From a virus: a stretch of 64,000 nt of DNA. Each line of letters starts with the position of its first letter. Within the stretch, counting starts at the first letter, position 1. The position numbers were made by a program, and so were the translations under genes. The stretch lies in IMG/VR virus record IMGVR_UViG_3300024503_000441, positions 83,330 through 147,329 of that record. One strand, given 5' to 3'. A model generated the notes under the pieces. That model made no database searches. It was not told where the DNA came from and saw nothing but the letters and a program-made list of their open reading frames with translations. Shown piece by piece: positions 1-64,000 of the stretch.

Positions 1-8
1 TTGTTAGC

Positions 9-1187
9 ATGAGTGAAGAAATAGCCCAACTCAAGAGTTTCCAAAACTATGTGGTCCGTAACGATCTAATGAATAGCGAGACTAACTCAGTAGTAGAAAG
101 AAGCACACAGGCTTTAGAAAGACTACGTGAACAAATCAAAAATCTAGGCAAGCAGAGCCACTATGAAGCATATAGAGAATCATTCCAAGCACAGCAACCC
201 TTAGAAGTACCACAAGAGGTAGTAGAAGACTTTACAGAAATGTTTACTGTAAGGAATTTTAAAGAAGATATCGCAAGCGTATTTCCTGTATTATATAGGC
301 TAATGAAAGAAAATGGAGTAGGCTACAGCGACATAGTCGGTATGACAACAAACGAAATAGAAGAAAACGAAGACTTAGATATTATAGCCAACGAAGATCC
401 ATTTGAAAAGTTTGAATCTTGGGTAATGGCATTGGGCGAAGAGTCAGCTATTACTAGTCAAGATCCTGAAGAACAACAGGCAGCAGTGCAACAACTTCAA
501 GAACTAGTCGGTGAACATTTCCCAGCAGGTGTTGATGGTAGTAATGCTATCGAAAGCCTAAAAGGCATAATCGAAGATCCAGAACTATTCAAGAGAATCA
601 AAGAACTTGCGGCCAATGACCCAGATGCATGTTGCAGAGGTTTAGTGAAAGATTGGTTAGAACTAAATGCTCCAGAAGTATTAGAGCAACTAGACTTCGG
701 TGACTACACTGAAGAACCAGCAGCAGGTGAAGAACCAGCAGCAGCTGAGCCAGCAGCAGCTGAGCCAGCGGCGGCAGCACCAGAAGAAGTACCTGCCGAA
801 GGAAGTGATCCTAATCATCCAGAATATGATAAGAAAGATGACTATGATCTTCCACCTTCAGCACGTGGCAAAGGCACAGGCGACTACAAGCTACCAGATT
901 ATAAGAAACACGATGACCGTCATGCTAGAGATTTCCGTAAGCGCAGCGGCAATGAATCTATTGATGTAAAAGAAATAGCAGAGTTCGTACACAGCTTTTA
1001 TGATCGAAATACAGGCACATTCCCTAAAGGGCCAGAAGGTGTAGCAGTTATGGTAGGCAAGAAGTTCGGTGAACAGGCAGAACAGGTAGCTCGTAAATTT
1101 GTAGAAAGAATGGCTCCAAACCAAACAACAGAGCAGAATCCAGAACTACAAGAACTAGCAAGAATCAGAGAACTAGCAGGCATGTAA
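9..1187 (+). CDS. Acidic hypothetical phage protein with Pro-Ala linker
   Basis: Function not recognised. The 392-residue product has an acidic, probably helical N-terminal two thirds, a Pro-Ala-Glu repeat linker at about residues 235-264, a charged Lys/Asp-rich stretch, and a C-terminal block around EIAEFVHSFYDRNTGTFPKG (residues 322-341) that looks like a folded conserved domain. The frame stays open to the left edge (only 8 bases visible), so a start further upstream cannot be excluded. A strong terminator follows 23 bases after the stop, so it ends a transcription unit. Its place next to gp32 is not informative. Confidence 0.8.
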   Translation: MSEEIAQLKSFQNYVVRNDLMNSETNSVVERSTQALERLREQIKNLGKQSHYEAYRESFQAQQPLEVPQEVVEDFTEMFTVRNFKEDIASVFPVLYRLMKENGVGYSDIVGMTTNEIEENEDLDIIANEDPFEKFESWVMALGEESAITSQDPEEQQAAVQQLQELVGEHFPAGVDGSNAIESLKGIIEDPELFKRIKELAANDPDACCRGLVKDWLELNAPEVLEQLDFGDYTEEPAAGEEPAAAEPAAAEPAAAAPEEVPAEGSDPNHPEYDKKDDYDLPPSARGKGTGDYKLPDYKKHDDRHARDFRKRSGNESIDVKEIAEFVHSFYDRNTGTFPKGPEGVAVMVGKKFGEQAEQVARKFVERMAPNQTTEQNPELQELARIRELAGM

Positions 1188-1210
1188 AGATTGTTCGTAG
1201 CAGTTAGATC

Positions 1211-1235
1211 GGGCACTTCGGTGCCCTTTCTTTTT
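1211..1235 (+). terminator. Rho-independent terminator
   Basis: GGGCAC-TTCG-GTGCCC hairpin (stable tetraloop) at 1211-1226, followed by a T-rich tract to 1235. It closes the transcription unit of the first gene. Confidence 0.9.
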
Positions 1236-1257
1236 GGCTATCTTTATCTAAACTATC

Positions 1258-1297
1258 TTGTCAACTTAGAGTCATACTAGTGCGTTAAATTAATACA
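1258..1297 (+). promoter_or_regulatory. Candidate promoter shared with the next gene
   Basis: TTGTCA at 1258, then after 21 bases GCGTTAAATTAATA. The same arrangement (TTGTCT, 21 bases, TTATATTAATA) recurs at 1565. The spacing does not fit sigma70, so this is a repeated upstream element of unknown class. Confidence 0.35.
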
Positions 1298-1335
1298 CAG
1301 AGGAAATCTGTGATAACCTTAAAAAGGAAAATACT

Positions 1336-1509
1336 ATGAAACTAGTTGCAACTTTAATCGCATCTCTATTTGCTGTATCAGCATTTGCCGCAGATGCACC
1401 GAAGAAAGATGAAAAGAAAGCAGCCGCAGAAGCTCCAAAGGCCGCAGCATCAGCTGCTAAAGATGCTAAGGCTGCTCCAGCACCTGCCAAGCCAGCTGAA
1501 AAGAAGTAA
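1336..1509 (+). CDS. Small exported Lys/Ala-rich protein
   Basis: A 57-residue product. Residues 1-18 form a clean Sec signal peptide (MKLVATLIASLFAVSAFA), with cleavage expected before ADAPKK. The mature part is almost entirely Ala, Lys and Pro, so probably an extended, basic periplasmic peptide. An AAAAAGG ribosome site lies 6-12 bases upstream. It sits between two strong terminators as a monocistronic unit. Function unknown. Confidence 0.8.
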   Translation: MKLVATLIASLFAVSAFAADAPKKDEKKAAAEAPKAAASAAKDAKAAPAPAKPAEKK

Positions 1510-1529
1510 TCGGCTAAATACCGAACAAA

Positions 1530-1554
1530 GGGCTCACCTGAGCCCTTTCTTTTT
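1530..1554 (+). terminator. Rho-independent terminator
   Basis: GGGCTCA-CC-TGAGCCC hairpin at 1530-1545, followed by TTTCTTTTT. It ends the small exported protein unit. Confidence 0.9.
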
Positions 1555-1564
1555 GGTAAACTTT

Positions 1565-1604
1565 TTGTCTACTAAAATCACGCCTAAGGCGTTATATTAA
1601 TATG
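1565..1604 (+). promoter_or_regulatory. Second copy of the candidate promoter element
   Basis: TTGTCT at 1565, 21 bases, then TTATATTAATA. It matches the element at 1258 in sequence and spacing and precedes the next exported-protein gene with its AAGGAG ribosome site. Confidence 0.35.
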
Positions 1605-1617
1605 AAGGAGAACAAAG

Positions 1618-1917
1618 ATGAAAAAGTTCTTATTCGCTACATTGATAACATTAACTGCTTTTAGCTCACAGGCACAAGCAGACGGTTGGAGACATCGAGG
1701 TGGTCATCACCACGGTGGCGGCTATGGATGGGTAGCACCATTAGTTATTGGTGGTGCTGTAGGTTATGCACTTTCGCAGCCAAGATATGTAAGCCCGCCT
1801 CCGAGCGTGGTATACGTAACTCCTCCGCCTACATATAATCCACCGTATGGTTATCATTGGGAGAGTGTTCTAGACGGCAACTGTAACTGTTACAGAAACG
1901 TTCTAGTTCCAAACTAA
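1618..1917 (+). CDS. Small exported Gly/His-rich protein
   Basis: A 99-residue product with a signal peptide (MKKFLFATLITLTAFSSQAQA, cut before DGW). The mature part begins with a His/Gly cluster (RHRGGHHHGGGYG) that could bind metal. It continues with a short hydrophobic Gly-rich segment (VAPLVIGGAVGYAL) and a Pro/Tyr-rich tail containing a Cys-x-Cys pair near the C-terminus. Likely periplasmic or outer-surface. The next gene follows after 20 bases. Function not recognised; small envelope proteins of this composition occur in proteobacteria. Confidence 0.8.
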   Translation: MKKFLFATLITLTAFSSQAQADGWRHRGGHHHGGGYGWVAPLVIGGAVGYALSQPRYVSPPPSVVYVTPPPTYNPPYGYHWESVLDGNCNCYRNVLVPN

Positions 1918-1937
1918 TATGTTAATGAGGACACGGA

Positions 1938-2348
1938 ATGAAAGGATTGACAATCGCTCTTGCGATGATGATAGGTATTGGGACAAGCCAGGCAAGTACG
2001 ACACTTACTGGGAACGTGAATCCGAATCCCGTATCTACGTCATCACTAGCAAAGATTGCGACCAAAAAAGATCCGGTCCTTGCAAAATCGACCAGGATAC
2101 CTAAACCTAAGCTGTTTAGGTCAAATCCTCACAGAGCGACCCACTTTAGTGTCGCAGAAGATCCCGATGATGATATTTTTGTGCAAGACGAAGATATATT
2201 TGTCGGTTATCGTCGAGAAGATATTAGCAAACCAAAGGCACCATCTACCCCCGATGATCCGGAAGGTATCATCACTGAAGACATCCGTTGGCGGCTGTTC
2301 TTGGCTCGTACAGCAGCCATGATCCGCTATCACCAAATACACGGATAG
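1938..2348 (+). CDS. Exported hypothetical protein
   Basis: A 136-residue product with an N-terminal signal peptide (residues 1-19, MKGLTIALAMMIGIGTSQA). The mature region is polar, with an acidic patch (DPDDDIFVQDEDIFVGY). GAGG lies upstream of the ATG. An overlapping frame starting at 1919 was not chosen because it lacks a signal and has no coding character. Third exported protein in a row, so the group may act together in the host envelope. Confidence 0.7.
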   Translation: MKGLTIALAMMIGIGTSQASTTLTGNVNPNPVSTSSLAKIATKKDPVLAKSTRIPKPKLFRSNPHRATHFSVAEDPDDDIFVQDEDIFVGYRREDISKPKAPSTPDDPEGIITEDIRWRLFLARTAAMIRYHQIHG

Positions 2349-2374
2349 TTTGGTGAAAAAATCTAAAAAAACTA

Positions 2375-2403
2375 TTGACCTTGCTAAATAAAGTACGCAT
2401 AAT
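2375..2403 (+). promoter_or_regulatory. sigma70-type promoter of gene 32
   Basis: TTGACC, 17-bp spacer, CATAAT. A late-type CTAAATA (2384-2390) lies inside the spacer, so early and late transcription may both start here. Confidence 0.75.
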
Positions 2404-2408
2404 ACAAA

Positions 2409-2447
2409 TATGCGTAAGGCATACATTTTAAGGCAAAACATAGGAGG
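2409..2447 (+). promoter_or_regulatory. gp32 mRNA leader: hairpin and strong ribosome site
   Basis: A TATGC-GTAAG-GCATA hairpin (2409-2423) sits at the predicted 5' end of the transcript, followed by an A/T-rich single-stranded stretch and a perfect AGGAGG (2442-2447). In T4, gp32 represses its own translation by binding its leader from an upstream structure; this arrangement could serve the same purpose. The role is inferred. Confidence 0.45.
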
Positions 2448-2456
2448 CATATTAAA

Positions 2457-3431
2457 ATGGCTACACTAGCAGAAATCCGTGCGAAACTTCAAGAAGCACA
2501 ATCAAAGTCCACAGGACAATCATCAGGCGGCGACAACGCCATTTACCCACACTGGAACATGCAAGAAGGAAAGGAAGCAGTAATCCGTTTCCTACCAGAT
2601 GGCAATCCCAACAACACGTTTTTCTGGGTAGAACGTGCAATGATCAAACTACCTTTCGCTGGCGTTAAAGGCGAAACAGATTCCAAACAAGTACAGGTGC
2701 AGGTACCCTGCGTTGAAATGTACAATGACGGTTCTGTTTGCCCGATTCTCAGCGAAGTGCGTGGTTGGTTCAAAGACAAGAGCCTAGAGGAAATGGGTCG
2801 TAAGTATTGGAAGAAGCGTTCATACATCTTCCAAGGGTTTATTGTCGAAGATCCTCTTAAAGAAGAAAAGACACCAGAAAATCCAATCCGTAGATTTATC
2901 ATTGGTCCTCAAATCTATCAAATCATCCGTAGTGCTTTGATGGATCCAGAGTTGGATGAGTTGCCAACTGATTATCTCAAGGGTCTAGATTTCCGTATCG
3001 CCAAGACATCAAAAGGTGGGTTCGCAGACTACTCTACATCAAAGTGGAGCCGTCGTGAGCGTTCACTGACTGAAGTTGAAGCGGCAGCGATCGAAGCACA
3101 TGGATTGTTCAATCTTTCCGACTTCCTACCTAAGAAGCCAACCGATGTTGAGCTCAAGGTAATGAAGGAAATGTTTGAAGCATCTGTCGATGGTGAGCCA
3201 TATGATATGGACCGTTGGGGTCAATACTTCAAACCAGCAGGTATGGGAGCAGCCACTGGCGATCCTAACAAGCCTGCAGCCAGCGCACCTGTAGATGATG
3301 CAGATGATGAACCAGCACCAGTAGCAAAGGCAGCTCCTGCTCCAAAGGCAGAAGCACCAGCATCAAATGGTGATGGTAATAGTCGTGCCCAAGATATCTT
3401 GGCCATGATTCGCAATCGTCAAAAGCAGTAA
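2457..3431 (+). CDS. 32: Single-stranded DNA-binding protein (T4 gp32 family)
   Basis: A 324-residue homologue of T4 gp32, which coats ssDNA and organises replication and recombination. Visible features: an OB-fold core (AVIRFLPDG... FFWVERAMIKLPFAGVKG), the aromatic and basic residues typical of the binding cleft (YWKKRSYIFQGFIVED), and an acidic, Ala/Pro-rich C-terminal tail that in this family contacts partner proteins. The zinc motif is reduced: Cys pairs around VPC...SVC are present but the full His-Cys3 set of T4 is not obvious. It is followed by a strong hairpin and then uvsX, the usual T4-like order. Confidence 0.95.
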   Translation: MATLAEIRAKLQEAQSKSTGQSSGGDNAIYPHWNMQEGKEAVIRFLPDGNPNNTFFWVERAMIKLPFAGVKGETDSKQVQVQVPCVEMYNDGSVCPILSEVRGWFKDKSLEEMGRKYWKKRSYIFQGFIVEDPLKEEKTPENPIRRFIIGPQIYQIIRSALMDPELDELPTDYLKGLDFRIAKTSKGGFADYSTSKWSRRERSLTEVEAAAIEAHGLFNLSDFLPKKPTDVELKVMKEMFEASVDGEPYDMDRWGQYFKPAGMGAATGDPNKPAASAPVDDADDEPAPVAKAAPAPKAEAPASNGDGNSRAQDILAMIRNRQKQ

Positions 3432-3440
3432 GACTTATAT

Positions 3441-3467
3441 AGAGTGTGAGGTACCTCCTCACACTCT
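3441..3467 (+). terminator. Strong hairpin after gp32
   Basis: Eleven-base-pair perfect stem, AGAGTGTGAGG / CCTCACACTCT, with a 5-base loop. The T tract behind it is weak (TCTTCATT), so it may be a leaky terminator or 3' stabiliser that lets gp32 exceed uvsX expression. Confidence 0.6.
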
Positions 3468-3487
3468 CTTCATTACAGGGAAATAAA

Positions 3488-3679
3488 ATGGCAAAACTAG
3501 ATAAACTATCAAAAGTAAATGAATCAATCACGCTCAATCGTTATGACAACGGTTGGATGGTCGAAATCGGCGGTCGCGATAAGAAAGAAGATTGGAAGAC
3601 CACTAAGACTATGTGTAACACTGAAGATGAACTAATCTCAGTCATTAAAGAGTGGAACACTAAAGATTTGGATAACTGA
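3488..3679 (+). CDS. Small conserved-type protein between gp32 and uvsX
   Basis: A 63-residue protein starting MAKLDKLSKV. The ATG at 3488 is chosen because AGGGA lies just upstream; the frame extends 14 codons further but only through the hairpin. Compact, charged and Trp-rich (GWMVEIGGRDKKEDWKTTK), with no known domain. Two bases separate it from uvsX, so it is co-transcribed with the recombination genes. Confidence 0.75.
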   Translation: MAKLDKLSKVNESITLNRYDNGWMVEIGGRDKKEDWKTTKTMCNTEDELISVIKEWNTKDLDN

Positions 3680-3681
3680 TT

Positions 3682-4761
3682 ATGGCAACTAAACCGTTCG
3701 ATATAAGCAAGTTTAGAAAATCTATTACAAAGAATATTGAAGGTCTTAGTATAGGTTTTAACGATCCTACAGATTGGGTTGGCACAGGTAACTATGCATT
3801 AAACTATCTAATCAGTGGCGATTTCCACAAAGGAGTTCCGCTAGGCAAAGTTACAGTATTTGCAGGCGAGTCTGGAGCAGGTAAATCATATATCTGTTCA
3901 GGTAACTTGATCAAAGCGGCACAAGCACAAGGCATTTATGTTATCTTGGTTGATACAGAAAATGCTCTAGACGAAGATTGGCTAAAGGCACTAGGTGTCG
4001 ACACTAGCGATGAAAAGTTGTTGAAACTTAATATGGCTATGATCGACGATGTAGCAAAGACTATCACAGAGTTTGTTGCAGAATATAAAGCTATGCCTGA
4101 AGACAGTCGTCCTAAGGTACTTTTTGTGCTTGACTCATTAGGTATGTTGTTGACTCCAACGGATGTTAACCAGTTCGAAGCAGGTGATTTGAAAGGTGAT
4201 ATGGGTCGTAAGCCCAAGGCATTGACAGCACTTGTGCGAAACTGTGTTAATATGTTTGGTAGTCTAAACATTGGCCTAGTAGCTACAAACCATACCTATG
4301 CAAGCCAAGATATGTTTGATCCAGACGATAAGATTAGTGGTGGCCAAGGTTTTATCTATGCATCAAGTATCGTTGTTGCTATGAAAAAACTCAAACTAAA
4401 AGAAGATGACGATGGCAATAAGATCTCAGAAGTACGTGGTATCCGTGCTGCCTGCAAGATCATGAAAACTCGTTATGCAAAGCCTTTTGAAAGTGTACAA
4501 GTAAAGATTCCTTATGAGACAGGTATGAATCCATATAGTGGACTGGTCGACTTGTTTGAAGCTAAAGGGATGCTTAAGAAAGAAGGAAATAGTCTTGTAT
4601 ATGTAACTGCTGATGGTGAGATCATCAAACAGTTTCGTAAGGCATGGGAACGCAACGAAAACAATGGACTAGATAGGATGATGGAAGACATTTCAAAACA
4701 TGGCGAAAAATCCGATTCAGAGATAACTACTACAGTTGAACCTGAAACGGAGGCCAGTTAA
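3682..4761 (+). CDS. uvsX: UvsX RecA-like recombinase
   Basis: A 359-residue strand-exchange ATPase that forms filaments on ssDNA with gp32 and UvsY. Walker A is GESGAGKS at residues 62-69, Walker B is VLFVLDS at 146-152, and a RecA-type glycine-rich loop region (KISGGQGFIYASS) lies near 218-229. The acidic C-terminal tail is typical. Length fits the family (T4 about 390). Its stop overlaps the next start (TAATG). Confidence 0.95.
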   Translation: MATKPFDISKFRKSITKNIEGLSIGFNDPTDWVGTGNYALNYLISGDFHKGVPLGKVTVFAGESGAGKSYICSGNLIKAAQAQGIYVILVDTENALDEDWLKALGVDTSDEKLLKLNMAMIDDVAKTITEFVAEYKAMPEDSRPKVLFVLDSLGMLLTPTDVNQFEAGDLKGDMGRKPKALTALVRNCVNMFGSLNIGLVATNHTYASQDMFDPDDKISGGQGFIYASSIVVAMKKLKLKEDDDGNKISEVRGIRAACKIMKTRYAKPFESVQVKIPYETGMNPYSGLVDLFEAKGMLKKEGNSLVYVTADGEIIKQFRKAWERNENNGLDRMMEDISKHGEKSDSEITTTVEPETEAS

Positions 4762-5000
4762 TGAAGGAAGACCTAATCGCCGATCTGTGGAGCGTCATTG
4801 TTGACCACATTCCCGATAAGCAGAAAAAAACCGTAGCTGAAGACTTTGTTAGTACACTAGTCGATCATGGCATTAAAGAAAGCGTTCTAGATCGGTTGAT
4901 GGGTATTGACCCATACCTCGACGATGCTATCGAATATGCCACTGACGGTGAACAATATCACGAAGAAGACGACTACGATAGATACGAAGACGAGGATTAA
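4761..5000 (+). CDS. Small acidic protein in the uvsX operon
   Basis: A 79-residue, strongly acidic protein ending in a run of Asp/Glu/Tyr (HEEDDYDRYEDED). Start and stop both overlap neighbours by one base (TAATG), so it is translationally coupled to uvsX and to the uvsY-like gene. No domain recognised. The acidic tail could bind a basic DNA-processing partner, which is only a suggestion. Confidence 0.8.
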   Translation: MKEDLIADLWSVIVDHIPDKQKKTVAEDFVSTLVDHGIKESVLDRLMGIDPYLDDAIEYATDGEQYHEEDDYDRYEDED

Positions 5001-5455
5001 TGAACTGGTACGATCGAGTTTCAAAAGATATTTCTAATATTCCAGACGCCGTGGCATATTATGAAGCCGAGTTATTGGCAGCAAAGACTGACGCTCGCAT
5101 AGCGGGAAACCTTGAACGAGCTGCTGCTAATATGCCTGGTATTGTGGAAAATCGTTTCAATCAACTACAAGAGATCGAAGCGATTTTAGAATATCTAAAC
5201 ATTGAACTACGTCGTTTACGCAGTCAGCATTTCCGTAAATATCTTGAAAACTATCAACGCAGCCTATCCTCTAGAGACTGTGAAAAGTTTGTAGAGGGTG
5301 AGTCTGATGTCGTTGACTTTGAAAAAATCATCAATGATTTCGCCTTGCTAAGAAACAAATGGCTGGGCGTTATCAAAGCCTTAGATATCAAGCAGTGGCA
5401 GATATCTAACATCGTGAAGCTACGTACTGCTGGACTTGAAGATGCAACACTATGA
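5000..5455 (+). CDS. uvsY: UvsY-like recombination mediator (probable)
   Basis: A 151-residue, mostly helical basic protein. Its size, its place two genes after uvsX, and its C-terminal pattern (long helix, then ALLRNKWLGVIKALDIKQWQ and SNIVKLR) resemble T4 UvsY, which loads UvsX on gp32-covered ssDNA. The N-terminal part (MNWYDRVSKDI) differs from T4, so the assignment rests on architecture and context. The ATGA overlap with the next gene implies coupling. Confidence 0.55.
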   Translation: MNWYDRVSKDISNIPDAVAYYEAELLAAKTDARIAGNLERAAANMPGIVENRFNQLQEIEAILEYLNIELRRLRSQHFRKYLENYQRSLSSRDCEKFVEGESDVVDFEKIINDFALLRNKWLGVIKALDIKQWQISNIVKLRTAGLEDATL

Positions 5456-6135
5456 AAATAGTATTAACTGGGCATCTTGGCTTTGTTGGCGGTAATCTTA
5501 AGCCCTATTTAGAACAAAAAGGACATACTGTCATTGGCCTCGATATCAAAGAAGGCCAAGACATCCTTACTTGTGATCTTCCTGAGTGTGACGCAGTTAT
5601 TCATCTAGCTGCAAAAACAGGCGTTCGGGCTAGTCTAGACTCGCCACACGAGTACTGGAAAGTAAATGTAGACGGTACTAGACGAGTTTTACTGCACTAC
5701 AGCAATAAGAGGGTCTTAGTTGCAAGCTCTAGCAGCCAATATGAACCTCATTTGAATCCCTATGCTGCTACTAAGCATGTCATGGAAAAGATTCCACACG
5801 ATAATGTTTGCTGGATGAGATTCCATACCGTCTACGGTGCAGACACTGGGCGAGATATGTTTTTTGATAGACTTAGAAATGGAACACTAGAGTATGTCAC
5901 GGATCATGAACGTGACTTTGTACACGTTGACGATGTCTGTGAAGCTGTCAATATTTTATTAAACAATGATTTTACAGGACCAGTTGATATAGGTACTGGC
6001 ATTTCCATAAAGATCTCTGATATATGTACTACACTACCAGTTAGAACATATAATCCACACGAAAGAAAACGTACCTGTGCAGATATGCACATTATGAATA
6101 GTTTTGGTTTTAGACCGAGATTTTTTCTTTTGTGA
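5452..6135 (+). CDS. NAD-dependent sugar epimerase/dehydratase (short form)
   Basis: A 227-residue extended SDR protein. The Rossmann glycine motif GHLGFVGG is at residues 7-14, and the active-site YAATK (YxxxK) and upstream Ser cluster (ASSSSQYE) are present. Enzymes of this class change sugar stereochemistry on nucleotide sugars. Usual length is 300 or more, so the C-terminal substrate domain is shortened. First gene of the surface-sugar cassette. Its end overlaps the convergent glycosyltransferase by 26 bases. Confidence 0.85.
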   Translation: MKIVLTGHLGFVGGNLKPYLEQKGHTVIGLDIKEGQDILTCDLPECDAVIHLAAKTGVRASLDSPHEYWKVNVDGTRRVLLHYSNKRVLVASSSSQYEPHLNPYAATKHVMEKIPHDNVCWMRFHTVYGADTGRDMFFDRLRNGTLEYVTDHERDFVHVDDVCEAVNILLNNDFTGPVDIGTGISIKISDICTTLPVRTYNPHERKRTCADMHIMNSFGFRPRFFLL

Positions 6136-6784
6136 CACCCACATGGTGCAGTAAGTATGGCTCTACCTCTGTATCGTAAAAATCTACATGAGCCTTTCCT
6201 TTAATAACTTTTCCTAAGAATAAGTTTCTGTACTGATACTTTTTGTTTAGTATCTCTAGTATATGAGCATCACCGGGATGTTTCGATTCTAGTATCATGT
6301 CATTATACCAAGCATCTGAATATTCTCGAACAAACTGTTTGTAATCTGCATGTTTGGTATTAAAGCAAACGAATCCAGAATCAAGTCCTTCTGGTTTATA
6401 AATCGTCGATAGTAGTTCTGTTCTAGGTAAGAACTTTTCTATATCCATAGGTTGCAAGACTTCTACATCAGCGTCTAACCAAATGAGGTAGTCAGCAGTT
6501 ACATTTTCCAACATGTAAGAAGTGACTCTGGACTTTAGATACCATTTGATAGGTTTTCTTTTAGTTCCATATACTTCAAAATATTTTTCTGGCTGTTTAG
6601 TATTTTTTAAACAAACATCTGTAGGATGTGTTTCAAAATCAGATAAAAAGTTTTCTATAGGTTCATCTAAGAAACAAAGTTTTTTGCCAGGAAGGTTTTT
6701 CCATGTTGGGAGATATTCGTGTGCGTATTGTTTATAGATTTTTTGGTTTATAGATGTAACCCAAATGATATTATTCTGGTGCAT
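6110..6784 (-). CDS. Glycosyltransferase, GT-A type
   Basis: About 224 residues from the ATG at 6784 (MHQNNIIWVTSINQ); an in-frame ATG at 6811 is less likely because it lies deeper in the upstream gene. The fold signature is a strand-forming N-terminus (IIWVTSINQKIYKQYA) and a DxD metal/nucleotide-sugar motif (YLIWLDADVEV). It ends with YLLHHVGVTKEK, resembling the conserved His region of GT8-like enzymes. It overlaps the FkbM gene by about 14 bases and is probably translated from the same message. Predicted role: sugar transfer for virion or host-surface glycan decoration. Confidence 0.85.
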   Translation of the reverse strand: MHQNNIIWVTSINQKIYKQYAHEYLPTWKNLPGKKLCFLDEPIENFLSDFETHPTDVCLKNTKQPEKYFEVYGTKRKPIKWYLKSRVTSYMLENVTADYLIWLDADVEVLQPMDIEKFLPRTELLSTIYKPEGLDSGFVCFNTKHADYKQFVREYSDAWYNDMILESKHPGDAHILEILNKKYQYRNLFLGKVIKGKAHVDFYDTEVEPYLLHHVGVTKEKISV

Positions 6785-7421
6785 AAACAGTATCGTGTTC
6801 CCACTTATCAATAATTTTATATTTCAGTTCGCTGACTATCCATTGTTCCATTTCAACAACTGTATACCCGTGCATTTCACAATAGTCGTTGGTTTCTAAC
6901 ACAATCAACGGTCTATACTTGTTGATTAAGTTTACAGCACCTTTAAGAGCAAACCATTCGAATCCTTCTAGATCTAAATGTAATAAATCACAACCCTCTA
7001 TATCTAAACTATCTAAAGAAATAAGTTTTATATTACCCTTTCCAGAAACAGTGTAGCCGCCGGTATTGTTTTTCTTTTTAGTAAGAGGTTCACCCAGGCT
7101 TATCATTGACTCTTTTTCGCCTAGAGCAAGATTATTTTTAACAACGTTATCTTGTTGTATGTTTTGATCTAAACAATAAAAGTTTTCAGGGTGAGGTTCG
7201 AATGTATAGACTTTTTTAAACAAACTAGCATATTTGTTTGGATATAGTCCACAGTGCCCTCCGGCCTGTACAACTATATTGCGATTTTTTACTAGATTAG
7301 AAACATTTATAGGAAGATTATAATGATCTTCTCTAGTTAGATACCTCCATGCAACGATATCTCTTTCGGGCCAAACCCAATCTTTGTTGTCAAAGTTTCT
7401 TATGGAAGTTTTATAGTTCAT
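6771..7421 (-). CDS. FkbM-family methyltransferase
   Basis: A 216-residue SAM-dependent methyltransferase. Visible: VVQAGGHCGLYP (glycine-rich SAM loop), VYTFEPHPENF (acidic residue binding the ribose), and a LLHLDLEGFEW motif typical of the FkbM group, which O-methylates sugars. The ATG at 7421 is chosen because a CTAAATA late promoter lies exactly 4 bases upstream and the longer frame would run through the divergent promoter. Paired with the glycosyltransferase downstream. Confidence 0.85.
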   Translation of the reverse strand: MNYKTSIRNFDNKDWVWPERDIVAWRYLTREDHYNLPINVSNLVKNRNIVVQAGGHCGLYPNKYASLFKKVYTFEPHPENFYCLDQNIQQDNVVKNNLALGEKESMISLGEPLTKKKNNTGGYTVSGKGNIKLISLDSLDIEGCDLLHLDLEGFEWFALKGAVNLINKYRPLIVLETNDYCEMHGYTVVEMEQWIVSELKYKIIDKWEHDTVYAPE

Positions 7422-7425
7422 ATGA

Positions 7426-7455
7426 TATTTAGCACATAATCTACGCACATAAATA
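7426..7455. promoter_or_regulatory. Divergent pair of late promoters
   Basis: Minus strand: CTAAATA (7426-7432) followed by TCAT and the FkbM ATG. Plus strand: ATAAATA (7449-7455) followed by 5 bases and the ATG at 7461. Both predict transcripts starting at or next to the start codon. Confidence 0.65.
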
Positions 7456-7460
7456 TCTGT

Positions 7461-8222
7461 ATGAAAAAGATTGTACTTATTACTGGTGGCTTCGATCCGC
7501 TCCACTCTGGCCACCTTTCATATATTAAAGAAGCCAAGAAGCTTGGAGATATTCTAGTCGTCGGTGTTAACAGCGATGACTGGTTAACACGCAAAAAGGG
7601 CCGAGCTTTTATGCCTTACATGGAACGAGCCAACGTCGTACGAAATATTGTTGGAGTAGATTTCGTCATTGATTTTGACGACAGTGATAACACAGCCAAA
7701 CATGCAATACATATGGTTAGACAAAGTTATCCTAGTGATCAAATCATTTTTGCCAATGGCGGAGATAGAACTGATAAGAATATTCCAGAAATGGATTTCG
7801 CTGATGATAATCTATCATTTGTGTTTGGCACTGGCGGTTTTAACAAATCAAACTCAAGTAGCTGGATCTTAGAAGAATGGAAAGCACCTAAGACCAAACG
7901 TCCGTGGGGGTACTATAGAGTTCTTCACGATGTGCCAGGAATGAAAGTCAAAGAGTTGACTGTTGAGCCGGGGCATAGCCTTAGTATGCAAAGACATAAG
8001 CATAGATCAGAATACTGGATCGTTAGCCAAGGTGCGTGTGTAGTAAACTCAAAAATGGCAGGCGGTTATGCTCTTCCTCCTACTTTGTTAAAAGAACATC
8101 TAGAATATAAAGTACCAGCAGGTGAATGGCATCAACTAACCAATCCTTACGAAGTTCCTTGTAAAATAGTAGAAATACAATACGGCGAAAAATGCCAAGA
8201 AGAGGACATTGAAAGACAATGA
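7461..8222 (+). CDS. Cytidylyltransferase-cupin fusion (sugar nucleotide enzyme)
   Basis: A 253-residue fusion. Residues 1-130 are a nucleotidyltransferase of the RfaE2/TagD type with the HSGH (HxGH) motif at about 16-19, which activates a sugar phosphate or alditol with a nucleotide. Residues 145-250 are a cupin like the C-terminal domain of type II mannose-6-phosphate isomerases (RPWGYYRVL, EPGHSLSMQRHKHRSEYW with metal His). The fusion suggests one protein makes and isomerises or activates a sugar phosphate. First gene of the plus-strand sugar operon; its ATG is 5 bases after a late promoter. Confidence 0.85.
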   Translation: MKKIVLITGGFDPLHSGHLSYIKEAKKLGDILVVGVNSDDWLTRKKGRAFMPYMERANVVRNIVGVDFVIDFDDSDNTAKHAIHMVRQSYPSDQIIFANGGDRTDKNIPEMDFADDNLSFVFGTGGFNKSNSSSWILEEWKAPKTKRPWGYYRVLHDVPGMKVKELTVEPGHSLSMQRHKHRSEYWIVSQGACVVNSKMAGGYALPPTLLKEHLEYKVPAGEWHQLTNPYEVPCKIVEIQYGEKCQEEDIERQ

Positions 8223-8911
8223 CTGATATCATCCCGGTCTTTATAGGTTATGATCCTAGAGAGGCTATTGCATATCATACCTGTGTAAACAGTATTATTA
8301 GAAACTCTAGTAAACCAGTTTCTATTATTCCTGTAGCGTTGAATCTATTCAAAGATTATACAGAAACACACACTGATGGTAGCAATACATTCATATACTC
8401 GAGATTTTTAGTACCTTATCTAATGCGTTGGCAAGGATGGGCTATTTTTATTGACGGTGATATGATCGTAAGGGCTGATATTAACGAGTTGTGGGAACTG
8501 CGACAAATGGATAAAGATGTCATGGTTGTAAAACATGACTATAAGACTAAATCTGATAAAAAATATCTAGGAAGCAAGAATGAAGACTATCCAAGAAAAA
8601 ACTGGTCTAGTGTCATCCTATGGAACTGTTCTACTTTCCCTAATAGAAAACTTACTCCAGAGTTTGTACAGAATTCGCCAGGATCTGTCCTTCATAGATT
8701 TTCGTGGATAAATGATGAGAGGATCGGAGAGCTACCTAAAGAGTGGAACTGGTTACCGGACGAGTATGGTCCTAACCCAAACGCTAAACTCTTACACTAT
8801 ACATTAGGTACTCCTAGTTTTTATCAATATGCCGATACTCCGATGGGCAGCGATTGGCACCGAGAACGTATACTCACAGAATATTGTCAGCAATATGATC
8901 TTCCTAAGTAA
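8219..8911 (+). CDS. Glycosyltransferase, GT-A type
   Basis: A 230-residue protein. VFIGYDPREAIAYHTCVNSI opens the fold and IDGDMIV carries the DxD motif. The C-terminal LLHYTLGTPSF region is GT8-like. ATGA overlap with the preceding fusion gene. Very likely adds a sugar to a phage or host surface glycan. Confidence 0.85.
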   Translation: MTDIIPVFIGYDPREAIAYHTCVNSIIRNSSKPVSIIPVALNLFKDYTETHTDGSNTFIYSRFLVPYLMRWQGWAIFIDGDMIVRADINELWELRQMDKDVMVVKHDYKTKSDKKYLGSKNEDYPRKNWSSVILWNCSTFPNRKLTPEFVQNSPGSVLHRFSWINDERIGELPKEWNWLPDEYGPNPNAKLLHYTLGTPSFYQYADTPMGSDWHRERILTEYCQQYDLPK

Positions 8912-9662
8912 AGACGGCCAAGACGAATATGTCAATATGCTTGCACATGGATCCGGTAGTACTCCTACTGATACCGCCTCTTTTGCTTACAGTGATAGCA
9001 CTGATCCTATTGTTATACGTGGAATTCTCAAGTATAAAATAATGCGTCGTTGTTGGGAAGATGGCAGAGATTTTTACTATGTTGACACAGGTTATTTCGG
9101 AAACCGTAGATGGAAAGAATGGCATAGGATAGTCAAGAACGATCTACAACACAATGATCTTATACCAAGACCCGACGATAGATTTAAAATATTCAATAAA
9201 GAAATTTCACCGTGGAAGAAGACAGGTCGAAAAATATTAGTGGCTTTGCCTGATGAAAAACCCTGTAGGTTTTACGACACAGATTTAGATACATGGACTA
9301 AAGAGACAATCGAACAAATAAAAAAATATACAGACAGACCGATAGAGATAAGAAAAAGAGCTCCAAGGAGAGAAGACAGAGTATTATCTAATACATTGCA
9401 ACAGGCATTAGATGATGATGTGTTTGCACTAGTAACATTTAACAGTAATGCTGCTACTGAAGCTGTCTTTTATGGAATACCTAGTTTCGTACTTGCGCCT
9501 ACGCATGCCGCTAGTCCTGTCTGTTTAAAAGATCTTTCGATGATAGAAACTCCGTTGTATGCAGAAAATAGATATGAATGGGCTTGTCATTTAGCTTATG
9601 GTCAGTTTCATATCAGAGAAATGAAAGACGGAACAGCCATGAGGATGGTGACTAATGAGTAA
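8895..9662 (+). CDS. Capsule-type glycan protein, paralog 1
   Basis: A 255-residue protein. The start MIFLSKDGQDEY at 8895 is chosen over an earlier in-frame ATG inside the previous gene. A GT-B-like C-terminal signature VTFNSNAATEAVFYGIPSF (acceptor loop with Asn/Ser and Gly-x-Pro) is shared with two further genes of the cassette at 9655 and 12135. Similar motifs occur in capsule and surface polysaccharide enzymes. Catalytic activity is inferred from fold and context, not proven. Confidence 0.75.
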   Translation: MIFLSKDGQDEYVNMLAHGSGSTPTDTASFAYSDSTDPIVIRGILKYKIMRRCWEDGRDFYYVDTGYFGNRRWKEWHRIVKNDLQHNDLIPRPDDRFKIFNKEISPWKKTGRKILVALPDEKPCRFYDTDLDTWTKETIEQIKKYTDRPIEIRKRAPRREDRVLSNTLQQALDDDVFALVTFNSNAATEAVFYGIPSFVLAPTHAASPVCLKDLSMIETPLYAENRYEWACHLAYGQFHIREMKDGTAMRMVTNE

Positions 9663-10575
9663 AACTGTAGCTGTATATTACGCAGGTATTCCTAGAAATA
9701 ATACCAAATCAGAAAAAACAGAAGTATTACGTTTATTTGCTGAAGGTGTAAGAAAAAGTAAAGATGCTGTTATAGAAGTATGGGAACCTAAACACCTAGT
9801 CACTGACCTTGGAGTCATACAAGGATGGGTGCATGAAGGAAGTCAAGGTACACCGCATCTAGCATTTAGAAAACATGTTATAGAAAAACAACAACAGCAT
9901 GGTAAACATACTTTAGCTGTAGATAGTAATCTTTTTCTTTATAGAGATATTGAAAATGCTAATCAATATTTGAGATTCAGTCTCGATGGTGTTTTTCCAA
10001 CTACTGGATGTTATTTTAATAAACATGTTACAGATATACAATGGAATAAGATCAAGAGAGATTTGAAGATCGATCTAAGACCGTGGAGACAACAAGGTCA
10101 ACATATATTAATATGTCTACAGAGAGACGGTGGGTGGTCAATGCGTGGGCTAAATGTCATGCAATGGTTACATCAAACTATTGATGAAATACAAAAACGC
10201 AGCAAACGTCTTATTATCGTGAGAGCGCATCCTGGAGATAGAAGAAGTAAAGATTATTTGAAGCTAAATCGCCCAGGAGTCATGATTAGCAGAAATAGTT
10301 TATTTCTAGATGACCTTCATAATGCTTGGGCGGTGATCACATACAATAGCAGTCCTGGTGTTGCTGCCGTTATCGAAGGAGTTCCTGTATTTGTCACGGA
10401 TCCCACTCCAGAAAATAGTCAAGCATTTGAAGTTGCCAACACAACATTAGAAAATATCGAAGATCCTTGGATGCCAGATAGAGAACATTGGATAAGAAAA
10501 ACCAGTATGAGCCATTTCAGCTTCCGAGATCTCGAATCTGGTGAAGCTTGGCAAGTAATAAGAGAGTACCTATGA
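9655..10575 (+). CDS. Capsule-type glycan protein, paralog 2
   Basis: A 306-residue paralog of the 8895 protein. It shares the pattern ICLQRDGGWSM, DEIQKRSKRLIIVRAHPGD and VITYNSSPGVAAVIEGVPVF. The HPGD/HP-R turn and the NSSxG...G-VPVF loop resemble nucleotide-sugar binding regions of GT-B enzymes. Overlaps the preceding gene by 8 bases and the next by 4. Confidence 0.75.
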   Translation: MSKTVAVYYAGIPRNNTKSEKTEVLRLFAEGVRKSKDAVIEVWEPKHLVTDLGVIQGWVHEGSQGTPHLAFRKHVIEKQQQHGKHTLAVDSNLFLYRDIENANQYLRFSLDGVFPTTGCYFNKHVTDIQWNKIKRDLKIDLRPWRQQGQHILICLQRDGGWSMRGLNVMQWLHQTIDEIQKRSKRLIIVRAHPGDRRSKDYLKLNRPGVMISRNSLFLDDLHNAWAVITYNSSPGVAAVIEGVPVFVTDPTPENSQAFEVANTTLENIEDPWMPDREHWIRKTSMSHFSFRDLESGEAWQVIREYL

Positions 10576-11384
10576 CAAAATATGCGGTAGTTACAACATT
10601 TAATGATGCTGGCCGAGCAAAGTATGGCCAACGTATGATAGACAGCTTTGACAAAACTTGGCCAAAAGAAGTTAAGCTTCATTTATATCCAGAACTTTGT
10701 AACTGTATTGTTCATGACCATCAACAAACAACATTGAAACGTCTAGAAGAAATACCAGAGCTAATGGCATTCAAGGAAAAATGGAAAAATGTTCCAAAAG
10801 CCAACGGAGATGTCAGCAATGACCCAGTTCGTAGCAAGAGAAAAGATGCCGGCAAGGGGTTTAAATGGGATGCTGTGCGATTTGCACACAAAGTTTATGC
10901 GATTTTTCATTGTGCCAGGGAAACTGATGCAGATATCTTAATTTGGATGGATGCTGACACATATTGTCACAGTAAAATCACCATGGAAACAATACAGCGT
11001 CTTATACCTGCCGATAAAGACCTTTGTTTTCTTGGAAGACAGAGAAAATTCAGCGAATGTGGACTGTACTCTTTGAATCTAAGGTCCCCGGCGATCAAAG
11101 TTTTTCTAGAAAAGTTTCAATGGATGTACGATTGCGCAGAATTAGGTATTTTTACCTTAGAAGAATGGCATGATAGTTTTGTTTTTGATGCTGTTCGAAG
11201 AAACGTAGTATTAAATGAGTTAGATTGGTCTAGCAATATCGTAACTGGAGAGGGACATCCACTTATTAACACAGAATGGGGAGCATATCTTGATCATTTG
11301 AAAGGTGCAAGGAAAGATCTTGGAAGATCTCATTCAAAAGATCTATTAGTAAACAGAACAGAACCATATTGGATGAATATATGA
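10572..11384 (+). CDS. Glycosyltransferase, GT-A type
   Basis: A 270-residue protein from the ATG at 10572 (MTKYAVVTTFNDAG), which overlaps the previous stop (ATGA). The DxD motif is in ILIWMDADTYC. A Cys-containing insertion and WHDSFVF near the C-terminal third match the acceptor region of small glycosyltransferases. Part of the continuous operon 7461-12971. Confidence 0.85.
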   Translation: MTKYAVVTTFNDAGRAKYGQRMIDSFDKTWPKEVKLHLYPELCNCIVHDHQQTTLKRLEEIPELMAFKEKWKNVPKANGDVSNDPVRSKRKDAGKGFKWDAVRFAHKVYAIFHCARETDADILIWMDADTYCHSKITMETIQRLIPADKDLCFLGRQRKFSECGLYSLNLRSPAIKVFLEKFQWMYDCAELGIFTLEEWHDSFVFDAVRRNVVLNELDWSSNIVTGEGHPLINTEWGAYLDHLKGARKDLGRSHSKDLLVNRTEPYWMNI

Positions 11385-12145
11385 CACATTATGCCGTTAT
11401 CACTTCACTAAATCAAGAATATTTTGACCATTGTGGTCGAGCTTGCCTAGAAACATTTTCTAGATTCTGGCCCGACGACATCACACTACATGTTTTCAAT
11501 GAAGACATGGTTAAGCCTCAAAAATATAAGAAAGTAAACTATATAAACTGGAAAGTTTTAGGTGCAGAATACACAGATTTTGTCTCAAGGACAGAAAACT
11601 CCAAGGTCATACAGTTTAGCAAAAAGGCTTTTCCGATCATATGGGCATTTGACAACATCCCTTGCGATCGATTGATATGGTTAGACGCTGATGTAGCAAC
11701 AAAAAGAGACATGAGTGTACAACTACTAGATTTACTCAGTAATCCAGAAACACTTAGTACACATTACGGAGTAAAACACCCATGGCCCAGCGAAGAAAAT
11801 CCTGACAGGGTTAGCTTCAGCTGTGAAACAGGATTTTTTATCTTAAACAAAACACATAGAATGTTTCCAGAGTTTGCTAAAATCTATAAAAAATACTATA
11901 CCAAGGATTTGGGATATAATCTTAGGAGATTTTATGATGGCGAGGTCTATGGAGCCGTTGTGGCCGAACTAGAAGAGAAGGGAGCAGCGATGTTTGAGTT
12001 GAACCCTGGTCAAAAACATAAGACCCCTATACCAAGAAGTGTCATGGCTCCTTACATACAACACTACAAAGCAGGAGCCAAGGACGGTATTAATAACGAA
12101 ACCATACTCAATAGCATAGAAGAGGAAGAATCTTATGAAGATTAA
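11381..12145 (+). CDS. Glycosyltransferase, GT-A type
   Basis: A 254-residue protein starting MTHYAVITSLNQEYF at 11381 (ATGA overlap). DRLIWLDADVATK holds the DxD motif; CETGFFILNK and FYDGEVYGAV follow. Closest in style to the minus-strand enzyme at 6110-6784 (both have IWLDADV). Its end overlaps the next gene by 11 bases. Confidence 0.85.
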   Translation: MTHYAVITSLNQEYFDHCGRACLETFSRFWPDDITLHVFNEDMVKPQKYKKVNYINWKVLGAEYTDFVSRTENSKVIQFSKKAFPIIWAFDNIPCDRLIWLDADVATKRDMSVQLLDLLSNPETLSTHYGVKHPWPSEENPDRVSFSCETGFFILNKTHRMFPEFAKIYKKYYTKDLGYNLRRFYDGEVYGAVVAELEEKGAAMFELNPGQKHKTPIPRSVMAPYIQHYKAGAKDGINNETILNSIEEEESYED

Positions 12146-12971
12146 GTTGTACCGCGAACACGGTGCTCTTAACAGCAAGGATATTTTTGATGCTTTTGAA
12201 GAAGGTGTTAAAAAAATCGGTCATGAAGTGGTTGATCATAACGAGGATGTTTCTGTTATATGGTCTGTGCTTTGGAATGGACGTATGCAGGCCAATAAAA
12301 CAGTCTATGAGGAGTGTCGTAGGATACAAAGACCGGTAATCATTATCGAAGTAGGTTCGTTGATACGCAACAAAACATGGAAGATCGGTCTGAATCACAT
12401 CAACGCCTATGGCATCTTCGGTCATACTGAAGACCTAGATCAGGATAGACCAAAAAAACTGGGTATCGACCTTAAACCCCTTCAAAATTTCAGAAGAAAC
12501 GAGATTTTAATAGCCTGTCAACATGACCGCAGCCTCCAATGGGAAACCAATCCTCCGATGAACGTGTGGGTCAATGAAACTGTAAATGAAATAAAAAGAT
12601 ACACTGATCGTCATGTAGTAGTAAGACCACATCCCAGGTCACAGTCTATAACACCAAACCAGAATTTTACCCTGATTCCACCAAAAAAACTGGTCGGCAC
12701 ATATGATGATTTTGATTTTGATTTCAACTATCATTGCATCGTCAACTTCTGTAGCGGACCCTCCATACAGGCAGTCATCAATGGTGTCCCGGTAATCTGT
12801 GACCGATCAAGTCTGGCTGCAGACATGAGTGGAAATTTCGAAAAAATTGAGGAAATTTCACTGCCTGACCGGTCAACATGGTTTACGAAGATTTGCCATA
12901 CAGAGTATCTAGTCGAAGAACTCAGAGAAGGTCTTCCATTAAAAAGGTTAGAAAAATATATTAGGTCTTGA
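12135..12971 (+). CDS. Capsule-type glycan protein, paralog 3
   Basis: A 278-residue third member of the 8895/9655 family: ILIACQHDRSLQW, TVNEIKRYTDRHVVVRPHPRS and IVNFCSGPSIQAVINGVPVIC. The RPHPRS motif is the clearest nucleotide-sugar binding signature of the three. Last gene of the sugar operon; its stop overlaps the -35 box of the next promoter. Confidence 0.75.
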   Translation: MKIKLYREHGALNSKDIFDAFEEGVKKIGHEVVDHNEDVSVIWSVLWNGRMQANKTVYEECRRIQRPVIIIEVGSLIRNKTWKIGLNHINAYGIFGHTEDLDQDRPKKLGIDLKPLQNFRRNEILIACQHDRSLQWETNPPMNVWVNETVNEIKRYTDRHVVVRPHPRSQSITPNQNFTLIPPKKLVGTYDDFDFDFNYHCIVNFCSGPSIQAVINGVPVICDRSSLAADMSGNFEKIEEISLPDRSTWFTKICHTEYLVEELREGLPLKRLEKYIRS

Positions 12972-12996
12972 CTTTCAGATTTTATTACGCTATACT
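12968..12996 (+). promoter_or_regulatory. sigma70 promoter with ATG at the predicted start site
   Basis: TTGACT, 17 bp, TATACT, then exactly 6 bases to the ATG at 13003. No room for a leader or Shine-Dalgarno site. Confidence 0.8.
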
Positions 12997-13002
12997 TAAA
13001 AA

Positions 13003-14205
13003 ATGCTAAAATCTGATTTCATCGAAGACGTTTTCTTAGAATTTTTCGATACCTTTTCTAGGAAGAGTGTTGCCATCGCGTCTCAGGACCAGTCGGCCTG
13101 CCACAGTTTTTATAATGCTATCTATGGCGGTAAAGGACTGACTCAGGCCCAAGCCAACTACATCATAAAAATCCTAGAAAAACACAAAAATTTGTCGGCC
13201 AACGTGGGTTTTGATTATCGACCGATATTGACACAACCCCACAAATGGAAAAATGCATTCCGAGTCATCGACTACTCTAAAAGAGTCTATGTTGAAAAAA
13301 ATGATCAAGGTCGCATCGATGTATGCCTGAAGTTTCCGTACCAACTCAAGAAGGAATTTGAGGAAGAATTTGAAGGAAAAAATGCCGAAACTACTAGTAG
13401 CCAATGGGACCATGATGCCAAGGTAAGACGTGTTCCTTTATACGACACAAACCTTATACACATTTTTGATTTTGTTTCAAAGCATGGTTTTGAAATAGAT
13501 GAAACTTTCATGATAGCCATGGGAGAAGTCGAAGAAATATGGCAAAATCAAGACGATGTTGTTCCTTACTGTTATTGGGATGGTGGACATATTAGATTGA
13601 AAAATGTCTCTGATGACGCATCCAATCATTTTGTCAATCTTCGAACAGATAGATTACCTTCTGATTTAATGCTGGCGAAATCTATGGGTATTCCTTATAA
13701 ACCTGGCAATCGTATTGCTTCAGATAATCTTTTATACAAGATCGCCAGCTCAGAAGAAAATCATTTTTGGATTAAAAATGTGCAGGAGTTTATAGATCTC
13801 TGCTATCATATCGACGATCGTGTCGCTATTCTTTTGGATCCTAATAGTAATGAAATAGAATGGGTCAAAGATTTTGTTAAAACGGTCAATGACATGGGGC
13901 ATGACATCACCAAGGTACGTGTTTGTTTTAGGCAAGATAAAACTATCGATGACGGATTCAATCAATGGATCAAAGATGCCAATGTAGGCGGACCCGTTGA
14001 AGGTGGAAACATTTTAATCTTCAAAGGAAAGCCGGCAAAGTGGTTGTTTAAAGAAACAAAACATGTTACACTATTAGCTAGTAATGGTTTGTATCCTTCA
14101 CCTGGACCCATCACACGAGACTGGATTGATTCTCATCCTTGTGTGATTTATGTGGGCGATATAAAACCTACTAGATCGAGGAATAAGAAAATTGTCGAAC
14201 TGTAA
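13003..14205 (+). CDS. Hypothetical protein upstream of uvsW
   Basis: A 400-residue protein, no domain recognised. Mixed alpha/beta composition, rich in aromatic and charged residues, with a Gly-rich loop (DANVGGPVEGGNILIF) and a C-terminal KPTRSRNKK basic patch that could contact nucleic acid. Read from its own leaderless sigma70-type promoter and overlapping uvsW by 14 bases, so likely a replication or recombination accessory. Function unknown. Confidence 0.8.
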   Translation: MLKSDFIEDVFLEFFDTFSRKSVAIASQDQSACHSFYNAIYGGKGLTQAQANYIIKILEKHKNLSANVGFDYRPILTQPHKWKNAFRVIDYSKRVYVEKNDQGRIDVCLKFPYQLKKEFEEEFEGKNAETTSSQWDHDAKVRRVPLYDTNLIHIFDFVSKHGFEIDETFMIAMGEVEEIWQNQDDVVPYCYWDGGHIRLKNVSDDASNHFVNLRTDRLPSDLMLAKSMGIPYKPGNRIASDNLLYKIASSEENHFWIKNVQEFIDLCYHIDDRVAILLDPNSNEIEWVKDFVKTVNDMGHDITKVRVCFRQDKTIDDGFNQWIKDANVGGPVEGGNILIFKGKPAKWLFKETKHVTLLASNGLYPSPGPITRDWIDSHPCVIYVGDIKPTRSRNKKIVEL

Positions 14206-15646
14206 ACTAATAATAAAAGACGAAGTTAATATTAAGTTTGAAGGTCTGGCTGTTGAGACACGGCGAAAGATTGTAAACAAGTTAAAGTTCGACCTACCAT
14301 ACGCTCGACACATGCCCGCCTATAAGTTAGGTCGCTGGGATGGAACAAAAACATTTTTTGGTATCGGTGGAAACGGATATCTAGCGCATCTTGATGTAAT
14401 ACTTCCTATAATCGAGGATTCGGGTTACGATATAGAAGTAGAAGACCAACGTGTATCACACGATTTTAAGTTTGATCTTATCGGTGATGATTATTGGTCA
14501 AAGCAAGGCAAAACATGGCCAGAAGGTCATCAGTTTGCCGGAGAACCTATTGTACTTCGTGATTATCAATATGACGTAGTCAATAAGTTTTTAGAGAACC
14601 CGCAATCACTACAGGAGGTAGCTACAGGTGCAGGCAAAACGATTACTACTGCGACGTTATCGCATCTTTGTGAGGTATATGGTCGTACGATGGTTATTGT
14701 TCCGAACAAATCGCTTGTTGAACAAACTGAAGCGGACTACAAAAATCTCGGCTTAGATGTCGGTGTTTATTTCGGCGATAGGAAAGAACTCAATAGGACA
14801 CACACAGTATGCACATGGCAAAGTCTCAATGTGCTAGATAAGAAAAGCTATGACGAAGAAAGCCTAACACTAGCAGAGTTCTGCGAAGGAGTCGTGGCTG
14901 TCATAGTCGACGAGGTACATCAGGCTAAGGCAGATGTGCTGACAAAACTGTTAACTCAGAACTTCCGTAACTGCGGAATACGTTGGGGGTTAACAGGAAC
15001 CATTCCTAAAGAAAAGTGGGAGTTTCAAAGTGTTTTGGCCAGTATAGGTCCAGTAATCAATCAAGTCACAGCACACGATCTCCAGCAAAAAGATGTTCTA
15101 GCAAAACTAGATATACAAATATTACAGACATCTGATGTGCAGGTATTTAGGAACTATCAAGAAGAATATACTTGGTTAGTAACTGACAGCAAAAGATTAG
15201 ACTGGATCGCCGACAAAATAAAAAGTTTTAGGTCTACTGGAAATACTCTTGTATTAGTGAATCGCATTGATACAGGAGAAAAACTCATTGATAGGATTCC
15301 TGATGCTGTCTTTATCAGCGGTGCTGTTAAACTAGACGAACGCAAGGAAGAATATGATGAAGTTAAAACAAGTGATGACAAGGTTATTGTGGCGACTTAC
15401 GGTGTGGCCGCTGTTGGCATTAATATTCCAAGGATTTTTAATCTGGTTCTTATTGAGCCCGGAAAGAGCTTTGTCCGCGTTATACAAAGCATTGGGCGAG
15501 GCATTAGAAAAGCAGAAGACAAAGACTTCGTACAGATCTGGGACATCACCAGCACCTGTAAGTATGCCAAGCGACATCTCACCGAACGCAAAAAATATTA
15601 TAAGGAAGCAAAGTATCCGTTCACGGTTACAAAGGTAAACACATGA
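14192..15646 (+). CDS. uvsW: UvsW-type DNA/RNA helicase
   Basis: A 484-residue SF2 helicase. Walker A VATGAGKT at residues 143-150, DEVH box near 239, LTGT (motif III) and the C-terminal QSIGRGIRK (motif VI) are all visible. In T4, UvsW unwinds R-loops and branched DNA and switches replication from origins to recombination. The likely start is TTG at 14192 (MSNCKLIIKD); the next in-frame ATG would remove the N-terminal UvsW domain. Confidence 0.93.
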   Translation: MSNCKLIIKDEVNIKFEGLAVETRRKIVNKLKFDLPYARHMPAYKLGRWDGTKTFFGIGGNGYLAHLDVILPIIEDSGYDIEVEDQRVSHDFKFDLIGDDYWSKQGKTWPEGHQFAGEPIVLRDYQYDVVNKFLENPQSLQEVATGAGKTITTATLSHLCEVYGRTMVIVPNKSLVEQTEADYKNLGLDVGVYFGDRKELNRTHTVCTWQSLNVLDKKSYDEESLTLAEFCEGVVAVIVDEVHQAKADVLTKLLTQNFRNCGIRWGLTGTIPKEKWEFQSVLASIGPVINQVTAHDLQQKDVLAKLDIQILQTSDVQVFRNYQEEYTWLVTDSKRLDWIADKIKSFRSTGNTLVLVNRIDTGEKLIDRIPDAVFISGAVKLDERKEEYDEVKTSDDKVIVATYGVAAVGINIPRIFNLVLIEPGKSFVRVIQSIGRGIRKAEDKDFVQIWDITSTCKYAKRHLTERKKYYKEAKYPFTVTKVNT

Positions 15647-16149
15647 GAATATTAACATTAAACAACACATCATTCGATTTGAATGAACTACCAGACGAAG
15701 TAGATGAAGATACTAGATTCAGTGTGCTAGATAACAGTAATCCCAACGAACCGGATTTCTTTTTTATGCCGCTGATTTTTCTTGAATCTTTTAATAGTCC
15801 TGCTATATTACTAAACATAGGCGGATATGAAGTACAGATGCCTTTAGATTGGTGCATGGTAGTTGGTGACAAGGAATGCGGCTTAGATCCAGAAGTCCTT
15901 CCACTAACTAGCATCAACGAAAGAGGGTTTGATGCATTGATCTTCAATCCTATAAAAGGTTTTAAGGCAGAGTTTTATCCGATTGAGATAGTAAATATTT
16001 TTCAAGATGTTAAATGGTATTTTCCAAAGATGAAAAACGGACAACTGCTAACAGTACCATTGCATGATGGAGAAAATCCTCCATGTGCATATTTTGTCAA
16101 AGAAGTTAGCAGACAGAGTGAAGTATTGCAGTTGGAAAAAATACTATGA
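15643..16149 (+). CDS. Hypothetical protein downstream of uvsW
   Basis: A 168-residue acidic protein with ATGA overlap to uvsW. Beta-rich pattern with a central MPLDWCMVVGDKECGLDPE segment. No recognised domain. First of a run of overlapping small genes (15643-18786) that behave as one operon. Confidence 0.75.
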   Translation: MRILTLNNTSFDLNELPDEVDEDTRFSVLDNSNPNEPDFFFMPLIFLESFNSPAILLNIGGYEVQMPLDWCMVVGDKECGLDPEVLPLTSINERGFDALIFNPIKGFKAEFYPIEIVNIFQDVKWYFPKMKNGQLLTVPLHDGENPPCAYFVKEVSRQSEVLQLEKIL

Positions 16150-16406
16150 TACCAGGCACAGATACAAGTAGGAGATATTGGGGTGAAAACTACGATGGGT
16201 TCGAACGTACTGCTGCATGGAAAAAAGAGTTTTGTTGGCTTCCAAAGAAATGTCATATCACGAAAAAAATTCTATGGTTCGTGCCTGCATACCATGGCGT
16301 GGCCCTATACCCAGGACCGACTGAAGCGGTAGTAGAGTTTCGTTGCTATTCCAAGGAAACTTTTATGACCAAAGCTCTTAAAGGAGAACTGAGATGGGAT
16401 CGTTAA
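16146..16406 (+). CDS. Small conserved-type hypothetical protein
   Basis: An 86-residue aromatic-rich protein (YWGENYDGFERTAAWKKEF, ILWFVPAYHGVALYPGP). Overlaps both neighbours by a few bases. No domain recognised; soluble and probably single-domain. Confidence 0.75.
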   Translation: MIPGTDTSRRYWGENYDGFERTAAWKKEFCWLPKKCHITKKILWFVPAYHGVALYPGPTEAVVEFRCYSKETFMTKALKGELRWDR

Positions 16407-16678
16407 AACCGGGCGCAACTTATATCTACGAAAGACAAGGTGGTACGGTCTATGCCAGAGAGATGGGGTCTGATCCTAGCAGTCGCATCGTGATAGGTTA
16501 TGACTGGCAACTTGAAGATAATCCTGCAAGAGTTCGAGGTACCGCGAGAGAAACTGTATTAGAAAATCAACTGTGGCACGAGATACGATTGGCGGCAAAA
16601 ACCAACAAAAACTTGCAAGACGCATTAGATCGTGCTAAAATAATATATGAGCTGAGTAAGAAAGATGGGCAAGAATAA
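16394..16678 (+). CDS. Small conserved-type hypothetical protein
   Basis: A 94-residue protein: short beta-rich N-terminus (PGATYIYERQGGTVYAREM) and a helical C-terminus ending in KKDGQE. Overlaps the genes on both sides by 13-14 bases. Function unknown. Confidence 0.75.
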   Translation: MGSLKPGATYIYERQGGTVYAREMGSDPSSRIVIGYDWQLEDNPARVRGTARETVLENQLWHEIRLAAKTNKNLQDALDRAKIIYELSKKDGQE

Positions 16679-17144
16679 ACACGTAGACCTATTCAAAGAT
16701 ATGATACCTGCTGTTGATATGGGTATCAAAGAGCTTTGGGATGCCGCCACTGATGAAGGTCGCAAAGAAATCAAAGGCGACCTCTTCAATCTTAATAGAT
16801 ATATCAGCAGTGTTAAAACCAGCAACTCTGAACTACAAGAGCATTATCTCCTAACAGTTAATGAATACTACAACAAGAACTGGAATGAGATCAGCGCACA
16901 CCCAAAGCTACAATGGCTTACTCTAGTGGCATGTAGTCATGAATCTAAGAAAGCACATTTTCACGAATGGATTCCTTTAAAGAAAGTTAAGAATCGCAAA
17001 GAAGAAGTTTTATCGGAACTGTTTCCCAATATGAAACTTGATGATATTTCTGCATTGGCCGCTATCACTACAGATAAAGAGATAAAGGAATACTGTGAGA
17101 CACTTGGTTGGGATAAAAAAGAAATCAATGGACTTAAACTATAA
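16665..17144 (+). CDS. Possible clamp-loader small subunit (gp62-like)
   Basis: A 159-residue helical protein. Its size, its location among replication genes and the pattern of a hydrophobic helix followed by W-x-P-L-K-K and a Lys/Glu-rich helical C-terminus resemble the small clamp-loader subunits of T4-like phages, but the similarity is weak. No Walker motif, as expected for gp62. If right, gp44 and gp45 should lie outside this window. Otherwise hypothetical. Confidence 0.4.
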   Translation: MGKNKHVDLFKDMIPAVDMGIKELWDAATDEGRKEIKGDLFNLNRYISSVKTSNSELQEHYLLTVNEYYNKNWNEISAHPKLQWLTLVACSHESKKAHFHEWIPLKKVKNRKEEVLSELFPNMKLDDISALAAITTDKEIKEYCETLGWDKKEINGLKL

Positions 17145-17811
17145 GTGTGAACACTGCGGTAAGTTATTCGCTAAAGAAAAAACTTTAGTAGTTCACCTTT
17201 GTGAGCAGAAGCGTAGATACATCAGCCGTAATGAACGGCATGTACAAGCAGGTCTTCTCACGTTTCAAAAGTTCTATGAAGTCGCACAAAAGAATAAAAC
17301 TCCTAAGACATTTGATGAGTTTGAAGCCAGTCCTTATTACACGGCATTCGTTAAGTTTGGCAGCTTTCTGATCAATACCTCGCCTATATATCCTGAACAG
17401 TTTATTGATTTTGTTGTAAAGAGTGGAGTGAAACTAGATCACTGGTGTCGAGACGAACTCTATGAACAATACCTTAGCGAACTAGTAAAAAAAGAGCCTG
17501 CAGACGGTGCTATACAGCGATCTATTAAAACTATGATGGATTGGGGTGATGCTAACAATGCACCGTGGGAGCATTATTTTCAATACGTCAATCTAAACAG
17601 AGCCACACACGATATCCGAGAAGGATTGGTAAGTCCTTGGTTAGTGTTAAATACCAAATCGGGGAAAGAGATGTTGTCTAGGATGAACGATGAGCAGTTA
17701 GAAATAATAGGCCCGATTATAGATCCACAGTTCTGGATTCGAAGGTTTAAAGCACTGCCTGCTGATATCGAACTCATCAAAGACGTTGTTAAAGAAGCGA
17801 AAATTTTATAA
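17128..17811 (+). CDS. C2H2-type zinc-finger protein
   Basis: A 227-residue protein. Residues 4-24 form a C2H2-like finger (CEHCGKLFAKEKTLVVHLC) followed by basic QKRRYISRNERH, suggesting nucleic-acid binding. The remainder is helical with no known domain. The ATG at 17128 is chosen so that the finger is at the N-terminus; it overlaps the previous gene by 17 bases. Confidence 0.8.
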   Translation: MDLNYKCEHCGKLFAKEKTLVVHLCEQKRRYISRNERHVQAGLLTFQKFYEVAQKNKTPKTFDEFEASPYYTAFVKFGSFLINTSPIYPEQFIDFVVKSGVKLDHWCRDELYEQYLSELVKKEPADGAIQRSIKTMMDWGDANNAPWEHYFQYVNLNRATHDIREGLVSPWLVLNTKSGKEMLSRMNDEQLEIIGPIIDPQFWIRRFKALPADIELIKDVVKEAKIL

Positions 17812-18035
17812 TGCCTAAAAGACCTAAAGAAGAAGTAGTAGAAGAAGAACTGGCTGATAACGAAGAGTTTATTTCCAGAGACGATCTAGACATCGAAGTA
17901 GTCGTTGGCAATGAATCACCTGATGTATATGTTAAGTTTAGTGGCTTCGAAGACGAAGAAGATGCTGAAGAGTATGCACAGTTTTTAGCTGACACGTTAC
18001 CTCTACTATTATTCGAAACGACGAGATTGCAGTAA
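17811..18035 (+). CDS. Small acidic hypothetical protein
   Basis: A 74-residue, highly acidic protein (EEVVEEELADNEEF, DEEDAEEYAQFL). Start and stop overlap neighbours by one base, so it is translationally coupled. Could be a DNA mimic or protein partner; nothing in the sequence decides. Confidence 0.75.
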   Translation: MPKRPKEEVVEEELADNEEFISRDDLDIEVVVGNESPDVYVKFSGFEDEEDAEEYAQFLADTLPLLLFETTRLQ

Positions 18036-18226
18036 TGAAAACCAGAAAGTTACAAGATGGTTCTGAAGTTCAAGAACTTGAGGAACCAAAAATCCTTACC
18101 GTTAAAACGAAATGTCCAGAAAAATGGTTATTGGTTGACTTAGAGACTGGAGAGCGTTATACTGGATACATTACTGATGGAAATCAAAGTTGGAAAAAAG
18201 TTAATACATGCCGGACATTGACATAG
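18035..18226 (+). CDS. Small hypothetical protein
   Basis: A 63-residue beta-rich protein (WLLVDLETGERYTGYITDG). Coupled to the previous gene by TAATG. Its last 19 bases overlap the DnaE-like gene in another frame. Confidence 0.7.
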   Translation: MKTRKLQDGSEVQELEEPKILTVKTKCPEKWLLVDLETGERYTGYITDGNQSWKKVNTCRTLT

Positions 18227-18786
18227 ATTTCGTTGATAGAGACCAAGCACTAAAGTTGTTCAAACATATACGTGCTAGTCGAATCGAAGATGGTTCTCTT
18301 GTAAAACATAATACAGGAGTATACTTTCACGAAGTACCTATGAATGCAGAAAACGGTATGTGTGCAGTACCGTATGAAGAAGCAGAGGAACGTGGTTATT
18401 TTAAAATAGATTTTTTAAATGTAAGTATCTACAAAGGCATCCGAGATGAAGAGCATCTCAAGAAACTGATGGAGACTGAACCACTATGGGATCTACTGGA
18501 ACAAGAAGAATTCACGGACTTACTGTTTCACGTAAATGGGCACAGTTCATTGATGAAACAGATGAAACCCCGAAGTATCGAAGAGTTGGCAATGTGCTTG
18601 TCTTTGATACGCCCGGGCAAACGGCACCTACAAGGGAAGACCTGGAGCGAGATTGGTGCGGAGATATGGAAGAAGCCGACGAACGGTGACTACTATTTCA
18701 AGAAGAGCCACGCTGTAGCGTATGCCACTGCTGTAGCAGTACAGATGAATCTAATCTGCGAGCAGATCAGTTATGGATATAGTTAA
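18208..18786 (+). CDS. Miniature DnaE-like (C-family polymerase) protein
   Basis: A 192-residue protein that keeps DnaE landmarks in the right order. PDIDIDF at residues 2-8 matches PDFDVDF of E. coli DnaE with two catalytic Asp. VKHNTGVYFHEVP (32-44) resembles the HAAGVVI region. YFKIDFL (64-70) matches KFDFL with the third catalytic Asp. MKPRSIEELAMCLSLIRPG (119-137) matches the P-x-x-x-E/D-x-x-A...RPG finger motif. KKSHAVAYA (165-173) matches NKSHSAAYA. DnaE is about 1,160 residues, so over 80 percent is missing. It may be a catalytic relic, a regulator or a very small polymerase; T4-like phages normally replicate with a B-family polymerase (gp43), not seen here. Confidence 0.75.
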   Translation: MPDIDIDFVDRDQALKLFKHIRASRIEDGSLVKHNTGVYFHEVPMNAENGMCAVPYEEAEERGYFKIDFLNVSIYKGIRDEEHLKKLMETEPLWDLLEQEEFTDLLFHVNGHSSLMKQMKPRSIEELAMCLSLIRPGKRHLQGKTWSEIGAEIWKKPTNGDYYFKKSHAVAYATAVAVQMNLICEQISYGYS

Positions 18787-19154
18787 GGTGCTTTTCGCAC
18801 CAAAGTAATCGATTTACGTTTAATACGTTTAACGATTATATCATTAAGGCTAGTACATGGCCCTAGTACTACCTTTACATCTTTGGTAGCAAAGTTCCTA
18901 ATAACGTACCTAAACTGTATTATTTCTTTGTTTAGGAAAATATTGATAGGTATTTGTCTATTAGACTCCCACCACCAAGCTTCTCCTAGCTCTAAGAACT
19001 TGGCTTTTTCAGCTTCTGTGCGAATAGATGAATAATCGTAGATGCTGGTAACTTGAGCATCCTGATTGATTATTATCCCCACGTATTCCTGATTTACGTG
19101 GGTTAGGATACTTATGAATGGAAAGTTTTCTTGTAAGTTTTCTGTTATTCTCAT
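18783..19154 (-). CDS. Hypothetical protein
   Basis: A 123-residue protein, basic at the C-terminus (KRIKRKSITLVRKAP). Beta-rich N-terminal half with SILTHVNQEYVGIIINQD. It stands convergent to the DnaE-like gene with a 4-base overlap and divergent from the structural gene at 19184. No domain recognised. Confidence 0.7.
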   Translation of the reverse strand: MRITENLQENFPFISILTHVNQEYVGIIINQDAQVTSIYDYSSIRTEAEKAKFLELGEAWWWESNRQIPINIFLNKEIIQFRYVIRNFATKDVKVVLGPCTSLNDIIVKRIKRKSITLVRKAP

Positions 19155-19156
19155 CG

Positions 19157-19163
19157 ATAAATA
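19157..19163 (+). promoter_or_regulatory. Late promoter motif ATAAATA
   Basis: GATAAATA 20 bases upstream of the structural-protein ATG at 19184, so this late gene would have a short leader. Confidence 0.55.
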
Positions 19164-19183
19164 CTATAAAGGTCCGCTAATGT

Positions 19184-20293
19184 ATGCAACTTAACCCAGT
19201 TTATTTATATCCAAATAAAATAGATGTTTTTACCAATGCGTTAGCTTCCTGGAAAACAGAGAGGTATCGTAGAGTGTACAACCGCAACCTAAAAGTATAT
19301 CGAGGTGTCGACAATCGCATCGATCTGCAGGTCCGTAACAGCGACGAAAAAGCCGCCGATATTACTGGATCTGTTTTGGTATTTAACATCGTAGGAAGAG
19401 AGACCAGAGATTTAGTGGTCCAGAAAGACTGCATGACTGTAGCAAACAGTTCAGGCAAGGTATATGTCACCTTAGGTGAAAGCGATCTAGCCACACTAGA
19501 CCCAGGAATGTACAACTACAGTGTCATTCAAGAAATAAGACAAGTAGAAGGCGACGGCTACAGAGTTAGCAGTAGAACACCATTGTACACTGATGCACAG
19601 TATGGTGCCAGCGGAACTTTAGAAATATCAAATGATGTTGCTGGTGAAATACATGACAGTCTCGAGATAACAAAGTTTAACTATATCAATCCATGGGTCA
19701 CTGGATATGATAATCCTGCATATAGTGTCAGCAGTATAATCGACACACGACATTATCTAGAGACTCCGCAGAGTCTACATACCCTAGCAATCTACTCAAC
19801 AAACTACAGCGGTAAAGTATTGATACAAGGAAGCCTAGACGAGAGTGCAGTTCCGGGAGAATCATCATGGGTTAATATTCCAGATAGTTCTATTAGCCCT
19901 GGCGGCAATAACTTTGAAATACTAAACACACCACTAGTTTATAAAAATGTTACAGGAAAGTGGGTTTGGTTAAGATTATATTTTGGATCAAACAAAGGTT
20001 TCTATGCATCATTTACCGTGCAACAAACAACTCTTGGAAACTATATCGTAGACATCGATAACGGAGGCCAAGGTTATTCTACTGGAGATCAAATCGTTAT
20101 TAACGGTCGTTCTTTAGGCGGCACATCTCCTACCAATGATCTTTTCTTAACGGTAACATCGACCACCGGTATTGGCGGAATCGCTCAAGTAAATTGGACT
20201 GGCGTTTCTCCGATTGGATATCGAACTTACTTTGTAACACCAGCAATGTTACCAACTACAGGCGGACGTATTGACAAACTATTATACAGATAA
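19184..20293 (+). CDS. Virion structural protein (baseplate/tail type)
   Basis: A 369-residue beta-rich protein. The N-terminal third (KVYRGVDNRIDLQVRNSDEK, then VLVFNIVGRETRDLVVQKD) resembles the BppU/baseplate N-terminal fold used by tail proteins. The C-terminal half has Gly-rich strands and loops (NGGQGYSTGDQIVINGRSLG) typical of fibre-like virion proteins. Preceded by a late promoter motif. An alternative ATG lies 4 bases upstream in another frame. Confidence 0.75.
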   Translation: MQLNPVYLYPNKIDVFTNALASWKTERYRRVYNRNLKVYRGVDNRIDLQVRNSDEKAADITGSVLVFNIVGRETRDLVVQKDCMTVANSSGKVYVTLGESDLATLDPGMYNYSVIQEIRQVEGDGYRVSSRTPLYTDAQYGASGTLEISNDVAGEIHDSLEITKFNYINPWVTGYDNPAYSVSSIIDTRHYLETPQSLHTLAIYSTNYSGKVLIQGSLDESAVPGESSWVNIPDSSISPGGNNFEILNTPLVYKNVTGKWVWLRLYFGSNKGFYASFTVQQTTLGNYIVDIDNGGQGYSTGDQIVINGRSLGGTSPTNDLFLTVTSTTGIGGIAQVNWTGVSPIGYRTYFVTPAMLPTTGGRIDKLLYR

Positions 20294-20299
20294 TACAAT
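20271..20299 (+). promoter_or_regulatory. sigma70 promoter of primase gene, leaderless geometry
   Basis: TTGACA, 17 bp, TACAAT, then 5 bases to the ATG at 20305. It lies at the 3' end of the structural gene. Confidence 0.8.
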
Positions 20300-20304
20300 A
20301 AAGT

Positions 20305-21309
20305 ATGACTCTGGTAATAGATACATTCCGTAAACTACTCCCACCCCGTGCTAAGGCAACTCCCTCTGGGTGGACTAGTTTCAATGCCCCATGTTGCGGT
20401 CATCGTGGCCATAGTCCAGATACTCGAAAACGTGGTGGAGTAAGGTTTGACCAAGGAATAGTATTCAACTGTTTCAACTGCAAGTTTAGTGCAAGTTGGC
20501 AACCGGGTCGCCCAATATCAGAAAAACTAAAAGCTCTATGTCGTTGGCTCGGTGCCACTGAAGATGATATCAAGACGTTAGTCTTTGAAGCATTAAAAAC
20601 AGAAGCGCCAGACTATGTACACGAAGTCAAAGAAGCAGTTAGCTTCACTCCTAAAAAACTACCCGAAGGAAGTGCTCCACTAACAGAGTGGGCTGAACAT
20701 CCTTGTTTGCCTGAAGAGTACGGCATTAAGATAGCAGAAGTTGTAGAATATCTAACTAATAGAGGACTAGATCCAACTGATCCTTTGTATCATTGGAGTC
20801 CTGAAGCAGGGTATGAGAATCGTGTGATCATTCCATTCTTTTATAATGGTGTCGTTGTTGGTAACACAGCACGTAAGGTCACTGAAGGAAAACCAAAGTA
20901 TCTTTCTGATCAACATCCACATTTTGTCTTTAATATCGATTCTCAAGAAGAGGATCAAAAATATCTCTTTGTATGTGAAGGCCCGTTTGATGCTATATCA
21001 GTAGGAGGTGTAGCTTTGCTAACCAATGATATAGCAGATCAGCAGGCACGTATCATAAACAGCCTGGGTGCAGAAGTTATCGTTATTCCGGATCAAGATG
21101 AAGCAGGGCTAAATCTAATAAAGAAAGCCATAGATTATGATTGGTCTGTGGCGTTTCCTAACTGGGATATTGATGTCAAAGATCCTGCAGATGCTGTGCT
21201 TAAATATGGAAAACTATTTGTCATAGTTGACGCTATCAAAACAGCTCAAAAAGGCAAGATAAAAATAACGATGGCTATGAATAAATTTAAAAACAATCTA
21301 GAGAAATAA
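20305..21309 (+). CDS. 61: DNA primase (T4 gp61 type)
   Basis: A 334-residue primase that makes RNA primers with the gp41 helicase. An N-terminal zinc ribbon (APCCGHRGH ... FNCFNC, residues 29-59) is followed by a TOPRIM-type centre (LFVCEGPFDAISV, VIPDQDEAGL) that holds the acidic metal-binding residues. Length matches gp61 (342). It is in the same direction as helicase gp41 two genes later. Confidence 0.93.
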   Translation: MTLVIDTFRKLLPPRAKATPSGWTSFNAPCCGHRGHSPDTRKRGGVRFDQGIVFNCFNCKFSASWQPGRPISEKLKALCRWLGATEDDIKTLVFEALKTEAPDYVHEVKEAVSFTPKKLPEGSAPLTEWAEHPCLPEEYGIKIAEVVEYLTNRGLDPTDPLYHWSPEAGYENRVIIPFFYNGVVVGNTARKVTEGKPKYLSDQHPHFVFNIDSQEEDQKYLFVCEGPFDAISVGGVALLTNDIADQQARIINSLGAEVIVIPDQDEAGLNLIKKAIDYDWSVAFPNWDIDVKDPADAVLKYGKLFVIVDAIKTAQKGKIKITMAMNKFKNNLEK

Positions 21310-21414
21310 ATGATTAAAAAATGGTTAAAGTGGTTTCGTGAATGGAGAGAACTGAGAGCTTTTAGAAAGAAAGTAGCCAGACTAAAAGATAAGGATCCGT
21401 TCATTTACAAATGA
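21310..21414 (+). CDS. Small basic Trp-rich protein between primase and carbamoyltransferase
   Basis: A 34-residue peptide (MIKKWLKWFREWRELRAFRK...) forming one basic amphipathic helix ending DPFIYK. Stop and next start overlap as ATGA; the ATG directly abuts the primase stop. Short peptides of this composition recur in marine T4-like phages. Function unknown. Confidence 0.7.
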   Translation: MIKKWLKWFREWRELRAFRKKVARLKDKDPFIYK

Positions 21415-22874
21415 TTACTTGGGGTATTTCAGCAAACAGTCATGATGCTGCTCTAGCAGTATTCTGTGACGAGAAACTAGCATTCGCTAGCCAAAGCGAA
21501 AGATTTAGTGGTGTCAAGAATGATCCGCATCTGGATTATTCTATGATCGCATACGCAGAACAACGATGGGGTAAACCAGGACGCATCTATTGGTATGAGA
21601 ACCCGCTAAAGAAAAGTATACGACAGCTATTTGCAGGACAGATTGAAAATATAAAAGAAAATAATATCAAGAGGTACCTTAGTACATATAATATCAATGC
21701 ACCTATTCGTTACACTGATCATCATCGTAGTCACGCCGCTGCTGGTTATTTTACTAGTCCATTTGATCGCGCTTGTGTTCTCGTGATTGATGCTATCGGT
21801 GAGTTTGAAACACTAACGATATGGAAAGCTGACGGATTAGAACTTAAGAAGGTATACAGCCAAAGATATCCTAACTCTATAGGCCTATGGTACAGTGCTA
21901 TGACGCAACGTGTGGGACTAAAGCCCAATGAAGAAGAATATATCCTAATGGGCATGTCAGCGTATGGCGATGATAGCCTGACTAACAAAGTATACGATGA
22001 CTTTATTAGGAATGCTGATCGTTTTGAGTTTAAAGATAATCTGCATAGAGGCTGTAAGACTTGGGCTCCTGAACTCTTAGAAGACGCTAACTTTGATATA
22101 GCTTCTGCCACGCAGAAAGTATATGAAACATTATTCATGACTGCGCTAAAGAAAGCAAGAGAGTTAGTAGATTGTGAAAATCTCGTTCTCATGGGCGGCT
22201 GTGCCTTAAACTGTGTGGCCAATAGATTAGTATATCGATATTTTGATAAACTATGGATCTATCCTAGTCCTGGCGACAGTGGATCAGCTATCGGCGCAGT
22301 ATTGGCACATCATCCTGTTTGGCGGTTTGGTACCTATTGGGATGAACCATTCTTGGGCTACGATATGGGATATCACACTACTGAAGAACATATCGTCGAT
22401 TATCTTATAGAACATAAGATTTGTGGACTAGCTAGGGGTCGTGCAGAGTTTGGACCTAGAGCACTAGGCAATAGAAGTCTTATTGCAGATCCCAGAGGTA
22501 ATGATATAAAGGAAAGAGTAAATGATATTAAACGAAGACAAAAATTTAGACCCTTTGCCCCTGCAGTTTTGGCTGAGTTATCTAATGATTATTTTGATAT
22601 CCCTGGTGGCCGCAGTCCTTATATGCAAATGGTCGCTAAGTGCAGGAATCCTGAGCTTTATCCTGCTATCGTTCACGTTGACGGGACTTCTCGTGTACAG
22701 ACAGTTGAAAAAGACGGATCTCCATTTAGACGACTCTTAGAGATATGGTATGCACGTACAGGCTGTCCAATGCTGTTAAACACCAGTCTTAATATCAAGG
22801 GAGAGCCTATGGTAAACGACATAGAAGATTCTGAGCGTTGGAGTCAAAAATATGGTTTACCTGTGTTTAACTAG
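21411..22874 (+). CDS. Carbamoyltransferase (NodU/CmcH family)
   Basis: A 487-residue enzyme that transfers carbamoyl groups from carbamoyl phosphate, usually to a sugar or nucleoside hydroxyl. N-terminal ASKHA-like domain: WGISANSHDAALAV, SERFSGVKN, DHHRSHAAAGYFTS (metal His cluster) and VLVIDAIGEFET. C-terminal YrdC-like domain: GRAEFGPRALGNRSLIADPR and KFRPFAPAVL. Length is a little short of the usual 570. Its target may be modified DNA or the glycans built by the sugar cassette. Confidence 0.92.
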   Translation: MITWGISANSHDAALAVFCDEKLAFASQSERFSGVKNDPHLDYSMIAYAEQRWGKPGRIYWYENPLKKSIRQLFAGQIENIKENNIKRYLSTYNINAPIRYTDHHRSHAAAGYFTSPFDRACVLVIDAIGEFETLTIWKADGLELKKVYSQRYPNSIGLWYSAMTQRVGLKPNEEEYILMGMSAYGDDSLTNKVYDDFIRNADRFEFKDNLHRGCKTWAPELLEDANFDIASATQKVYETLFMTALKKARELVDCENLVLMGGCALNCVANRLVYRYFDKLWIYPSPGDSGSAIGAVLAHHPVWRFGTYWDEPFLGYDMGYHTTEEHIVDYLIEHKICGLARGRAEFGPRALGNRSLIADPRGNDIKERVNDIKRRQKFRPFAPAVLAELSNDYFDIPGGRSPYMQMVAKCRNPELYPAIVHVDGTSRVQTVEKDGSPFRRLLEIWYARTGCPMLLNTSLNIKGEPMVNDIEDSERWSQKYGLPVFN

Positions 22875-22884
22875 AGTATATAAT
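22856..22884 (+). promoter_or_regulatory. sigma70-type promoter of helicase gene
   Basis: TTTACC, 17 bp, TATAAT, overlapping the end of the carbamoyltransferase gene; the ATG follows at 22892, 7 bases after the -10. Confidence 0.6.
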
Positions 22885-22891
22885 AATAACT

Positions 22892-24307
22892 ATGATTAAA
22901 GATTACGGATACGAAGTACAAAAACTATACCTAGAACTGATGCTAGCAGATGCAGAGGTTTTCGTCAGATGCCAAGGCATCTTTGACCACACATTGTTTG
23001 ATCGGAAACTACAAGATGCCGCAGAGTTTGTCAACGAATATGCCAAGCAATATAGTGTGTTGCCAGACTATGCAATGGTCAATGCTACCTGCAATGTTTC
23101 ATTAGAAAAACCCGAAGACGTCAAAGATGGCCACATGGATTGGCTCATGGATGAGTTCGAGCAGTTCACTAGGCACAAGGCACTTGAACGTGCGATCATT
23201 AACTCTGCAGACCTATTAGAAAAACATGACTATGGTCAGGTAGAAGTCATGATCAAAGAGGCAGTACAGATAGGTCTAGCCAAGGACATGGGCACAGACT
23301 ATTTTGCTGATCCTAGAAGTCGACTCATGCGTATCAAGGATAAGAATGGTCAGATATCTACAGGTTGGCCGACGTTAGATAAGAGATTGTTTGGTGGTAT
23401 GAACCGTGGAGAGTTGAATATCTTTGCGGGTGGATCTGGTGCAGGTAAGAGCTTATTCTTAGCGAACCTAGGTGTGAACTGGGCACTACAGGGTTTAAAT
23501 GTAGTGTACCTGACACTAGAACTTTCAGAAGAACTTGTTAGTATGCGTATCGATGCCATGCTCACAGGCATACCAACTAAAGAGATTTTCCGTGATCTAG
23601 ATGACGTAGAAATGAAAGTCAAGATCATCGGCAAGAAGTCTGGCGCTATGCAGATCAAGTATATGCCCAGTGGAAAGACTGCTAATGATCTAAGAGCATA
23701 TCTCAAAGAGTTTGAAATCAAAACAGGACGTAAAGTAGATGTACTGCTAGTAGACTATCTAGACTTATTGATGCCTGTTAGCAAGAAGATTAGCCCAGCA
23801 GACCTGTTTATCAAAGACAAGTACGTTTCAGAAGAACTTAGAAATTTGGCTGTAGAAAAGAACTGCATACTAGTAACTGCCGCACAGTTAAATCGTGGTG
23901 CTGTAGAAGAAGTAGAGTTTGATCATAGTCATATTTCGGGCGGTCTGTCAAAGATCCAGACAGCAGATAATGTGTTTGGTATCTTTACAAGTCGTGCTAT
24001 GCGTGAGCGTGGACGCTATCAGATACAGTTGATGAAAACACGTAGCAGTAGTGGTGTAGGTATGAAAGTAGATCTAGAGTTTAATCTAGAGAGCTTGAAG
24101 ATTTCAGATCTGCCAGAAGAAGAACAAGAACACTCAGGCGCCACAAGCAGAGGCGCAAGCAGCATCATTGATTCCATTAAACGTAAGACGGAAGTACAAC
24201 CTAGAGAAGAACCCGATCAGGGTTCTAGTCTAGGCAAAGTTCGTGCCAATGTAGAATCCACGAAGCTGCGTGAGATTCTAAGTAGCATGAACTCAGATGA
24301 AGAATAA
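22892..24307 (+). CDS. 41: Replicative DNA helicase (T4 gp41, DnaB family)
   Basis: A 471-residue hexameric helicase that unwinds DNA at the fork and pairs with primase. Walker A GGSGAGKS is at residues 180-187, Walker B is VDVLLVDYLD, and the DnaB-type Gln/Arg motifs are seen (VTAAQLNRG, SGGLSKIQTADNVFGI). Length equals T4 gp41 (475). Its end overlaps the next gene by 11 bases. Confidence 0.95.
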   Translation: MIKDYGYEVQKLYLELMLADAEVFVRCQGIFDHTLFDRKLQDAAEFVNEYAKQYSVLPDYAMVNATCNVSLEKPEDVKDGHMDWLMDEFEQFTRHKALERAIINSADLLEKHDYGQVEVMIKEAVQIGLAKDMGTDYFADPRSRLMRIKDKNGQISTGWPTLDKRLFGGMNRGELNIFAGGSGAGKSLFLANLGVNWALQGLNVVYLTLELSEELVSMRIDAMLTGIPTKEIFRDLDDVEMKVKIIGKKSGAMQIKYMPSGKTANDLRAYLKEFEIKTGRKVDVLLVDYLDLLMPVSKKISPADLFIKDKYVSEELRNLAVEKNCILVTAAQLNRGAVEEVEFDHSHISGGLSKIQTADNVFGIFTSRAMRERGRYQIQLMKTRSSSGVGMKVDLEFNLESLKISDLPEEEQEHSGATSRGASSIIDSIKRKTEVQPREEPDQGSSLGKVRANVESTKLREILSSMNSDEE

Positions 24308-24533
24308 GAGAATCAATCTTTATAACTGGGAAAACAGGGTAACAGATCTAATAGACATACCCTGGCCTAAAGTACACGCAGAAATAGGCACTGATCAGGT
24401 AAACTGGCTTCTAAAACAGCCCCCAGAACGCTGCCAGCTAGTAGTAGATAAACTCAACGAAAGACTCACGCTAGTAGCTGAGTTTTATCGTGATGATGCC
24501 CTTACAGACTATTATTTGCGATGGGCTAAATAG
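24297..24533 (+). CDS. Small hypothetical protein after gp41
   Basis: A 78-residue helical protein with Trp residues (RINLYNWENRVTDLI, IPWPKVHAEIG). Co-translated with the helicase. Its stop codon lies inside the CTAAATA late promoter of the next gene. No domain recognised. Confidence 0.75.
   Translation: MKNKRINLYNWENRVTDLIDIPWPKVHAEIGTDQVNWLLKQPPERCQLVVDKLNERLTLVAEFYRDDALTDYYLRWAK
24526..24532 (+). promoter_or_regulatory. Late promoter CTAAATA, 5 bases before ATG
   Basis: CTAAATA then GTAAT and the ATG at 24538. Predicts a leaderless late transcript. Confidence 0.65.
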
Positions 24534-24537
24534 TAAT

Positions 24538-24924
24538 ATGAGAATCAAAGACGTTATCAGCGAAGGAAAAGTCACGGGCGATGTACCCAAAGATCTCGTT
24601 GACAAAGGACACGGCGGCGTTCAGCTAACTCGTGACGTGGGTGGGTATGACCGTGTTTATCACTTAAATCGTATGATGATGGCTATGGCTATGGCTGACG
24701 GTAAAAGTAAAAAACCTGTTGACATGGATGCAGCTAGCTGGTACGAAAAATACAATATCGCATTCCCATACAGCGACTTAGAAGCGATGATGGTTAACCA
24801 AGCGATCGCTACGATTCCAACAGATCATAAAGGTCTTATTGCTCGCGGCAAAAGCGAAGAGAACAAAGGCACTAATAAGACCAGTCCTGTGGCCAAGCCA
24901 AAACGTAACAAATACGGAGTTTAA
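24538..24924 (+). CDS. Putative capsid-targeted internal protein
   Basis: A 128-residue product. The N-terminus MRIKDVISE resembles the T4 capsid targeting sequence (MKTYQEFIAE type) that ends at an I/L-x-E site cut by the prohead protease. The ATG at 24538 is chosen because a late promoter lies exactly 5 bases upstream; the longer frame starts inside the previous gene. The middle is Met-rich (RMMMAMAMADG) and the C-terminus basic (KPKRNKYGV). The packaging role is inferred. Confidence 0.75.
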   Translation: MRIKDVISEGKVTGDVPKDLVDKGHGGVQLTRDVGGYDRVYHLNRMMMAMAMADGKSKKPVDMDAASWYEKYNIAFPYSDLEAMMVNQAIATIPTDHKGLIARGKSEENKGTNKTSPVAKPKRNKYGV

Positions 24925-25629
24925 ATGAGGCTTTCTGAGTTCAAGGCTGGACATTTTGTAACTGTCAACTCTAAACTAAATCCCAAGATTTGGTCGGGCA
25001 GTGATCTACTTCCTGAAGTATCACACAAGTTGATCAAGATAGCAGAAAAGTTCGAAGAGTTTATCGGTGTAGATCTACCCGTAGTTGACTATACTGTAAC
25101 TGGATCAAACGCTAACTATTCGTGGACCAAGTTTAGCGATCTAGATCTACACTTGATCGTCCGCGGTGATGTCAGTGAAGCTATGCGTGAGTTATTTTCT
25201 GCAAAGAAGGCACTGTGGGGAGAACATCACAATATCAGCATACGTGGTATTCCCGTAGAATGTTATGTGCAGGGCGAAAATGAAGCACATCACAGCACCG
25301 GAGTCTATAGCGTAGCACATGGTCAGTGGATCAAAGAACCCAGCAAGACACAGCCACCAACTGATGACAGTGCTGTAGAGCGTAAACTAGAATCTATAGT
25401 ACATGATGTAGATGCTGCTATAAGTTCTGGCAGTTTGGACAAGATCGAGTCCATGAAAGAACGTATAACCAATATGCGCAAGGCAGGATTGGAACGTGCC
25501 GGTGAATGGAGCACAGAAAATCTAGTGTTCAAGAAACTGCGCAATCTGGGAGTCATCGACAAGCTCACAGACAAGATACGTGAGTTGGAAGACCAAGAAC
25601 TGAGCCTAGAAAGCAAAAATTTGACATAG
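24925..25629 (+). CDS. Nucleotidyltransferase-fold protein
   Basis: A 234-residue protein. VTGSNANYSWTKFSDLDLHL (about residues 56-75) is the G-S...N...S-D-x-D signature of the Pol-beta/MNT nucleotidyltransferase fold, with a later acidic or His residue region (GIPVECYVQGENEAHH) supplying the third carboxylate. The C-terminal half is a charged helical bundle. The substrate cannot be told from sequence; members modify RNA, proteins or small molecules. Follows the previous gene directly. Confidence 0.75.
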   Translation: MRLSEFKAGHFVTVNSKLNPKIWSGSDLLPEVSHKLIKIAEKFEEFIGVDLPVVDYTVTGSNANYSWTKFSDLDLHLIVRGDVSEAMRELFSAKKALWGEHHNISIRGIPVECYVQGENEAHHSTGVYSVAHGQWIKEPSKTQPPTDDSAVERKLESIVHDVDAAISSGSLDKIESMKERITNMRKAGLERAGEWSTENLVFKKLRNLGVIDKLTDKIRELEDQELSLESKNLT

Positions 25630-25649
25630 TCAATAAATACCTATATAAT
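25621..25649 (+). promoter_or_regulatory. Perfect consensus sigma70 promoter
   Basis: TTGACA, 17 bp, TATAAT, with the -35 overlapping the last codons of the preceding gene. A late motif ATAAATA (25633-25639) sits inside the spacer, so the gene at 25671 could be read early and late. Confidence 0.85.
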
Positions 25650-25670
25650 AATTATATATGGGGCACGACT

Positions 25671-26105
25671 ATGTTACACATCATCACTGATCTACAAGAC
25701 AATCTATTAAGTTTAATCAAAGACGATCCGGTAAGACCGGAGATTCCTGCTGAGCAGCGAGTCAACGAAAACAGCCGTATCTTTGTATTAAAAGATGATG
25801 ATGGTCACCCGCTAGCAGTGACCTGTGTCAAGTTCTTAGCTGATATTCCTGCGACTGTAGAAGATCTAGCTGACAAAGTGGTCAATACCAATACCGCAGT
25901 GTTCTATACTATTTGGTCATATGCTGCAGGTGCTGGACGCCAGTTGATCGAAGAAGCGCAGGCTAAAATCAAGCAAGAACAGCCCGAAGTAAAAACCTAC
26001 GTGACACTAAGTCCTAAGACTGAAATGGCACGTAAGTTTCATCACAAGAACGGCGCTAAGACCTATCGCGAAAACACCGATACGGTCAACTATCTCTACG
26101 AGTAA
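25671..26105 (+). CDS. GNAT-like acetyltransferase (probable)
   Basis: A 144-residue protein. Central beta strands (RIFVLKDDDGHPLAVTCVKF), a helix with GAGRQLIEEAQAKI resembling the acetyl-CoA pyrophosphate loop, and a final YVTLSPKTEMARKFHHKNGA strand-helix typical of GNAT enzymes. The acceptor is unknown. Convergent with the membrane protein gene, overlapping it by 20 bases. Confidence 0.65.
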   Translation: MLHIITDLQDNLLSLIKDDPVRPEIPAEQRVNENSRIFVLKDDDGHPLAVTCVKFLADIPATVEDLADKVVNTNTAVFYTIWSYAAGAGRQLIEEAQAKIKQEQPEVKTYVTLSPKTEMARKFHHKNGAKTYRENTDTVNYLYE

Positions 26106-26304
26106 GACCCCAGCGTATCTTTAACCAGATACGCTCGTGTATGTAGTAGTCTATGCTGAGCAGGATGTGCAGTGCTGTGGCAAATCCTGTGGCTGAGCCA
26201 ATATCTCCAGTAAACAACCAAGTCCAAAAGATCGTAAATAACCAAGCGGTTATCCTATAAGTAACCATCCTTGTGATGGTACGTTGGCGTGTTTCTTCTA
26301 TCAT
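26086..26304 (-). CDS. DUF2061-family small membrane protein, copy 1
   Basis: A 72-residue protein. The DUF2061 signature is clear: basic N-terminus, two hydrophobic segments, and the ending YIHERIWLKIRWG. Inner-membrane protein of unknown function. A second shorter member of the same family is at 28339. The gene upstream (26306) is also a membrane protein and ends one base before this start. Confidence 0.8.
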   Translation of the reverse strand: MIEETRQRTITRMVTYRITAWLFTIFWTWLFTGDIGSATGFATALHILLSIDYYIHERIWLKIRWGLTRRDS

Positions 26305-26305
26305 G

Positions 26306-26662
26306 TTATTTTACCAAATGTTGTGCTAGTACCATGCAGCTGAGCCAGGCCCACATGGTGTTAAAACTAACCAACGTGGGCAACAGTTTCTTGTTTGAAG
26401 CCCAGATCAATGTTAGGCTAGTAAACAGAGTAAGGAAATACAACCACCAAATCTGTATGCCGAAAATCAAACCTGGAATGATGATTATGGCCTTGCAGAA
26501 CCAACTGGCAAACTCTACTTTGTTGTAGAGAGGTTGCCAATATTCACGAGTTAAAAACATGCTAAAGCAGTCACGGATTTCTCGGAAGCCAGTGAGCCTA
26601 TATGTGATCACAGTTAATGCTAGCCAAACGGTCGTGGCCCAAACTATCTGTTCTAGAGTCAT
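26306..26662 (-). CDS. Membrane protein, two to three TM segments
   Basis: A 118-residue protein with hydrophobic stretches near residues 8-24, 52-78 and 95-115 (IIIIPGLIFGIQIWWLYFLTLF). No domain recognised. Forms a two-gene operon with the DUF2061 protein. Confidence 0.75.
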   Translation of the reverse strand: MTLEQIVWATTVWLALTVITYRLTGFREIRDCFSMFLTREYWQPLYNKVEFASWFCKAIIIIPGLIFGIQIWWLYFLTLFTSLTLIWASNKKLLPTLVSFNTMWAWLSCMVLAQHLVK

Positions 26663-26735
26663 AATATTCCCTTGTTAAAGTTGTATATAGATACTTAGCT
26701 TAATCTGATCAGTTAATGGCTCAGAGCTGGCTGAG

Positions 26736-26742
26736 CTAAATA
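26736..26742 (+). promoter_or_regulatory. Late promoter motif CTAAATA
   Basis: CTAAATA 19 bases upstream of the ATG at 26762; a GGAGCAG ribosome site lies between, so this late gene has a leader. Confidence 0.55.
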
Positions 26743-26761
26743 CTAGACAACGGAGCAGAAC

Positions 26762-26965
26762 ATGGAATATGCGATCTTGGCCTACAGCCTCAAAGAAAAC
26801 CAACTACAGCGAGAACTCAATCTGGAAAAAAATCCTCCAGTCACAGATCCTGCATATGCACAAAAGATCGCTGATGCTTTCGCATATCGTCTAAATCTCA
26901 ACAAGTTCCTAAACACACAGGACTGGGTGGGACGCATCGAGCTGATCAACAACCCCGTGGTATAA
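26762..26965 (+). CDS. Small hypothetical protein
   Basis: A 67-residue helical protein (NQLQRELNLEKNPPVTDPAY). First gene of a late-type pair with the Fe-S carrier gene; its stop is 2 bases before the next start. Function unknown. Confidence 0.7.
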   Translation: MEYAILAYSLKENQLQRELNLEKNPPVTDPAYAQKIADAFAYRLNLNKFLNTQDWVGRIELINNPVV

Positions 26966-26967
26966 AC

Positions 26968-27294
26968 GTGATTAGGTTCACAGAACGAGCCCGAACTAAA
27001 ATACAAGAACTACTCAAACAGCGTGGCCGTGGTGTGGGCATACGCATAGGCACCAACACACGTGGCTGCTCAGGACTGAGCTATGTGTTAGAATACGTAG
27101 ACACCTACACAGCAGAAGAGGGAGTGACCAACTTCGCACAGCCCGAGTTCGTGGTCTTGGTGTCATTCCGAGATCAGGTTTATCTCTCAGGGCTAGAAGT
27201 AGATTGGGTCAAGAAGGGTCTAAACGAAGGCTTCGAATTTACCAACCCAAACGAAACCGCACGTTGTGGCTGCGGTGAAAGCTTCAAGGTCTGA
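26968..27294 (+). CDS. A-type iron-sulfur carrier (IscA/HesB family)
   Basis: A 108-residue protein starting at GTG. The three invariant cysteines that hold the cluster are visible: one in NTRGCSGLSY and two in the C-terminal CGCGESF. Length matches IscA/ErpA. Such carriers pass Fe-S clusters to apo-enzymes; phage copies probably help maturation of host or phage metalloproteins during infection. The heme-pathway enzyme at 50254 is another iron-related cargo. Confidence 0.92.
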   Translation: MIRFTERARTKIQELLKQRGRGVGIRIGTNTRGCSGLSYVLEYVDTYTAEEGVTNFAQPEFVVLVSFRDQVYLSGLEVDWVKKGLNEGFEFTNPNETARCGCGESFKV

Positions 27295-27589
27295 GATAGT
27301 CCGCTAGCCAAAAGGCCGCAAACATTAGTCCAATAGTCAAGGCAGTGATCACACTGATCCAACGCACATCCTGTTCATCGGGCAGCTTGTACCAAAACTC
27401 ATAGGCCGCATCATAGACCCAGCCTTCAGGCGGATCTAGGGGATCATATAAGTGTGGGTGGCTAGCGGGCGTGGGCTGGACACTGTATCTCCGACGATAG
27501 GCTTCACGATGCTCTTCAGCGGTCATAGGGGGTAGCAGTTCCTGTGCGAGGTCTGCGTTTAACTTATCAAGTGCTGTTTTCGGGTCCAT
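27284..27589 (-). CDS. Membrane-anchored small protein
   Basis: A 101-residue protein. Soluble Pro/Tyr-rich N-terminal part with TAEEHREAYRRRYSVQP and GWVYDAAYEFWYKLPDE, then one C-terminal TM helix (VITALTIGLMFAAFWLADYL). Convergent with the Fe-S carrier, 11-base overlap. The similarly built protein at 27922 shares the W-Y-x-x-P plus C-terminal TM plan. Confidence 0.75.
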   Translation of the reverse strand: MDPKTALDKLNADLAQELLPPMTAEEHREAYRRRYSVQPTPASHPHLYDPLDPPEGWVYDAAYEFWYKLPDEQDVRWISVITALTIGLMFAAFWLADYLRP

Positions 27590-27812
27590 GTCGTCCTCCT
27601 GCCCATCTCATAGCTAGTAGTAGCTGATCTGATCTAGAGCCGCCACGCACTTCTATGGGTTCTGTGCCCCAGACATGTGTGTTACGGCTGATCCAAAAGT
27701 TTCCAGGATGCGATTGGCACCACTGTATAAACTCATGCCGTTCTAGACTGTTAGCAGGCCAACAGTAGCAGAGCCAACGATGCTCACCCAGATCCTTTAC
27801 TCGTATTTTCAT
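27567..27812 (-). CDS. Small hypothetical protein with leaderless promoter
   Basis: An 81-residue Trp-rich protein starting MKIRVKDLGEHRW at 27812. This start is fixed by the promoter: TATACT ends 6 bases before the ATG. The longer frame would cover the promoter and hairpins. Overlaps the next gene by 23 bases. No domain recognised. Confidence 0.75.
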   Translation of the reverse strand: MKIRVKDLGEHRWLCYCWPANSLERHEFIQWCQSHPGNFWISRNTHVWGTEPIEVRGGSRSDQLLLAMRWAGGRHGPENST

Positions 27813-27818
27813 AGTCTT

Positions 27819-27847
27819 AGTATACACGATGCTGACTTGTTTGTCAA
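27819..27847 (-). promoter_or_regulatory. sigma70 promoter, leaderless geometry
   Basis: Minus strand TTGACA, 17 bp, TATACT, AAGACT, ATG. The 15-mer TATACTAAGACTATG is identical at the 29592 gene. Confidence 0.85.
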
Positions 27848-27921
27848 GGCGCAGCCGCGCGATTTTTTTTTCGGCGAAGCAGCGCAAAAATTTAGCGCGA
27901 AGCGCACAGCGGTAAGATTTT
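27848..27921 (-). terminator. GC-rich hairpin region, probable terminator
   Basis: On the minus strand, downstream of the 27922 gene stop, GCGC-TTC-GCGC (27895-27905) is followed by TAAATTTTT, then a second GC-rich inverted segment. No ORF is supported here. Confidence 0.5.
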
Positions 27922-28104
27922 TTAGCTTCTAGTAAGACCAAAGTATTCCATAGCTAGCCAGCATACAACACAGACCGCCCCAATCTTGGCCATGAACATG
28001 GCGAATGCATTTAGATCGTTGTCCAGCTTATCGGGCATGGGATACCAAGTATCTTCCTCCCTACTGTAGTAGTACTTACGACCTCTTATTTCCTCTATAT
28101 CCAT
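27922..28104 (-). CDS. Membrane-anchored small protein
   Basis: A 60-residue protein (MDIEEIRGRKYYYSREEDTW...). Short soluble part, then one C-terminal TM helix (FMAKIGAVCVVCWLAMEYF). The ATG at 28104 has a GAG-rich ribosome site; an upstream TTG at 28122 is possible. Same plan as the 27284 protein. Confidence 0.7.
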   Translation of the reverse strand: MDIEEIRGRKYYYSREEDTWYPMPDKLDNDLNAFAMFMAKIGAVCVVCWLAMEYFGLTRS

Positions 28105-28300
28105 AATATTCTTCTCGTTCAATGACGGCTACTGCTCCCTCGCACTCTAGCAAAAACTGTGTTTCTAAGGTGTTGCGCGGCACTAGTATGCGTGTCCTAT
28201 TTAGATGCACTTCGTAGTGTAGACCATACCTCTCTGCGAAGCGTAGAGCACGCTCTAGACTGGGATCCGAAGTGTAGACAGCATATTCTCTATAGGGCAT
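28076..28300 (-). CDS. Small hypothetical protein
   Basis: A 74-residue protein starting MPYREYAVYTSDPSLERAL. Predicted alpha/beta single domain with a basic tail. The start at 28300 is preferred: a TATACA/TACAAT box lies only 1-3 bases upstream on the minus strand, and the longer frame runs into the divergent gene leader. Overlaps the next gene by 29 bases. Confidence 0.65.
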   Translation of the reverse strand: MPYREYAVYTSDPSLERALRFAERYGLHYEVHLNRTRILVPRNTLETQFLLECEGAVAVIEREEYYGYRGNKRS

Positions 28301-28313
28301 GATTGTATATAGC

Positions 28314-28320
28314 TTAAATA
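28314..28320 (+). promoter_or_regulatory. Late promoter motif TTAAATA
   Basis: TTAAATA 18 bases upstream of the small DUF2061 gene, with GGAGG ribosome site in between. Confidence 0.45.
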
Positions 28321-28338
28321 ACCTAATGGAGGCAAAAA

Positions 28339-28518
28339 ATGACAGAAACACACAAGAGAACCATAGCTAGAGCTGTGATATGGAGAGTGATAGCTACCTG
28401 TGTAACAGCCATATGGGCAGGATGGTCAGGAGCGATCTGGGCCAACATAGTGCTGACAGCGTTACATTATGTGCATGAAAGACTATGGCTAAGAGTCAGC
28501 TGGGGAAGGCAGATCTAG
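28339..28518 (+). CDS. DUF2061-family small membrane protein, copy 2
   Basis: A 59-residue protein. RAVIWRVIATCVTAIWAGW opens the family motif and YVHERLWLRVSWGR closes it. Two short TM segments. TGGAGG lies upstream of the ATG. Shorter than copy 1 (26086) and only about 40 percent alike by eye, so the two are diverged paralogs. Confidence 0.8.
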   Translation: MTETHKRTIARAVIWRVIATCVTAIWAGWSGAIWANIVLTALHYVHERLWLRVSWGRQI

Positions 28519-28521
28519 AGA

Positions 28522-28608
28522 TCACTGCAGGATCATGACCGCGATGATGACTAGGAACACTAGCAGCCACAGTGTATAAGATATTAGGAAATGGATGTCT
28601 ATGCGCAT
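28522..28608 (-). CDS. 28-residue single-TM peptide
   Basis: MRIDIHFLISYTLWLLVFLV followed by IIAVMILQ. Almost entirely one membrane helix. It fills the gap between two plus-strand genes. Ribosome site is weak (GTAACAG), so expression is uncertain. Confidence 0.45.
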   Translation of the reverse strand: MRIDIHFLISYTLWLLVFLVIIAVMILQ

Positions 28609-28623
28609 CTGTTACTTATCGAG

Positions 28624-28653
28624 TTGACAACCTAGACCATAAGATAGTATCAT
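28624..28653 (+). promoter_or_regulatory. sigma70 promoter, leaderless geometry
   Basis: TTGACA, 18 bp, TATCAT, then 6 bases to the ATG at 28660. Confidence 0.7.
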
Positions 28654-28659
28654 ATAACT

Positions 28660-29046
28660 ATGCGACAACAAACTAAAACTTGTGCGATGTGTCTAGTGGA
28701 AAAGCCAGAATCGGCTTTTGGCAGAGACGGCGGTCGACATGGGTATCTACGCTATGAATGCAGAGAATGCGCTAGACAGCAGAGTCGAACTCTAAGAGCT
28801 ATTAAAAGGTCAGCAAAGCCGCCCGAGAAAGATCATCGCTGTGCTATCTGTCTAAGAAACTATGATGAAATGCAGGGTCACAGTCTGCGTAGAAAAAACT
28901 GGGTCTGCGATCATGATCACGAAACAGGCCTATTTAGAGGTTGGCTATGCCATAAATGCAACATGGGCTTGGGAAATCTAGCAGACGATGTAGAACGGTT
29001 ACAGCGAGCTATCAAGTATATAGAACAGAGTAGAAAAGGGTCCTAG
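28660..29046 (+). CDS. 49: Recombination endonuclease VII (gp49-like)
   Basis: A 128-residue His-Me finger nuclease. An N-terminal zinc-binding pair (CAMC, CREC) is followed by the core CAIC ... WVCDHDHETGLFRGWLCHKCN with DHDH catalytic residues and two zinc Cys pairs. T4 endonuclease VII resolves Holliday junctions and trims branched DNA before packaging. Length is close to T4 (157). Isolated gene with its own promoter. Confidence 0.9.
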   Translation: MRQQTKTCAMCLVEKPESAFGRDGGRHGYLRYECRECARQQSRTLRAIKRSAKPPEKDHRCAICLRNYDEMQGHSLRRKNWVCDHDHETGLFRGWLCHKCNMGLGNLADDVERLQRAIKYIEQSRKGS

Positions 29047-29192
29047 CGGGATAAAATTTTGGCCGCGCAAAAAATTTGGGTGGAGTACTTTTCTTTTCAG
29101 GGTGGTGATTTGCTACCCCTGTTGCAAAAATACAACACTGTACGCACTATAGCCCCCCACCCCCATCGGCCGAACCTTCACCGACCGAGACC
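29047..29192. other. Non-coding stretch with a repeated hairpin
   Basis: No supported ORF. Contains CTGTTG-CAAAAATA-CAACA (29119-29137), the same hairpin as the minus-strand terminator at 38414, here without a T tract, and a C-rich run (CCCCCCACCCCCATCGGCC). Confidence 0.5.
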
Positions 29193-29405
29193 TCAACACC
29201 GATCCGTCATGCCGGGTCTCTTCTGGTCGTCTCTGAGGTGCCCTGAACAGATCCTTTCTGCTGCGCCCGACCAAGCAGGGATCTGATCCGTCAACTGATA
29301 AGGCGGTCTCGGGTCCCAGGGCGCATCTCTACGATCCCTAACAGCGCAGCCCGCAGCACAGCTAGCGGCTAGCGTTACGGATAGCAGTCTTAGCAGCATC
29401 TGCAT
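29193..29405 (-). CDS. Small lipoprotein
   Basis: A 70-residue protein. Signal peptide MQMLLRLLSVTLAASCAAGC ends in a lipobox (A-A-G-C), so Cys20 would be lipidated. The mature part is Pro/Arg-rich. Start lies 44 bases inside the previous gene in another frame, a layout seen for outer-membrane spanin (Rz1-like) genes, but the partner gene is not spanin-like, so a spanin role is not claimed. Confidence 0.6.
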   Translation of the reverse strand: MQMLLRLLSVTLAASCAAGCAVRDRRDAPWDPRPPYQLTDQIPAWSGAAERICSGHLRDDQKRPGMTDRC

Positions 29406-29592
29406 ATGTGTCTAGCCCCTGTTCTTGTTCTGTGCATTCCCACGCAGCGATCTGCAGCAGGCTACGGCCATCGCAGCCGTCCTTATAGGGCAGTGCTGCC
29501 AGCACAGCTTCAGCTTGTCCTAGGCTTTGGCAGTTCCATAGTATGTCTATGATCTCGCGCTGCCTATGTGTGAGTCCTGTGATCTGTATCAT
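29362..29592 (-). CDS. Small hypothetical protein with leaderless promoter
   Basis: A 76-residue helical protein beginning MIQITGLTHRQREIIDILW. The start is fixed by TATACT ending 6 bases upstream; the longer frame reaching 29841 is antisense or overlap noise. No domain recognised; the N-terminal helix-turn-helix-like pattern (THRQREIIDILWNC) might bind nucleic acid. Confidence 0.75.
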   Translation of the reverse strand: MIQITGLTHRQREIIDILWNCQSLGQAEAVLAALPYKDGCDGRSLLQIAAWECTEQEQGLDTYADAAKTAIRNASR

Positions 29593-29804
29593 AGTCTTAG
29601 TATAGCTCCAATAGCATAGATAGTCAATAGTCCCGCGTTCACAGCTACCAAGTTCCAATCGCGTACGGTTAGACTCCAGTATAGGTACAGGACGCTGCCT
29701 AGGTTCAGCAGCAGGATGTTCAAGGGATCCTGTCCCAGTGCAGTTGCCGCAGCACCCGCTAGGGTACATATGAGCGCCAAGTGTTTGGCCGCAGCAGCGA
29801 TCAT
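29589..29804 (-). CDS. Membrane protein, three TM segments
   Basis: A 71-residue protein (MIAAAAKHLALICTLAGAA...). Hydrophobic segments at residues 5-22, 27-42 and 48-68. Its ATG overlaps the stop of a 23-residue upstream peptide (ATGA), so translation is coupled. No known function. Confidence 0.65.
   Translation of the reverse strand: MIAAAAKHLALICTLAGAAATALGQDPLNILLLNLGSVLYLYWSLTVRDWNLVAVNAGLLTIYAIGAILRL
29599..29627 (-). promoter_or_regulatory. sigma70 promoter, leaderless geometry
   Basis: TTGACT, 17 bp, TATACT, AAGACT, ATG on the minus strand. Confidence 0.8.
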
Positions 29805-29872
29805 AGCAAGAGTGTGGCTGCGAATACCACGGGGGGCGCAAAGATCATCGCAACGGCTAAGAGTGTCTGCAT
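29801..29872 (-). CDS. 23-residue hydrophobic peptide
   Basis: MQTLLAVAMIFAPPVVFAAT-LLL, one membrane segment. AAGGA is 6 bases upstream of the ATG and a TATAAT -10 box is 26 bases upstream, so it would be the first cistron of the unit. It may be a small membrane peptide or a translational leader for the next gene. Confidence 0.5.
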   Translation of the reverse strand: MQTLLAVAMIFAPPVVFAATLLL

Positions 29873-29897
29873 GAGTAGTCCTTGTTGTCATGTCCAT

Positions 29898-29926
29898 ATT
29901 ATATGCTCGTAGACCCAAACTGTCAA
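29898..29926 (-). promoter_or_regulatory. Consensus sigma70 promoter
   Basis: GGTTGACA, 17 bp, TATAAT on the minus strand. Confidence 0.85.
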
Positions 29927-29931
29927 CCACG

Positions 29932-30108
29932 TTATGCTGCCGCGAACAGAGCGCGGAACTGGCTCATCACGTTGTGGAAACTACGCAGCTCTGAGATGGT
30001 GAACTCTTCAGTGTTGTTCTCGATGTAGATCAGGGTTTCCAGCACGGGCAGCTGACCCAAGCGTTCCTGTATGCCTGCTATGACTTTGAGATCTTGATTG
30101 ATCATCAT
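29932..30108 (-). CDS. Small hypothetical protein
   Basis: A 58-residue helical protein (MMINQDLKVIAGIQERLG...) ending FRALFAAA. Ribosome leader AAAGGAGCGAATG is the shared early-gene leader. Two adjacent ATGs are possible. No domain. Confidence 0.7.
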   Translation of the reverse strand: MMINQDLKVIAGIQERLGQLPVLETLIYIENNTEEFTISELRSFHNVMSQFRALFAAA

Positions 30109-30132
30109 TCGCTCCTTTGTTAATATGTGTGT

Positions 30133-30161
30133 AGTATACTACCGTTCGCCCAAACTGTCAA
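30133..30161 (-). promoter_or_regulatory. Consensus-like sigma70 promoter
   Basis: GGTTGACA, 17 bp, TATACT. The TGA inside TTGACA is the stop codon of the upstream gene. Confidence 0.85.
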
Positions 30162-30415
30162 CCAGTCGGGCTGTTGCAGAATTGCCACATCTTGAACTGA
30201 TCCCCGCGCAGCCCCATCAAGATTCCTTCGTAGTCCCTGTAAGAGCAGCAGGCCCAAATCTCGCGAGGTTCGTAGCGGTATGTGCCGTAGCCTTGACCCC
30301 AATCGTATTCACGTGGAGTGTTGTGCTGTGTGACTATCCTACGGGCCGTGCTGGCTCGCTTGTAGTACTTTTCCATACGGCCCGAGCGGACCTCGTAGAC
30401 GATCCAACCTGACAT
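30158..30415 (-). CDS. Small hypothetical protein
   Basis: An 85-residue basic, Tyr-rich protein (MSGWIVYEVRSGRMEKYYKR...). Compact alpha/beta pattern. Its ATG overlaps the stop of the 30415 gene and its stop lies in the next -35 box. Function unknown. Confidence 0.75.
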   Translation of the reverse strand: MSGWIVYEVRSGRMEKYYKRASTARRIVTQHNTPREYDWGQGYGTYRYEPREIWACCSYRDYEGILMGLRGDQFKMWQFCNSPTG

Positions 30416-30687
30416 CAGTCCTCGACCCTAGACAGCATGTTTGCGGGAACCCTGTAGCGACCAAAGGCTGTGTTAACGATACAGTTCTTGATCGCGACCT
30501 TTTCCACGGTGCCCACCATCAAACGTCCGGTGCGGCTGCTGGTGAATGAGATCTTGTCCCCGGCCATGAGGTTGATGGTAGCCATCTTTGACAGCTTGGT
30601 GCGCCGCTGTTTGATCAGATCGATCATTTCAGAGGTATCCTCGAGTGTGGCGTCCCTGAGGATGAAATCACGGATGTCTGTGCGCAT
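30415..30687 (-). CDS. Small hypothetical protein (beta-barrel-like C-terminus)
   Basis: A 90-residue protein from the ATG at 30687 (MRTDIRDFILRDATLEDTSE), which follows GGAGCAACT. The C-terminal half (AGDKISFTSSRTGRLMVGTV) looks like a small SH3/OB-type barrel. Coupled to the next gene by TGATG. Confidence 0.75.
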   Translation of the reverse strand: MRTDIRDFILRDATLEDTSEMIDLIKQRRTKLSKMATINLMAGDKISFTSSRTGRLMVGTVEKVAIKNCIVNTAFGRYRVPANMLSRVED

Positions 30688-30715
30688 AGTTGCTCCTTTG
30701 TGTGTCAGTATGTGT

Positions 30716-30744
30716 ATTGTACTGCCAAACTGCGAAAAGGTCAA
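30716..30744 (-). promoter_or_regulatory. sigma70 promoter
   Basis: GGTTGACC, 17 bp, TACAAT on the minus strand. Confidence 0.8.
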
Positions 30745-30749
30745 CCGAT

Positions 30750-31142
30750 TTAGGTGTTGTTTTTTTGCAACAGTAGATCGCCACCCTCGGCCCGATCAAC
30801 GATGAATTTAACCGTGTCCTTGAAGCGGCTGCGGATCTCTCGCTGTAGTCCCTCAGCTGTAGAGCTCTGTCCTACGAACTGCTCTGTGTCCTTGCGATAG
30901 GCATAGAGCTGGCCTTGATGCTGCTCGATACGGATCTGGATCAGCTCGGGTTCGGCACTCTCATCGCTGTCCTCGGTGATCTCCCGCTCTAATTTCTCGC
31001 GTAATTTACGAAGGTCTGCGGGCTTGATGCCTAGATCCTTGAGCACTTCGCCGAGGATCATACGGAAGAACACACGCTCTACGAAGCGGCCCAGAAGGAA
31101 TCCCAGGATGAATACCGTGAATAGAATTAAGATCAGTTCCAT
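30750..31142 (-). CDS. Inner-membrane protein with cytoplasmic domain
   Basis: A 130-residue protein. N-terminal TM helix (LILILFTVFILGFLLGRFV), a basic hinge, a coiled-coil region (LRKLREKLEREITEDSDE), and a C-terminal alpha/beta domain. Ribosome site TAGGAG. It follows a strong terminator but no clear promoter lies between, so it may be fed by readthrough. Confidence 0.75.
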   Translation of the reverse strand: MELILILFTVFILGFLLGRFVERVFFRMILGEVLKDLGIKPADLRKLREKLEREITEDSDESAEPELIQIRIEQHQGQLYAYRKDTEQFVGQSSTAEGLQREIRSRFKDTVKFIVDRAEGGDLLLQKNNT

Positions 31143-31165
31143 GAATTATTTACTCCTAAGAGAGA

Positions 31166-31200
31166 TAAAAAAAGGGCGGATGCATCGAGTACACCCGCCC
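31166..31200 (-). terminator. Rho-independent terminator
   Basis: Minus strand GGGCGG ... CCGCCC hairpin (31174-31200) followed by a 7-base T run. Ends the 31228 gene. Confidence 0.85.
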
Positions 31201-31210
31201 TGTGCCTATT

Positions 31211-31225
31211 ACCGGGAGCGAATCG
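31211..31225 (-). repeat. 3' UTR element complementary to early-gene leaders, copy 1
   Basis: Minus-strand CCGATTCGCTCCCGG between stop codon and terminator. Identical to 38518-38532. Its core GATTCGCTCC pairs perfectly with the GGAGCGAATC leader found before the ATGs of the 33389 (minus) and 54473 (plus) genes, and with 8-9 bases of several other leaders. Confidence 0.7.
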
Positions 31226-31227
31226 GA

Positions 31228-31533
31228 TTAGGCAGTAACAGCTTCACGTGTCTCGACCTTAGCTGCAGGCGCAGCAAGGGTGACGCCGTTCTTCTTGGCT
31301 ACGTAAGCGATGGCAGCTTCCACTGCAGGCTTACCTGTGCCATAACCTGTAGAGTACAGGTGCTGAGCGATCTCAGCCTTGGTCATCTCGTTAGGAAGGT
31401 TGATCAAGTCAACGTCCTTGTGACCATTCTTTGCGAGGATCTTGATTCGCATCGAGTCATTTGCGAAACGGATCTTAGTCTTACCATTCAGCGTCGAAAC
31501 GCCAGCTACGGAGAACTTCTTTTCAGTTGCCAT
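31228..31533 (-). CDS. Conserved-type early phage protein
   Basis: A 101-residue basic protein. The pattern VAGVSTLNGKTKIRFANDSM then RIKILAKNGHKDVDLINLP is beta-rich, followed by helices and an Ala-rich tail. It has its own promoter and terminator and a 3' UTR element complementary to other leaders, so a high, regulated expression is likely. Function not known. Confidence 0.8.
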   Translation of the reverse strand: MATEKKFSVAGVSTLNGKTKIRFANDSMRIKILAKNGHKDVDLINLPNEMTKAEIAQHLYSTGYGTGKPAVEAAIAYVAKKNGVTLAAPAAKVETREAVTA

Positions 31534-31591
31534 TTTAATGTGCCTTTCTGTGTGTGTTTAAAAGTATACCAACCCTATTTGGTATGCTACT

Positions 31592-31620
31592 AATATAGCA
31601 TAGCCAATCCATACTGTCAA
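31592..31620 (-). promoter_or_regulatory. sigma70 promoter
   Basis: GGTTGACA, 17 bp, TATATT. A long leader (about 55 bases) follows, containing the imperfect palindrome GGTATGCTACTAATATAGCATAGCC region. Confidence 0.8.
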
Positions 31621-31817
31621 CCATTCGGTTTACCAAAATCTCCTAGTTTGGTGACCCGAATAGTCACAGCTTCCTTCTCATCTAGAGCAGCGATGAACTC
31701 GTCGTCATAGATAAGATCCTGCATGGCCAGATCGATCATCTGCTCGACCCTAGCCTCGTCCGCTGTGCCCTCTCCGGCACAAAGGACTTCAAACTTGAAC
31801 TCAAAGGTTCGCTTCAT
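31617..31817 (-). CDS. Small acidic hypothetical protein
   Basis: A 66-residue acidic protein (VEQMIDLAMQDLIYDDEFI). Overlaps the upstream gene by 17 bases and its stop is next to the following promoter. No domain. Confidence 0.7.
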   Translation of the reverse strand: MKRTFEFKFEVLCAGEGTADEARVEQMIDLAMQDLIYDDEFIAALDEKEAVTIRVTKLGDFGKPNG

Positions 31818-32109
31818 TTTCCCAAAACTCCTTGCGTAGCATGAACATCGTGTATGCTTCTTTGTTTAGGTATATACTCGACTTTTCTGCATCCCAAGCC
31901 CAAACCGGCTGTGTGCCGTCGAAGTATTCTGGGCGAGCGCAGAACAGTTCTCCGCTGGCGCCAAACTGTTGCCAAAGCCAGTTGCGGGCGCGGACCCATT
32001 GCTTGACACGGATCACACGCCCTTGCCCTGTGTAGCCAGTGAACTCGACCCTGTGACTAAAGCGTTCATGCCCGTCATAGCGTCGGTCCAACTTGACCAC
32101 ATTCATCAC
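31801..32109 (-). CDS. Small aromatic-rich hypothetical protein
   Basis: A 102-residue protein rich in Trp, Arg and Tyr (KQWVRARNWLWQQFGASG, PVWAWDAEKSSIYLN). Looks like a small DNA- or protein-binding domain. ATGA overlap with the upstream 32106 gene. Confidence 0.7.
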   Translation of the reverse strand: MMNVVKLDRRYDGHERFSHRVEFTGYTGQGRVIRVKQWVRARNWLWQQFGASGELFCARPEYFDGTQPVWAWDAEKSSIYLNKEAYTMFMLRKEFWENEANL

Positions 32110-32729
32110 AGCGGCTGCTCCTTGGCTTCGGCACCCTCACGGATCCACTGTGTGAGCTCTTCCTCATTCTCACGCTCATACTCTTCCATGCACTCGCTGA
32201 TGCCAAAGCACTCATCCAAGTCCTCAGGAATCTCATCGCGGACCTGTTTGCTGGACATCTCGCTCAGGTCATAGTTGTCTTCACAGCCATCTTCAAAGAC
32301 GCCAGCGAAGCACATGCCGGGCTCATAATACATGGCTCGCACTTCATAGCCCTGCTCGGTCAGTTCTTGGTAAACGCCCACTGGAGGAGCCCAAGCACTG
32401 TCAAAGCCCACGCTCATGCTAGTGCCATCCTCGCTGACGTCTGCAGGGTTGCAGTCATCGCCACCCACATCCCACTTGGTGCCCCAACGGCTGGTCTGGA
32501 AACTATACCAATCAGCATGTCCATACTTCTCAAGGTTGGACTTCTGCTGTGCTTCGTGGGCCTCACGCTTGTCCTCGCCCATGAAGCCTGACACTGTGTC
32601 AGTGAGCTCTTTAGGAGTAGGAATCACATGCTGGCAAAACTCTCCACGATTGAATGCGTCTGCGAGAGCACGGATTTTCTCAGGGTCCTTGTGGCTGATT
32701 TCCACATAGTTGTTGCACCAGTTTGGCAT
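32106..32729 (-). CDS. YubB/Api92-family protein
   Basis: A 207-residue protein starting MPNWCNNYVEISHKD, the hallmark of the ferredoxin-like YubB/Api92 domain found in phages and plasmids. Conserved middle: SRWGTKWDVGG and GFDSAWAPPVGVYQELTE. A long acidic C-terminal extension follows. Biological role unknown. First gene of a three-gene operon behind its own promoter with AAGGAGCGAA leader. Confidence 0.85.
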   Translation of the reverse strand: MPNWCNNYVEISHKDPEKIRALADAFNRGEFCQHVIPTPKELTDTVSGFMGEDKREAHEAQQKSNLEKYGHADWYSFQTSRWGTKWDVGGDDCNPADVSEDGTSMSVGFDSAWAPPVGVYQELTEQGYEVRAMYYEPGMCFAGVFEDGCEDNYDLSEMSSKQVRDEIPEDLDECFGISECMEEYERENEEELTQWIREGAEAKEQPL

Positions 32730-32755
32730 AGGTTCGCTCCTTAAGTTAAGTTAGT

Positions 32756-32784
32756 ATTATACATCCAAAATCAGTCAAAGTCAA
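32756..32784 (-). promoter_or_regulatory. sigma70 promoter
   Basis: AGTTGACT, 17 bp, TATAAT; overlaps the end of the upstream gene. Confidence 0.8.
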
Positions 32785-32956
32785 CTGAACTCACTTCAAC
32801 ACCGTCTTCGATCTCTGTGTATAGATCGTAGATCTTACTCTGGATGATCTTCTTCTGGCCGGCTCTGATCGGGAGGGCCATGGCCAGTTCCTCGATCTGA
32901 TCCAAGAGTCCATCAATCGCTTGTAGATCATGACCAACTGCATTAAAATCTCTCAT
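32771..32956 (-). CDS. Small helical protein
   Basis: A 61-residue protein (MRDFNAVGHDLQAIDGLLDQ...), probably one helical hairpin. TAGGAG upstream of the ATG. Function unknown. Confidence 0.7.
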   Translation of the reverse strand: MRDFNAVGHDLQAIDGLLDQIEELAMALPIRAGQKKIIQSKIYDLYTEIEDGVEVSSVDFD

Positions 32957-32979
32957 ATCGCTCTCCTAAGTGTATGTGT

Positions 32980-33008
32980 ATTATACACTCAGCGTTTCAA
33001 AATGTCAA
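32980..33008 (-). promoter_or_regulatory. Consensus sigma70 promoter
   Basis: GGTTGACA, 17 bp, TATAAT, embedded in the last codons of the upstream gene. Confidence 0.85.
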
Positions 33009-33195
33009 CCAAATGTTGATTGGCCAAGTTCTGGTCTACCCGATCCACGAACCTCTGCTCGATCTCACGTGAGGCTCGATCGGCGATCTGGCTCACGGTC
33101 CTTAGGATCTTAGCCTGGGCCATCGCGGTCGTTTCCGGGGCACTCAGGGCATCCAGAGCGCGGCGTAGATAGTCCAGTTCCTCGGGCTTGATCAC
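32989..33195 (-). CDS. Small helical protein
   Basis: A 68-residue protein, all helical (EELDYLRRALDALSAPETTA). ATGA overlap with the upstream membrane protein gene. No domain. Confidence 0.7.
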   Translation of the reverse strand: MIKPEELDYLRRALDALSAPETTAMAQAKILRTVSQIADRASREIEQRFVDRVDQNLANQHLVDILKR

Positions 33196-33389
33196 TTGTA
33201 GGCCTCTGCATTCTGGATCATCATCGCGCCACAGCCCATGATCATCAATCCCACGGTAGAAACCAAGGCACCCAGCAAAAGACCGGAGTTGTCCAAGCTC
33301 TGCTCAATGCCGCCCACACCGAAGATCGTTACGAGCAGTCCTACGATAAAGCAGAACATTCCGGATTTTTCCATTGATGACTGTGTCAT
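33192..33389 (-). CDS. Two-TM membrane protein
   Basis: A 65-residue protein from ATG 33389 (MTQSSMEKSGMFCFIVGLLV). Two hydrophobic segments with a short polar turn. Its leader GGAGCGAATC is the perfect partner of the 3' UTR elements at 31211 and 38518. Confidence 0.75.
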   Translation of the reverse strand: MTQSSMEKSGMFCFIVGLLVTIFGVGGIEQSLDNSGLLLGALVSTVGLMIMGCGAMMIQNAEAYK

Positions 33390-33419
33390 TGATTCGCTCC
33401 TAAGTTGTTTAGTATGTGT

Positions 33420-33448
33420 ATTATACGACCAAAATACCAATCTGTCAA
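33420..33448 (-). promoter_or_regulatory. Consensus sigma70 promoter
   Basis: GGTTGACA, 17 bp, TATAAT on the minus strand. Confidence 0.87.
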
Positions 33449-33452
33449 CCGA

Positions 33453-33710
33453 TCAGCGCCAATCTTTTTTGTCGCCGTAGCGTTCGTTGTAGTCGTAGCC
33501 AGCCATGTATTCGGCCACGCTCTCAGGATCCGTAACCTCAACGCGGGGACCTGACTCGCCGCCAACTCCACCGTAGTGCGGCCGACGAGCCCGGCCGTAG
33601 TAAGAGTCTGCTGAGCCACGATCGTAGAGGCAACCGTGTTCTGAGCGCAGGAACTGCCAGCCCTTGAGGGCACGGACCACACGCTCTTGTTCTGAAATCT
33701 CTGGATACAT
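33453..33710 (-). CDS. Small hypothetical protein
   Basis: An 85-residue protein with helical N-terminus (EQERVVRALKGWQFLRSEHG) and Gly/Tyr/Arg-rich middle (DSYYGRARRPHYGGVGG). Leader AAGGAGCGAAG. Function unknown. Confidence 0.72.
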   Translation of the reverse strand: MYPEISEQERVVRALKGWQFLRSEHGCLYDRGSADSYYGRARRPHYGGVGGESGPRVEVTDPESVAEYMAGYDYNERYGDKKDWR

Positions 33711-33740
33711 TCTTCGCTCCTTTTATCTAACTATGATGCT

Positions 33741-33769
33741 AGTATAGCACCAAACGTCCAAACTGTCAA
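33741..33769 (-). promoter_or_regulatory. sigma70 promoter
   Basis: GGTTGACA, 17 bp, TATACT. Spacer nearly identical to that at 34030. Confidence 0.85.
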
Positions 33770-33779
33770 CCAAAATCCT

Positions 33780-33998
33780 TTAGCAGTCAGGGTCAAAATC
33801 GTGCCACTCCTGCATCTCGTCGGGTTGACCGTCGTAATCCGCATCAGAATCGCTGCTTAGGATTCGTTGGACTTCTTCTGGGGATACACCTAGCGTTTCG
33901 CTGATGGTTAGGATCGTGCCTTCGTCCTGGCCAAAATCATCACCCATATCGTGGGCCATGCTCATCACTTCCAGTTCCAGATTTGCAAAGTATCCCAT
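33780..33998 (-). CDS. Small acidic protein with helix-turn-helix-like motif
   Basis: A 72-residue protein. ISETLGVSPEEVQRIL (about 32-47) resembles a helix-turn-helix, followed by an acidic tail. The 34772 protein carries the same ISETLGV motif. May be small regulators or adaptor proteins. Confidence 0.72.
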   Translation of the reverse strand: MGYFANLELEVMSMAHDMGDDFGQDEGTILTISETLGVSPEEVQRILSSDSDADYDGQPDEMQEWHDFDPDC

Positions 33999-34023
33999 AA
34001 CTCGCTCTCCTTAGTATGCCTAC

Positions 34024-34052
34024 AGTATAGCACCAAAAATCCAAACTGTCAA
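34024..34052 (-). promoter_or_regulatory. sigma70 promoter
   Basis: GGTTGACA, 17 bp, TATACT on the minus strand. Confidence 0.85.
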
Positions 34053-34065
34053 CCAAAATCTGCAG

Positions 34066-34097
34066 AAAAGAAAAAGGTGTGGCTTTTATGCCACACC
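34066..34097 (-). terminator. Rho-independent terminator
   Basis: Minus strand GGTGTGGC-ATAAAA-GCCACACC followed by TTTTTCTTTT. It overlaps the last codons of the 34086 gene. Confidence 0.9.
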
Positions 34098-34328
34098 CGC
34101 CAGTTCCATAGCGTAGCGTTCCCAGTAATCGTCGCTGTCCTCAAACTCTTCTACGAGATCGTCGTATTCATCGATGATCTGCACGTATTCACCGCGCAGC
34201 TGGTAACGATACACATGATCGCCGTTTACGACCACGTCCCCTGATCTACGGCCCCCTACGAACTCGATCTGCTCACCATCGATGCTGTAGATCGTGCTGT
34301 TGTCGGTATACTTGAGATGGATATACAT
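34086..34328 (-). CDS. Small acidic hypothetical protein
   Basis: An 80-residue protein. Beta-rich N-terminal part (IHLKYTDNSTIYSIDGEQIEF) and acidic C-terminal helix (DEYDDLVEEFEDSDDYWERY). Its 3' end forms the terminator stem. Function unknown. Confidence 0.72.
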   Translation of the reverse strand: MYIHLKYTDNSTIYSIDGEQIEFVGGRRSGDVVVNGDHVYRYQLRGEYVQIIDEYDDLVEEFEDSDDYWERYAMELAGVA

Positions 34329-34354
34329 GGGCTTGCTCCTTTGTTTACCCGTGT

Positions 34355-34383
34355 AATGTAGCAGCTATAGCCCGAGCTGTCAA
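34355..34383 (-). promoter_or_regulatory. sigma70 promoter
   Basis: GGTTGACA, 17 bp, TACATT on the minus strand. Confidence 0.78.
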
Positions 34384-34393
34384 CCAATCTTTT

Positions 34394-34463
34394 TGCAGGG
34401 CTGGTATGCTGTACACGCATAGCTAGCCCCGGTCAATTCGCTGCAGAATTACCTTCGGGGTTT
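34394..34463 (-). ncRNA. Pseudoknot-like RNA element, copy 1
   Basis: Located across the 3' end of the 34449 gene. Two interleaved stems: CCCCG (34427-34431) with CGGGG (34456-34460), and TGCAG (34394-34398) with CTGCA (34441-34445). The core CCCCGGTCAATTCGC is identical at 42274-42288, where the same interleaving is stronger. Confidence 0.45.
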
Positions 34464-34772
34464 AAGAAGAGCCTGGCTCTCCTTGCGCAGCCTGCCCGCT
34501 TCCTTGTACATACGGTCAGCATCCTCAGCTAGGGCCTTAGATCGTTCCTGTGATAGTTTGCTGCCCCCAAACTCACGATCCACGTAGTACTGGATTAACC
34601 TATGCTTGATCATAGTAGGCAGGTCCATACCATAATCTTCCGGACAAACGAAACGGACAGGGCAACGGCCCCATCCGCCATATTCTAGGAACTCTGCGTA
34701 GTAGCGCCTATGATCTTTATTGTAAGCGTCGAAGGCCACTAAGGGCCTTGCGTAGAACTCTAGTTTACTCAT
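34449..34772 (-). CDS. Small hypothetical protein
   Basis: A 107-residue protein. Aromatic-rich first half (KDHRRYYAEFLEYGGWGRCP) and basic coiled-coil tail (DADRMYKEAGRLRKESQ). Stop lies inside the pseudoknot element. One-base overlap with the upstream 34772 gene. Confidence 0.72.
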   Translation of the reverse strand: MSKLEFYARPLVAFDAYNKDHRRYYAEFLEYGGWGRCPVRFVCPEDYGMDLPTMIKHRLIQYYVDREFGGSKLSQERSKALAEDADRMYKEAGRLRKESQALLKPRR

Positions 34773-34975
34773 TAACTGTTTACAGTTGAGTAAGGACTCA
34801 ACTCATCCTCTATTAGGTCAGGACCACAGCCGTCCTCATCATCGAGGCTGTTGCTAGCGAGCCAGTCATGGACCATGCTCACAGGCACTCCAAGGGTCTC
34901 ACTGATCATCCTAGGGCTAAGGCCTTCGATAAACAGTTGCTCGATCTCGTAAGCGATCTGATCTAGTCTGCTCAT
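34772..34975 (-). CDS. Small protein with helix-turn-helix-like motif
   Basis: A 67-residue protein. RMISETLGVPVSMVHDWL fits a helix-turn-helix of the transposase/regulator type, followed by an acidic tail. Related in motif to the 33780 protein. ATGA overlap with the upstream small membrane protein gene. Confidence 0.72.
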   Translation of the reverse strand: MSRLDQIAYEIEQLFIEGLSPRMISETLGVPVSMVHDWLASNSLDDEDGCGPDLIEDELSPYSTVNS

Positions 34976-35100
34976 CGTGCCATCTCCTGGGAAGTTGTCT
35001 TAACCTTATCAACACCATGATCTAGCATACGAGCTACGCCAGAGAATCCGACTTGCCCGAACACTATACCAGCTACAAAAACCACGACATATTTCAACAT
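34972..35100 (-). CDS. 42-residue small membrane protein
   Basis: MLKYVVVFVAGIVFGQVGFS... is an N-terminal membrane helix or signal anchor with a short polar tail ending SQEMAR. GGAGC ribosome site, own promoter, and ATGA overlap with the next gene support it as real although short. Confidence 0.7.
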   Translation of the reverse strand: MLKYVVVFVAGIVFGQVGFSGVARMLDHGVDKVKTTSQEMAR

Positions 35101-35132
35101 CTTGGTGCTCCTTTCTGTGTGTCAGTATCTAT

Positions 35133-35161
35133 ATTATACGATCAATCTATCAATCTGTCAA
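35133..35161 (-). promoter_or_regulatory. Consensus sigma70 promoter
   Basis: TTGACA, 17 bp, TATAAT. The spacer contains a direct repeat (GATTGATAGATTGAT). Confidence 0.85.
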
Positions 35162-35239
35162 GACCACTTACACGCATACGTGTAGCAGCGGGGCCTAGGG
35201 TACTGTGGCATTTTAGCCACAGCCCCTGGCACTCCCAAA
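35162..35239 (-). repeat. Intergenic hairpins and TAGGCCCCGCTGC repeat
   Basis: Downstream of the VWA gene: GTGGC-TAAAAT-GCCAC hairpin (without T tract), then TAGGCCCCGCTGC (35185-35197), shared with 42989, 43229 and 43561, then ACACG-TATG-CGTGT hairpin. Confidence 0.55.
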
Positions 35240-36442
35240 TCAGGCTACCTCTTTCTCGTAGATCACAGTCTGGCCAAAGGGTGACTCAGCCTGTGTGTTT
35301 CCTTTAACGATAAAGATAGTATCGCAGTAGTCTTCCTCACCCCAACTACCGCAGGGGTAACCGTCCGTAAACATGATAAACTTCTTGGGCTGGATGTTCT
35401 GCTCACGCATGAACTCCCAGTTGGCTTCGAACATAGTTCCACCACCGCCCTGAGGCTCGTAGTCTACCAAGTCTTCGACGTTGTCGTGAGTGATAGTCTT
35501 GTGGTTATAGATCTCTGTGTCAAAGCACCACAGGTTGATGCTGAAGTCCTCATACTGATCCATGATACCCTTGATCTCGCTCAAGAATACAGTTGCATCC
35601 TCGTGCCCAATACTGCCTGACATATCCATAGAGATAGCGATGTCGATAGTAGTGGCTTCCTTCATGCCTGGAAGCACCGCACCTGAGTGCATACTCTTGC
35701 GGTTAGGGCGGGTGAAGGAGTAGTCGTTGCGGATGATGCTTTGGATCTCTTGACGCACCAACTCACGCCAGCTGATCTTAGGCTCAGTCATGTCCTTGAT
35801 CATACGCATGATACCTGCAGGAGTCTTACCTGCACCAGCGGCCGCGGCACTCTGGATCATGGCCTCTTTGATCTCGTCTTTGATGCGTTGTGCATCCTCT
35901 TTGGAGATGCTAGGGCGACCATCCTTTTGATCTTCCTTGCCGTCCTTGCCGCCGCCATCGCCTTCCTTGATGTGCTCGTCGAGAAGGTCACCAAGTTGCT
36001 TCAAGAGCTGGTCCATAGGAATCTTCTCTGCCTTGGCATACAGATCATCGTAGATCTCTTCCCAGGCCATACCACGATACTTTGGATCGTAGCAGATCTT
36101 AACCTCAGTGATCTTCTCGCCGATACGCTCGTCGATAAGGATCTGATTAACAGCGAAGTCCTGTGCGATGTTAGACAGTTGACGATCGCGGCTACCAACA
36201 CGACCAAAGTGGTCAAAGATGCAGTGGCAGATCTCATGTGCAAACAGGAACTCTAGTTTCTTGATAGAAAGTTTCTCGATGAACTTCTTGTTATACATGA
36301 AGTCACGACCGTTAGTTGCCGCAGTCGGGCACCAGTCGCTGGCATCGAGCAGACGCATACGAGTAGCCATGTTGCCGAAGAACGGCTCCTTGAGTAGCAG
36401 TCCTACTCGGGCAGTTGTCAGTTTCTCTACGATCGGGTCCAT
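35240..36442 (-). CDS. VWA domain protein with HExxH metallopeptidase-like region
   Basis: A 400-residue protein. N-terminal DUF2201-type region with HEICH (H69-H73, HExxH zinc motif). A central charged linker (GDGGGKDGKEDQKDG) leads to a C-terminal von Willebrand A domain with MIDAS residues DMSGS and later TDG. Such proteins work with MoxR AAA ATPases as chaperone-like pairs, and the MoxR gene is directly upstream (36555). The target in the infected cell is unknown. Own promoter with AAGGAGCG leader. Confidence 0.9.
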   Translation of the reverse strand: MDPIVEKLTTARVGLLLKEPFFGNMATRMRLLDASDWCPTAATNGRDFMYNKKFIEKLSIKKLEFLFAHEICHCIFDHFGRVGSRDRQLSNIAQDFAVNQILIDERIGEKITEVKICYDPKYRGMAWEEIYDDLYAKAEKIPMDQLLKQLGDLLDEHIKEGDGGGKDGKEDQKDGRPSISKEDAQRIKDEIKEAMIQSAAAAGAGKTPAGIMRMIKDMTEPKISWRELVRQEIQSIIRNDYSFTRPNRKSMHSGAVLPGMKEATTIDIAISMDMSGSIGHEDATVFLSEIKGIMDQYEDFSINLWCFDTEIYNHKTITHDNVEDLVDYEPQGGGGTMFEANWEFMREQNIQPKKFIMFTDGYPCGSWGEEDYCDTIFIVKGNTQAESPFGQTVIYEKEVA

Positions 36443-36468
36443 AACACGCTCCTTCTTAGTATGCTTCT

Positions 36469-36497
36469 ATTATATGCTCTGTTTATTTATTTGTCAA
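36469..36497 (-). promoter_or_regulatory. Consensus sigma70 promoter
   Basis: GGTTGACA, 17 bp, TATAAT on the minus strand. Confidence 0.87.
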
Positions 36498-36500
36498 CCG

Positions 36501-36537
36501 AAAAAGGTGGGCGGGCGACCCTGAGAAGTCCCCGCCC
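36501..36537 (-). terminator. Rho-independent terminator
   Basis: Minus strand GGGCGGG ... CCCGCCC hairpin (36509-36537), then ACC and a T run. Separates the MoxR and VWA units. Confidence 0.8.
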
Positions 36538-36554
36538 TTTGGCGCTGGAGAGGT

Positions 36555-37637
36555 CTAGTTCTCCATGGCGCTCAAAACATACTTGCCAAAACGCTTATGG
36601 AACTCATCGAAGCTCTTCATCTTCGAAGCATCCAAAGGCAAGTCATAGTTGGTGAGCGCGGTCTTAGCACCCATAACTACCAGCTCAGTAGGGAAGTTAT
36701 CCATCATGTAGCGGAAGAAGTTATCGGCACCCTCGTCCCAGTTCTTGACCTTCTTGTCTGCACGATCCTTGAGCTCGTAGCAGAGGCTAACGGTCAAAGA
36801 ATACATCGCTGACACTTCCTTGATCTGGAGGTCCTTGACCTTGCCGTCGAGGATGTCACCAGCCTTAGGCATCTTGCCTGCGATCTTACGGTGAGCCATA
36901 AACTTCATGCTAAGGCCGTCACCAATAGCACCTGCGACCAGAGTGTGCAGGGTATCTTGATCAGTGTCATCGTCCTTGAGCAGATCGCTCACGAACACCC
37001 AAGAACGCGGAGTTGCGAAGCTCTTGCTAGGGCTCTTAGGATCGAAGTCGTAGAGGTCCTGCTTGGCAAAGCCCACATAACCTACCACATCAGGGTGGAC
37101 TTTGTTGAGCGTAGCCCAGTCTTGGAAGTCATCGAAGTCTACCTTCATCTCCAAGTGGACGAAGCGGTTAGCCAACGGAGCAGGCATACGGTAGGTAACA
37201 CCACGGTCACCTTCACGGTTACCAGCGGCGACTACGTCAACGCCTTTGGGCAGGACATAGGTGCCAACACGGCGATTAAGGATCAACTGATAGGCCGCGG
37301 CCTGAACAGCAGGAGGAGCGGAGTTAAGCTCGTCCAAGAAGATCACAGCAGTGGACTCAGGATCCACAGGCAGTTCTGCGGGCGGTGCCCACACCATCTT
37401 GCCTACATCTGCATTGTAATAGGGGATACCCTTGATGTCAGTGGGCTCCCAAAGAGCTAGGCGGACGTCGATGACCTCACGGTTGAGCTCATCAGCGATC
37501 TGCTTAACGACATCGGACTTACCAATGCCTGGAGGGCCCCACAGGAACACAGGGCGACGCACAGTCAGCGACTTGCGGATTGCCTTCTTGGCACCCTTAG
37601 GGCCAACTTGGCGAATAGAGATATCTTGCTTTGACAT
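36555..37637 (-). CDS. MoxR-type AAA+ ATPase
   Basis: A 360-residue ATPase. Walker A GPPGIGKS at residues 34-41, Walker B VIFLDELN near 98-105, sensor-1 VVAAGNRE and an arginine-containing PLANRFVHLEM. MoxR proteins remodel or insert cofactors into client proteins with a VWA partner, encoded next door. The pair is recurrent in phages of this type but its client is unknown. Confidence 0.92.
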   Translation of the reverse strand: MSKQDISIRQVGPKGAKKAIRKSLTVRRPVFLWGPPGIGKSDVVKQIADELNREVIDVRLALWEPTDIKGIPYYNADVGKMVWAPPAELPVDPESTAVIFLDELNSAPPAVQAAAYQLILNRRVGTYVLPKGVDVVAAGNREGDRGVTYRMPAPLANRFVHLEMKVDFDDFQDWATLNKVHPDVVGYVGFAKQDLYDFDPKSPSKSFATPRSWVFVSDLLKDDDTDQDTLHTLVAGAIGDGLSMKFMAHRKIAGKMPKAGDILDGKVKDLQIKEVSAMYSLTVSLCYELKDRADKKVKNWDEGADNFFRYMMDNFPTELVVMGAKTALTNYDLPLDASKMKSFDEFHKRFGKYVLSAMEN

Positions 37638-37684
37638 ACTAGACCTTTCTTTCTCAGGGTTAAAAACGCTCTCTCAGTATCATT

Positions 37685-37713
37685 ATTGTAGCACCAAGTG
37701 AGCTCTTTGTCAA
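37685..37713 (-). promoter_or_regulatory. sigma70 promoter
   Basis: GGTTGACA, 17 bp, TACAAT. The TGA in TTGACA is the stop codon of the 37710 gene. Confidence 0.83.
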
Positions 37714-38345
37714 CCAACTATTTTGACGTAGTTCAGTTGTGTTGTATTATCGCCACGGAGTGCCTTGACCTTGGCCTTGACCCGCACACTGCCCTCAAGG
37801 GCTTTGCCGAACCAGAAGTCCACGAAGCTCTCACCCATACGGGCGTTGACGCGATACTTGTCGAAGTTAGGGTTATACCTTGCGCTGACCACAGTGATCT
37901 CCCCGACGATGGTATCACCTACAGCAGCCTTGAGCTGCTCAGAGGCATAGATCTCTCGCTTGAGTTCCGTACGGGCCTGATCGCGCACAGCCACGCTGGG
38001 TAGGCAGCTGATAACAGCGAACTCGTACATGTTTTTACCTGTGAACTCTTCCATAGCAGCGATCTTCATAGCCGTGGTTTGGAAATCGTTCATCTTACCT
38101 GTGAGCGCCAACAGTGTGTAGGATTTGAAGTGATCCCGGGCGCTGCGGCCAGCAGCATAATCGGCCTCAGTGATCTGGCTGAAATCGCCCTCGCGGAGCC
38201 ATTGCTTGACCATAGCTTTGTTGGCTCGTTTATCAACTACGTAGCCTTCGTCAGTGTAACGGCCTTTGTCCTCTTTGAGGTACTCACCGTTGATGCGTTG
38301 GGCAGCGGCTGCGGCACCCCAAACTTGATCTGCTGTAAACTGCAT
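37710..38345 (-). CDS. Hypothetical protein
   Basis: A 211-residue protein. Helical N-terminal half and a C-terminal OB/beta-barrel-like part (VGEITVVSARYNPNFDKYRV ... VRVKAKVKALRGDN). No domain recognised. The barrel could bind nucleic acid. Own promoter and GGAGCGAG leader. Confidence 0.78.
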   Translation of the reverse strand: MQFTADQVWGAAAAAQRINGEYLKEDKGRYTDEGYVVDKRANKAMVKQWLREGDFSQITEADYAAGRSARDHFKSYTLLALTGKMNDFQTTAMKIAAMEEFTGKNMYEFAVISCLPSVAVRDQARTELKREIYASEQLKAAVGDTIVGEITVVSARYNPNFDKYRVNARMGESFVDFWFGKALEGSVRVKAKVKALRGDNTTQLNYVKIVG

Positions 38346-38375
38346 AGCTCGCTCCTATGTCCTAACTATGCCTCT

Positions 38376-38404
38376 ATTATACGGTATTTACTCAGGGCTG
38401 TCAA
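38376..38404 (-). promoter_or_regulatory. Consensus sigma70 promoter
   Basis: GGTTGACA, 17 bp, TATAAT on the minus strand. Confidence 0.87.
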
Positions 38405-38406
38405 CC

Positions 38407-38433
38407 AAAAAAACTGTTGTATTTTTGCAACAG
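38407..38433 (-). terminator. Rho-independent terminator
   Basis: Minus strand CTGTTG-CAAAAATA-CAACAG followed by TTTTTTT. The hairpin sequence recurs at 29119 on the plus strand. Confidence 0.8.
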
Positions 38434-38475
38434 GCGGGAGTGCCGGCGAGGTGTGGCTTTTATGCAACACAGGGC

Positions 38476-38504
38476 CAAAAAGAAAGGGCCCCTAAAGGAC
38501 CCTT
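38476..38504 (-). terminator. Rho-independent terminator
   Basis: Minus strand AAGGGTCC-TTTA-GGGGCCCTT with T-rich tract (TTCTTTTT). Ends the 38557 gene. A further hairpin (GTGTTGC-ATAAAA-GCCACAC, 38451-38470) lies between this and the 38414 terminator. Confidence 0.82.
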
Positions 38505-38517
38505 CCCAAAACCCGCC

Positions 38518-38532
38518 CCGGGAGCGAATCGG
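38518..38532 (-). repeat. 3' UTR element complementary to early-gene leaders, copy 2
   Basis: Minus-strand CCGATTCGCTCCCGG, identical to 31211-31225 and again located between a stop codon and a strong terminator. Confidence 0.7.
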
Positions 38533-38556
38533 CTTGGATTTTGAACCGATAAGCTC

Positions 38557-38829
38557 TTAGAGCGTAATGCCTAGAGCCTTAGCCTTGTAGCCAAGAGCAA
38601 CGATCTCACGGCTTGGCTTGCCCATGACGTATTCGGTAACAGTCACGCCATTACCAGCTGTACGGCTGTTAGCGTAAACAGCATAACCATGCTGACGAAT
38701 ACGGCTTGCTTCTGCAGCCAGGTTACCCACGCCAAAACGCTTCTCAGCTTGGCTTTGGGTTAGAGCAGCACCATTGTAGAGTGCATTGAAAACCTTGTAG
38801 GTCTTCGTATCTTTGTTGATGAACTTCAT
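38557..38829 (-). CDS. Small basic protein, winged-helix-like
   Basis: A 90-residue basic protein. TYKVFNALYNGAALTQSQAE, KRFGVGNLAAEASRIRQHGY and a following beta pair (VYANSRTAGNGVTVTEYVMG) fit a small winged helix. Likely DNA-binding regulator. It carries a 3' UTR element complementary to other leaders and a strong terminator. Confidence 0.78.
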   Translation of the reverse strand: MKFINKDTKTYKVFNALYNGAALTQSQAEKRFGVGNLAAEASRIRQHGYAVYANSRTAGNGVTVTEYVMGKPSREIVALGYKAKALGITL

Positions 38830-38882
38830 AGTTTGCCTTTTCCTTTAAAGTTAATATAGCTGTAGTTCAACAGCGTACCTTT

Positions 38883-38912
38883 ATATTACAACAACCTTAC
38901 CGCAAAGGTCAA
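38883..38912 (-). promoter_or_regulatory. sigma70-type promoter
   Basis: TTGACC, 18 bp, TAATAT. Leader with AAAGGAAAAGG ribosome site differs from the common AGGAGCGAA leader. Confidence 0.6.
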
Positions 38913-38916
38913 TGGC

Positions 38917-39120
38917 TTATTTTGCCGTTTTAACACGCACCTGGGGCACTGCCATCAAAATAGCAGCGGCCAACCACGTCCAAAAGGTGAACGGGATCTC
39001 ATGCGTAGCACCAAACAGCGTGTTCCACGCCCAAATAACGGCCAGTGGACCAATCGCGATAAAGAATATAATCAGAGCTAGAAGCCCTACGAGTTTAAAC
39101 AGAGTGTTCATGATCTTCAT
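38917..39120 (-). CDS. Small two-TM membrane protein
   Basis: A 67-residue protein with two hydrophobic helices (LFKLVGLLALIIFFIAIGPL and FTFWTWLAAAILMAVP). Overlaps the upstream zinc-binding protein gene by 26 bases. Common type in T4-like phages; function unknown. Confidence 0.75.
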   Translation of the reverse strand: MKIMNTLFKLVGLLALIIFFIAIGPLAVIWAWNTLFGATHEIPFTFWTWLAAAILMAVPQVRVKTAK

Positions 39121-39334
39121 CCTTACACATTATTTTAGCCAGCTCAGCTTCGAGCTCCTTCTTGTTCTGGCGCTTGCGACGCAGAGCTGTACCACCCATG
39201 TAGACCCTTGAGTAGTGCTCTGCGCAGTAGCTCTTGCCTGGCATCACGGCACTCAGGCAAGTGAACAGATCTGTGTCACGGACTGGGTCCTTGTCGGGCC
39301 CAATCCATTGACATGTTTTGGGTGTCCATTCCAT
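39095..39334 (-). CDS. Small zinc-binding protein (GcrA-like motif)
   Basis: A 79-residue protein. C-x-W...D-x-F-x-C...G-x-x-Y-C-x-x-H (TCQWIG, LFTCLSA, KSYCAEH) resembles the zinc-binding C-terminal motif of GcrA regulators, followed by a basic helix. The helix-turn-helix half of GcrA is missing. It may bind DNA or RNA polymerase; not established. Confidence 0.7.
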   Translation of the reverse strand: MEWTPKTCQWIGPDKDPVRDTDLFTCLSAVMPGKSYCAEHYSRVYMGGTALRRKRQNKKELEAELAKIMCKDEDHEHSV

Positions 39335-39335
39335 G

Positions 39336-40406
39336 TTAACCTCGCTTCATGACAGTGACTTCAGCCATGCTCTGCCAGTTAGTAGGAAAGCTCTTGCGCA
39401 GGTCTGCGACTTTGAGCACCGTACGCAGGCTCAGCTCACGCATCTTGCCGCGATTCTCGATGATGTAGTCTACGACTTCATCGCGTTGTACATCCTCGAA
39501 CTCATAGGTATCCAACATGCCGTCAGTGACGATCTGCTTGATACGAAGCACCTTTTCACGATCTGTATCCATTTGGAGATCGATGTAGTGACAGCGTGAC
39601 TCCAAAGCCGCCAAGTGATCCTGCAGTTTCTTAGAACGCACATTCTCAAACTTGATGTTAGTGATAAAGATAGCACCTGCCTTGAACTCAAACTTGTCCG
39701 GCACTCCCTCAGAGCGCAGGATACGGCTGTCAGTGTTCCACGAGATAGTACGCTTCTTAGAGCTATCCAGAGCAGCCTTCAAGATGTTAAGGCTAAGATC
39801 ATCTAACAGCACAGAGTCGCAGTCATCGAACACGATAACGTTGCCTTTTTCGCTGTAGTGATAGAGCTTGCTGTACAGACCCACGGCACTCATAGCACCC
39901 TTGACGATCTCGTATTTGGGCTTGCGATTGCCCAGGGTATCAAAGAGATCGTCTCGCGACAGTACTTCTTCGACACCAAAGCTCTTGCCCACACCTGGAG
40001 GGCCAGTGACGATCATAGCTCGCACGGTGCCCTCTTTGACTGCTTTGGTCATGTCCTTGAGTACTTGGAAGCGGCCACGCAGTCGCTCTACGATCTGCTC
40101 ATCAGTCTCGTGTGCGACTACTTCATCCGAAACCTTGATCTGCTCTAGGCTCTTGTCACCTGCGGGCGTAGCAGGCACTGCCCCAGAGACTACCACGTAG
40201 CTTTGTGCTGATGCACAACGGATGCGGATTGAACGATCTGGAATACCAGCATTCTTTGGGTATACTGAGCCACCCGCAACAGTAACATAACCGCCATTGG
40301 CGCCTTCTTTGTATTGTTCCACGAGCTCGAAACGGTTACCCGCCATGGACACTTCAGCGCCACGGATCTTATAGGTACCTTCGCGCATCTCGATGATTGC
40401 TGGCAT
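39336..40406 (-). CDS. AAA family ATPase
   Basis: A 356-residue protein. Walker A GPPGVGKS near residue 134, Walker B VIVFDDCD, sensor FITNIKF and an Arg-containing LESRCHYIDL. The N-terminal 120 residues form a separate, beta-rich domain. Together with the MoxR and VWA genes it makes a third early ATPase-related unit. Role unknown; T4-like phages with similar genes are not functionally explained. Confidence 0.85.
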   Translation of the reverse strand: MPAIIEMREGTYKIRGAEVSMAGNRFELVEQYKEGANGGYVTVAGGSVYPKNAGIPDRSIRIRCASAQSYVVVSGAVPATPAGDKSLEQIKVSDEVVAHETDEQIVERLRGRFQVLKDMTKAVKEGTVRAMIVTGPPGVGKSFGVEEVLSRDDLFDTLGNRKPKYEIVKGAMSAVGLYSKLYHYSEKGNVIVFDDCDSVLLDDLSLNILKAALDSSKKRTISWNTDSRILRSEGVPDKFEFKAGAIFITNIKFENVRSKKLQDHLAALESRCHYIDLQMDTDREKVLRIKQIVTDGMLDTYEFEDVQRDEVVDYIIENRGKMRELSLRTVLKVADLRKSFPTNWQSMAEVTVMKRG

Positions 40407-40437
40407 AAGTCTTCGCTCCTATGTTGTTTAAAATCGT

Positions 40438-40466
40438 ATTATAACAGGGCCCGAAGGCCCTGTCAA
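40438..40466 (-). promoter_or_regulatory. Consensus sigma70 promoter with palindromic spacer
   Basis: GGTTGACA, 17 bp, TATAAT. The spacer plus edge bases form ACAGGGCC-TTCG-GGCCCTGT, a perfect 8-bp inverted repeat. Confidence 0.85.
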
Positions 40467-40474
40467 CCTATTTG

Positions 40475-40828
40475 TTAAATACCCTGGAAAGCATCAAGGG
40501 CTTTCTGTGCGTCTGCGTCTAGCATAGCACGATCTTCGGCACTCTGACGCTCGCGCTCTACAGTCTTGCGGTAGTCTTCCAGCTCTGCCTTTTTGGCTTC
40601 CATAGCAGGCCACACTACATCGCTGGGGTTAAGGTAAGGACCCGTGTAGTCCACCTTGTCTTCTTTAAGGGTAATCTCTCCGGAACGGATGCCTTCAAAG
40701 ACCATGCCCCACGTGGGTTGCTGAGGACGGCCTGTGGGCCCAAACAGTTCTACTGCTTTAGCCTGCACCTTTTCACGTGCGATCTCGTTGAGACGACGTA
40801 CGAAATACTCGCGTTGCGTTGCTTCCAT
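40475..40828 (-). CDS. Hypothetical helical protein
   Basis: A 117-residue protein. Basic N-terminal helix, short middle with TGPYLNPSDVVWP, and a long charged C-terminal helix (KKAELEDYRKTVERERQSAE). Possibly a coiled-coil oligomer. Own promoter, GGAGCGCAAA leader. Confidence 0.75.
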   Translation of the reverse strand: MEATQREYFVRRLNEIAREKVQAKAVELFGPTGRPQQPTWGMVFEGIRSGEITLKEDKVDYTGPYLNPSDVVWPAMEAKKAELEDYRKTVERERQSAEDRAMLDADAQKALDAFQGI

Positions 40829-40860
40829 TTTGCGCTCCTGTGTGTGTTAAACAAGTCTGT

Positions 40861-40889
40861 ATTATACAGGGTTTTGGGTACCCTGTCAA
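40861..40889 (-). promoter_or_regulatory. Consensus sigma70 promoter with palindromic spacer
   Basis: GGTTGACA, 17 bp, TATAAT; spacer region ACAGGGT-ACCCAAA-ACCCTGT is an inverted repeat. Confidence 0.85.
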
Positions 40890-40894
40890 CCCCA

Positions 40895-40920
40895 GAAAAA
40901 ACCCTTAGAGTCCAAAGGGT
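40895..40920 (-). terminator. Rho-independent terminator
   Basis: Minus strand ACCCTT ... AAGGGT hairpin followed by TTTTTTCT; it begins at the stop codon of the 40920 gene. Confidence 0.8.
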
Positions 40921-41357
40921 TATGCTGCTTGCCTATCCTCGCAGTACTCGTAGAAGCGACCAATGGGCCCATCGAACAACGCAGCATTGGTCTCGCTCAT
41001 GGTGAGCCCAAACATGTTGCAGCCACGATCGCGGACCTGTACGTGTATGATGTTATCGCGCTCGTAGACGTGATACTCATAGTCCTGGCCGCAGTCTGCA
41101 GCAGTCACGGGGTAGAGATAGAACTGCCCGGGGCCATCTTTGAAGTGTGCGACCAGTTGCGCAGCCAAACAGCCCATACCGTTGAACACCACACGATCTT
41201 CACCACGTAGGCCGTTGACTAGTGTACCCTGTGTGAGGAAACGTGCTAGCTCAGCACCGTGCCCGCTGGGGTAGCCGTCGTACTGGCGATAGAGATTGAT
41301 GATGGCACCCTCAGTAATGTCGCCATCGTAGACAAAAGTAAGACAACGTGTACCCAT
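40920..41357 (-). CDS. Conserved-type phage protein (MGTRCLTFVYD family)
   Basis: A 145-residue protein starting MGTRCLTFVYDGD, followed by LYRQYDGYPSGHGAELARFL. This opening is typical of a widespread phage/plasmid protein family of unknown function. Single alpha/beta domain with a C-terminal Tyr/Cys-rich helix. Own promoter and GGAGCGAAC leader. Confidence 0.8.
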   Translation of the reverse strand: MGTRCLTFVYDGDITEGAIINLYRQYDGYPSGHGAELARFLTQGTLVNGLRGEDRVVFNGMGCLAAQLVAHFKDGPGQFYLYPVTAADCGQDYEYHVYERDNIIHVQVRDRGCNMFGLTMSETNAALFDGPIGRFYEYCEDRQAA

Positions 41358-41383
41358 AGTTCGCTCCTGTGTGTTAAGTGTGT

Positions 41384-41412
41384 ATTATAGCAGAGGAGCT
41401 GCACCTTGTCAA
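41384..41412 (-). promoter_or_regulatory. Consensus sigma70 promoter
   Basis: GGTTGACA, 17 bp, TATAAT on the minus strand. Confidence 0.87.
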
Positions 41413-41431
41413 CCCCTCTGCTGCTGTTAGC

Positions 41432-41734
41432 TTATTCCATGCTAGCAAGCTCGTCTTCTTGCATGCCTTGCTCTGTAAAACGCACTTCGTAGCCTAGTGC
41501 TGTGCTAATAGCATCTTCAAACGCTGTGTCTGTGTAAATGTCCCACGTGCTGTTGTGTGTAACATAAATGCTCTTATAGTCATCTTCTTCTGTTACACTA
41601 ATCGCAGTCACACGCACTTGTCTGCCTGCTTCACAGCCCCACAAGCCGTCACCAGCTGTAGTAACTGTAAAGTCGCAGTCGTATTCACGTGTTAACATGC
41701 CGTCTTCGTTGTGCTGTGCTGTAAGTGTTAGCAT
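41432..41734 (-). CDS. Small acidic hypothetical protein
   Basis: A 100-residue protein starting MLTLTAQHNEDGM at 41734, chosen because AGGAGCGCG lies just upstream. Beta-rich (CDFTVTTAGDGLWGCEAGRQ) with an acidic C-terminus. Function unknown. Confidence 0.73.
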   Translation of the reverse strand: MLTLTAQHNEDGMLTREYDCDFTVTTAGDGLWGCEAGRQVRVTAISVTEEDDYKSIYVTHNSTWDIYTDTAFEDAISTALGYEVRFTEQGMQEDELASME

Positions 41735-41761
41735 ATCGCGCTCCTTGTTAAACATGTGTGT

Positions 41762-41789
41762 ATTATACACTCTCTAGCCAAAATGTCAA
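41762..41789 (-). promoter_or_regulatory. Consensus sigma70 promoter, 16-bp spacer
   Basis: GGTTGACA, 16 bp, TATAAT on the minus strand. Confidence 0.82.
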
Positions 41790-41796
41790 CCGTTTT

Positions 41797-42117
41797 TTAG
41801 TCGCCGCGCACATCTGTGTTGAGCGTGGGCTTAATTTCGCGCCGGATGCGTACCTCTTCTTTATGTGCCGCAGCTTTGCCTCGGATCACAGCATGTACTA
41901 TGATAGTGATGTCATCCTTGCTCGCGACATCTCGCAGAGCGCAGCACAGGGCCCAATCTTTGTTCTCTGAATGGGCACGATAGAAGTGCTTGGCAGCGCG
42001 AGCACGTACACTCTTATTAATAGTAGTCTCAGTCTTAGCTGTAACGCCGATGTAGTTGCCCGCAGGTACCTGCAGCTCGTATACGATGTGATTCCGGTCT
42101 GTACGTTTGGCCCGCAT
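41797..42117 (-). CDS. GIY-YIG-like domain protein (possible nuclease)
   Basis: A 106-residue protein from ATG 42117 (MRAKRTDRNHIVYELQ). VYELQVPAGNYIGVTAK resembles a GIY-YIG core with the second strand YIG intact but the first motif degenerate. Arg-rich SVRARAAKH follows, then AHKEEVRIRREIKPTLNTD, which looks like the catalytic Glu and final Asn region. It may be a small structure-specific nuclease or an inactive relative. Confidence 0.55.
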   Translation of the reverse strand: MRAKRTDRNHIVYELQVPAGNYIGVTAKTETTINKSVRARAAKHFYRAHSENKDWALCCALRDVASKDDITIIVHAVIRGKAAAHKEEVRIRREIKPTLNTDVRGD

Positions 42118-42141
42118 TGCTCGCTCCTTCATTATGCATAT

Positions 42142-42170
42142 AGTATAGCACCCCTAGCCCAATCTGTCAA
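42142..42170 (-). promoter_or_regulatory. sigma70 promoter
   Basis: GGTTGACA, 17 bp, TATACT on the minus strand; two DnaA boxes lie 29 bases beyond the -35. Confidence 0.85.
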
Positions 42171-42198
42171 CCAAAATCGCCAACTCGTTTAAAAAAAG

Positions 42199-42219
42199 TT
42201 ATCCACAGGGTTATCCACA
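42199..42219 (+). promoter_or_regulatory. Tandem consensus DnaA boxes
   Basis: TTATCCACA at 42199-42207 and again at 42211-42219, both perfect 9-mers in the same orientation, 3 bases apart, next to TTTAAAAAAAG. Non-coding. Could bind host DnaA as an origin element or as an operator/enhancer for the neighbouring promoter. Confidence 0.75.
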
Positions 42220-42248
42220 GTCTAGGAGATTCCCCGGAGCTAGCTCAC

Positions 42249-42308
42249 GTGCTGCGCATACCTCGACCCATGACCCCGGTCAATTCGCAGCACATGCAGC
42301 CTCGGGGT
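42249..42308 (-). ncRNA. Pseudoknot-like RNA element, copy 2
   Basis: Directly after the stop of the 42308 gene. Interleaved stems: GTGCTGCG (42249-42256) with CGCAGCAC (42286-42293), and ACCCCG (42273-42278) with CGGGGT (42303-42308). This order is that of an H-type pseudoknot. Core CCCCGGTCAATTCGC is shared with copy 1. Confidence 0.5.
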
Positions 42309-42454
42309 CAAGGTCCTCGCAGGGCCCAGGCAACTAGTACAGCGAGCGCAGCTAGAACTCCCACGATGACCGCACACTGCTGCACGGGCCACAACTCCGC
42401 GAACCAACGTTTGACATCGTCTAGGGGGTCCATGGGATTAGGAGATCTCTTCAT
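42308..42454 (-). CDS. 48-residue single-TM protein
   Basis: MKRSPNPMDPLDDVKRWFAE... with one C-terminal TM helix (CAVIVGVLAALAVLVAWAL). Follows the tRNA and the second copy of a 19-bp repeat on the minus strand. Ribosome site is weak. Confidence 0.6.
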   Translation of the reverse strand: MKRSPNPMDPLDDVKRWFAELWPVQQCAVIVGVLAALAVLVAWALRGP

Positions 42455-42457
42455 AGT

Positions 42458-42476
42458 TGCTGCTGTAGCTGCTGTT
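42458..42476. repeat. 19-bp direct repeat flanking the tRNA, left copy
   Basis: TGCTGCTGTAGCTGCTGTT, identical to 42573-42591; the tRNA lies between. Confidence 0.85.
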
Positions 42477-42483
42477 GTTGTGA

Positions 42484-42560
42484 TGGTGGGCCCACTTGGA
42501 TTCGAACCAAGGACCAATGGATTATGAGTCCACTGCTCTAACCGTCTGAGCTATAGGCCC
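42484..42560 (-). tRNA. tRNA-Ile2 (CAU anticodon, lysidine type)
   Basis: Complete cloverleaf on the minus strand: acceptor GGGCCTA/TGGGCCC, D arm GCTC...GAGC, anticodon stem GTGGA/TCCAT with loop CTCATAA, variable TGGTC, T arm CTTGG-TTCGAAT-CCAAG, discriminator A and encoded CCA. The variable loop and stem match tRNA-Ile2 better than tRNA-Met, so after host TilS modification it would read AUA codons, which are frequent in this genome. Confidence 0.9.
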
Positions 42561-42572
42561 CCCGGAAAACTC

Positions 42573-42591
42573 TGCTGCTGTAGCTGCTGTT
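42573..42591. repeat. 19-bp direct repeat flanking the tRNA, right copy
   Basis: TGCTGCTGTAGCTGCTGTT; its last base is part of the stop codon of the 42591 gene. Confidence 0.85.
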
Positions 42592-42890
42592 TATATAAGT
42601 CCCGTGTTCCGGGCTTCGCGTAGATCTTCTTCTACTTCTTCAGTCATGCGATCCCTCATGTCATGCTGCTTGACCATCTTGTAGAGAGGATCTAGCTGCT
42701 TAGTAAAGATCTCAGGACTTGCCTGTGCTGCACGATCTAGATCATACGTTGAGGGATAATGACGTAGTACACTGCGAGCCTGGGCACGTATAGTCTTGGG
42801 CACTCTAGGAGTCTTACGTGGATCCAGCAAATCCTGCATGAATCGTTCGGCCATCCTGACCGCACGGTATCGTTCATCTGGAAGTGTCAT
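42591..42890 (-). CDS. BPSL0761-family protein
   Basis: A 99-residue protein starting MTLPDERYRAVRMAERFMQD; AGGAGA precedes this ATG. LLDPRKTPRVPKTIRAQARS and VLRHYPSTYDLDRAAQ match the BPSL0761 family, best known from beta-proteobacterial genomes and mobile elements. Function unknown. The tRNA lies directly downstream on the same strand. Confidence 0.8.
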   Translation of the reverse strand: MTLPDERYRAVRMAERFMQDLLDPRKTPRVPKTIRAQARSVLRHYPSTYDLDRAAQASPEIFTKQLDPLYKMVKQHDMRDRMTEEVEEDLREARNTGLI

Positions 42891-42938
42891 GGGTTCTCCT
42901 CTACTTTGGCTAAGCAAACGTTTCTTGCGCATGTGTAT

Positions 42939-42967
42939 ATTATATGTGATCACACAAGGTCTGTCAA
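42939..42967 (-). promoter_or_regulatory. Consensus sigma70 promoter
   Basis: TTGACA, 17 bp, TATAAT. Reads the BPSL0761 gene and probably the tRNA. Confidence 0.85.
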
Positions 42968-42980
42968 GTCCAAAATATAG

Positions 42981-43001
42981 TATCCTTAGCAGCGGGGCCT
43001 A
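42981..43001 (-). repeat. TAGGCCCCGCTGC repeat (long form)
   Basis: TATCCTTAGCAGCGGGGCCTA on the plus strand, repeated exactly at 43221-43241; shorter versions at 35185 and 43561. On the minus strand each copy near 43 kb begins at or within 2-3 bases after a stop codon. Confidence 0.75.
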
Positions 43002-43002
43002 G

Positions 43003-43200
43003 CTATCTAGAGTAGTAGCGACGAGGCCTGCGACTAATCATGAACAGTGTACGAGCCGTGTGCCCACGACTGCACATCTCAAAGAAGCCACGTGCTAGTG
43101 TATAGTTAGAGGTCTGTATGACAGTGAGATTCCAAGAATCGCGTACAGTATATACAGGACGGCCGTCTTGATATTCAGTGATGAGTCTAACTTTCTGCAT
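43003..43200 (-). CDS. Small basic hypothetical protein with leaderless late promoter
   Basis: A 65-residue Arg-rich protein (MQKVRLITEYQDGRPVYTVR ... SRRPRRYYSR). GTAAATA ends exactly 5 bases before the ATG. The stop is followed by the TAGGCCCCGCTGC repeat. Confidence 0.72.
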   Translation of the reverse strand: MQKVRLITEYQDGRPVYTVRDSWNLTVIQTSNYTLARGFFEMCSRGHTARTLFMISRRPRRYYSR

Positions 43201-43205
43201 ACTAG

Positions 43206-43212
43206 TATTTAC
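43206..43212 (-). promoter_or_regulatory. Late promoter GTAAATA, 5 bases before ATG
   Basis: Minus-strand GTAAATA, CTAGT, ATG (43200). Confidence 0.6.
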
Positions 43213-43220
43213 AGTGTGTG

Positions 43221-43241
43221 TATCCTTAGCAGCGGGGCCTA
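43221..43241 (-). repeat. TAGGCCCCGCTGC repeat, second long copy
   Basis: Identical 21-mer to 42981-43001. Here the TAG of the repeat itself closes a short minus-strand frame. Confidence 0.75.
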
Positions 43242-43304
43242 TGACTGCACCATGGGACGGCCATCAAGAGTGGTCAGATCGTGGTAGAATAATGGTGGAA
43301 TCAC
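43239..43304 (-). CDS. Possible 21-residue peptide or gene remnant
   Basis: GTG-started frame (VIPPLFYHDLTTLDGRPMVQ plus S) that ends exactly at the TAG of the repeat, as the neighbouring real genes do. No ribosome site and no upstream room before an in-frame stop, so it may be the tail of a decayed gene. Confidence 0.25.
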   Translation of the reverse strand: MIPPLFYHDLTTLDGRPMVQS

Positions 43305-43379
43305 GCCGTTTGAGCAAGGTAGAGATCCTGCCTAAAAGGTAAAAGATTTTTTGGCTTCGGTGGTCAGAGAGGCTATGCT

Positions 43380-43572
43380 AAATGGTCACACTTTTTCACA
43401 CAAATCCACACTTTTCTGCACTCTCTTGCACCCTAGACCCCCTGTAGCGATGTCTATACGCAGACCTCCGATCAGTAAATCACACTTTTCTGCATTTACT
43501 GACCCGTATGCGCATACGCACATGACCCAGTGTTGTTGTGCGCAAGCACACAACATCTTGCAGCGGGGCCTG
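43380..43572. other. Structured non-coding region with short repeats
   Basis: No convincing gene. Contains CACACTTTTCTGCA twice (43407 and 43481) plus a partial copy at 43387, a 9-bp inverted repeat TCAGTAAAT/ATTTACTGA (43472-43502), a 14-bp perfect palindrome CGTATGCGCATACG (43505-43518), a GTTGTG/CACAAC hairpin, and a CAGCGGGGCCT repeat at 43561. Confidence 0.6.
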
Positions 43573-43827
43573 CTAGTCTGCAGCTTCTATGAAGTCTATG
43601 GTATCTACGGTATCTTCTACTATACAGTAAGTTGCTTCTACTATAGTTCCGTCCTGTAGTCTACACTGTTCCATTTCCCAGTTGCCTATGTCTACTCGTT
43701 CTACACGATCTTTAAAGCCCAAGTGCGAGTTACGAGCACGTTGGGCTATTCGGGCTCCTGCCCGATTCTTATAGTAGCGCAGTCTACGACCCGTGTCCTT
43801 GTGTACTAGATAGTAGACTGACATCAT
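43573..43827 (-). CDS. Small hypothetical protein
   Basis: An 84-residue protein (MMSVYYLVHKDTGRRLRYYK...). Basic N-terminal half and acidic C-terminal half (IVEDTVDTIDFIEAAD). Its ATG overlaps the stop of the upstream membrane peptide (ATGA). Stop is 2 bases before the CAGCGGGGCCT repeat. Confidence 0.72.
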   Translation of the reverse strand: MMSVYYLVHKDTGRRLRYYKNRAGARIAQRARNSHLGFKDRVERVDIGNWEMEQCRLQDGTIVEATYCIVEDTVDTIDFIEAAD

Positions 43828-43949
43828 CGTGCTAGTATCCAAATCCAGCCTATGAGTAAACCCAAGTTAAAGCTGATCACACTCAATAATAAGAGTGCTA
43901 ACACGTACCAAACATCATCTTCTACTACAGTACGAACTAGTTTATTCAT
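43824..43949 (-). CDS. 41-residue membrane protein with leaderless late promoter
   Basis: MNKLVRTVVEDDVWYVLALL then LLLSV...GLLIGWIWILAR, one long or two short TM helices. The ATG at 43949 is exactly 5 bases after TTAAATA on the minus strand. ATGA overlap with the next gene. Confidence 0.65.
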   Translation of the reverse strand: MNKLVRTVVEDDVWYVLALLLLSVISFNLGLLIGWIWILAR

Positions 43950-43954
43950 ATGCA

Positions 43955-44000
43955 TATTTAAGCCTCTAGCGGCCCGCAAGCCCTGATTCTACGTTAAATA
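43955..44000. promoter_or_regulatory. Divergent pair of late promoters
   Basis: Minus strand TTAAATA (43955-43961), TGCAT, ATG at 43949. Plus strand TTAAATA (43994-44000), GCAGT, ATG at 44006. Both have 5-base spacing. Confidence 0.65.
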
Positions 44001-44005
44001 GCAGT

Positions 44006-44200
44006 ATGTACACTCTAGACTATGATCTTGGCCAGCTGGAACGTCTACACGACTTCATAGACTCAGGCCAGCCCATACGCATCATACACACGCTCATACG
44101 CGATGAAGTCAATCCAGATCAACTGGACTTTTTTGGTGATCGCTACATAGTGCTCATAGAATGCTCTGAGGTCATGTACACATTCCTATTACTCTTATAA
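44006..44200 (+). CDS. Small hypothetical late protein
   Basis: A 64-residue protein (MYTLDYDLGQLERLHDFIDS...). Alpha/beta pattern with IRIIHTLIRDEVNPDQLDFF. Leaderless late promoter. Followed by a GTG-started gene after one base. Confidence 0.7.
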   Translation: MYTLDYDLGQLERLHDFIDSGQPIRIIHTLIRDEVNPDQLDFFGDRYIVLIECSEVMYTFLLLL

Positions 44201-44201
44201 C

Positions 44202-44411
44202 GTGATACATCGCAGATCGCTTGTGTGTCTAAGACTTACTAGTACGGTTGCCTATGATCAAGAAGCCATATGGGCTCGCGTACAACCCTTAGGCGGTCAT
44301 CTAGAGTTTCGCGGGGACTGCATAGACTTTTTCGTTCCAGAGAGATATCTAGCTTGGATACACTTACAGTATCCTGAGTTAACTCGTCAACAGCATTTGG
44401 ATTTCTGCTAG
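44202..44411 (+). CDS. Small hypothetical protein
   Basis: A 69-residue protein with GTG start. Has a GGHLEFRGDCIDFFVPERYL segment. Co-transcribed with the 44006 gene. Function unknown. Confidence 0.55.
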   Translation: MIHRRSLVCLRLTSTVAYDQEAIWARVQPLGGHLEFRGDCIDFFVPERYLAWIHLQYPELTRQQHLDFC

Positions 44412-44429
44412 AAACCCTTCGCGACCGCT

Positions 44430-44471
44430 GCCGCTTCGCGGCTATAAAAATTGCGCTAGGGCTTCGCCTAG
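44430..44471 (+). other. Two adjacent GC-rich hairpins
   Basis: GCCGC-TTC-GCGGC (44430-44442) and CTAGG-GCTTCG-CCTAG (44456-44471). No T tract, so not classical terminators; similar CGCTTCGCG elements occur near 27895. Confidence 0.5.
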
Positions 44472-44514
44472 TCAAAGTCTCTGCTCTGCATTTTTGGATT
44501 CTTGTGAACTAGGG

Positions 44515-44521
44515 TTAAATA
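44515..44521 (+). promoter_or_regulatory. Late promoter TTAAATA, 5 bases before ATG
   Basis: TTAAATA, TGTAT, ATG at 44527. Confidence 0.62.
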
Positions 44522-44526
44522 TGTAT

Positions 44527-44742
44527 ATGAGAATCATATATCAACTCACTGATCCTGACTCTGAGCGACTAGCGTCTGTTAGAGCATTCGTCGCGGATCC
44601 CAACAACTCTATGATGCTCATGACTGAGCGTGTGGGCTCTAAAGATTTCTACAGTTTGGTAGCCATGCACAATGCTGATCATATGCAGGCAGTCATAGAC
44701 ACAGAGTTTCCCGGTTGGGGCACTTGGGTGGAGAGAGAATAA
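44527..44742 (+). CDS. Small hypothetical late protein
   Basis: A 71-residue protein (MRIIYQLTDPDSERLASVRA...), a ferredoxin-like alpha/beta pattern. ATG fixed by the late promoter. TAATG overlap with the collagen-like protein gene, suggesting coupled late expression. Confidence 0.72.
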   Translation: MRIIYQLTDPDSERLASVRAFVADPNNSMMLMTERVGSKDFYSLVAMHNADHMQAVIDTEFPGWGTWVERE

Positions 44743-45197
44743 TGGCCATCACTACACGAAGCGATCTAGTCACTGCTGCTGCACAGGGATTCACACGACA
44801 AAGCGCAGTAGACGGTACCAGCGTTACTACCCTGCGATTGAACCCTGTGAGCTATGGTATAGCCACTGCTGATGTTGCTGCCGCTGCTGCCACTGCCACC
44901 GTCACTGTACAGGTCGCTGCGGGCAGCACAGCTACCACTGACACAGTCACAGGCATAGTCACTATCGCTGGACCACAAGGTCCACAGGGAGCCCCGGGCG
45001 AACAGGGTCCACGTGGCCTACCTGGACAGGATGCTGTGGGCAATACTATACCCGATGTCACATCAACGACACCACAGGTGCTTTATCACGATGAACGTGG
45101 CTACATACAGTGGTATGATGTGGGCGCAGACTTCAAAACACTAAAGAAACAGCTGACCCGTGACATATTAGTCGCGGGCATCATCTACGGAGCGTAA
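44742..45197 (+). CDS. Virion protein with collagen-like repeat
   Basis: A 151-residue protein. Ala/Thr/Val-rich N-terminal part, then a collagen-type G-x-y run (GPQGPQGAPGEQGPRGLPGQ) that would form a triple helix. It ends with TPQVLYHDERGYIQWYDVGA, resembling tail-fibre tip or attachment regions. Likely a trimeric tail or head fibre. The start at 44742 overlaps the preceding stop. Confidence 0.8.
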   Translation: MAITTRSDLVTAAAQGFTRQSAVDGTSVTTLRLNPVSYGIATADVAAAAATATVTVQVAAGSTATTDTVTGIVTIAGPQGPQGAPGEQGPRGLPGQDAVGNTIPDVTSTTPQVLYHDERGYIQWYDVGADFKTLKKQLTRDILVAGIIYGA

Positions 45198-45200
45198 ATA
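45194..45200 (+). promoter_or_regulatory. Late promoter GTAAATA, 5 bases before ATG
   Basis: GTAAATA, CACAT, ATG at 45206. The TAA inside is the stop of the collagen-like gene. Confidence 0.6.
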
Positions 45201-45205
45201 CACAT

Positions 45206-45616
45206 ATGATTGACCAACAACTATATCGCCAGCTAAGAGATCAGGGCCAGAACATCCAGCTTGATGCGCCCCCAGAACCCGACCATTCTAAGCCCATGGA
45301 TCGCCGCACGATAGTAGAACAAGTGGGTCCTGTACAGGTCAATGGACAGTGGCATCTACAGTGGCAGACTAGAACTATCACTGCACAAGAACGAGTAAGT
45401 AGGCTCGCAGAAGACACCCTGGCCACACGCAGTCAACGTGACAAGTTCCTTAGAGAAAGTGACGTCTATGTACTACCAGATCGCTGGGCACAGATGACCA
45501 CACAGCAACAGCACTCTTGGACTGCATTCCGTCAGGCCCTGAGAGATCTACCTTCGCAGCCAGGATGGCCCTATGACATCACATGGCCCACACACCCTCG
45601 AGGCACCTACGCATGA
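45206..45616 (+). CDS. Tail assembly chaperone-like protein
   Basis: A 136-residue protein. The C-terminal pattern TRSQRDKFLRESDVYVLPDR ... SWTAFRQALRDLPSQPGW ... WPTHP is characteristic of small tail (fibre) assembly proteins. Located after the collagen-like protein, consistent with helping its folding or attachment. Confidence 0.78.
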   Translation: MIDQQLYRQLRDQGQNIQLDAPPEPDHSKPMDRRTIVEQVGPVQVNGQWHLQWQTRTITAQERVSRLAEDTLATRSQRDKFLRESDVYVLPDRWAQMTTQQQHSWTAFRQALRDLPSQPGWPYDITWPTHPRGTYA

Positions 45617-45855
45617 AAATCAACGAAATCATCAGAGAATCACTAGTAGACGAAGAACCCGCGAGCAGAGACCTTTGCCTAAGCGGTAAGCCAGACTCGG
45701 CCCTAGGTGCTAGCCAACTGGCTTCATGCAAGAGCCAGGGCTATCGTAGCCGTGATGGGGGCAAGAGCCACAAGGTAGGCTCAGAGCGCATCAAGGTCCG
45801 AGGAAAACGTATCAAGGGCAAGAAATACGGCGGCCCCTTACCAGACTGGAGTTGA
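45613..45855 (+). CDS. Putative capsid-targeted small basic protein
   Basis: An 80-residue protein. MKINEIIRE matches the capsid-targeting pattern with an I-x-E cut site at residue 9. The remainder is basic (KVGSERIKVRGKRIKGKKYG), as expected for a DNA-associated internal head protein. ATGA overlap with the previous gene. Confidence 0.72.
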   Translation: MKINEIIRESLVDEEPASRDLCLSGKPDSALGASQLASCKSQGYRSRDGGKSHKVGSERIKVRGKRIKGKKYGGPLPDWS

Positions 45856-45861
45856 CAGATC

Positions 45862-46419
45862 ATGCATCTAGAACTAGGTGATCTACTCATAGCACCCCCA
45901 AAGATGCCCGACCTACGTTTTAAAAAGTCAGTGATCATGCTGACACAGCAACACCAAGGGGGCTGGGCGGGCTTGACCATCAATAAACCCACACCTCATA
46001 CACTGCTAGATCTAGCACGTGAAGTGGATCTTAATCTGCCCGAACGCATGAACTTTCCTCTGTACTGGGGTGGCCCTGTGAACACCACTACAGTTTGGAT
46101 GCTGCACAGTTCAGAGTGGTCCATGATGGAGACCATAGAGATCAACGAGCATTGGTCTATGACCAGCGATGAAAAGATGTTTGCCTGTGTGGCAGATGGT
46201 GACTACCCTCGACACTTTCGTTTTATGTTTGGGCTCTGTGCTTGGGCTCCAGAACAGTTGGAAGCAGAGCTACGTGGTAGCCCACCCTGGCATCACAGCT
46301 CTAGCTGGCTCATAGCTCGTGGTCCCAGCCCTGATTGGCTCTTTGAGCAGGATCCTGCGGATCTATGGTCTAACAGCACTGAGCTCTGTGGGCATCAGGC
46401 TGTGAATGCTTGGCTTTAG
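45862..46419 (+). CDS. YqgE/AlgH-family protein
   Basis: A 185-residue protein of the UPF0301 (AlgH) fold. DLLIAPPKMPDLRFKKSVIM, GGWAGLTINKPT and YWGGPVNTTTVWMLHS are the classic conserved blocks. In bacteria AlgH is a single-domain protein of uncertain regulatory role. Phage copies are common in this group; function unknown. Confidence 0.9.
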   Translation: MHLELGDLLIAPPKMPDLRFKKSVIMLTQQHQGGWAGLTINKPTPHTLLDLAREVDLNLPERMNFPLYWGGPVNTTTVWMLHSSEWSMMETIEINEHWSMTSDEKMFACVADGDYPRHFRFMFGLCAWAPEQLEAELRGSPPWHHSSSWLIARGPSPDWLFEQDPADLWSNSTELCGHQAVNAWL

Positions 46420-46679
46420 TGATCGCTGTTCTTGATAGTATCGAATAAGCGTTCGCGTTGTTCGCGATAACGATGCCAGCTTTCCATCAAGGGCTCTACC
46501 AAGAACCACTTGAAAATCCAAAATAAGAATATGGCCATGGCGCCCAAGTTGCAGTAGAGTCTGACGGGATCTTCAGTGAGCCAGCTGGTGATCAGCAGGC
46601 CCCAACCCACAAAGAAAGTCCACTGCCAAAACTTAAGGCCCTGTATGAGATGCAGGACCCATCCTAGAAATAACTTCAT
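46416..46679 (-). CDS. Membrane protein
   Basis: An 87-residue protein with two TM helices (WTFFVGWGLLITSWL and LGAMAIFLFWIFKWFL) and a basic C-terminal tail. Last gene of the ligase operon. Convergent with the AlgH gene, 4-base overlap. Confidence 0.72.
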   Translation of the reverse strand: MKLFLGWVLHLIQGLKFWQWTFFVGWGLLITSWLTEDPVRLYCNLGAMAIFLFWIFKWFLVEPLMESWHRYREQRERLFDTIKNSDH

Positions 46680-46915
46680 TTTACGCCTTTCAATCCATCC
46701 ATGACCATCTTTTTGGCACGACGGTCCAGTTCAGCTTCTTCAGCACGTAGCATTTCAAAGCCCACCATGTTCATGAACTCCGCCAGCGCAGCCTTGCCTT
46801 CTTCAGTCCAATGACTATAGCCCGAGCCCACTGAGCTGTGATAGTAGTAGGTACGGTTTTTAAGCAGTTCTTGTATGCCACCGTAGGTTAGGTCTTTGAT
46901 AGCCTGTCGATCCAT
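46676..46915 (-). CDS. Small helical hypothetical protein
   Basis: A 79-residue protein starting MDRQAIKDLTYGGIQELLKN. Basic C-terminal helix. The ATG at 46915 is one base after the ligase stop; the longer frame overlaps the ligase. Function unknown, possibly ligase-linked. Confidence 0.72.
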   Translation of the reverse strand: MDRQAIKDLTYGGIQELLKNRTYYYHSSVGSGYSHWTEEGKAALAEFMNMVGFEMLRAEEAELDRRAKKMVMDGLKGVK

Positions 46916-46916
46916 T

Positions 46917-48254
46917 TTAGATTTTTTCACCTTTCGCAAAACCGCGGAATCGAAGGAATCTGGGGAACCGTAGCGAGTATAGGTCTTCACTATCTTGGCT
47001 CCTAGTCGCCGCATCCGCTCGGACTTCAATGACCTGACCCACGATGCTATCGGCTCGAAGCGTGTAGGCTTCCCAAAACTCTTTACGCTGGCTGTCACTG
47101 AATCCACTGCCCACGTTAACTGCGATACTCTTTCCATCATCTACACCTTCACATACTAGGGCACCCAAACGTCCTTGATTACGGCCAGTGCCCTCTTCCA
47201 CAGCCGTGACCGTCAATGTTACTTCGATATAGGGCTTTTGCTTGAGCCAGCTGGTGCTACGTTTGCACTCGTATTTGGCTTCAGGATCCTTGATCATGAT
47301 GCCCTCGTAGCCCTCAGCGATCATCTGTTTGTTAAAGTCCTGGAACTCGATCTTGCCTACGAACTGATCTAGATCCACTTCGATCTGTGGAACGATAGTG
47401 ATACAGCCTGCGTCAGCAAAGATGTTTTCAAAGCCCTTGAGGAAGTTAACACGGCGTCGCTGACCCATGGAGCTCTGACCCTGCTTGAACTCTACCAAAG
47501 GCACGATGTCAAAGAGATGTAGCACAGCATCACCGCTCTGCACATTGTCCTTGCGATGCACTTGCTTCATCAAATCCTGGAATGTTTCGCTCATGACTTC
47601 ACCGTCAAAGACAAAACTACGTCCAAAGTTGTCTAGGTTATCTTCAAAGGCCTTAACGATATGCGGAAAGTTAGCCAACTCTTTACCGTTGCGTGTGTAC
47701 ATGGTAACAGTACGGCTTTCAAAGTCTACTACAGTAAGACAGCGCACACCATCTAGTTTGCGTTGCAGGATCTTCTTGCCTGTGATCTTGCTTTCGTGAT
47801 TGGCTCCGTCGTGTGCCAACATGCACTCAAACACAGGCACACGGTATTGAGTCAACCCCGTGTCCTTGGCCACGGAGTTTACCGTCTTTTCTGAAACACC
47901 ACAGCGCAGGTCTTTGATAAGGATACGTCGATACCAATCGTTCCATTGCTCTTTGGTAGCTACTGACATAGCCAGATTAACAGCATCCCTAGCGGCATGC
48001 CCAGTAAGCCTACGGCGATATAGACTGTCCGCAAGCTCAATAAAGTTAGTCCAAGATAGTCCCTGTCCATCGTCTTCCTCTTTTACGGGCACCTGCTTGA
48101 TGCCAAATGTATGTAGTTTGTCCAAGCACATACGCAGACCTTCGAAGAACTCATCGAGTCCTTCTTGCATGGCCTTGGCTAGGATAGCTTCTTTGGCCAG
48201 TCGTGAGTTGTCTGCTTCTAGTTGCTGGATGATAGTCTGTGGTTGTGTTCTCAT
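46917..48254 (-). CDS. 30: ATP-dependent DNA ligase (T4 gp30 type)
   Basis: A 445-residue ligase. N-terminal helical DNA-binding domain, adenylation motif KLDGVR (Lys166) and later motifs FDGEVMSE and EGIMIKDPEAKYECKRS ... WLKQKP. C-terminal OB domain. Length is close to T4 ligase (487). Seals nicks during replication and recombination. ATGA overlap with the upstream gene. Confidence 0.93.
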   Translation of the reverse strand: MRTQPQTIIQQLEADNSRLAKEAILAKAMQEGLDEFFEGLRMCLDKLHTFGIKQVPVKEEDDGQGLSWTNFIELADSLYRRRLTGHAARDAVNLAMSVATKEQWNDWYRRILIKDLRCGVSEKTVNSVAKDTGLTQYRVPVFECMLAHDGANHESKITGKKILQRKLDGVRCLTVVDFESRTVTMYTRNGKELANFPHIVKAFEDNLDNFGRSFVFDGEVMSETFQDLMKQVHRKDNVQSGDAVLHLFDIVPLVEFKQGQSSMGQRRRVNFLKGFENIFADAGCITIVPQIEVDLDQFVGKIEFQDFNKQMIAEGYEGIMIKDPEAKYECKRSTSWLKQKPYIEVTLTVTAVEEGTGRNQGRLGALVCEGVDDGKSIAVNVGSGFSDSQRKEFWEAYTLRADSIVGQVIEVRADAATRSQDSEDLYSLRFPRFLRFRGFAKGEKI

Positions 48255-48610
48255 ACGATCACGTCTTTCGTAGTTTTACGGTTGCTAAAAACTTGATAAG
48301 AATAGTTTTCACGGACCCAATCTGCGAATCCTTGCGGGTCGCTGTCAGTCCAAATCTTTATTTCATTTAGACCGATATCTGCGGTGCTGGTAAACACATA
48401 GATCTCGTAGTGGCGATGACTATTCATCTGAGCCCGCATCACTAAGTGGCTGAGATTAAAACTTAGAGGCGCTTCGATTTTTTTAGAATACTTGATAGAA
48501 TCAAACAGATGCTTCTTAGCCCAGTTGTCTGGGTGGCTGTCTGTGATTTCCTCGAGAAACTCAACACCGAGGTTGTCCCAGCTGACTAACCAATAGCGGG
48601 TATCTTTCAA
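48251..48610 (-). CDS. Hypothetical protein upstream of ligase
   Basis: A 119-residue protein, alpha/beta (YWLVSWDNLGVEFLEEIT, HRHYEIYVFTSTADIGLNEI). No domain recognised. First gene of the ligase operon behind its own promoter and GGAGCAACC leader. Confidence 0.75.
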   Translation of the reverse strand: MKDTRYWLVSWDNLGVEFLEEITDSHPDNWAKKHLFDSIKYSKKIEAPLSFNLSHLVMRAQMNSHRHYEIYVFTSTADIGLNEIKIWTDSDPQGFADWVRENYSYQVFSNRKTTKDVIV

Positions 48611-48640
48611 GGTTGCTCCTAAAGTGTTAACTATGACAAT

Positions 48641-48669
48641 AGTATAGCACCTTAGAAGCAGTTTGTCAA
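48641..48669 (-). promoter_or_regulatory. sigma70 promoter
   Basis: GGTTGACA, 17 bp, TATACT; the -35 overlaps the stop of the HNH gene. Confidence 0.83.
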
Positions 48670-49184
48670 CCCTCTATGCCCAACCAATCTCGCCAACTTG
48701 GATGAGCGATATGGTAACCCATTTTCTTACGTTTTTCTGCAAGTTCCCAGTAATCTGGCTTGTAGGGTTTGATTTTGGGCTTCATTTTGGTATGCGCAGC
48801 CTTTTCGTAGTTACAGCGTTTGCAGGCCGTAGTACTGTTATCCCAAGTGGTCTTACCACCCAGGCTGATTGGATGCACATGGTCCAAAGTGGCGTTTTCG
48901 CTTTGGCATTGTGTACCGCAGTATTGACAGATATAACGGTCACGCAGGAACACATTACGTTTACTCAAACGCACATAGTTTTTAGTCTTCTGATACTCTT
49001 TGAGCATCATGACCGCAGGGACGCGGGTCTCCCAACGAGCAGAACGAACGATCCAATCGTCGTACCAACTCATCACACGGACCTTGTCCAGGACTAGATA
49101 TCTGATCGCTTCTTGCCAATCTACAGTGCTAAGTGGTAGCAGGCTGACTGGCTGAGCGTCGGCATTTAATAGAAGTGTTGTCAT
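48666..49184 (-). CDS. HNH endonuclease
   Basis: A 172-residue nuclease. CQYCG ... LDHVHPISLGGKTTWDN ... ACKRCN gives a zinc-bound HNH core (DHVHP, W-DN). The N-terminal 80 residues resemble the common phage HNH proteins with LLNADAQPVSLLPLSTVDWQ. Could be a packaging, homing or host-DNA nuclease; free-standing, not inside another gene. Confidence 0.9.
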   Translation of the reverse strand: MTTLLLNADAQPVSLLPLSTVDWQEAIRYLVLDKVRVMSWYDDWIVRSARWETRVPAVMMLKEYQKTKNYVRLSKRNVFLRDRYICQYCGTQCQSENATLDHVHPISLGGKTTWDNSTTACKRCNYEKAAHTKMKPKIKPYKPDYWELAEKRKKMGYHIAHPSWRDWLGIEG

Positions 49185-49201
49185 GATTTGCTACTTTTGA
49201 G

Positions 49202-49248
49202 TATTTAACTACAAGATTCATTATATACTCATATATTGCTGAAAACAA
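49202..49248 (-). promoter_or_regulatory. Promoter region of the HNH gene
   Basis: Minus strand TTGTTT, 17 bp, TATAAT (49220-49248), plus a late motif TTAAATA (49202-49208) 17 bases before the ATG. Confidence 0.5.
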
Positions 49249-49271
49249 GAGCCTTTTGAGATAAAATATAG

Positions 49272-49300
49272 TTGACGTGTCCAAGTTGCCACATTATACT
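49272..49300 (+). promoter_or_regulatory. sigma70 promoter of clpP
   Basis: TTGACG, 17 bp, TATACT; a 29-base leader with AAAGGAAAG follows. Confidence 0.8.
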
Positions 49301-49329
49301 AATACAACTTACAACAAAAAGGAAAGACT

Positions 49330-49920
49330 ATGAGTTTGATTCCAATGGTTATCGAAACTACCAGCAAGGGTGAGCGTGCCTACGATATCTACAGTCGCTT
49401 GCTCAAAGAACGGATCATCATGTTGAATGGTCCTGTAGAAGATAACATGGCTAATACTATCGTAGCACAGTTGCTATTCTTAGAAAGTGAAAATCCTGAT
49501 CAAGACATCAGTTTGTTTATTAACAGTCCTGGCGGTGTTATCACAGCAGGTATGGCTATCTATGATACCATGCAGTTTATTAAGCCAGACGTAGCAACCT
49601 ATGTAATGGGTCAAGCCTGCTCAATGGGCAGTTTCCTTGCACAGGCAGGAGCCAAAGGTAAAAGGTTTATGTTGCCCTATGCACGTCATATGATCCACCA
49701 ACCATCGGGAGGTGCTCGTGGTATGCAGAGCGATATCGAAATCCAATACAAAGAGATCACTAAGATGAAAACTATCTTAACTGAGCTCTATGTCAAGCAC
49801 AATACTGCGGGCAAGACCTATCAAGACTTTGAACGTGACATGGATCGTGATACGTTTATGTCAGCAGAAGAAGCCAAGGCCTATGGTCTAGTAGATCAAA
49901 TCATCGATCGGAGACCATAA
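49330..49920 (+). CDS. clpP: ClpP-type serine protease
   Basis: A 196-residue protease subunit. Catalytic triad: Ser98 in [10 protein letters not shown], His123 in [10 protein letters not shown], and an Asp in the [15 protein letters not shown] segment (about 170-174). Length equals bacterial ClpP. It forms 14-mers that work with ClpA/ClpX. No ClpX is seen nearby, so it may use the host unfoldase to redirect proteolysis, or process virion proteins. TAATG overlap with the cupin gene. Confidence 0.95.
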
Positions 49921-50312
49921 TGGATCTAGGAAGAATAGAAAGAGGTTGGGGATTTGAAATCCTTTGGTGCAACAATGAAAAGTATAGCGGCAAGCTCTTA
50001 GTCTTTGAACGTGCAGGCGCTAAGACTAGCATGGTCTATCACAGCGAACGTAGAAAGAGCTGGTTCATTAATGAAGGCACATTTAAACTAAACTTTGTTG
50101 ATACCAAGACTGGCGAACATAGAGAGATAGAACTTCAGACAGGCAGTGCCTTTGAAGTAGCGCCTTTGAGTCCACATCAACTAACTTGCCTTAGCGATAG
50201 CGGCATTATCTTTGAAGTGGGAACCACTGAAAACGGAGAGGATCGTTATCGTATTAGTCCCGGTGACTCTCAAACACGGCAACCAGCGCAGTTACCAGAT
50301 CCTCAATCATAG
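49920..50312 (+). CDS. Cupin protein (mannose-6-phosphate isomerase type II-like)
   Basis: A 130-residue cupin. [39 protein letters not shown] and [15 protein letters not shown] match the cupin metal and substrate strands. Similar to the C-terminal domain of the 7461 fusion protein. Probably a sugar phosphate isomerase-type enzyme for surface glycans. 3' end overlaps the convergent ALA synthase gene by 59 bases. Confidence 0.78.
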
Positions 50313-51459
50313 AATCATTATGGAATGGTGTAGGTGCAAAGCGTAAACGCTCTGTGCCTACGTCCACAGTAGGATAGTTGATTGGCTGCACATAGATATT
50401 GTGTTCTGCTAACAGCATATCACTCATTGACTTACACTTCTTAGCATCACCTACAAGCACAGGAACGATGTGAGTAGTAGAGCATTCCATAACAGGAATA
50501 CCTGCTACCTTTAGTCTGTGTTTGAGTTTACGAGCACGTTCTTGATGTTTCTCTCGTATCTCATTATGATCCTTGAGATACTTCACAGCAGCTAGGGCAC
50601 CTGCACAGGCCACAGGACTCATGCTGGTAGTAAAGATGAATCCAGCTGCCACTGAACGTATGGCATCGATGACGTCACTATCGGCAGCAATATAGCCGCC
50701 TTGGACTCCATAGGCTTTGCCTAGTGTACCATTGATTATATCAATCCTAGACTCCAATCCTAGTTCTTCTACTTTACCGCCACCGTGGGCGCCATAGAGT
50801 CCTACCGCGTGTACTTCATCAATATAGGTCATGGCATGATACTTGTCTGCGAGATCGCAGATCTCTTTGATCTTGCCTACATCACCATCCATAGAATAAA
50901 CTGACTCAAATACGATACAAGGAACATGACCAGTTAACTGGGCGTTGACTAGTTTATCTTCTAGGTCAGCCATGTCATTGTGCTTGAATACCTGTTTAGA
51001 TGCCTTGCTGTGACTGATACCAACGATGATCGAGTTGTGATTATTCTCATCGCTGATGTATTGTATGTTAGGAATGATCTTAGCTAGTGCGATAAGAGTC
51101 CATTCGTTGGCCACATATGCACTGCTGAACAACAGTGCTCGCGCCTTATTGTGTAGTAGTGCTAGCTCGTGTTCTAGAGCTACGTGATAGTGGCTGGTAC
51201 CGCCGATGTTGCGTGTACCGCCCGAACCTGATCCTGTATGATCTAAGGCTGTGTGCATAGCGTCTAAGACAACTTTGTGCTGACCCATGCCAAGGTAATC
51301 GTTGGAGCACCAGTTTACGATGTTCTTGATATTGTAAGGACCATACCATAATGCTGTGGGAAACTTGCCTCGCTCACGCACGATGTCGTTAAAAACACGA
51401 TATTTTCCGTTTTCTTTTAGTCCTGCAAGCAGTTCTGTAAAGGGTTTTTTATCTATCAT
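50254..51459 (-). CDS. hemA: 5-Aminolevulinate synthase (Shemin pathway)
   Basis: A 401-residue PLP enzyme that condenses glycine and succinyl-CoA, the first step of tetrapyrrole synthesis in alpha-proteobacteria and mitochondria. Motifs: WCSNDYLGM (50-58), [22 protein letters not shown] (214-223, PLP-binding Asp/His) and [10 protein letters not shown] with the Schiff-base Lys248. Length equals bacterial ALAS. The related AONS/KBL enzymes lack the GTRNIGGT block, so ALAS is preferred. Probably boosts heme or porphyrin supply in the infected cell. Confidence 0.9.
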
Positions 51460-51475
51460 CCTGCACCTTTCTACG

Positions 51476-51482
51476 CTAAATA
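51476..51482 (+). promoter_or_regulatory. Late promoter CTAAATA, 7 bases before ATG
   Basis: CTAAATA followed by TTGTACT and the ATG at 51490. Start of the late gene run 51490-58756. Confidence 0.6.
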
Positions 51483-51489
51483 TTGTACT

Positions 51490-51714
51490 ATGGATATTAT
51501 TAAAATCGATGTACCTTTATTTATTCGCTTGTTAGAACTGGCTCGCGAAGATATCAAAGACGACCGCGACATACACGATGTTGCTGAAATCGTTATCAAG
51601 CTATCGCAGCACAGTCCAGTGACTATGGAAGATTATCCTGCGATCTTAAAGTTCATGAACAGCATCGATCAAGCTGATGAAGTTAGTGATATTAAAAAGT
51701 TGAGTGGACTATGA
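51490..51714 (+). CDS. Small hypothetical late protein
   Basis: A 74-residue helical, acidic protein ([20 protein letters not shown]). First gene of the late run, ATGA overlap with the next. Function unknown. Confidence 0.75.
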
Positions 51715-52028
51715 GAGCAACAGAAATAATCAGAGATCTATTAGATCTTATAGACAACATTGATGCAGGCGTGGAAGTTGAAAAACCACAAGCCATTTCT
51801 GCGGATGTAGCTATCGCAGGTCAGCCTGCAGACATCAACCATTTCAAACAGATCATCGATCTTGTTCAAGAACCAGAAGTAGATCCTACATTTGCCAACG
51901 AACCTAATGAACAGTATGCTTCAATAGATGCGGTGACAACAAACGCAGGCGGAGGAGTCAATGGTCCTAAACAGGCAGCTGATCTCCGTGGCAACAGTTT
52001 TAGAATATATCCCGGGGAGAGAAACTGA
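51711..52028 (+). CDS. Hypothetical late protein
   Basis: A 105-residue protein. N-terminus [20 protein letters not shown] resembles the targeting-like N-termini in this region but has Asp instead of Glu at the usual cut site. The C-terminal part is Gly/Asn-rich (AVTTNAGGGVNGPKQAADLR). Coupled to the PA14 gene by TGATG. Confidence 0.72.
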   Translation: MRATEIIRDLLDLIDNIDAGVEVEKPQAISADVAIAGQPADINHFKQIIDLVQEPEVDPTFANEPNEQYASIDAVTTNAGGGVNGPKQAADLRGNSFRIYPGERN

Positions 52029-52720
52029 TGTCAGCAAATGGTATTTCAACCCTATCAACAAAAGAACTACGCCAAAAGGCCAAACTTGATCTAGCAGCAT
52101 CAGATCGAGCAGCAGATGGCAATCTTAGATCTGAATATGATATTTCTCAGTTACCTACAAGATATGTCAACAATGACATTTTGAATAATGAAAATCCAGG
52201 AGGACTTGTACAAGGTCGTCCTTGGATTACAGGATCAGGAAAGTTATACTACGACGGTTTGTGGCATGACAAGTATGCAGGATACTTTAATGACGATCCT
52301 AATTTTTTTATAATGAACTCACCGAGTGTATTTGGTTATCCAAGTGCCATATCTATCGCAGATTCAAATATTCCAGTTTCTACTAGTGTAGAATGGAGAG
52401 GATTCTTCGTACCGCCAAAGACTGATACCTATACATTTTATACAAATAGCGATGACGCCAGTTATCTATGGATCGGCGATACAGCAGTATCTGGTTTCAC
52501 TACTGCTAATGCTCTAGTTAACAACGGTGGCCTACATGGTAATCAAGATGCATCTGGGTCGATACAGTTAACAGAAGGTGCTTATTATCCAATAAGAATA
52601 CAATGCGGAAACAATCAGGTAACTGGATCGTGTTTTGTGTCTTGGTCTAACTCTACACAGGAAAGAACAGGAACCTTCACTGGACTGGTGTTCTACAAAA
52701 CAATCGTAAACGGATTCTGA
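52028..52720 (+). CDS. Virion protein with PA14/GLEYA-like domain
   Basis: A 230-residue protein. SVEWRGFFVPPKTDTYTFYT followed by NSDDASYLWIGDTA is a clear PA14/GLEYA signature, a carbohydrate-binding beta sandwich. In tail or head fibres it probably binds cell-surface sugars. N-terminal 60 residues likely anchor it to the virion. Confidence 0.83.
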   Translation: MSANGISTLSTKELRQKAKLDLAASDRAADGNLRSEYDISQLPTRYVNNDILNNENPGGLVQGRPWITGSGKLYYDGLWHDKYAGYFNDDPNFFIMNSPSVFGYPSAISIADSNIPVSTSVEWRGFFVPPKTDTYTFYTNSDDASYLWIGDTAVSGFTTANALVNNGGLHGNQDASGSIQLTEGAYYPIRIQCGNNQVTGSCFVSWSNSTQERTGTFTGLVFYKTIVNGF

Positions 52721-52723
52721 TAG

Positions 52724-54061
52724 ATGTCTCAAGACCAGCCAGAGAATACCACAGGGTATAATCATCCTAGAGAACCTAATCTAAATGACCTGCATAAGGC
52801 CATGGAGTATAATGCTCTAGGTCAGCCTGTTCTAAGAACTACACTCAAGGTAGGACAGTCAGACGCATTTGGTCGCATACGTATGAGTAGTCCCTTTACT
52901 CTAGGTGACTACAAACACTTGTACGGATTAGATCCTAACTTTATCGACAAAGTATTCAACGGTGGTTCAGTGGCGTTCCAATCAAACAAAGCCTGCGCTA
53001 GATTGACAACTACTAACAACTCCGCTAGTCGTGTTGTTCATCAGACTAAGTTCTATCATCACTATATGCCAGGTAAGAGCCAGCAGATACTTTCAAGTTT
53101 TGTATTCTATTCCGCAACAGCCAATGTAACCAAACGCACAGGATACTTTGATGACAACAACGGTATCTTCTTTGAACAAGCAGGCGACGGAACACTCAGT
53201 TGGGTTATAAGAACTTATACATCTGGTACTCCTGTAGAAAATCGTGTAACACAGGCCAACTGGAATATTGATCGGTGCAACGGCCAGGGTGGCAGTCTAT
53301 TCAGCATAGATATTACTAAAACACAACTAATCTTTATTGAGTTTCAATGGTTAGGAGTAGGGGCTGTCACAGTAGGTTTTGTACATGAAGGTGCCTACAT
53401 ACCTTGCCATATATTCTTTCACTCAAACAACTTGACCACAGTATATATGAGCTCACCAAACTTGCCTGTACGCTGTGAGATCTTAAACACAGGTACCACA
53501 GCAGGTGCATACTTTGATCAGATATGTTCTACTGTGGTATCAGAAGGAGGCTATGTTGAAGCAGGACAAGATTGGGCTGTAAACAGTCCTGCGTCAAGAG
53601 CACTGGCCGCAGGCGCAACATTGCCAGTGTTGGCTATTAGATTAAAGACAGCATTCAATACCTATGCTAATCGTATGATCGTGCGTATGGGTAGTGTCAA
53701 TGTGTTTGGCACACAGGAAAACATGGAATGGAAGTTGATCAAACTTACAGGGATAAGCCAACTAACTACCGGTACCAGTTGGGTTCCAGTTAACGATGGT
53801 AGTGGTGTAGAATACAACGCAGGTGCTACGGCATTTACTGGTGGTGAGATGATCGATGGTGGATATCTAGCAGCTACCACACAAGGTAGTCAAAAGTCAG
53901 CAGGTGCTCCGCCCAGTGATCTACCGAGCTCAGCTAAAAAGAACTACATCGTTCAAAACTATGACAGCACAGACAGTGAAATATACGTAGTAGCAGTAAC
54001 AAATATAGGTGACACTGCTGGCACTGTTCGAGTCAGCACACAGTGGCGGGAGATCTACTAA
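52724..54061 (+). CDS. Large virion structural protein
   Basis: A 445-residue beta-rich protein with many Thr, Asn and Gly residues (KFYHHYMPGKSQQILSSFVF, VFYSATANVTKRTGYFDDNN). The style resembles tail or capsid-decoration proteins of marine T4-like phages. No specific T4 equivalent can be named. Coupled to the next gene by TAATG. Confidence 0.75.
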   Translation: MSQDQPENTTGYNHPREPNLNDLHKAMEYNALGQPVLRTTLKVGQSDAFGRIRMSSPFTLGDYKHLYGLDPNFIDKVFNGGSVAFQSNKACARLTTTNNSASRVVHQTKFYHHYMPGKSQQILSSFVFYSATANVTKRTGYFDDNNGIFFEQAGDGTLSWVIRTYTSGTPVENRVTQANWNIDRCNGQGGSLFSIDITKTQLIFIEFQWLGVGAVTVGFVHEGAYIPCHIFFHSNNLTTVYMSSPNLPVRCEILNTGTTAGAYFDQICSTVVSEGGYVEAGQDWAVNSPASRALAAGATLPVLAIRLKTAFNTYANRMIVRMGSVNVFGTQENMEWKLIKLTGISQLTTGTSWVPVNDGSGVEYNAGATAFTGGEMIDGGYLAATTQGSQKSAGAPPSDLPSSAKKNYIVQNYDSTDSEIYVVAVTNIGDTAGTVRVSTQWREIY

Positions 54062-54462
54062 TGTATCGTAAGTATATCAACATTGTAGAAGCTGCCAACA
54101 AGGGCTGTCCTATCGCTACCTACGACCTAGAAGTTAATGTTAAGAATAGACAAACTGCTATAGACAAACATCACTACGGTCCTGCCAATCCAGACGAACC
54201 GGGCGGATACTGGAAAGATGCAGCCAAGCAATGGGACATAGATGAAAAGACTGCTAAGACTATGACCTGCGGTAACTGTGCGGCATTTAACATTACAAAT
54301 GCTATGTACAAGTGCATACATGATGGCATGGGTAAAGAAGCCTACGAAGCAGAAAAGACTCGTGAAGCAGCAGATTTGGGCTACTGTAATCTGCTACATT
54401 TCAAATGCGCAGGGTCACGTAGCTGCGAACTTTGGATCACTGGCGGGCCAATAGTCAAGTAA
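54061..54462 (+). CDS. Cys-rich putative metal-binding late protein
   Basis: A 133-residue protein. N-terminus MYRKYINIVEAANKG carries a targeting-like I-x-E site. A cluster TCGNCAAFNI ... YKCI ... GYCNLLHFKCAGSRSCELW contains C-x2-C and four further Cys, consistent with an Fe-S cluster (HiPIP-like) or zinc. The start at 54061 overlaps the previous stop. Unusual for a virion gene. Confidence 0.78.
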   Translation: MYRKYINIVEAANKGCPIATYDLEVNVKNRQTAIDKHHYGPANPDEPGGYWKDAAKQWDIDEKTAKTMTCGNCAAFNITNAMYKCIHDGMGKEAYEAEKTREAADLGYCNLLHFKCAGSRSCELWITGGPIVK

Positions 54463-54472
54463 GGAGCGAATC

Positions 54473-55108
54473 ATGATCAAGTTGACAAAAAATCAACTAG
54501 ATCCCAACGGTTACTGGGATAAACCCATAGGTAAGATGTTATACATACCCTTGCCTGAAGACCTTGCGCTATTTGATCAGAACGGATACGACCTAACTAT
54601 CCTGGAACAGCATTTTGCCAACACCAATGACGCTATCACACAACAGCATCGTAAACATCGTACAGCACTAAAACAAAACTGGTACACACAGGAAACAAAA
54701 AAGGAAGGTGCTGTCCTTAATCACAGCCTATTGTTTGAGCGTAAAGGATACACAGGAGCTGCCTTGGAGCAGCTTAAATTTTGGGCCAAGACTCTGCCGT
54801 TGATATACAAGATAATAGCCATGCGTCCTAAATGGGGTTTAGACTTTAGCATGGACTATGTTGATCGTGAAGGAAATGCTTTTGAAATACTCCATTGGGA
54901 GTACGATGGGTTTAGCTACGAAGAAATATGCGCAGTTAAAGATAAAATCGAGCCCGTGATTAACAGCATAGATTTTGAGCAAGCAGGACGCGATCTGCTT
55001 AAATACAAAGACAAATGGCATCATTTAGATTTTTTCGCACAGAGTGATTGGAAGTGTGATTTTTTTGGCATTCCCAAAGAACGATTTAAGATGGTGATCT
55101 GGGAATGA
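54473..55108 (+). CDS. Hypothetical protein
   Basis: A 211-residue aromatic-rich protein (LEQLKFWAKTLPLIYKIIAM, ILHWEYDGFSYEEI). No domain recognised. Its leader AAGGAGCGAATC is the early-gene leader and the perfect 10-base partner of the 3' UTR elements at 31211 and 38518, unusual among late genes here. Confidence 0.75.
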   Translation: MIKLTKNQLDPNGYWDKPIGKMLYIPLPEDLALFDQNGYDLTILEQHFANTNDAITQQHRKHRTALKQNWYTQETKKEGAVLNHSLLFERKGYTGAALEQLKFWAKTLPLIYKIIAMRPKWGLDFSMDYVDREGNAFEILHWEYDGFSYEEICAVKDKIEPVINSIDFEQAGRDLLKYKDKWHHLDFFAQSDWKCDFFGIPKERFKMVIWE

Positions 55109-55121
55109 TAAAGGATGATAA

Positions 55122-55949
55122 ATGAATAAACTCTTAGGTATTTTTATTTTAACCATGGCAGGTCTAGGTACCTGTTCAGTGTCTCATGCATGGGATCAAC
55201 GAGCACCACTTCCAGTAGATGCCTGCAAAGTACATAGCCCATGGGGATGGGCACAATCAAGCAGACCGGCACAGCCTATCTGCAGAGAAGCATATCTAGT
55301 AGCATATGATGCTCCTGTAAAGATACCTGCTTACGTGGCCTACACACTACTTCCACAAAATGCCTTAGGATGCTTTCCACGTACGAACGCATTCGTTGCG
55401 GACCAGTCAGTTCCAGGAGGACCAACTCCTAATGACTACGCAGGCACAGGCTACGACAAAGGACATGCCGCTCCCGATGGTGACTTAAGTTGGTCACAGA
55501 TCGTGGAGTATGAGAGTTTTTTGATGACCAATATGTATCCACAGCACGGAAGTTTAAATCGTGGAATTTGGAAACTACTGGAAACATCAGTCCGTGGGTG
55601 GGCGGTACAGCAGAATCGTCCTTTTACCATATACGTGGGGGCATTCTATGGCGCTGGTGATCCATTTATCGGAAATGGAGTCATCGTTCCGCATGGATAT
55701 TATAAGATCGTTATCGATCAACAAACAGGTGCCATAGCAGGCTGGGCATTCCCACACAATAAACCTTATGGCAATCTAGGCAATGACTTGACCAAGTTCC
55801 GTATGCCCGTAGCTGATATACAAAAACAAGCAGGAATAACATTTAAATATCCTGCCAATGCTAAAGAGCTACAACCAGGTCAAGAATGGCCAGTAGATTT
55901 TGGAGCATTAACAAATGCTAAACGTGCCAAGTGCGGGAAAGCCGATTAA
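55122..55949 (+). CDS. Secreted DNA/RNA non-specific nuclease (NucA/NUC1 family)
   Basis: A 275-residue protein with a signal peptide (residues 1-23). The active-site block GTGYDKGHAAPDGD has Lys in place of the usual Arg of DRGH. SFLMTNMYPQHGSLNRGIWK contains the Mg-binding Asn. Gly/Asn-rich C-terminus as in the family. Predicted periplasmic or extracellular DNase, perhaps for degrading DNA from lysed cells or blocking other phages. The Lys variant should be checked for activity. Confidence 0.88.
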   Translation: MNKLLGIFILTMAGLGTCSVSHAWDQRAPLPVDACKVHSPWGWAQSSRPAQPICREAYLVAYDAPVKIPAYVAYTLLPQNALGCFPRTNAFVADQSVPGGPTPNDYAGTGYDKGHAAPDGDLSWSQIVEYESFLMTNMYPQHGSLNRGIWKLLETSVRGWAVQQNRPFTIYVGAFYGAGDPFIGNGVIVPHGYYKIVIDQQTGAIAGWAFPHNKPYGNLGNDLTKFRMPVADIQKQAGITFKYPANAKELQPGQEWPVDFGALTNAKRAKCGKAD

Positions 55950-56761
55950 TGAAAACCTTTCGTGATTATCTGCTCGAAGCGGACAAAAAGAAAAAACAAG
56001 ATCTCAAAGATAAGGATATTGATTGGTCCGGTTTTGACGATCTCTTCTCTCCCAAAGCAGATAATCTACCTTCGGCTCCTGAACCAGAGCGTAGAGATGA
56101 ACCCCGTGATGAACCCCGAGGTGATGCTCCGCAACAGCGCAGAGCCAGTCAGTCTGATACACATAGAGCTACAAGAAACATAGAACCTAATCAACGTATG
56201 CGAGACCTGCTTGGTCGTATGCGAGACATAGATGCAGATCCAGATGATCCAGGATATCCTGAACCTGATCAACAAAACTTACCAGCGGTTGATGTTAACA
56301 CTCGTAACTTGCCTGCAGTCGCTGGAACCAATCTAGCAGCAGCAGGTATACAAAATCCCGAGTTCCATCAAGTGGCTAATCTTCCAGGCAATATGCAACG
56401 TGCTATCCGTACACTAGGCAGACATCTGTTTAGATCGTTTACTCGCACAGAAACAAATGATATTTGGATGATTGGTAATCTTAACGGACAAGGACCTAAT
56501 ACTAGACAAGAAGTAAATGCTGTAGGAAACTGGGCTCGCGAAAATGGCGAAGATGTAGGTACAGGCGATATAGATTTTGATACAACTATCCCAGGATATC
56601 AAGCACAGATACATCAGTACTCTGCAGGCGGAATACGCTGGCTATTAGTACGAGATGAGTTTGGTGATTATATCTATAGCTGGCCTGAACAGGATAGTGT
56701 ACACCCAGTAGAAAACCCCAGAGCTCTAGGACATGATCGTCCTAGACTACCTAACCGATAA
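55949..56761 (+). CDS. Putative capsid-targeted protein
   Basis: A 270-residue protein. MKTFRDYLLEADKKKK is the closest match here to the T4 capsid targeting sequence (MKTYQEFIAE), with an L-x-E site at residues 8-10. A low-complexity, Arg/Asp/Pro-rich linker (EPERRDEPRDEPRGD) leads to a C-terminal folded domain (DIDFDTTIPGYQAQIHQYSA). Likely packaged in the head and possibly injected. TAATG overlap with the nuclease gene. Confidence 0.75.
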   Translation: MKTFRDYLLEADKKKKQDLKDKDIDWSGFDDLFSPKADNLPSAPEPERRDEPRDEPRGDAPQQRRASQSDTHRATRNIEPNQRMRDLLGRMRDIDADPDDPGYPEPDQQNLPAVDVNTRNLPAVAGTNLAAAGIQNPEFHQVANLPGNMQRAIRTLGRHLFRSFTRTETNDIWMIGNLNGQGPNTRQEVNAVGNWARENGEDVGTGDIDFDTTIPGYQAQIHQYSAGGIRWLLVRDEFGDYIYSWPEQDSVHPVENPRALGHDRPRLPNR

Positions 56762-56764
56762 ATA
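56758..56764 (+). promoter_or_regulatory. Late promoter ATAAATA, 4 bases before ATG
   Basis: GATAAATA, CAAG, ATG at 56769; it overlaps the stop of the previous gene. Confidence 0.6.
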
Positions 56765-56768
56765 CAAG

Positions 56769-57647
56769 ATGAGATTAGAAAGCTGTCAACTATTTGCTCG
56801 ACTATGTGAATCTACTCTAGTAGAAGCTAGTAGCACATTAGACATGGTCAAAGGGCATCCAGGCGCACAACAGACTGTGCAGTATCTTCACACCAAGATG
56901 GGTCTATCACACGACCAACAATATCAACCAATACCTAAGATCCTTTGGAATGATCTTAAATCTAACTACAAAGGCACATGGGTATTGATCAAAGGAGCCA
57001 CAGGCACGGGTGCTATCAAGTATGATGGTCGTTCATATACAGCAGTAGCTAGTGCAGGCGGCGAACCAGCAACAAAAACAGATGATCGTGGCGGAAACAT
57101 ATTAGATTTCCTAAAAGGACAGATCGGTAATCCTAAGAGTTATAAGTTCTTTACAGGTAAAGAGCAAGGCAAAGTCAAAGACGTACAACGCAAACGTCAA
57201 GAGCTACGTGGCACAAGCTCGCCTACAGAAATGAATCAAGAAAAACTTTTGACAAAGTTTCGACCACTATGGGTTAAAGCAATGAACGCCGCCATAGCCG
57301 ATGTCAAAGGACACGTAGCCAATCAAATCAAGAATGATGCTTTTGAAAAAGCCAAACATAAACTAGAACACATACAACGATTACAGAATGGAATCGATGC
57401 TCTAGAAGTCGGAGGAGATACTCCTGGATTCTTAAACACTGCCATAAACTCAGCAGTACTAATGGCCGCATCACATTACTATCCAGATGAAACTGGCGAA
57501 ATCACACGCAGCAGATACGGCAGTGGTAGTTACAGTTCACAGTTTCCAGAAGGACCACAGAAACTATTAAAAGATATTTCATCTGGTGATACTAGCAAGA
57601 TAGGAACGATATTGGCATTCTTTAAGAGGAGTTTGATTTCAGGATGA
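56769..57647 (+). CDS. Putative capsid-targeted protein
   Basis: A 292-residue basic protein. N-terminus MRLESCQLFARLCESTLVEA offers an L-x-E site at residues 17-19. The start at 56769 is set by the late promoter; the longer frame starts inside the previous gene. Charged helical middle (KDVQRKRQELRGTSS, FEKAKHKLEHIQRLQ) and Ser/Tyr-rich end. Possible internal DNA-binding protein. Confidence 0.72.
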   Translation: MRLESCQLFARLCESTLVEASSTLDMVKGHPGAQQTVQYLHTKMGLSHDQQYQPIPKILWNDLKSNYKGTWVLIKGATGTGAIKYDGRSYTAVASAGGEPATKTDDRGGNILDFLKGQIGNPKSYKFFTGKEQGKVKDVQRKRQELRGTSSPTEMNQEKLLTKFRPLWVKAMNAAIADVKGHVANQIKNDAFEKAKHKLEHIQRLQNGIDALEVGGDTPGFLNTAINSAVLMAASHYYPDETGEITRSRYGSGSYSSQFPEGPQKLLKDISSGDTSKIGTILAFFKRSLISG

Positions 57648-58756
57648 AACTAAAACAAATATTCGAAGCCAATGTTGCTGCCAAGATCAAAGATCCCAAG
57701 ATGATCAAGATGATCGGTATCGCTATGCGACACGATCACACTATTCCAAAACATCTAATAGGCAAGCTAGGACCTAAGCCTACAGACGAACAGATCGTAA
57801 AGCTATGGAGCGATCTATTAGACCAGAGCCTAAGAGCCACAGACTACGGCGATGTTTCTGCCGACGGCAAGTTTGATGAATGGTTAACTCGTTTATATGT
57901 AAACGGACAACTAGATTATGAAGACGTCAACGGTGAAGGTGGAGATGCACTAGGTGCATGGAAAGCTCTAAGTATACGCGGTAGACTAAAAGAAAAAGAT
58001 CAAGATTTTAACAGATTCAAAAGCCTAAGACAGATACAGAACATCGTTCGTGATCGCGATTATCAAAACGAACTACGTAGAATCAAAGACGCAGAAGTCA
58101 TTGAAAAACACAAGCGCGAAAAGAAAGAAATCACACTGATCGACGATGATCGTTTCCTAGTAACTGTTCCTATGAACTATGGTTCATGTTATACATTCAA
58201 CAACGAACACGGATACCAAGCAAGTTTCTGTACAGGATCTAGCTCGGGACTTCAATGGTTTAATCGTTACGCCGATGACGGCCCTATCGTTAGTATCTTT
58301 GACAAACAAAACGCAGACGATGTCAACGGTAAGTGGCAGATGCATGCCCCAACTAACCAGTTGAACAACGGTAACCAGACTGTGCGCAGTGATGAAAGAT
58401 TCTCTGAACTATTTCCTGGGTTGATGAAACGCATCGTTGCAGCTATTGAACAGAAAGGCGAAGAAATCAAATCTAACAGCACAGGTATAGTATCAGGTGG
58501 GTATGATATTGCACAGAGTGTTGCTGATATTAAACGCAGATTCCCATTATCATACGCCAGCGAAGCTCCTAAAGCCGACAAAGAAGAAGGCGACTCTAAC
58601 GATGGTGAAGGTACCTGGTTAGTCACACATACTCAAACAGGACGTACAGCACGTATCCCTGCAGAAAGCAGAGATGATGCACAACAAAAACTTCTAGCAA
58701 GACATCCAAATATTAACTTAGACGACTTCACGTTTGAACTACAACGAGAAGAGTAA
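57644..58756 (+). CDS. Putative capsid-targeted large protein
   Basis: A 370-residue protein. MKLKQIFEANVAAK carries an I-x-E site at residues 6-8. The central block GSCYTFNNEHGYQASFCTGS followed by WFNRYADDGPIVSIFDKQN belongs to a recurring phage family of unknown function. The C-terminal region is acidic, then DDAQQKLLARHPNI helical. ATGA overlap with the previous gene. Last gene before the cargo block. Confidence 0.75.
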   Translation: MKLKQIFEANVAAKIKDPKMIKMIGIAMRHDHTIPKHLIGKLGPKPTDEQIVKLWSDLLDQSLRATDYGDVSADGKFDEWLTRLYVNGQLDYEDVNGEGGDALGAWKALSIRGRLKEKDQDFNRFKSLRQIQNIVRDRDYQNELRRIKDAEVIEKHKREKKEITLIDDDRFLVTVPMNYGSCYTFNNEHGYQASFCTGSSSGLQWFNRYADDGPIVSIFDKQNADDVNGKWQMHAPTNQLNNGNQTVRSDERFSELFPGLMKRIVAAIEQKGEEIKSNSTGIVSGGYDIAQSVADIKRRFPLSYASEAPKADKEEGDSNDGEGTWLVTHTQTGRTARIPAESRDDAQQKLLARHPNINLDDFTFELQREE

Positions 58757-58759
58757 GAA

Positions 58760-58844
58760 CACCCTACCTTAGGACGTTATGCGTTACAGGGTGGCCCGGC
58801 TGCTGGGCTGGAACGGAGTAGGAGTCGTGCCCGAGGACCGTTCC
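58760..58844 (+). ncRNA. Three-hairpin structured RNA, candidate
   Basis: Consecutive stems CACCCT/AGGGTG (58760-58793), GCCC/GGGC (58794-58808) and GGAACGG/CCGTTCC (58810-58844), GC-rich, in a 148-base non-coding gap before the isocitrate lyase gene. No T tract, so not a simple terminator. May be a 5' or 3' UTR element. Confidence 0.4.
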
Positions 58845-58875
58845 TAAAGTGAGCATCATTCTCTTGTGCAGAGCC

Positions 58876-58882
58876 ATAAATA
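58876..58882 (+). promoter_or_regulatory. Late promoter motif ATAAATA
   Basis: CATAAATA 22 bases before the isocitrate lyase ATG; a perfect AAGGAG lies in between. Shows that the metabolic gene is wired into phage late control. Confidence 0.58.
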
Positions 58883-58904
58883 CTAGGCTTTTAAGGAGAT
58901 ATGA

Positions 58905-60113
58905 ATGAAGAAGCGTAACTACACACAAGACACAGTCCGTAAACTACAAGGCTCTGTGCAAATAGAGCATACACTAGCTAAACGTGGTGCCACAAAACTA
59001 CGTGAGCTATTAGCGACAGAACCCTATGTCGCAACGCTAGGAGCATACAGCGGCCAACAGGCTGTTCAACATGCCAAAGCAGGACTAAAAGCGATTTATC
59101 TATCAGGTTGGCAAGTGGCTGCTGCTGCTAATACAGCTAATCAAGTATACCCAGACCAAAGTCTATACCCAGTAAATTCAGTACCAACGATTGTTAAACA
59201 GATTAACAATGCATTCCGTCGTGCTGATCAGATTGAATATTCAGAAGGTAAAGTAGAAACAGATTACTTTCTACCAATCGTAGCAGATGCTGAAGCGGGA
59301 TTCGGCGGAGCACTAAACGCATACGAACTAATGTCAGCGATGATCGAAGCAGGCGCAGCCGCAGTACATTTTGAAGATCAACTATCTAGCGAAAAGAAAT
59401 GTGGGCACTTAGGCGGCAAGGTTCTAATCCCAACTAGCCAAGCTATTCGTAACTTACAGGCTGCAAGGTTAGCCGCAGATGTGGCAGGAGTTGACACAGT
59501 TATTCTAGCACGTACAGATGCAGAATCGGCAACACTTATCACTAGCAATCACGATCCATTGGACAAGGATTTTATTATCGATGAACGCACTGAAGAAGGT
59601 TTTTACAAGTTTAAAAATGGGCTTGATGCATGTATTAGGAGAGGTCTTGCTTATGCCCCTTACGCTGATCTCTTATGGTTCGAAACTAGTACACCTGATA
59701 TTGCACAGGCTAAGAAATTCGCCGATGCTATACATGCTGAGTTTCCAGACCAAATGTTGGCTTATAATTGCAGTCCTAGTTTTAATTGGCGCAAGTTTTT
59801 ATCTGTAGAAGAGTGTGAAACATTCCAGCGTGAGCTAGGCGAGCTTGGTTATAAGTTCCAATTTATTACACTAGCAGGTTTCCACTCAGTTAACTTAGCA
59901 ACATTTGAACTAGCAGAAGCATACAAGGCACGTGGTATGGCTGGTTACAGTGAAATGCAACAACGTGAGTTTGCCGCACAAGAGCGTGGCTTCACAACCG
60001 TTAAACATCAACGTGAAGTTGGCGTTGGCTACTTTGATTTAATTAGCGAAGCAGTTGGGGCAACGAGTACTGTAGCAAACAAACACTCAACGGAGGCGGA
60101 TCAATTCCATTAA
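58905..60113 (+). CDS. aceA: Isocitrate lyase
   Basis: A 402-residue enzyme that splits isocitrate into glyoxylate and succinate. The catalytic signature KKCGH is at residues 164-168 with Cys166 as base. [11 protein letters not shown] and the substrate region [20 protein letters not shown] are intact, and [18 protein letters not shown] follows. Length is a little under bacterial AceA (about 430). No malate synthase is seen in the window, so glyoxylate would pass to host enzymes. Desaturase gene follows one base later. Confidence 0.95.
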
Positions 60114-60114
60114 T

Positions 60115-60816
60115 ATGCTTATTATAATCTATACCTTGGTGATGGTACAAATCACTATTGCTTGTGTTACTTTGTATTTGCATCGTAGTCAAGCACACAG
60201 AGCAGTATCATTTCATCCAGTGGTTAGTCATTTCATGCGTTTATGGTTATGGTTAACAACAGGTATGAACACTAAGGAATGGGTTGCAGTTCATCGCAAG
60301 CACCATCAAGCAAGTGACACAGCGACAGATCCACATAGTCCTAAAATATATGGTATCTGGCGTGTACTGTTTGGTGGTGCATTTCTTTATGTTAAAGCAA
60401 AGAATGATCCTGAAGTTATAAAGTTAGGTATTGGAACACCTAACGATTGGATAGAAAATAAAGTTTACACTCCCCACCCCTTTGCAGGGATTCTATTGAT
60501 GTTGGTCATTGACCTTGTTCTTTTTGGCCTTGCTGGGTTTATAGTGTGGGGAGTTCAGATGCTTTGGATTCCGTTTTGGGCTGCTGGAGTTATTAACGGC
60601 CTTGCACATTGGATAGGATATAGGAATTATGATACAAAAGACACTTCTCGTAATCTTGGGCCTTTTGGTGTTTGGATTGGTGGTGAAGAACTTCATAATA
60701 ATCACCACGGAGACGGTGCAAGTCCTAAATTCAGCACTAAGTGGTACGAAGTAGATATCGGCTGGATTTATATTAAAACGTTAGAATTTTTTAAATTAGC
60801 AACTATTAGAACTTAG
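60115..60816 (+). CDS. Fatty acid desaturase (delta-9 acyl-CoA type)
   Basis: A 233-residue membrane desaturase with all three histidine boxes: HRSQAH (23-28), HRKHH (60-64) and HNNHH (near 194). Hydrophobic segments at 1-20 and about 120-155. Shorter than typical (about 300), so the N-terminal membrane helices are trimmed, but the di-iron site is complete. It would introduce double bonds in host lipids, changing membrane fluidity in infection. Co-transcribed with isocitrate lyase. 11-base overlap with the convergent gene. Confidence 0.92.
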   Translation: MLIIIYTLVMVQITIACVTLYLHRSQAHRAVSFHPVVSHFMRLWLWLTTGMNTKEWVAVHRKHHQASDTATDPHSPKIYGIWRVLFGGAFLYVKAKNDPEVIKLGIGTPNDWIENKVYTPHPFAGILLMLVIDLVLFGLAGFIVWGVQMLWIPFWAAGVINGLAHWIGYRNYDTKDTSRNLGPFGVWIGGEELHNNHHGDGASPKFSTKWYEVDIGWIYIKTLEFFKLATIRT

Positions 60817-61540
60817 TTGCAATAAATTCTGCTTCAGGAATACGTGTGTGGGTATTTTTACTACCTAACACAATTACAATTCTGCGACCAATATCAGTAT
60901 CTAACATCATCGCAATACAACCTCCACTGGCTCTTATGTAGCCAGTTTTGCTGACTATAAAGTCGTGACGTTTTCCAATGATAGGATTAGTGTTATTAAA
61001 TATCAACCATTTTTTACGCATTTTAATTTTTACATGAGGTGTGCTGGCCGATTTAACAATTTCAGGATAGGTCTTAGCAACTATAACTTGTTTAACTAAA
61101 TCAGTTGCGGTGCTTACATTAAACACTCCTAAGCCAGTTGGGTCTACATACTTTGTATCGTGCATACCAATAGAGTGTGCTTTTGCATTCATAGCTCTAA
61201 CACAGGCAACTTTGCCGTTAGGAAAATGTTCGCACAAGAGTTCTGCAGCTTTATTATCGCTATGCACAAGTGCTAACTGCAATGCTTCGCCCCGTGTGTA
61301 TTTGCCAATACGTTCATCTAGATCTTGATGAGCATCTAACACAACCATTGCAGTCATTAATTTTGTAATACTAGCTATACTGCGAATTTCAGTTATGTTG
61401 TCACTTTGAATAACGTTGCCGGATTCATCGGCCACGAGCCAGCTTTGAGCGGTGATAGGCAAAGGTTTGGAGCTGGTGGCATTTGTTTGCCCGCTATAAA
61501 AAACGGAAAGTAATACCAATATAGAAAAGATTCTACCCAT
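60806..61540 (-). CDS. D-alanyl-D-alanine peptidase (S11 family, PbpG-like)
   Basis: A 244-residue exported enzyme. Signal peptide at residues 1-21. Active-site motifs SITK (Ser57, Lys60), SDN (94-96) and KTG (near 200). The C-terminal membrane-anchoring helix of DacA types is absent, as in endopeptidase PbpG (DacA family). It cleaves peptidoglycan cross-links, so it may assist lysis or entry. It has its own leaderless sigma70 promoter. Confidence 0.92.
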   Translation of the reverse strand: MGRIFSILVLLSVFYSGQTNATSSKPLPITAQSWLVADESGNVIQSDNITEIRSIASITKLMTAMVVLDAHQDLDERIGKYTRGEALQLALVHSDNKAAELLCEHFPNGKVACVRAMNAKAHSIGMHDTKYVDPTGLGVFNVSTATDLVKQVIVAKTYPEIVKSASTPHVKIKMRKKWLIFNNTNPIIGKRHDFIVSKTGYIRASGGCIAMMLDTDIGRRIVIVLGSKNTHTRIPEAEFIATKF

Positions 61541-61546
61541 AGATCT

Positions 61547-61575
61547 ATTGTACGCTCTAGTATAAATTCTGTCAA
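61547..61575 (-). promoter_or_regulatory. sigma70 promoter, leaderless geometry
   Basis: TTGACA, 17 bp, TACAAT, AGATCT, ATG at 61540 on the minus strand. The -35 lies just past the upstream stop. Confidence 0.83.
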
Positions 61576-61576
61576 A

Positions 61577-63661
61577 TTATTTTTCATGTGCGATAAACTC
61601 GCCATTCCAATCATCGCCTAGATCTTGTTGTTTCATAAAGTCACAACGCTCGATCCACATTTTATAGTACTTGTCCATTTGTCCGTTAAATGAACCTTTC
61701 ATTTCATCACAGAGTATTTTGGCTGCATCAAATTGTTTGAGCTTATACAATTCGTGCATCTTATTGTGTGTTATACGAGACTTGTTATATTCTTTAACAT
61801 CGCCTTTGATGCGTAATGCTGTATAGATACTATCAGCAACAGTCTTACCTTTTGGCTGTAAGTTATCCAAATACAAGTAAAAGAAATCATCTTTACTACG
61901 GTTATATGTTTCAGCACCAATAATACATAGCACACCATATGCTTTACAACGTGCCTCTAAACGTGCCGCAGTACTAACCATGTCACCTAAGATGTCATAG
62001 CTGTGTCGTTCTGTTGAACCCATTTCACCAATAAATCCAATACCACTATTACAACCCCAACCCATTGCTGCTGGAGGTAAACCTTGTGCTTCCATTATCT
62101 TAGTGTATTCATCTACAGCATCTAACATTTCTAAGCCAACACGCACAATAGTTTTAGCATGGTCTGGATCATCAATAGGCGCACCATGAATGTGCATACT
62201 TGCGTCACCTACATACTTGATAACCATACCTTTGTTTTCAAGCATAGGCTTACTGATAGCATCCATGTAGCCGTTCATGTATTTGCCAAGTCCAGCAACA
62301 TCATCACCGTAGTGTTCGCCAATTGGTGTAAAGCCGCGTAAGTCACTAAACATAACACTAACATCTTTCCTTACACCACGCTTAATTAAATCGGGATCTT
62401 TTTGTAACATTTCCACAACTTCTTTTGAGCAATATCCTGCAAACTGTTTCTTTATGGCTTGCTTTTGTAAGAATTCGCTGACAAACTTGACACCGTAGGC
62501 ATGCAGAGCGACCAAGAGTAGGCCAACTCCAATGGCAGTAGCGTCAAATAACCATAGATAGAGATCGTACATAACCCAACTGCCAACAGCAGAGCCGCCA
62601 ATGATAATAATAGTCGATGCCAAACCTGCATATACATACCTCGTTAAGAAAATTAATAAAATGCCGGCAACAAGTAATGTTATAATTTCAACACCATCTG
62701 CATAGTCTGGTCTTTGAATGTTAACTTGATTAGCCATTGTAGCAATAACAGCCGCTTGCATTTCTTGTGGCCAAACACTTCCAATACTAGTTGGTACAGG
62801 GTTCCCTAGTCCAGCGGCCGCAGTTCCTACAATGACAATAGCACCACCAAAGTCTTTTGGAAGATTAGCCATAGAAACTGAACGAGATTTTTGACTCCAG
62901 TCAACCCATACTCGACCTAAACTGTCTGTTGGAATTATTCCAATGTCTCCAGGTAATCTCATTTTTTCAACGCCACCTTCAAACAGTTTAACTTGGAATG
63001 TTGAATTAGCTGTTGCAACTCTCATTGTTTCCATTGCAAGACTTGGATATAATTTACCATCAACTGTAACAATTAAAGGCAATCGACGATTAACACCATC
63101 AACTTCTGGCAATGTGTTTGTAGTTCCTACACCAGCTGCAGCATTTTCTAATCTAGGAATGTTAGCAATTAATCCAGGATAAGTTACAATTTGATCTAAC
63201 CATTCTGGATTAAGTACGGCACTACCTGGAACTTTTGGTGTATTTTTTGTCTTTTGTGCTGGGGTATTAGGCAGAACTACAGGATAGTGTTTTAATATCT
63301 GTTCTAGAGCTTTGTCTCCTCCTTGTCTGTCTGCTTCTGGCATTAAGACATTCCATACTACTAGTCCAGCTTTGCGAGCATATAGATCTTCAATCATATC
63401 TGCATAGACTTCTCTGTTAAACGGCCACTGTCCGTATTTGGCCATAGTATCTTCGTCTATGTTTACAGTATAGATATTATTTTCTACTGCTGGTTTACTT
63501 GTTATTAGTGTGTCAAAGTAACGTAATCGTACACTTTCTACAAATGTTGGATCAGATATTCTTAATCCTAGAATTAAGGCTAGTGTTAATAGTGCTGTCC
63601 ATGGACTAACTAATATTTTTTTAACGTGGAATTGCGGCAGCTTTGGCAGGGAGATCTTCAT
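61577..63661 (-). CDS. CHASE2 sensor-adenylate/guanylate cyclase
   Basis: A 694-residue membrane sensor. TM1 at about 16-34, an extracytoplasmic CHASE2 domain (about 35-330, with FNREVYADMIEDLYARKAGL), three TM helices (about 335-405), and a class III cyclase domain. The latter has metal Asp in FSDLRGFT and YVGDAS, Lys in VIKYVGD and Asp in SYDILGD (adenylate preference). The transition-state Asn is Ser here (GDMVSTAAR instead of GDxVNxAAR). It would make cAMP in response to a periplasmic signal. Read with the lipoprotein gene upstream. Confidence 0.93.
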   Translation of the reverse strand: MKISLPKLPQFHVKKILVSPWTALLTLALILGLRISDPTFVESVRLRYFDTLITSKPAVENNIYTVNIDEDTMAKYGQWPFNREVYADMIEDLYARKAGLVVWNVLMPEADRQGGDKALEQILKHYPVVLPNTPAQKTKNTPKVPGSAVLNPEWLDQIVTYPGLIANIPRLENAAAGVGTTNTLPEVDGVNRRLPLIVTVDGKLYPSLAMETMRVATANSTFQVKLFEGGVEKMRLPGDIGIIPTDSLGRVWVDWSQKSRSVSMANLPKDFGGAIVIVGTAAAGLGNPVPTSIGSVWPQEMQAAVIATMANQVNIQRPDYADGVEIITLLVAGILLIFLTRYVYAGLASTIIIIGGSAVGSWVMYDLYLWLFDATAIGVGLLLVALHAYGVKFVSEFLQKQAIKKQFAGYCSKEVVEMLQKDPDLIKRGVRKDVSVMFSDLRGFTPIGEHYGDDVAGLGKYMNGYMDAISKPMLENKGMVIKYVGDASMHIHGAPIDDPDHAKTIVRVGLEMLDAVDEYTKIMEAQGLPPAAMGWGCNSGIGFIGEMGSTERHSYDILGDMVSTAARLEARCKAYGVLCIIGAETYNRSKDDFFYLYLDNLQPKGKTVADSIYTALRIKGDVKEYNKSRITHNKMHELYKLKQFDAAKILCDEMKGSFNGQMDKYYKMWIERCDFMKQQDLGDDWNGEFIAHEK

Positions 63662-63842
63662 CGTCTTTGTATCCTAAACTTGTAGCACCTGATTTCTCTT
63701 GTGCTGTCATTGATTTACATTTACCTGCAACAATCATCTCACAAGGAGGTGGTGCCATTACAGGCCTTTCAATAGTAACAATTTTAGGGCCTGCACAGCC
63801 TGCCAGTAAAATTGCTGATAATATTGATACTTTTTTAAGCAT
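63621..63842 (-). CDS. Small lipoprotein upstream of cyclase
   Basis: A 73-residue protein. MLKKVSILSAILLAGCAGPK is a lipoprotein signal with lipobox L-A-G-C. Mature part contains a Cys pair separated by 7 (PPPCEMIVAGKCKS) and a polar tail. Overlaps the cyclase start by 41 bases. It may interact with the CHASE2 domain in the periplasm; this is inferred from the operon only. Confidence 0.78.
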   Translation of the reverse strand: MLKKVSILSAILLAGCAGPKIVTIERPVMAPPPCEMIVAGKCKSMTAQEKSGATSLGYKDDEDLPAKAAAIPR

Positions 63843-63846
63843 TCAA

Positions 63847-63853
63847 TATTTAT
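63847..63853 (-). promoter_or_regulatory. Late promoter ATAAATA, 4 bases before ATG
   Basis: Minus-strand ATAAATA, TTGA, ATG at 63842. Places the lipoprotein-cyclase operon under phage late control. Confidence 0.6.
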
Positions 63854-63862
63854 CTAGAAATT

Positions 63863-64000
63863 TTAGGTTTGATAATCAGGAATTTCTTTAGAACCGTCGC
63901 CTGTGCCCAGTATACAGGCGATTTCTGAAGTGAATTGTATAAAAGTCCAGCTTCTTGTTTGTTTATTGATGAAAAGGCTGTACCTTGTGTCGTCAAGAGC
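63863..64000 (-). CDS. Partial gene running off the right edge
   Basis: C-terminal 45 residues of a minus-strand frame, open to the window edge and ending at TAA 63863. Visible part: SLFINKQTRSWTFIQFTSEI ... ACILGTGDGSKEIP. Domain not recognisable from the fragment. Confidence 0.6.
   Translation of the reverse strand, partial: ALDDTRYSLFINKQTRSWTFIQFTSEIACILGTGDGSKEIPDYQT

Follow-up and report, generated by a model that had tools for sequence, protein, structure and literature searches.

What a phage might do with a membrane-bound adenylate cyclase, and whether such a gene belongs to a phage at all, are the questions raised by the end of one viral contig. The window, i.e., the whole 64,000-nucleotide stretch of DNA that was analysed, corresponds to positions 83330–147329, the end of a 147,329-bp IMG/VR record (IMGVR_UViG_3300024503_000441), and its minus strand carries at 61577..63661 an uninterrupted open reading frame (ORF) of 694 aa encoding a CHASE2 class III adenylate cyclase. 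The periplasmic CHASE2 sensor domain (residues 26–334; 62660..63586, minus strand) matches Pfam PF05226 with E=1.2e-38, and the class III catalytic domain (residues 425–612; 61826..62389, minus strand), supported by Pfam PF00211, Foldseek, and a low dN/dS, contains a Guanylate_cyc (PF00211) match at residues 432–590 with E=2.9e-14; both lie far above the Pfam cut-offs, so that the complete transmembrane sensor-cyclase read earlier from the sequence alone is confirmed. A conserved helical C-terminal tail (residues 613–694; 61580..61825, minus strand), recognised in the AlphaFold2 model and by comparison, is found also in the phage isolate Melnitz (54%) and is absent from the isolate HTVC008M. 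The AlphaFold2 model has a mean pLDDT of 87.7, mostly about 90 in the CHASE2 part, and its helices at residues 20–36 (the N-terminal end of CHASE2), 321–341, 343–368, and 374–407 point to a predicted topology of one membrane helix before CHASE2 and three after it. By Foldseek, the catalytic part of the model matches CyaB of P. aeruginosa (3r5g) with a TM-score of 0.85 by target, and CyaC (1wc3) is also matched, the TM-scores by target for the two structures being ~0.8–0.85. The best PHROG for the protein is phrog_35576 (E=2.7e-174), a phage family without a name, so databases already held phage homologs of it.

The phage origin of this DNA is supported from several sides. The other end of the 147,329-bp record holds a T4-like structural cluster, and its major capsid protein shares at most 71% identity with those of large phages. 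An independent contig (L002) overlaps the window with 99.9% identity over 4339 bp and extends past the end of the window. Moreover, close homologs of the cyclase (65–100% identity) occur on 80 IMG/VR contigs among the matches listed, of up to 364 kb, relatives are found on hundreds of IMG/VR contigs, and the isolates Melnitz and HTVC008M carry orthologs with 45% and 36% identity, respectively. The best homologs outside phages reach 25–29% identity on plasmids and 26–32% in bacteria. Host DNA joined by misassembly, which the earlier note had named as one point that could undo its proposal of a phage-encoded cyclase, is thus ruled out by the overlapping contig, the two isolates, and the hundreds of related contigs.

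Only 158 bp of the contig of the window remain upstream of the lipoprotein gene that precedes the cyclase, which is why the wider context was missed at first reading. In L002, the gene order is CsgF–CsgG–curlin–FecR–curlin fibre–99-aa protein–lipoprotein–cyclase, with the cyclase as the terminal gene. CsgF (PF10614, E=5e-8), CsgG (PF03783, E=7e-47), a curlin-repeat gene of 324 aa (PF07012, E=2e-5), and a FecR-domain gene (PF04773, E=4e-9) were recognised by Pfam, together with an 806-aa fibre gene that has weak CsgA/CsgB similarity. The ORF of the 99-aa secreted protein is complete in L002 (9500–9799), and only its 3' end, cut by the end of the contig, is present in the window (63863..64000, minus strand). 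Among 50 phage records with the cyclase, which are often fragments, 48 also have CsgG, and in the two misses the cyclase lies ~3 kb or less from the contig end. Conversely, among 44 phage CsgG loci with more than 9 kb downstream, FecR was present in all 44 and the cyclase in 41; three phage CsgG loci yielded no cyclase within 10 kb, and at three further phage loci (L077–L079) the curli genes are located downstream of the cyclase in a different arrangement. The link between cyclase and curli therefore appears strong, yet not absolute. Separated from the curli cluster by a few genes, adjoining genes for a heme oxygenase (284–838) and a ferredoxin-dependent bilin reductase (831–1511) lie upstream of it in L002.

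The same genes in the same order, with the cyclase last and no CsgE seen, are found in Melnitz and HTVC008M, and a pelagiphage type VIII secretion system (T8SS) cluster that includes FecR and an adenylate cyclase has already been published (PMC9599517), so that a phage curli-cluster cyclase is a known kind. Here, the carriers are contigs of T4-superfamily phages, of up to 364 kb, and between fibre and cyclase they have an added 99-aa secreted protein, joined in some by a short lipoprotein. Moreover, whereas pelagipodophages have a histidine kinase in front of the cluster, none was recognised by Pfam upstream of it in L002, where the 519-aa gene preceding CsgF has no Pfam match. Besides these larger contigs, what seems to be new is a coupled pair of active-site residues, D556/S563, together with a catalytic domain that was exchanged twice or more while the sensor was kept. 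The earlier note envisaged a cAMP system that stands alone and serves catabolite control or sensing between phages; in that form it is not supported, since the cyclase closes a curli/T8SS cluster. Instead, the cyclase is probably the signalling arm of a phage-borne curli/T8SS module and a predicted maker of cAMP under envelope control.

In such a module, the phage would produce late in infection a pore of CsgG and CsgF in the outer membrane, fibre proteins with curlin repeats, and a FecR-domain protein in the periplasm. The cyclase would be inserted in the inner membrane with CHASE2 in the periplasm, and its catalytic domain would face the cytoplasm and could, as a dimer, convert ATP into cAMP there. 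Its activity would most likely be set by the periplasmic FecR protein, or by the state of the pore or fibre, and cAMP would then work through a Crp-type receptor of the host, which is assumed. The synthesis of cAMP, control by FecR or the curli machine, the topology, and the host receptor are what we infer from the genes and models. The cNMP-binding domain PF00027 was found in none of the 50 phage records, often fragments, in which it was sought; a phage-encoded cAMP receptor is therefore set aside and any receptor is expected from the host.

The gene directly upstream of the cyclase and its promoter were also part of the initial reading. A 73-aa lipoprotein ORF with the lipobox ILLAGC (63621..63842, minus strand) overlaps the start of the cyclase by 41 bases, and among relatives the lipobox is conserved and the remainder is divergent. 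In 18 of 75 assessable loci, the 700 bp upstream of the cyclase include a short lipobox ORF, and none precedes it in Melnitz or HTVC008M. Thus, of the proposed lipoprotein partner, the gene order holds here and the general partnership does not; an obligate partner is ruled out, and the constant partners of the cyclase are instead FecR, CsgG, CsgF, and the curlin-repeat proteins. The late promoter fares better. The late-promoter-type motif GATAAATA (63847..63854, minus strand) lies 4 nt ahead of the ATG of the lipoprotein gene and is kept in relatives. Of the broader pattern [TGC]ATAAATA, the 147-kb genome has 18 copies, and 14 of these stand no more than 150 nt upstream of an ORF with 100 aa or more, against ~1.2 expected. 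The exact TATAAATA was rejected as the late promoter, as it is unenriched in the window (one found, 3.3 expected), whereas the broader pattern shows strong enrichment upstream of genes. Five genes with 100 aa or more (e.g., at window position 7448) have [TGC]ATAAATA exactly 5 nt before their ATG. With the spacing of T4, such motifs would place transcript starts at or beside the start codon, and the distance to the ATG suggests leaderless late mRNAs.

A late-promoter motif would also suit a role in lysis, in which the CsgG pore, the cyclase, and a downstream D,D-endopeptidase would time the breakdown of the envelope. Directly downstream of the cyclase there is indeed an S11 D-alanyl-D-alanine endopeptidase/carboxypeptidase-like gene (60806..61540, minus strand; PF00768, E=3e-34; NCBIfam NF008668, E=3e-49, under cut-off), which adjoins the cyclase in many relatives, and a lysis role has been proposed for the curli pore of Melnitz (PMC9004378). 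However, the endopeptidase does not adjoin in all relatives and is thus not constant, and complete curlin-repeat fibre subunits and CsgF would be superfluous for a pore alone, so that lysis control seems unlikely. Further downstream, the window contains a full-length isocitrate lyase gene (58905–60113; NCBIfam NF011645, 685 bits against a cut-off of 562) with a KKCGH motif, a late-promoter-type motif at 58875, and a Shine–Dalgarno-like sequence, followed immediately by a fatty acid desaturase gene (60115–60816), relatives of which lie near the cyclase in many phage loci.

Whether the proposed signalling arm could make cAMP at all depends on its active site. As the earlier note had read it, the metal-binding Asp residues (D440 and D486) and the ATP-type pair (K482 and D556) are intact, and the Asn that is usual, not universal, at the transition-state position is replaced by S563 (codon at 61973..61975, minus strand). 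R567 is present as well. Sequence comparison places D556 (codon at 61994..61996, minus strand) at the base-specifying position, where bacterial relatives have Ser or Thr. S563 is invariant in 81/81 close phage homologs and is therefore not a sequencing error. Among ~318 sequences scored, drawn as the best 80 per scan by similarity or peptide patterns and thus a sample and no census, 158 phage sequences have D/S at positions 556/563 (80/80 of the clade of the window and 78/79 of the Melnitz clade), and S/N is found in 79 HTVC008M-clade sequences and one Melnitz-clade member. The best 80 bacterial relatives have S/N or T/N throughout, with no D/S cyclase among them. D556 and S563 were never found singly, and across the ~318 sequences the six catalytic positions form one of a few complete sets that are retained. 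Moreover, when the D..S motif was sought as a DNA pattern, it matched none of 399 Pseudomonadota genomes, whereas the control pattern for the Asn form matched 34 of 50; the D..S pattern matched eight of nine phage records, the sole miss being the S/N-type HTVC008M, and all 80 of its matches listed in IMG/VR belong to this cyclase family. The two residues thus appear to be a coupled pair that is limited to phages among the genomes sampled.

The absence of Asn leads to the idea of a catalytically dead pseudo-cyclase that is kept as a structural or sensing scaffold. In its favour, Ser is invariant in the clade of the window, and Asn is essential in mammalian cyclase according to a reference cited in PMC4215837. 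However, Ma1120 of Mycobacterium avium, which likewise has Lys/Asp and a retained Arg but no Asn at the transition-state site, is active with Ala there, and its activity is drastically lowered when Asn is restored (PMC4215837); Ser at this position, therefore, need not mean inactivity. The resemblance concerns the site, Ala in Ma1120 against Ser in the phage, and no kinship of architecture is claimed; it is also the only published case at hand, as no literature was found on Ser at the Asn site specifically. In addition, the remaining five catalytic residues are invariant, sister phages use Asn-type domains in its stead, and the catalytic domain, with a median dN/dS of 0.059 against 0.152 for CHASE2, is the most constrained part of the protein and under strong purifying selection. 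A dead enzyme is thus very unlikely; the change from Asn to Ser could reduce turnover. The coupled D/S pair would, in turn, offer a ready test for an alternative, fully active class III arrangement without the transition-state Asn.

The unusual pairing of base site and transition site could also mean an altered choice of base, with cGMP, cCMP, or cUMP as the product, for example to perturb a Pycsar-type defence, and the PADLOC PycC profile does match with E=1.5e-11. This match is confined to the catalytic fold that the two share (residues 430–570), whereas K482 and D556 make up the classic pair for ATP, the cluster showed no Pycsar effector, and the phage cyclase lies outside any defence context; the candidate assignment to PycC was rejected on these residues and this span, and another cyclic nucleotide is extremely unlikely.

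The history of the two domains bears on which part of the protein matters. In the CHASE2 tree, the HTVC008M clade is nested within the Melnitz clade and a single clade of D/S types is rejected (p-AU 0.0025), whereas in the catalytic-domain tree the D/S types group together and a union of the HTVC008M and Melnitz clades is rejected (p-AU 5.6e-5). Moreover, one Melnitz-clade cyclase (L307, 9001–11037) has an Asn-type (S/N) catalytic domain, an apparent second exchange. Thus, the catalytic domain seems to have been exchanged at least twice beneath a retained CHASE2 sensor, in a direction that the domain trees, which are quick and have long branches, do not fix. Replacement by another complete catalytic set would imply that catalytic activity is retained, and the conservation of CHASE2 through the exchanges that the input of the sensor matters. 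The latter also weighs against a general host-takeover cyclase, which would raise cAMP to shift the catabolite or stress regulation of the host and merely happen to lie next to the curli genes. The ATP-type residues are intact, and no phage receptor was found in the 50 records, so that a host target is required, as this explanation would have it; the periplasmic CHASE2 kept through catalytic-domain exchanges and the near-obligate linkage to CsgG and FecR across three divergent phage groups make it improbable.

The signalling arm of a curli module can be carried further, albeit tentatively: the phage would build an envelope sensor that monitors the assembly state of the curli pore and fibre made by the phage and, through cAMP, informs a receptor of the host, the D/S site would be specific to phages and have arisen once, and catalytic domains of either type would have been exchanged under the conserved sensor. 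If so, a lytic phage would possess a complete envelope-sensing second-messenger pathway tied to fibre export, of the sort usually deemed bacterial, and isolates such as Melnitz and HTVC008M would provide an experimental handle on the unexplained curli clusters of phages.

The pairing of this sensor with FecR is seen also in bacteria that lack curli. Bacterial CHASE2 cyclases (CyaD1, CyaD2, and CyaK of Sinorhizobium meliloti, and those of Bradyrhizobium, Paracoccus, and others) likewise have CHASE2 and a class III domain, together with the three further membrane helices that are predicted for the phage protein, often with a FecR-domain gene nearby as in the phage, but they share 25–32% identity with the phage protein, and the best 80 differ from its D and S in having S/T at 556 and N at 563. 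A FecR gene lies within 10 kb of the cyclase in ~29 of these best 80 relatives, as counted with a home-made profile that misses some, and in four annotated plasmids it adjoins the CHASE2 cyclase or lies within ~0.5 kb. CsgG, by comparison, was found anywhere in only 6 of the 40 bacterial genomes that encode a cyclase of this type; Telmatospirillum has both, apparently on separate contigs, and linkage of curli to the cyclase in bacteria is unsupported. Thus, FecR plus CHASE2 looks like an older unit, and the curli link like a feature of phages. In Burkholderia, an operon that likewise pairs a periplasmic FecR with a CHASE2 sensor controls biofilm, its output being a kinase and a response regulator rather than cAMP (PMC5192318), and the CHASE2 cyclases of S. 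meliloti respond via NsrA, a barrel of the outer membrane, and target Clr through cAMP (PMC13001267). Very large FecR-domain proteins, of ~1200–3700 aa, are encoded in relatives from Bradyrhizobium and Methylobacterium (L094, L095, L098, L102, and L106), where their genes are located directly upstream of CHASE2 cyclases or apparently lead up to them.
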